Assembly (NCBI GenBank): GCA_024636405.1
Contig: JAGXHC010000047.1
Span: 1-13,122 of the forward strand
DNA length: 13,122 bases
Source of the DNA: Sulfitobacter sp.
Lineage (GTDB): Bacteria > Pseudomonadota > Alphaproteobacteria > Rhodobacterales > Rhodobacteraceae
Reading direction: 5' to 3'
The notes beneath the pieces are model-generated. The model was not told the origin of the DNA. It was given only the letters and a program-made list of their open reading frames with translations, and made no database searches. Within the stretch, counting starts at the first letter, position 1, and every line of letters begins with the position of its first letter. The translations under genes and the position numbers were made by a program. Shown piece by piece: positions 1 through 13,122 of this stretch.

Positions 1-189
1 ACCCGGCTTGATCCACACGCGGGCAACCGCATCTTTACGCTTGCCGGTGGCATAGGAACGGCCCAGATTGTCGCGCTGTGGTTCACGCGCGATGGCGGTT
101 TCCATGCCCGATTCAGAACCCTGCACGCCGCCGATGTTTTCGGTCACGGCCGCTTCGAGGCCTTCGAGTGTCTTGATTTCTTCAGCCAT
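1..189 (-). CDS. rpsI: 30S ribosomal protein S9 (uS9), N-terminal part, cut by window edge
   Basis: Small-subunit ribosomal protein whose C-terminal tail, outside this window, reaches the P-site tRNA in the bacterial ribosome. The first 63 codons are present and run off the left edge. An acidic, alanine-rich extension of about 40 residues precedes the conserved start of the S9 fold, read here as [21 protein letters not shown] without its last residue; such extensions are common in alphaproteobacterial S9. It follows rplM directly. An ATG at 195 overlaps the rplM stop as ATGA, but the only Shine-Dalgarno (GGAG at about 199-202) sits 3 nt from that ATG and 9 nt from the ATG at 189, so 189 is preferred. 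Either start keeps the gene translationally coupled to rplM. Identity is secure; the exact start is not. Confidence 0.93.
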
Positions 190-191
190 GC

Positions 192-653
192 TCATGCGCT
201 CCGCGTGTTTTTGGCGTTCATGGATTTCACGTCCAGAACTTCGGGGCTCTGTGCCTCGTGGGGGTGATCCGTACCTGCATAGACGCGCAGGTTGGTCATG
301 ATCTGGCGGCTCAGGCGGTTACCGGGCAGCATGCGCTTGACGGCCATGGTCACGATCCGCTCAGGGTGGGCCCCCTCAAGGATCTGTTCCTTGGTGCGCG
401 ATTTGATCCCGCCGGGGTGGCCGGTGTGCCAATAGAAGTTTTCTTCGCGCTTCTTGCCGGTCATCTGGATTTTCTCGGCATTGATCACGATGACATTGTC
501 ACCGCAGTCCATGTGCGGCGTGAACGTCGCCTTGTGCTTGCCGCGCAGGCGGGTGGCGATGATCGACGCAAGACGGCCCAGAACGATGCCCTCGGCGTCG
601 ATCAGGATCCATTTCTTGTCAATGTCTGCCGGTGTTGCAGAAAAGGTTTTCAT
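192..653 (-). CDS. rplM: 50S ribosomal protein L13 (uL13)
   Basis: Large-subunit ribosomal protein that binds 23S rRNA early in assembly. The 153-residue product is slightly longer than the 142 residues of E. coli L13. It carries the family landmarks: [16 protein letters not shown] near residues 11-26, the [16 protein letters not shown] stretch, a YWHTGHPGG segment, and [13 protein letters not shown]. The frame is open further upstream to 701, but the start at 653 has a clean AGGA 7 nt upstream and gives the usual MKTFSA-type N-terminus seen in alphaproteobacteria. It forms the standard rplM-rpsI pair, the stop lying within a few bases of the rpsI start. A sigma70-type promoter lies about 60 nt upstream. 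Identity is certain. Confidence 0.97.
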
Positions 654-718
654 GCGAAATTCCTGTGTATGGTGGTCAGGCGCGCGCAAGCTTGGGCGCA
701 CCCTTTGGTGATGAGCGG

Positions 719-746
719 GTTATAAAGGTCGCCCACGCCGCGTCAA
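719..746 (-). promoter_or_regulatory. Candidate promoter of rplM-rpsI
   Basis: On the minus strand TTGACG (741-746) is followed after 16 bases by TATAAC (719-724). This predicts a transcript start near 712 and a leader of about 59 nt before rplM. It is the best match to a housekeeping promoter in this gap and is placed as expected for a ribosomal-protein operon. No autoregulatory leader structure was recognised. Confidence 0.6.
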
Positions 747-783
747 GCGACCATTGCGTCGAAGAATTAAGCAAAAACAACAG

Positions 784-820
784 GTTGGGAATTAGGTATT
801 ATAATACCCCAAAATCCAAC
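784..820 (-). terminator. Possible intrinsic terminator after the thioesterase gene
   Basis: A nested dyad: an outer 5-bp arm GTTGG/CCAAC (784-788 with 816-820) encloses a perfect 14-base palindrome GGTATTATAATACC (795-808). On the minus strand the structure is followed within 4 nt by TTGTTTTT. It lies 10 nt past the stop of the thioesterase gene and before the rplM promoter, where a terminator would be useful. The inner stem is AT-rich and the two arms are separated by an internal loop, so the hairpin is weak. The palindrome could instead be a protein-binding site. Confidence 0.4.
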
Positions 821-829
821 GCTGAAATA

Positions 830-1261
830 TTACATCGCGGGCTTCGCTGGCGGAATCGCATATGTCAGGCTGGCCCGCGCAACCGGTTTGTCTGACCCTT
901 CGGAGCGGATCATCACATCCGTGACCGACAACTGCCTGCCCAGTTTCAGCAACCGCGCCGTTGCGACCAATGGGATGTCCGCCAGTGGTTTGCGCATAAA
1001 ATCAATTGAACAATTCGTCGTGACGGCCAAAGCCTGCGGGCCGATCTGCGATAATGTCACCAGATAGGCCGCAACATCGGCAAGCGCAAACATGGACGGA
1101 CCGGATACCGTTCCACCGGGGCGCAGATGCCGCTTTGCTGTCAGCAAGCGCATTGTTATTTCGCCGTCACCGACGTTGTCGATCGCGAAATCATCGGCGA
1201 CTTGCTCAAAGACCTCGCGCATAAACGCGGTAAGTTCTGCGGCGTTCATCTTGATGGCCAT
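830..1261 (-). CDS. PaaI-family hotdog-fold thioesterase
   Basis: Probable acyl-CoA thioesterase of the PaaI/YdiI hotdog superfamily, which hydrolyses acyl- or aroyl-CoA to the free acid and CoA in the cytoplasm. The 143-residue length fits a single hotdog domain. Seen in the sequence: RHLRPGGTVSGPSMFALAD (about residues 44-62), matching the family's H-P-GG-T-x-G-P region and the helix carrying the catalytic Asp (D62 here), followed by AVTTNCSIDFMRKP (79-92), the usual strand bearing FLRP-like residues. The start at 1261 has AGGA 9 nt upstream; an ATG at 1249 lacks a good Shine-Dalgarno. The gene is divergent from a crotonase-fold gene 58 bases away, which suggests a shared role in acyl-CoA metabolism. 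The substrate cannot be told from sequence. Confidence 0.8.
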   Translation of the reverse strand: MAIKMNAAELTAFMREVFEQVADDFAIDNVGDGEITMRLLTAKRHLRPGGTVSGPSMFALADVAAYLVTLSQIGPQALAVTTNCSIDFMRKPLADIPLVATARLLKLGRQLSVTDVMIRSEGSDKPVARASLTYAIPPAKPAM

Positions 1262-1263
1262 GC

Positions 1264-1293
1264 TTGTCGTTCCTGTCATCCCTGCCCTACAGT
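1264..1293 (+). promoter_or_regulatory. Candidate promoter of the crotonase-fold gene
   Basis: TTGTCG (1264-1269) and TACAGT (1288-1293) are separated by 18 bases, predicting a start near 1300 and a leader of about 20 nt that contains the GGAGG Shine-Dalgarno. The 12 bases CCCTGCCCTACA (1280-1291) recur exactly at 2362-2373 at the matching place before trmFO, which supports a promoter role for both. Confidence 0.45.
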
Positions 1294-1319
1294 TGCTCAA
1301 ATCGCAGACGGAGGACAAA

Positions 1320-2105
1320 ATGGCAATTCTAGAAGTGGTGCGGCGCGGCGCGGTTGCGGAACTGACACTGAACAATCCCGAGCGGTTGAATGCGTTGTCG
1401 GACGCCATGCTGGAAAGTTTGCAAACTACCCTGGACGACTTTGCAAATGATCTGCAAACCCGCGTCATCGTTCTGTCTGGCAAGGGAAAGGCATTTTGTG
1501 CCGGTCATGATTTGCGCGAAATGACTGCCAGCCGACAAGCCGAAGATGGCGGTGCGGCGGCGTTCAAAGACCTGTTTGACCGTTGTGCGCGGGTGATGGA
1601 ACGCATCCGCACCTTGCCCCAGCCAGTGATTGCCCAGGTACACGGCATCGCCACTGCTGCGGGATGTCAATTGGTTGCGACATGCGATCTGGCCGTGGCG
1701 GCGCAGGACACGCGATTTGGGGTGAATGGAGTCAATATCGGGCTTTTCTGCTCCACCCCGATGGTCGCGCTGAGCCGAAACATAGCACGCAAACAGGCGT
1801 TTGAGATGCTTACCACGGGTGAGTTCATCGATGCGGATCGTGCGGTTCAGCTGGGGCTGATCAACCGCGCCGTGCCAAAAGCCGCGCTGGCCAATGAGAC
1901 CGCGACACTTGCGGACAGGATCGCCAGCAAACTGGGCCTGGCCGTCCGCATCGGGAAACGCGCATTTTATGAACAACTGGAAATGCCGGTGGCGGGGGCC
2001 TATGTATTTACCGGTGATGTCATGGTCCGCAATATGCTGGAGCCCGACACCGCCGAAGGTATTGATGCTTTCCTGAACAAGCGCGATCCTGACTGGACGC
2101 AGTGA
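1320..2105 (+). CDS. Crotonase-fold protein, ECHDC3-like (enoyl-CoA hydratase/isomerase family)
   Basis: A 261-residue member of the enoyl-CoA hydratase/isomerase superfamily. Seen: LTLNNPERLNALSDAM near residues 15-30, the CoA and oxyanion-hole motif FCAGHDLREM (59-68), and the second oxyanion segment GIATAAGCQLVATCDLA (109-125). The two glutamates that add water in rat mitochondrial hydratase (E144, E164) align by eye with Q117 and G137 (FGVNGVNIGLFCS), so ordinary hydratase activity is doubtful. The NIGLFCSTP stretch recalls the ECHDC3 subfamily, whose reaction is not settled. GGAGG lies 6 nt before the ATG. The divergent thioesterase suggests acyl-CoA handling. The fold is certain; the reaction is unknown. 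Confidence 0.85.
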   Translation: MAILEVVRRGAVAELTLNNPERLNALSDAMLESLQTTLDDFANDLQTRVIVLSGKGKAFCAGHDLREMTASRQAEDGGAAAFKDLFDRCARVMERIRTLPQPVIAQVHGIATAAGCQLVATCDLAVAAQDTRFGVNGVNIGLFCSTPMVALSRNIARKQAFEMLTTGEFIDADRAVQLGLINRAVPKAALANETATLADRIASKLGLAVRIGKRAFYEQLEMPVAGAYVFTGDVMVRNMLEPDTAEGIDAFLNKRDPDWTQ

Positions 2106-2200
2106 TTGTTTCCAATCTGTGCCTCATTGTTCGCAACTTAGGACTCGCAATTCGGGCAGAATTGGGGCATGTTTATGACAAGGCGCAAGCGTCTTGATGA

Positions 2201-2279
2201 TTTTGGGTCGCCGTGGGCGGAAGGTCCCTCCAGGTCAGCCTCTCACTGACCGACTTTTCCCGCAGCGGCGACCCCAAAA
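2201..2279. repeat. Long imperfect inverted repeat, possible structured RNA
   Basis: Arms TTTTGGGTCGCCG (2201-2213) and CGGCGACCCCAAAA (2266-2279) pair over 13 bp with one bulged C. Inside, GCGG-AA (2217-2222) pairs with TT-C-CCGC (2257-2263) around a bulge. An apical stem GGTCAG/CTGACC (2233-2238 with 2246-2251) closes a 7-nt loop. The whole makes one hairpin of about 80 nt with an asymmetric internal loop. No T-run follows on either strand, so it is not a canonical intrinsic terminator. It matches neither SRP RNA nor 6S RNA signatures that I know. It could be a small RNA, a processing site, a transcript 3' end of the upstream gene, or a small palindromic repeat element. Strand is undetermined. 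Confidence 0.5.
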
Positions 2280-2346
2280 CCCCCCGTCGACATGGTTGGA
2301 ACGCGTAACGGACAACGTCCGATCCCGCTGTTGTGCGTGTGCGCTG

Positions 2347-2375
2347 TTGCCTGTCGTCGCGCCCTGCCCTACATC
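2347..2375 (+). promoter_or_regulatory. Candidate leaderless promoter of trmFO
   Basis: TTGCCT (2347-2352) and TACATC (2370-2375) are 17 bases apart. The -10 ends 6 bases before the ATG at 2382, which would place transcript start on or next to the A of the start codon. No Shine-Dalgarno is present upstream of the ATG, consistent with a leaderless mRNA. The -10 region shares 12 identical bases with the promoter at 1264-1293. Confidence 0.45.
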
Positions 2376-2381
2376 GCGTGC

Positions 2382-3719
2382 ATGACACAAACACTTCATA
2401 TTATCGGCGGCGGAATGGCCGGATCCGAAGCAGCATGGCAGGCGGCGCAGGCGGGCGTGGATGTCATCATCCACGAGATGCGCCCGCAAGTCGGCACATT
2501 TGCACATCAGACCGGCCTTTTGGGCGAAATGGTCTGTTCAAATTCGTTCCGCTCCGACGACAGCGAACAAAATGCCGTGGGCTTGCTGCATTGGGAAATG
2601 CGGGCGGCGGACGGGCTTATCATGGCCTGTGCGGACCAGCACCGACTGCCGGCAGGCAGTGCGCTGGCCGTGGACCGTGAACCATTTGCGCAAACCGTGA
2701 CGGACAGGTTGCTGGCCCATCCCAAAATAAGCGTGGAATATAGAGAAATCGTTACTCTCCCCGAAGATGGCCATTGGATCATCGCCACCGGGCCCTTGAC
2801 CTCAGGCGCGCTGGCGCAGGCCATCGCCGCCGAAACCGGGGCCGAGGCGCTGGCGTTTTTCGATGCGATTGCGCCGATTCTGTATTTCGACAGCATTGAT
2901 ATGTCCAAGGCATGGATGCAGTCGCGCTATGACAAGGGCGAGACGGAAGAGGAACAGACCGCCTACCTCAATTGTCCGATGGACAAGGCGCAATACGATG
3001 CCTTCATCGACGCATTGCTGAGCGCTGAGAAAACCGAATTTCACGAAGGTGAGACGGCCGGATACTTCGATGGGTGTTTGCCGATCGAAGTGATGGCCGA
3101 ACGCGGACGCGAGACGTTGCGCCACGGTCCGATGAAACCTGTCGGCCTGACCAATCCGCACCAGCCCGACATCAAGGCGCATGCGGTTGTGCAGCTTCGG
3201 CGCGACAATAAGCTGGGGACGCTCTATAATATCGTCGGCTTCCAAACCAAGATGAAGTACGGCGCACAAGCCGATGTTTTCAAAATGATTCCCGGCTTGC
3301 AAGATGCGCGTTTTGCACGGCTGGGCGGCATTCACCGCAACACCTTTCTAAATGCACCAACCCTGCTGGATGGCCAGATGCGGCTGCGCAGCAAACCGCA
3401 TATTCGCTTTGCAGGACAAATTACCGGCGTCGAAGGATACGTTGAAAGCGCTGCGATGGGTCTGCTGGCGGGACGCATGGCGGTGGCTGAGATTCTGGCC
3501 AAGGACATCACAACGCCCCCCGGCACCACGGCCACGGGCGCGTTGGTTACCCATATCACCGGCGGCGCCGAGGCGAAAACCTTTCAGCCGATGAACGTCA
3601 ATTTCGGGCTGTTTCCCCCGGTCGAAGGGCTGAAGGCCGGACGTCGCGGGCGCAAAGACCGCTATAAGGCCTATACGGATCGCGCCAAGGAAGACTGGCA
3701 GGCCTGGCTGAAGAGTTAA
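2382..3719 (+). CDS. trmFO: tRNA (uracil-54-C5)-methyltransferase, methylenetetrahydrofolate and FAD dependent (TrmFO)
   Basis: Flavoenzyme that makes the m5U54 of the tRNA T-loop, taking the methyl group from methylene-tetrahydrofolate rather than SAM; it acts in the cytoplasm. The 445-residue product has the FAD-binding dinucleotide motif [13 protein letters not shown] (7-19). It has both functional cysteines of the family: C52 in [10 protein letters not shown] and C232 in [16 protein letters not shown], corresponding to C53 and C226 of the B. subtilis enzyme. Further family landmarks are [18 protein letters not shown] and the near-C-terminal NVNFGLFPP. The frame is open 30 codons further upstream, but 2382 gives the family N-terminus. 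There is no Shine-Dalgarno; a -10-like hexamer 6 bases upstream suggests a leaderless start. A methyltransferase gene and gluQ follow on the same strand. The call is secure. Confidence 0.95.
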
Positions 3720-3722
3720 CGC

Positions 3723-3752
3723 TTTACGAAGCCTGCCCCGCGCGCATAGATT
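3723..3752 (+). promoter_or_regulatory. Candidate leaderless promoter of the methyltransferase gene
   Basis: TTTACG (3723-3728) and TAGATT (3747-3752) are 18 bases apart. The -10 ends 6 bases before the ATG at 3759, the same distance as for trmFO, and no Shine-Dalgarno is visible. This predicts transcription starting at the start codon. Co-transcription from trmFO is also possible, as only 39 bases separate the two genes. Confidence 0.4.
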
Positions 3753-3758
3753 CGCGGT

Positions 3759-4373
3759 ATGAGCGATCGGTTTCTCGACAAGGTTTACGGTGCCCGTGGC
3801 ACCACAGCGACCCGCGCGCTCTATGACGCTTGGTCAACCAGCTATGATGCGGAACTGGAAGAACAGGGTTATGTCACACCGGCCCGCTGTTCGGCAGCGC
3901 TGGCGCGGTATCTGCCGGACAAAGAATTGCCCATCCTTGATTTTGGTTGTGGTACAGGCTTGTCCGGACTGGCGCTGAAACGAGCCGGATTTCAAACCAT
4001 TGACGGCGTGGATCTGTCGGCTGACATGCTGGAACAGGCCCGCGCGAAAATGATCTACCGTGAACAGTGGATGGTCACGCCCACCAAGCCGTTGCCGCCT
4101 GATACGAATATCTATGCAGCAATCTCCGCAATTGGCGTTTTGGGTGCCGGTGCCGCCCCCATATCGACATTCGATACGCTGATGAAGGGGCTTCGGCGTG
4201 GCGGTTTGCTGGTGTTTTCATTGAACGATCATGCCTTGCAGGACCGCACGAACGAGGCGCGGGTCAATGAATGGCTCGACTGTGGCGCAGCCACCCTGCT
4301 GCTGCGGGAATATGGCGATCATCTACCGGGAATCGGGTTGAAGTCCAACGTCTACGTCCTTGAAAAAAAGTGA
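3759..4373 (+). CDS. Class I SAM-dependent methyltransferase, METTL27/WBSCR27-like
   Basis: A 204-residue cytoplasmic enzyme with a single Rossmann-type methyltransferase domain. Seen: an N-terminal YDAWSTSYDAELEEQGYVTP segment (22-41), which resembles the Williams-Beuren candidate 27 (METTL27) family; motif I ILDFGCGTG (59-67) for SAM binding; and the acidic motif II in GVDLSADMLEQA (83-94). No extra RNA-binding domain is present, so the substrate may be a small molecule, a protein or RNA. It sits between trmFO, 39 bases upstream, and gluQ, whose GTG start overlaps its TGA stop. This tight coupling to tRNA-modification genes is suggestive, not proof, of a related role. Family assignment beyond class I methyltransferase is by resemblance only. 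Confidence 0.85.
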   Translation: MSDRFLDKVYGARGTTATRALYDAWSTSYDAELEEQGYVTPARCSAALARYLPDKELPILDFGCGTGLSGLALKRAGFQTIDGVDLSADMLEQARAKMIYREQWMVTPTKPLPPDTNIYAAISAIGVLGAGAAPISTFDTLMKGLRRGGLLVFSLNDHALQDRTNEARVNEWLDCGAATLLLREYGDHLPGIGLKSNVYVLEKK

Positions 4374-5215
4374 ATTTCCGCACGCGGTTTGCGCCGTCTC
4401 CTACCGGCCCTTTGCACCTTGGCCATGCCTATTCTGCGTTGCTGGCCTCAGATATGGCGGCCGCGGCGGGCGGCACATTCCTGTTGCGCATCGAAGACAC
4501 GGACACCGCGCGCGCGCGCCCGGCATGGGAGACGCAGATATATGAAGATCTGCGGTGGTTGGGGCTGCGGTGGCCCAAGCCTGTGTTGCGGCAGTCCGAA
4601 CATCTGGACCGCTATAACGCCGCGCTGATGGTGCTGGCAACGCGCGGTCTGATCTATCCATGCTCGTGCAGTCGCGCCGATATTCGCGCCGCCTTGTCTG
4701 CCCCCCAGGAAGGTGTGCCACCCGTCGGCGTCTACCCTGGCTTCTGCCGACATCGCGGGATGCACAGCCGAAAGCCCGGCGATGCTCTGCGGCTTGATAT
4801 GGGTAAAACGCTGAAGGCAGTGCAGGATCGATTGCCGCTTTGGTTTGAAGAATCAGGGCCGCAGCATTCTGGGCGTCAGGTCATCTCAGGCGATACATTG
4901 CTGGCAGATGTCGGGGATGTGGTGCTGGGCCGCAAGGAGATTGAGACCGTATCATACATCCTTGCGGCAGTGATTGACGACGCCGCGCAGGAAATATCAC
5001 ATGTCATTCGCGGTGCTGATCTCTATGATACGACGTCGGTCCAGGTATTGCTTCAGGCAGTGCTTGATCTGCCCACGCCGCGCTATCACCATCACCGTCT
5101 GATCCGGGACGATAATGGTAAACGGTTGGCCAAGCGCGATGATGCGCGTGCGATTGCAACATTCCGTTCTGACGGTATGTCTACTGAGGAAATTCGAGCG
5201 ATTGTCGGGCTTTAG
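4370..5215 (+). CDS. gluQ: Glutamyl-queuosine tRNA(Asp) synthetase (GluQ-RS)
   Basis: Paralogue of the catalytic half of glutamyl-tRNA synthetase. It activates glutamate and attaches it to the queuosine at position 34 of tRNA(Asp). The 281-residue product carries the FAPSPTGPLHLGH class I motif (7-19, HIGH equivalent H16-LG-H19), LLRIEDTDTAR (38-48), and a KMSKS-like KRLAKRD (251-257). A zinc site is formed by C98, C100, Y122 and C126, as in E. coli GluQ-RS. It ends where the anticodon-binding domain would begin in a true GluRS, which settles the call against gltX. The start is GTG at 4370, overlapping the preceding TGA stop (GTGA); no Shine-Dalgarno is seen, so translation is probably coupled to the upstream methyltransferase gene. 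Confidence 0.93.
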   Translation: MNFRTRFAPSPTGPLHLGHAYSALLASDMAAAAGGTFLLRIEDTDTARARPAWETQIYEDLRWLGLRWPKPVLRQSEHLDRYNAALMVLATRGLIYPCSCSRADIRAALSAPQEGVPPVGVYPGFCRHRGMHSRKPGDALRLDMGKTLKAVQDRLPLWFEESGPQHSGRQVISGDTLLADVGDVVLGRKEIETVSYILAAVIDDAAQEISHVIRGADLYDTTSVQVLLQAVLDLPTPRYHHHRLIRDDNGKRLAKRDDARAIATFRSDGMSTEEIRAIVGL

Positions 5216-5217
5216 TC

Positions 5218-5244
5218 GCCTTACCTGATCTATTCAGGCAAGGC
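5218..5244. terminator. Stem-loop between convergent genes, possible bidirectional terminator
   Basis: GCCTT-A-CCTGA (5218-5228) pairs with TCAGG-C-AAGGC (5234-5244): ten base pairs around one A-C mismatch, with a 5-nt loop. It starts 2 bases after the gluQ stop and covers the last codons and stop of the convergent gene. Neither strand has a T-run after it, so it may block RNA decay or act with Rho rather than as a classic terminator. Confidence 0.45.
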
Positions 5245-5994
5245 CCGCCACGGTTTGGGCATCAACACCCAGCGACCGTTCACATGGATCAAACCGTCAA
5301 AGGCATAGCCCGATAATTCACCATCTTTGACGAATTTGAACAGAACGATGGGCACATCCGCGATAAAGTACTGTAAGACATCCCTGTAACCGCCCGGAAA
5401 TTCACGAAGTATTGGCTTTCGATCCACCAATTCGCGGGTGGTTGCATAATAGACAAGCAGCGCATCCTGATGCCGCTTCGGGCCAAAGGCCGCGTCCGAG
5501 GTCATCTGATCGCGGTAGGCATTGATCAAGGCGGTGGCAAGCGGTTCCGCGTAAACCGCACGGATGTCCGCATCGGTGGGAAAAAGCGCCTGAGTAAGGC
5601 TGCGGAGATCCGCGTCGGGCTGCATAAATGCAGCGAGTCGGCTGCGCACCTCCGCCTCGCTGCCCGGCGTCAGGCTCTGCTCAGGCTCAGGCTCGGGCTG
5701 ATCGGGCGCAACAAGCGCGATCAGGCTCTTGTCTGGATCAGTGGCGCAGGCGCGCGCAATATTGTCCAGCAATACTGCGTTATTCGCATCATCTACTGAT
5801 CTGATATCGCTTGTATTTGCCGCCAAAAACCCAAAGGTCCACGCGGCAATCATGGTTCTGTGACTGGTCTGAGTATTGGCAAGAATGTCACCACACCGCG
5901 TGCGCGGGTCAAAGCCGACAGATTGCGAAGACGCAAGTTGCGGCACGGTGCAGCTGATGAATAGGGCTGTTGCATGGGTCAGAAATTGGGTCAT
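5230..5994 (-). CDS. Secreted protein with HdeA-like N-terminal region, function unknown
   Basis: A 254-residue protein not recognised as a named family member. The N-terminus is a plausible Sec signal peptide (hydrophobic from about residue 4 to 20, cleavage near LASSQ, 20-24), so it is probably periplasmic. Residues 30-100 show the HdeA/HdeB-like spacing: a Cys in TRCGDIL (C34), AAWTFGFLAA (50-59), and a second Cys in ARACATDPDKSLIAL (C83), which could form a disulphide. A Pro/Glu linker (99-106) leads to a C-terminal alpha/beta region of about 140 residues ending in VNGRWVLMPKPWRALPE, which I do not recognise. Start 5994 has GAGGA 7 nt upstream; an upstream in-frame ATG at 6057 lacks one. 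HisI lies upstream on the same strand. The HdeA link is a pattern match only. Confidence 0.8.
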   Translation of the reverse strand: MTQFLTHATALFISCTVPQLASSQSVGFDPRTRCGDILANTQTSHRTMIAAWTFGFLAANTSDIRSVDDANNAVLLDNIARACATDPDKSLIALVAPDQPEPEPEQSLTPGSEAEVRSRLAAFMQPDADLRSLTQALFPTDADIRAVYAEPLATALINAYRDQMTSDAAFGPKRHQDALLVYYATTRELVDRKPILREFPGGYRDVLQYFIADVPIVLFKFVKDGELSGYAFDGLIHVNGRWVLMPKPWRALPE

Positions 5995-6020
5995 GAAATA
6001 TGTCCTCGAAAAAGCGGGTC

Positions 6021-6057
6021 GCCTGTTCAGGCTAGCGCAGCTTTCGCAACTTGGCAA
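6021..6057 (-). promoter_or_regulatory. Candidate promoter with overlapping palindrome before the HdeA-like gene
   Basis: On the minus strand TTGCCA (6052-6057) and TAGCCT (6029-6034) are 17 bases apart. A perfect 12-base palindrome GCCTGTTCAGGC (6021-6032) covers the end of the -10 and the predicted transcript start near 6022, so it could be an operator. The elements are moderate matches, and the gene could also be read from hisI 75 bases upstream. Confidence 0.3.
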
Positions 6058-6069
6058 AACCCTTAATCA

Positions 6070-6429
6070 TCAGCCCGCCGGGCTGTCGGTCTGTGTTTCT
6101 GCGCCATCATTTATGGCGGTAAAAAAACAGCTGCGCCGCCCGGTGTGGCAGGCAGGCCCGGTCTGGTGGACCATAATCAACAGGCAGTCGCGGTCACAAT
6201 CAAGCCGCATCTCCACCAATTCCTGGACATGGCCGCTGGTTTCCCCCTTGATCCAAAACGCCTGACGTGAACGGCTCCAGTATGTGACCCGCCCGGTTTT
6301 CAACGTTTGCGCAATGCTGTCCACGTTCATCCAGGCCAGCATCAGCACCTCATGGGTTCGTGCATCCTGAGCGATCGCCGGAATAAGCCCCGCATCATTG
6401 AAGGTCAGGCTGCCTGGATCAAAAGTCAT
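6070..6429 (-). CDS. hisI: Phosphoribosyl-AMP cyclohydrolase
   Basis: Zinc enzyme of histidine biosynthesis that opens the adenine ring of phosphoribosyl-AMP (third step). The 119-residue, single-domain form without HisE is usual in alphaproteobacteria. Seen: EVLMLAWMN (27-35), [23 protein letters not shown] (45-67 region), the Mg-binding triad D77, D79, D81 in DCDRDC, and zinc cysteines C78, C94 and C101 in [12 protein letters not shown]. The start at 6429 has AAGG about 10 nt upstream and gives a family-typical N-terminus; the frame is open to 6462 but that start lacks support. It stands apart from other his genes here. Divergent from the scaffold-like gene 81 bases away. Confidence 0.95.
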
Positions 6430-6456
6430 CGTTGAGTGCCTTTCGGGGAAAAGTTT

Positions 6457-6484
6457 TTGCATCTGTCGGTGCGTGTCTTATGTA
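6457..6484 (+). promoter_or_regulatory. Candidate promoter of the scaffold-like gene and chemoreceptor gene
   Basis: TTGCAT (6457-6462) and TATGTA (6479-6484) are 16 bases apart, predicting a start near 6491 and a 20-nt leader that includes the AAGGA Shine-Dalgarno. TATGTA read on the other strand is TACATA, so the same bases could serve as a -10 for hisI, but no convincing minus-strand -35 is seen. Confidence 0.4.
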
Positions 6485-6510
6485 GGCACACAGGACAAGA
6501 AGGAACACGC

Positions 6511-6975
6511 ATGTCGGCGGAAACTGATCTGATCAAGCTTTATTCGGCGCGGATTCTGGCGCTGGCGGCGGATATTCCGCATCTGGGCCGTCTGGAGACG
6601 CCAGATGCCAGTGTCAGCCGCCGCTCGCCGCTGTGTGGATCAAGTGTGACGGTGGATGTCATACTGCACGACGGCGCGCTTGCTGAGCTTGGTCAGGACG
6701 TCAAGGCCTGCGCGCTGGGACAGGCGGCGGCGGCCATTACCGGTGCTGCGGCGCCGGGTCTGAAACTGGCCAAGATCGAGACTGCCCGCGACCAGTTGCG
6801 CGCAATGCTCAAGGCGCAGGGACCAGTGCCGGATGCGCCTTTTGACGGGTTCGAGGTGCTGCTGCCAGCGGTTGCCTATAAGAACCGCCACGCCTCCATT
6901 ATGCTGAGCCTTGAGGCGTTGAGCGACGCCATGAGGACCGCAAGCGCCGATGGGGCGGATATTAGCGAATTGTAA
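6511..6975 (+). CDS. IscU/NifU-like iron-sulfur scaffold protein, degenerate
   Basis: A 154-residue cytoplasmic protein with the outline of the IscU/SufU/NifU N-terminal scaffold fold. Seen: SPLCGSSVTVDVILHDGALAEL (39-60), matching the first cluster-ligand loop (C42), and DVKACALGQAAAAITGAAAPG (63-83), matching the second (C67). In true scaffolds a CGD motif supplies an Asp and a third Cys lies near the C-terminus; here CGD is CGS (S44) and the expected third Cys position in KNRHASIMLSLEAL (125-138) is Ala or Ser. Cluster assembly by the classical mechanism is therefore doubtful. AAGGA lies 8 nt before the ATG at 6511. No isc or suf gene is nearby; a chemoreceptor follows after 49 bases. The fold call is moderate and the function unknown. 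Confidence 0.75.
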   Translation: MSAETDLIKLYSARILALAADIPHLGRLETPDASVSRRSPLCGSSVTVDVILHDGALAELGQDVKACALGQAAAAITGAAAPGLKLAKIETARDQLRAMLKAQGPVPDAPFDGFEVLLPAVAYKNRHASIMLSLEALSDAMRTASADGADISEL

Positions 6976-7024
6976 GGCTATTGCTGTCACAGCTTCAGGG
7001 TCTGACAAGGATCCGAAAACGTTA

Positions 7025-8419
7025 ATGACCCTCCATTCAGTAGTAGTTGCAAAACCCGAACAGATGGCACGCCTTGGCAAGGCGGCGGCGGCGTTGGGGT
7101 ATGAGATTGTTGATATCGCCGGTTTTCTCGACCTGGTCGAATCGCATGCGGTGAATCAGCGTACAGCGCTGACCGCCTTGGGCGAAAGCGCTGGTGAAAT
7201 GGCCTCGGCGAACGAAGATGTCCAGGCGCTTGTCCGGGATCTGAGCGTGACATCGGCGACCGCCATGAAAAACGTACAATCTTCGGTCGCGTTGGTACGC
7301 AAGGTGGGCGACAAGACCCGAGACGTCGCCGGATGGGTTCAGCACCTTTCCGACCGCACGTGCACGATCACCGACACGCTGCGGGCGGTAAAGGCAAATA
7401 ATTCGCAGATTGCCGCCATTGCGATGCAGGTCAATACGCTGGCGATCAATGCCAAGATTGAAGCCGCGCGCGCCGGGGATGCAGGGCGCGGATTTGCCGT
7501 GGTGGCGGATGCCATCAACGATCTGTCGCAGAAAACCGGCACCGCGGCAAAGCAGATATCCGAGAATATAGAACGGTTGAACAACTGGATAACCGACCTG
7601 GGCCAGGAGGCCGAAGGCGTTGCCGAGAACGCAACCGAAGTGCTGAGCCAGTCGGAGGAAACAGATGCAGCACTTGGCGCAATGGAAACGACCATCAAGG
7701 CGGAATACGATCAGGCGCAACAGATTGCGGCGCAGACCGAACGTGCCAACAAGGCAATGTCGCGGTTGCGCCCTTCGGTGAAACAGATTGATGCCACGGT
7801 GCGCGAAACATCCGCCGGAATCGAACGTACGCATGCACGGATGTTCAAGCTAATCGATCTTTCAGAAATGATTGTCCAATGTGTCGGCAGTCTGGGCGCA
7901 GAATCGCACGATGCCCGGTTTGTCGCTTTCATGCAGAAAACCGGGCAGGCCGTGTCCGAGATGCTGGACACATCGCTTGATGTCGGCGCGATCAGCATGG
8001 CGCGGTTATTTGACCGGCGCTACATCCCCGTTTCACATACTGATCCGCCCCAGGTCACAACCCAGGCGACGGTGTTTCTTGATGATGTGCTGCCACCGTT
8101 TCAAGAACCGGCATTGGATTTCGATCCTTGCGTGGTTTTCTGTGCAGCGGTGGACACGAATGGGTATTTGCCGACGCATAACCACAAGTTCTCAAAGCCC
8201 CAAACCAACGATGTTGTCTGGAACACTGCGCATTCGCGCAACCGGCGCATGTTCAACGACCGGGTCGGGCTGAAAGCCGGTCGCAGTCAGGCCCCCTTTT
8301 TGCTGCAGGTTTACCGCAGGGACATGGGTGGTGGCGATTTCAGGGTGATGAAGGACCTGTCCGTGCCGATCCGGGTAAAGGGTCTGCACTGGGGTGCCCT
8401 GCGTATGGGTTACACCTAA
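7025..8419 (+). CDS. Soluble methyl-accepting chemotaxis protein with C-terminal Cache-like sensor
   Basis: A 464-residue chemoreceptor-type signal transducer. No transmembrane segment or HAMP domain is visible, so it should be cytoplasmic. Residues about 60-290 are helical, and the signalling hairpin tip is clear at IAMQVNTLAINAKIEAARAG (132-151) followed by DAGRGFAVVADAI (152-164), the part that contacts CheA and CheW. The C-terminal region (about 298-464) contains VVFCAAVDTNGYLPTHN (370-386) and ends DLSVPIRVKGLHWGALRMGY, resembling Cache/PDC-like sensor domains placed after the signalling domain. No CheR/CheB docking pentapeptide is seen. The start at 7025 is a best guess: AGGA lies 13 nt upstream, rather far. 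It follows the scaffold-like gene by 49 bases and may be co-transcribed. The ligand is unknown. Confidence 0.88.
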   Translation: MTLHSVVVAKPEQMARLGKAAAALGYEIVDIAGFLDLVESHAVNQRTALTALGESAGEMASANEDVQALVRDLSVTSATAMKNVQSSVALVRKVGDKTRDVAGWVQHLSDRTCTITDTLRAVKANNSQIAAIAMQVNTLAINAKIEAARAGDAGRGFAVVADAINDLSQKTGTAAKQISENIERLNNWITDLGQEAEGVAENATEVLSQSEETDAALGAMETTIKAEYDQAQQIAAQTERANKAMSRLRPSVKQIDATVRETSAGIERTHARMFKLIDLSEMIVQCVGSLGAESHDARFVAFMQKTGQAVSEMLDTSLDVGAISMARLFDRRYIPVSHTDPPQVTTQATVFLDDVLPPFQEPALDFDPCVVFCAAVDTNGYLPTHNHKFSKPQTNDVVWNTAHSRNRRMFNDRVGLKAGRSQAPFLLQVYRRDMGGGDFRVMKDLSVPIRVKGLHWGALRMGYT

Positions 8420-8456
8420 AAAAAAGCGCCGCACACCCGATTCAGGATGGCGGCGC
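8418..8456 (-). terminator. Intrinsic terminator of the small membrane-protein transcript
   Basis: On the minus strand GCGCCGC (8450-8456) pairs with GCGGCGC (8426-8432), and an inner CATCC/GGGTG stem extends the hairpin with a 6-nt loop; eight T follow (8418-8425). The inner stem has a G-U wobble in minus-strand RNA, which becomes a C-A mismatch in plus-strand RNA. Both this and the T-run show it works for leftward transcription. Its distal end overlaps the chemoreceptor stop codon. Confidence 0.85.
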
Positions 8457-8596
8457 AAGGAACGCGTTTCTCATGTGGGACCCGGTATCGCCATCGGGGA
8501 AACCCCGAAGACCGTCAAGGACAGGCAGAGCCCGACGGCAGCATCAATTTGGGACGGATGCAAACGGCAAGACCGGCATAAGAGCGCAGGCAGAAA
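8457..8596 (-). other. Structured 3' untranslated region, possible 3'-derived small RNA
   Basis: The 140 bases between the small gene's stop and its terminator hold no open frame longer than about 11 codons on the minus strand. They contain a tight hairpin TCGGGG-TTT-CCCCGA (8494-8508), extended by an outer CGGT/ACCG pairing (8483-8486 with 8511-8514). Together with the terminator this could yield a stable RNA fragment. Function is unknown. Confidence 0.3.
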
Positions 8597-8725
8597 TCAA
8601 ACAAAAACAGGCAGATGCAATCCAACAAACAACATGACCACAAGAGCCGCCGCACCGATCGCGTCATGCAGCAGCGTCGCTTCGGACCGCTTCATTATCG
8701 TTCTGATCGTGGTGAGTGTCGTCAT
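8597..8725 (-). CDS. Small single-pass membrane protein, probably LexA-regulated
   Basis: A 42-residue open frame with a strong Shine-Dalgarno, GGGGAGG 5 nt before the ATG. The product starts MTTLTTIRTIMKRSEATLLH and continues as one hydrophobic segment from about residue 21 to 42 (DAIGAAALVVMLFVGLHLPV, then FV). The positive N-terminal part (R8, K12, R13) predicts an N-in single-pass inner-membrane protein. An alternative ATG at codon 11 has no Shine-Dalgarno. A GTTC-N7-GTTC box lies 55 bases upstream and an intrinsic terminator downstream, so it appears to be an independent SOS-type unit after recG. I do not recognise the family. By size, topology and control it resembles SOS-induced division inhibitors such as Caulobacter SidA (29 residues); this is analogy, not homology. 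Toxin or phage-like roles are alternatives. Confidence 0.75.
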   Translation of the reverse strand: MTTLTTIRTIMKRSEATLLHDAIGAAALVVMLFVGLHLPVFV

Positions 8726-8780
8726 TGTAGCCTCCCCTTTTTGTTGCTCCTTTGTTCTCACTTTCTTAAGGTCTTGTAAA

Positions 8781-8795
8781 GAACTTTATGAGAAC
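8781..8795 (-). promoter_or_regulatory. LexA (SOS) box of alphaproteobacterial type
   Basis: The minus strand reads GTTC-TCATAAA-GTTC, an exact match to the GTTC-N7-GTTC direct repeat bound by LexA in alphaproteobacteria such as Rhodobacter sphaeroides. It sits in an AT-rich gap, 55 bases upstream of the small membrane-protein gene and 28 bases past the recG stop. No other exact copy was noticed in the intergenic regions. The -35 and -10 of the promoter are not clear. Confidence 0.7.
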
Positions 8796-8823
8796 ATTTG
8801 CGTACAAAATGCGCTGGTCGACA

Positions 8824-13064
<4,241 letters not shown>

Positions 13065-13065
13065 C

Positions 13066-13094
13066 TAGATAGGTGGCGCGGCGCGGCAGGTCTA
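13066..13094 (-). promoter_or_regulatory. Weak candidate promoter of ligA-recG
   Basis: On the minus strand TAGACC (13089-13094) and TATCTA (13066-13071) are 17 bases apart, predicting a start near 13059, only a few bases before the GTG at 13055. Matches to consensus are moderate. The rest of 13056-13122 shows no gene. Confidence 0.25.
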
Positions 13095-13122
13095 GGGGAT
13101 ATAGCCGCTGTTTGCGCTCAGG

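Follow-up and report, generated by a model that had tools for sequence, protein, structure and literature searches.

The window analyzed here, a stretch of 13,122 nucleotides from a Sulfitobacter sp., carries recG (8824-10914, with its stop at 8824) and, as the next gene upstream, ligA (10911-13055) on the minus strand, as well as an MCP-like signalling gene on the plus strand (6950-8419), all three recognized through Pfam. Downstream of recG, on the minus strand and convergent with the signalling gene, lies a compact element. It begins with a GTTC-N7-GTTC box, GTTCTCATAAAGTTC, at 8795-8781, assigned as a LexA-type operator from the window sequence and its conservation in relatives, and a degenerate third half-site, GTAC, is found 10 bases upstream of the box (8805-8802). 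The box is directly abutted by TTTACA (8780-8775), a likely -35 element, and followed by a second conserved block with the pattern GAAC-N7-CAAC, GAACAAAGGAGCAAC, at 8757-8743, which is probably part of the promoter. A Shine-Dalgarno sequence, GGGGAGG (8737-8731), stands five bases before the ATG of a 42-codon gene that extends from 8725 to the TGA ending at 8597, stop included, and whose predicted product, MTTLTTIRTIMKRSEATLLHDAIGAAALVVMLFVGLHLPVFV, should be a single-span membrane protein. The stop codon is followed by a structured RNA core (8595-8457) with a closing stem, a multiloop of three hairpins and CUGCC/CUGUCC-type loop words, and then by an intrinsic terminator, the hairpin GCGCCGCC with T8 (8456-8418), so that about 180 bases lie between the stop codon and the end of the T8 run. 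This terminator comes from RNA folding, while a simple terminator scanner reported none at the element. Elsewhere in the window, the frames 6436-6975 (plus) and 5230-6057 (minus) have no Pfam match at E <= 0.001.

To our surveys of related genomes, a protein similarity search contributed three proteins besides the query's own, and a translated scan of a genome collection yielded 71 loci that were found by protein similarity and not by the box; their titles include Sulfitobacter, Tateyamaria, Roseobacter, Phaeobacter, Tritonibacter, Rhodovulum, Frigidibacter and others. Box, frame and upstream recG occur together in all 71 loci, recG being on the same strand in each of them and ligA present in 70, and the placement directly after ligA-recG in a Roseobacter-type genome, which an earlier note on this DNA had pointed out, is supported. 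The distance from the end of the recG match to the frame is 93 to 180 bases in 70 loci and 639 bases in the remaining one (L063). An MCP-like relative was found downstream in only 26 of the 71 loci, which indicates that the convergent neighbour changes whereas recG is constant. A viral locus (L072) with a partial match, neither box nor recG, was dropped, as were 12 plasmid matches at E values of 7 to 9, nine of them annotated as nifK; a protein search in phages gave no match.

A survey that avoids picking close relatives was carried out with a 41-row alignment (A5) as the query against 149 genomes of a relative's family, which, judging from the locus titles, is the Rhodobacteraceae. Matches at E <= 0.01 were obtained in 127 of the 149 genomes, with a single copy in 126 of these, as fits a core gene. 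The counts that follow refer to 120 of the 128 places matched, leaving out G001 (its locus already included as L020), G105, G024, G031, G080, G050, G033 and the second place of G049; the 120 include three loci (L094, L095 and L097) that already belong to the 71-locus set and were kept in the counts of box and recG. The box is present at 115 of the 120 family loci, recG at 115 and both at 110, and the exact box is absent from five.

Twenty of the profile-negative genomes of the family were listed (two more were not), and recG was detectable in 15 of these. By eye, nine of the 15 (L223, L224, L226, L227, L229, L230, L233, L234 and L237) show a box, a small and diverged hydrophobic frame, or both after recG; five show neither a box nor a fitting frame there, and L236 is ambiguous. 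In G059, which is among these five, the whole element, box and diverged frame included, is found on another contig than the recG match (L214, about 1500-1830), with no recG reading frame within the 180 bases before it, which means that the element can leave recG. A pattern search matched all three positive controls as well as G026 and G059 without mismatch; when three mismatches were allowed, matches appeared in six genomes, which is comparable to the reversed control with its 3 matches in 2 genomes. In Paracoccus denitrificans, a box array and a 31-residue frame follow recG (L238, after position 3815). Class-wide, the protein profile matched four of 289 genomes at E <= 0.001, including two that had been found before. 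At the search sensitivity used, the sequence comparisons mark the element as a trait of this family. As a side observation, recG and the 31-residue version of P. denitrificans are located on a 1.73 Mb replicon labelled as a plasmid, together with two overlapping boxes.

The evidence that the frame is translated comes from its pattern of substitution, determined for the 68 of 72 frames that were usable (the others contained ambiguous bases or fewer than 39 codons). Over 143 frame pairs, pS was 0.48 and pN 0.09, with a median dN/dS of 0.11 (141 of the 143 pairs computable), and in 29 non-overlapping pairs pN/pS was 0.19, while the two other reading frames gave pN/pS values of 1.3 and 3.6. Substitutions at codon positions 1, 2 and 3 numbered 789, 328 and 2154. 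These counts show purifying selection on the frame and hence that it codes for a protein. The earlier note had proposed the 42-codon frame, with its Shine-Dalgarno sequence and terminator, and a check for conservation under synonymous-biased change; the frame is indeed kept in relatives in just this way, and we regard it as a real gene with near certainty.

The best 19-residue hydrophobic segment comprises residues 23-41 with a mean Kyte-Doolittle value of 2.31, and the hydrophobic C-terminal segment seen earlier is thus borne out. Invariant in 41 sequences are D21, G24, V30, M31, L36 and P39, and AlphaFold modelled residues 3-41 as a single helix (pLDDT 82, pTM 0.40). The most hydrophobic 18 residues are uncharged in 104 of 120 proteins and carry one charge in 16, a result that the picking of that very stretch favours; a charged residue after the hydrophobic stretch occurs in none of the 120. 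The 22 residues that precede the hydrophobic segment have an average net charge of only +0.08, which argues but weakly for an N-in topology. According to these predictions the product is a small single-span protein of the kind to which SidA-type inhibitors belong, and it very probably resides in the inner membrane.

We next consider the promoter. The motif GTTC-N7-GTTC, which we take to be the LexA operator of alphaproteobacteria, occurs three times in the window against 0.43 expected. The exact matches at 1359-1373 (minus), inside listed frames, and at 10045-10059 (plus), inside recG, were taken as chance. Over the whole genome of one relative, 149 matches were counted compared with 125 for the reversed pattern; the bare pattern is thus near chance level genome-wide, and the box is informative only by its position. 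The 115 family boxes all lie no more than 220 nt ahead of the frame matched, whereas the motif was found in 10 of 6000 shuffled upstream stretches, in 2 of 477 windows inside recG, and within 200 bases after recG at none of 30 loci of a class-wide sample (30 of the 54 genomes with recG examined, in part by eye). Control patterns in the 120 family stretches occurred in 0 (spacing 5), 1 (spacing 8), 4 (spacing 9), 0 (reversed letters) and 11 (reverse complement). A spacing of 6 was matched in 95 of the 120 stretches because a third GTTC sits 10 bases upstream; this half-site, GTAC in the window, reads GTTC in 92 of the 115 loci with a box.

Directly after the box, TT[TG]AC is found in 95 of these 115 loci; further downstream, 98 loci have GAACA starting at +38 and 101 have GAAC-N7-(C/G)AAC. 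As the distance is fixed although the middle varies, the pattern suggests a -35 element beside the operator together with either a second operator or a -10/start region, and the block at 8757-8743 may be a second, imperfect operator in inverted orientation, a -10/start region, or both. The same kind of box stands upstream of lexA and recA in all three relatives inspected, which agrees with the earlier identification of the repeat as the LexA-type site of alphaproteobacteria, and the sections of PMC6473078 drawn on here are in line with it. With the operator conserved at the promoter in 71 of 71 and 115 of 120 related loci, as the earlier note had proposed to check, LexA control of the element is well supported by position and conservation, and we consider it highly probable.

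The sequence after the stop codon proved to be a further conserved part of the element which, like the second promoter block, the earlier note did not contain. For the 3' stretch in the window the folding energy is -76.2 kcal/mol (z -4.6) and for that of L046, whose sequence is quite different, -74.0 kcal/mol (z -5.7), and the two share one shape made up of a closing stem, three hairpins and the terminator. On a plain alignment of 30 sequences, RNAalifold recovered only the closing stem and the terminator (18 pairs, 8 with double changes); the hairpins were missed because their lengths differ, and covariance models were used instead. Even in this plain MAFFT alignment the closing stem covaries, with 12 and 11 double changes at two pairs.

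At E <= 1, a first covariance model, R1, built from 8 sequences, recognized 66 of 73 sources, always in the slot that follows the frame; 8 of the 66 were its own training sequences. It also found 42 of 100 family loci at E <= 0.01. A second model, R2, was run on 100 of the 120 family loci, without L094, L095 and L097, the only loci with a frame sequence common to both sets, and matched 66 of the 100 at E <= 0.05 in the same slot. In the R1 set 90.1% of the cells pair, 32 of 34 pairs are changed on both sides and the covariation score is 0.431 (0.169 shuffled, at most 0.086 slid), and in the R2 set 33 of 34 pairs are doubly changed with a score of 0.441 (0.139 shuffled, at most 0.068 slid), the alignments being fitted to the structure so that the pair counts are inflated and the controls flatter the structure. 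In eight whole genomes, the best covariance-model match fell in the slot after the frame in every case, and in each of three genomes a single additional weak match appeared (E 0.19 to 0.83).

Folding energies and sequence words were determined for 106 of the 120 family regions, 14 without a clear terminator having been left out. Compared with shuffled sequences, the energies are only mildly low (median z -1.38; 39 of 106 below -2), while CTGCC occurs 2.59 times per RNA against 0.75 in shuffled sequences and CTGTCC 1.45 times against 0.14. The letters of CTGCCT and TGTCCC are unpaired in 76% and 75% of cases, respectively, compared with 43% overall. At all five loci folded as whole transcripts, the domain, judged by eye, retained its shape. 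In divergent members the RNA is much shorter and the frame is kept. No Rfam family matched the window, L020 or L051 at the curated cut-off. The sRNA Atu_C7 (RF02501) reached 26.5 bits with the window RNA against a cut-off of 45, which was taken as chance; it was ruled out because the aligned pairs lie mainly in the terminator and because none of 12 relatives matched at E <= 1 in a larger, more strictly filtered search. By its covariation, the region that separates the stop codon from the terminator forms a conserved RNA structure. An independent role for this RNA, over and above termination and stability, is conceivable, and we lean somewhat against it.

The arrangement suggests a LexA-repressed one-gene SOS operon that encodes a SidA-like, septation-delaying membrane protein together with an RNA domain, a reading to which we give an even chance. 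LexA bound to the GTTC array beside the -35 element would repress the promoter, and its cleavage upon DNA damage would release a transcript of about 340 nt, from about 8760 to the terminator at 8418. The 42-residue protein made from it would begin with a short helix and continue into one hydrophobic helix, with a conserved Asp at the edge of the membrane, and would insert in the inner membrane, presumably with its N-terminus inside. Most likely, it would then act as an SOS membrane effector that touches a membrane protein of the divisome and delays septation, as SidA does, and the RNA domain would most likely stabilise the message or act in trans through its C-rich loops. The function as a division brake is drawn from analogy, no sequence feature pointing specifically to the divisome, and its probability falls slightly short of even. 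A wider version, in which a two-function SOS transcript found throughout the family of Rhodobacteraceae-type bacteria joins a new family of membrane checkpoint microproteins to an RNA acting in trans, appears to us rather doubtful; during DNA damage, such an RNA would target mRNAs or an RNA-binding protein via the repeated C-rich loops.

The main rival reading is an SOS-induced inner-membrane peptide of the TisB/DinQ type, which would depolarise the membrane and slow the cell while its translation is held by RNA structure or an antisense RNA. Such a peptide would share the size class, the SOS-type promoter and the structured transcript, and the DinQ transcript of about 330 nt has two LexA operators according to the part of PMC3567139 consulted. 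In five whole transcripts folded, the Shine-Dalgarno sequence was indeed mostly paired, with a mean unpaired probability of 0.16 to 0.50. However, over 70 loci it was about as exposed as with the rest of the transcript shuffled (0.29 vs 0.34), and its pairing with its own 3' RNA (-22.7 kcal/mol) was no better than with that of other loci (-23.3) or with shuffled RNA (-24.9), and thus gave no signal. Because the locus is single and near-universal, selection on the frame is strong and these folds reveal no special hiding of the ribosome-binding site, we rate this peptide below the division brake and consider it unlikely; the mostly uncharged hydrophobic stretch, read with the reservation made above, likewise speaks against it. 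The RNA might instead be the main product, a regulatory RNA of the SOS response whose repeated C-rich loops would base-pair with mRNAs or sequester an RNA-binding protein, with the small protein as an accessory. Covariation in two separate sets of loci, the enriched and mostly unpaired loop words and the fold kept in whole transcripts are what such an RNA would display, but the clear protein-level selection on the frame, and the divergent members that keep it with much shorter RNAs, make this quite improbable.

Since recG lies upstream at nearly all family loci (115 of 120) and an in-silico study predicted recG itself to be under LexA in some alphaproteobacteria (PMC3323433, in the sections consulted), the product could also be a membrane-bound helper of repair or fork handling tied to RecG, with no brake on division. 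Yet the element has its own promoter and terminator, so that synteny with recG need not mean a shared function, and in G059 it stands on another contig than the recG match; we hold little by this possibility. A chance frame next to a chance box in a GC-rich intergenic stretch would accord with the near-chance frequency of the bare box genome-wide, but we practically discount it, as box and frame are conserved together with substitutions biased towards synonymous ones, and as the box occurs at its position far more often than in the shuffled, recG-internal and class-wide controls.

Beyond SidA and DidA of Caulobacter, we know of no damage-induced small division inhibitors in alphaproteobacteria. 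SidA of Caulobacter crescentus is a 29-residue inner-membrane SOS protein that binds FtsW and stops division (PMC4211646, in the excerpts used here, as for all the sources named below). By description, it resembles the present protein as a tiny inner-membrane protein under LexA in an alphaproteobacterium; it differs in length (29 residues vs 42), in that it works through FtsW and binds FtsN to some extent, and in that those excerpts mention no structured RNA on the sidA message. DinQ of E. coli, a 27-residue single-span peptide controlled by LexA (PMC3567139), and TisB (PMC11997105) are likewise SOS-controlled small membrane peptides, but they are type I toxins countered by small RNAs. YneA of B. 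subtilis and SosA of S. aureus, by description SOS-induced division inhibitors as well (PMC13396833, PMC6851548), belong to Gram-positive hosts. The excerpts of PMC6473078, PMC4211646, PMC4414408, PMC4809877, PMC5107571, PMC3323433, PMC3567139 and PMC11997105 do not describe the element; supplementary tables fall outside this scope and may list it (LexA sites of D. shibae in PMC6473078, 167 sRNAs in PMC5107571). The element offers a near-universal candidate SOS division inhibitor at one locus in a large bacterial group with laboratory models, and it combines an SOS microprotein with a covarying RNA structure on one predicted message. Microprotein and folded RNA may help the cell to pause during DNA repair, and as the two can be broken separately, their roles can be told apart.

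The protein matches no Pfam or NCBIfam family at the curated cut-off in 41 members scanned. In Pfam, 2 members gave matches with a best E of 0.028, and in NCBIfam 4 of the 41 did so with a best E of 0.0063. The direct comparison with a cut-off covers the first scanned member, which has no Pfam match and 12.7 bits with HrpD6 against a cut-off of 100, and no relative was found in the PDB up to E 10. A profile search returned 1524 protein clusters at E <= 0.001 among 7977 candidates scored, and the descriptive names among the 120 clusters listed are 'hypothetical protein' or 'uncharacterized protein'. The protein is thus already annotated, without a function, and the earlier expectation that gene finders could easily miss it was too strong. 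Some database versions are longer than 42 residues, up to 67 among those listed. Comparison of one of them, the 66-residue P0003, with translated relatives shows a reading that runs through the box and the promoter block, and the sequences suggest that this longer form probably has a wrong start. In many relatives, the promoter region (8743-8795 on the minus strand and its counterparts) contains in-frame ATGs (ATGTTC..., ATGAGAAC...), and P0003 appears to start at such a codon.
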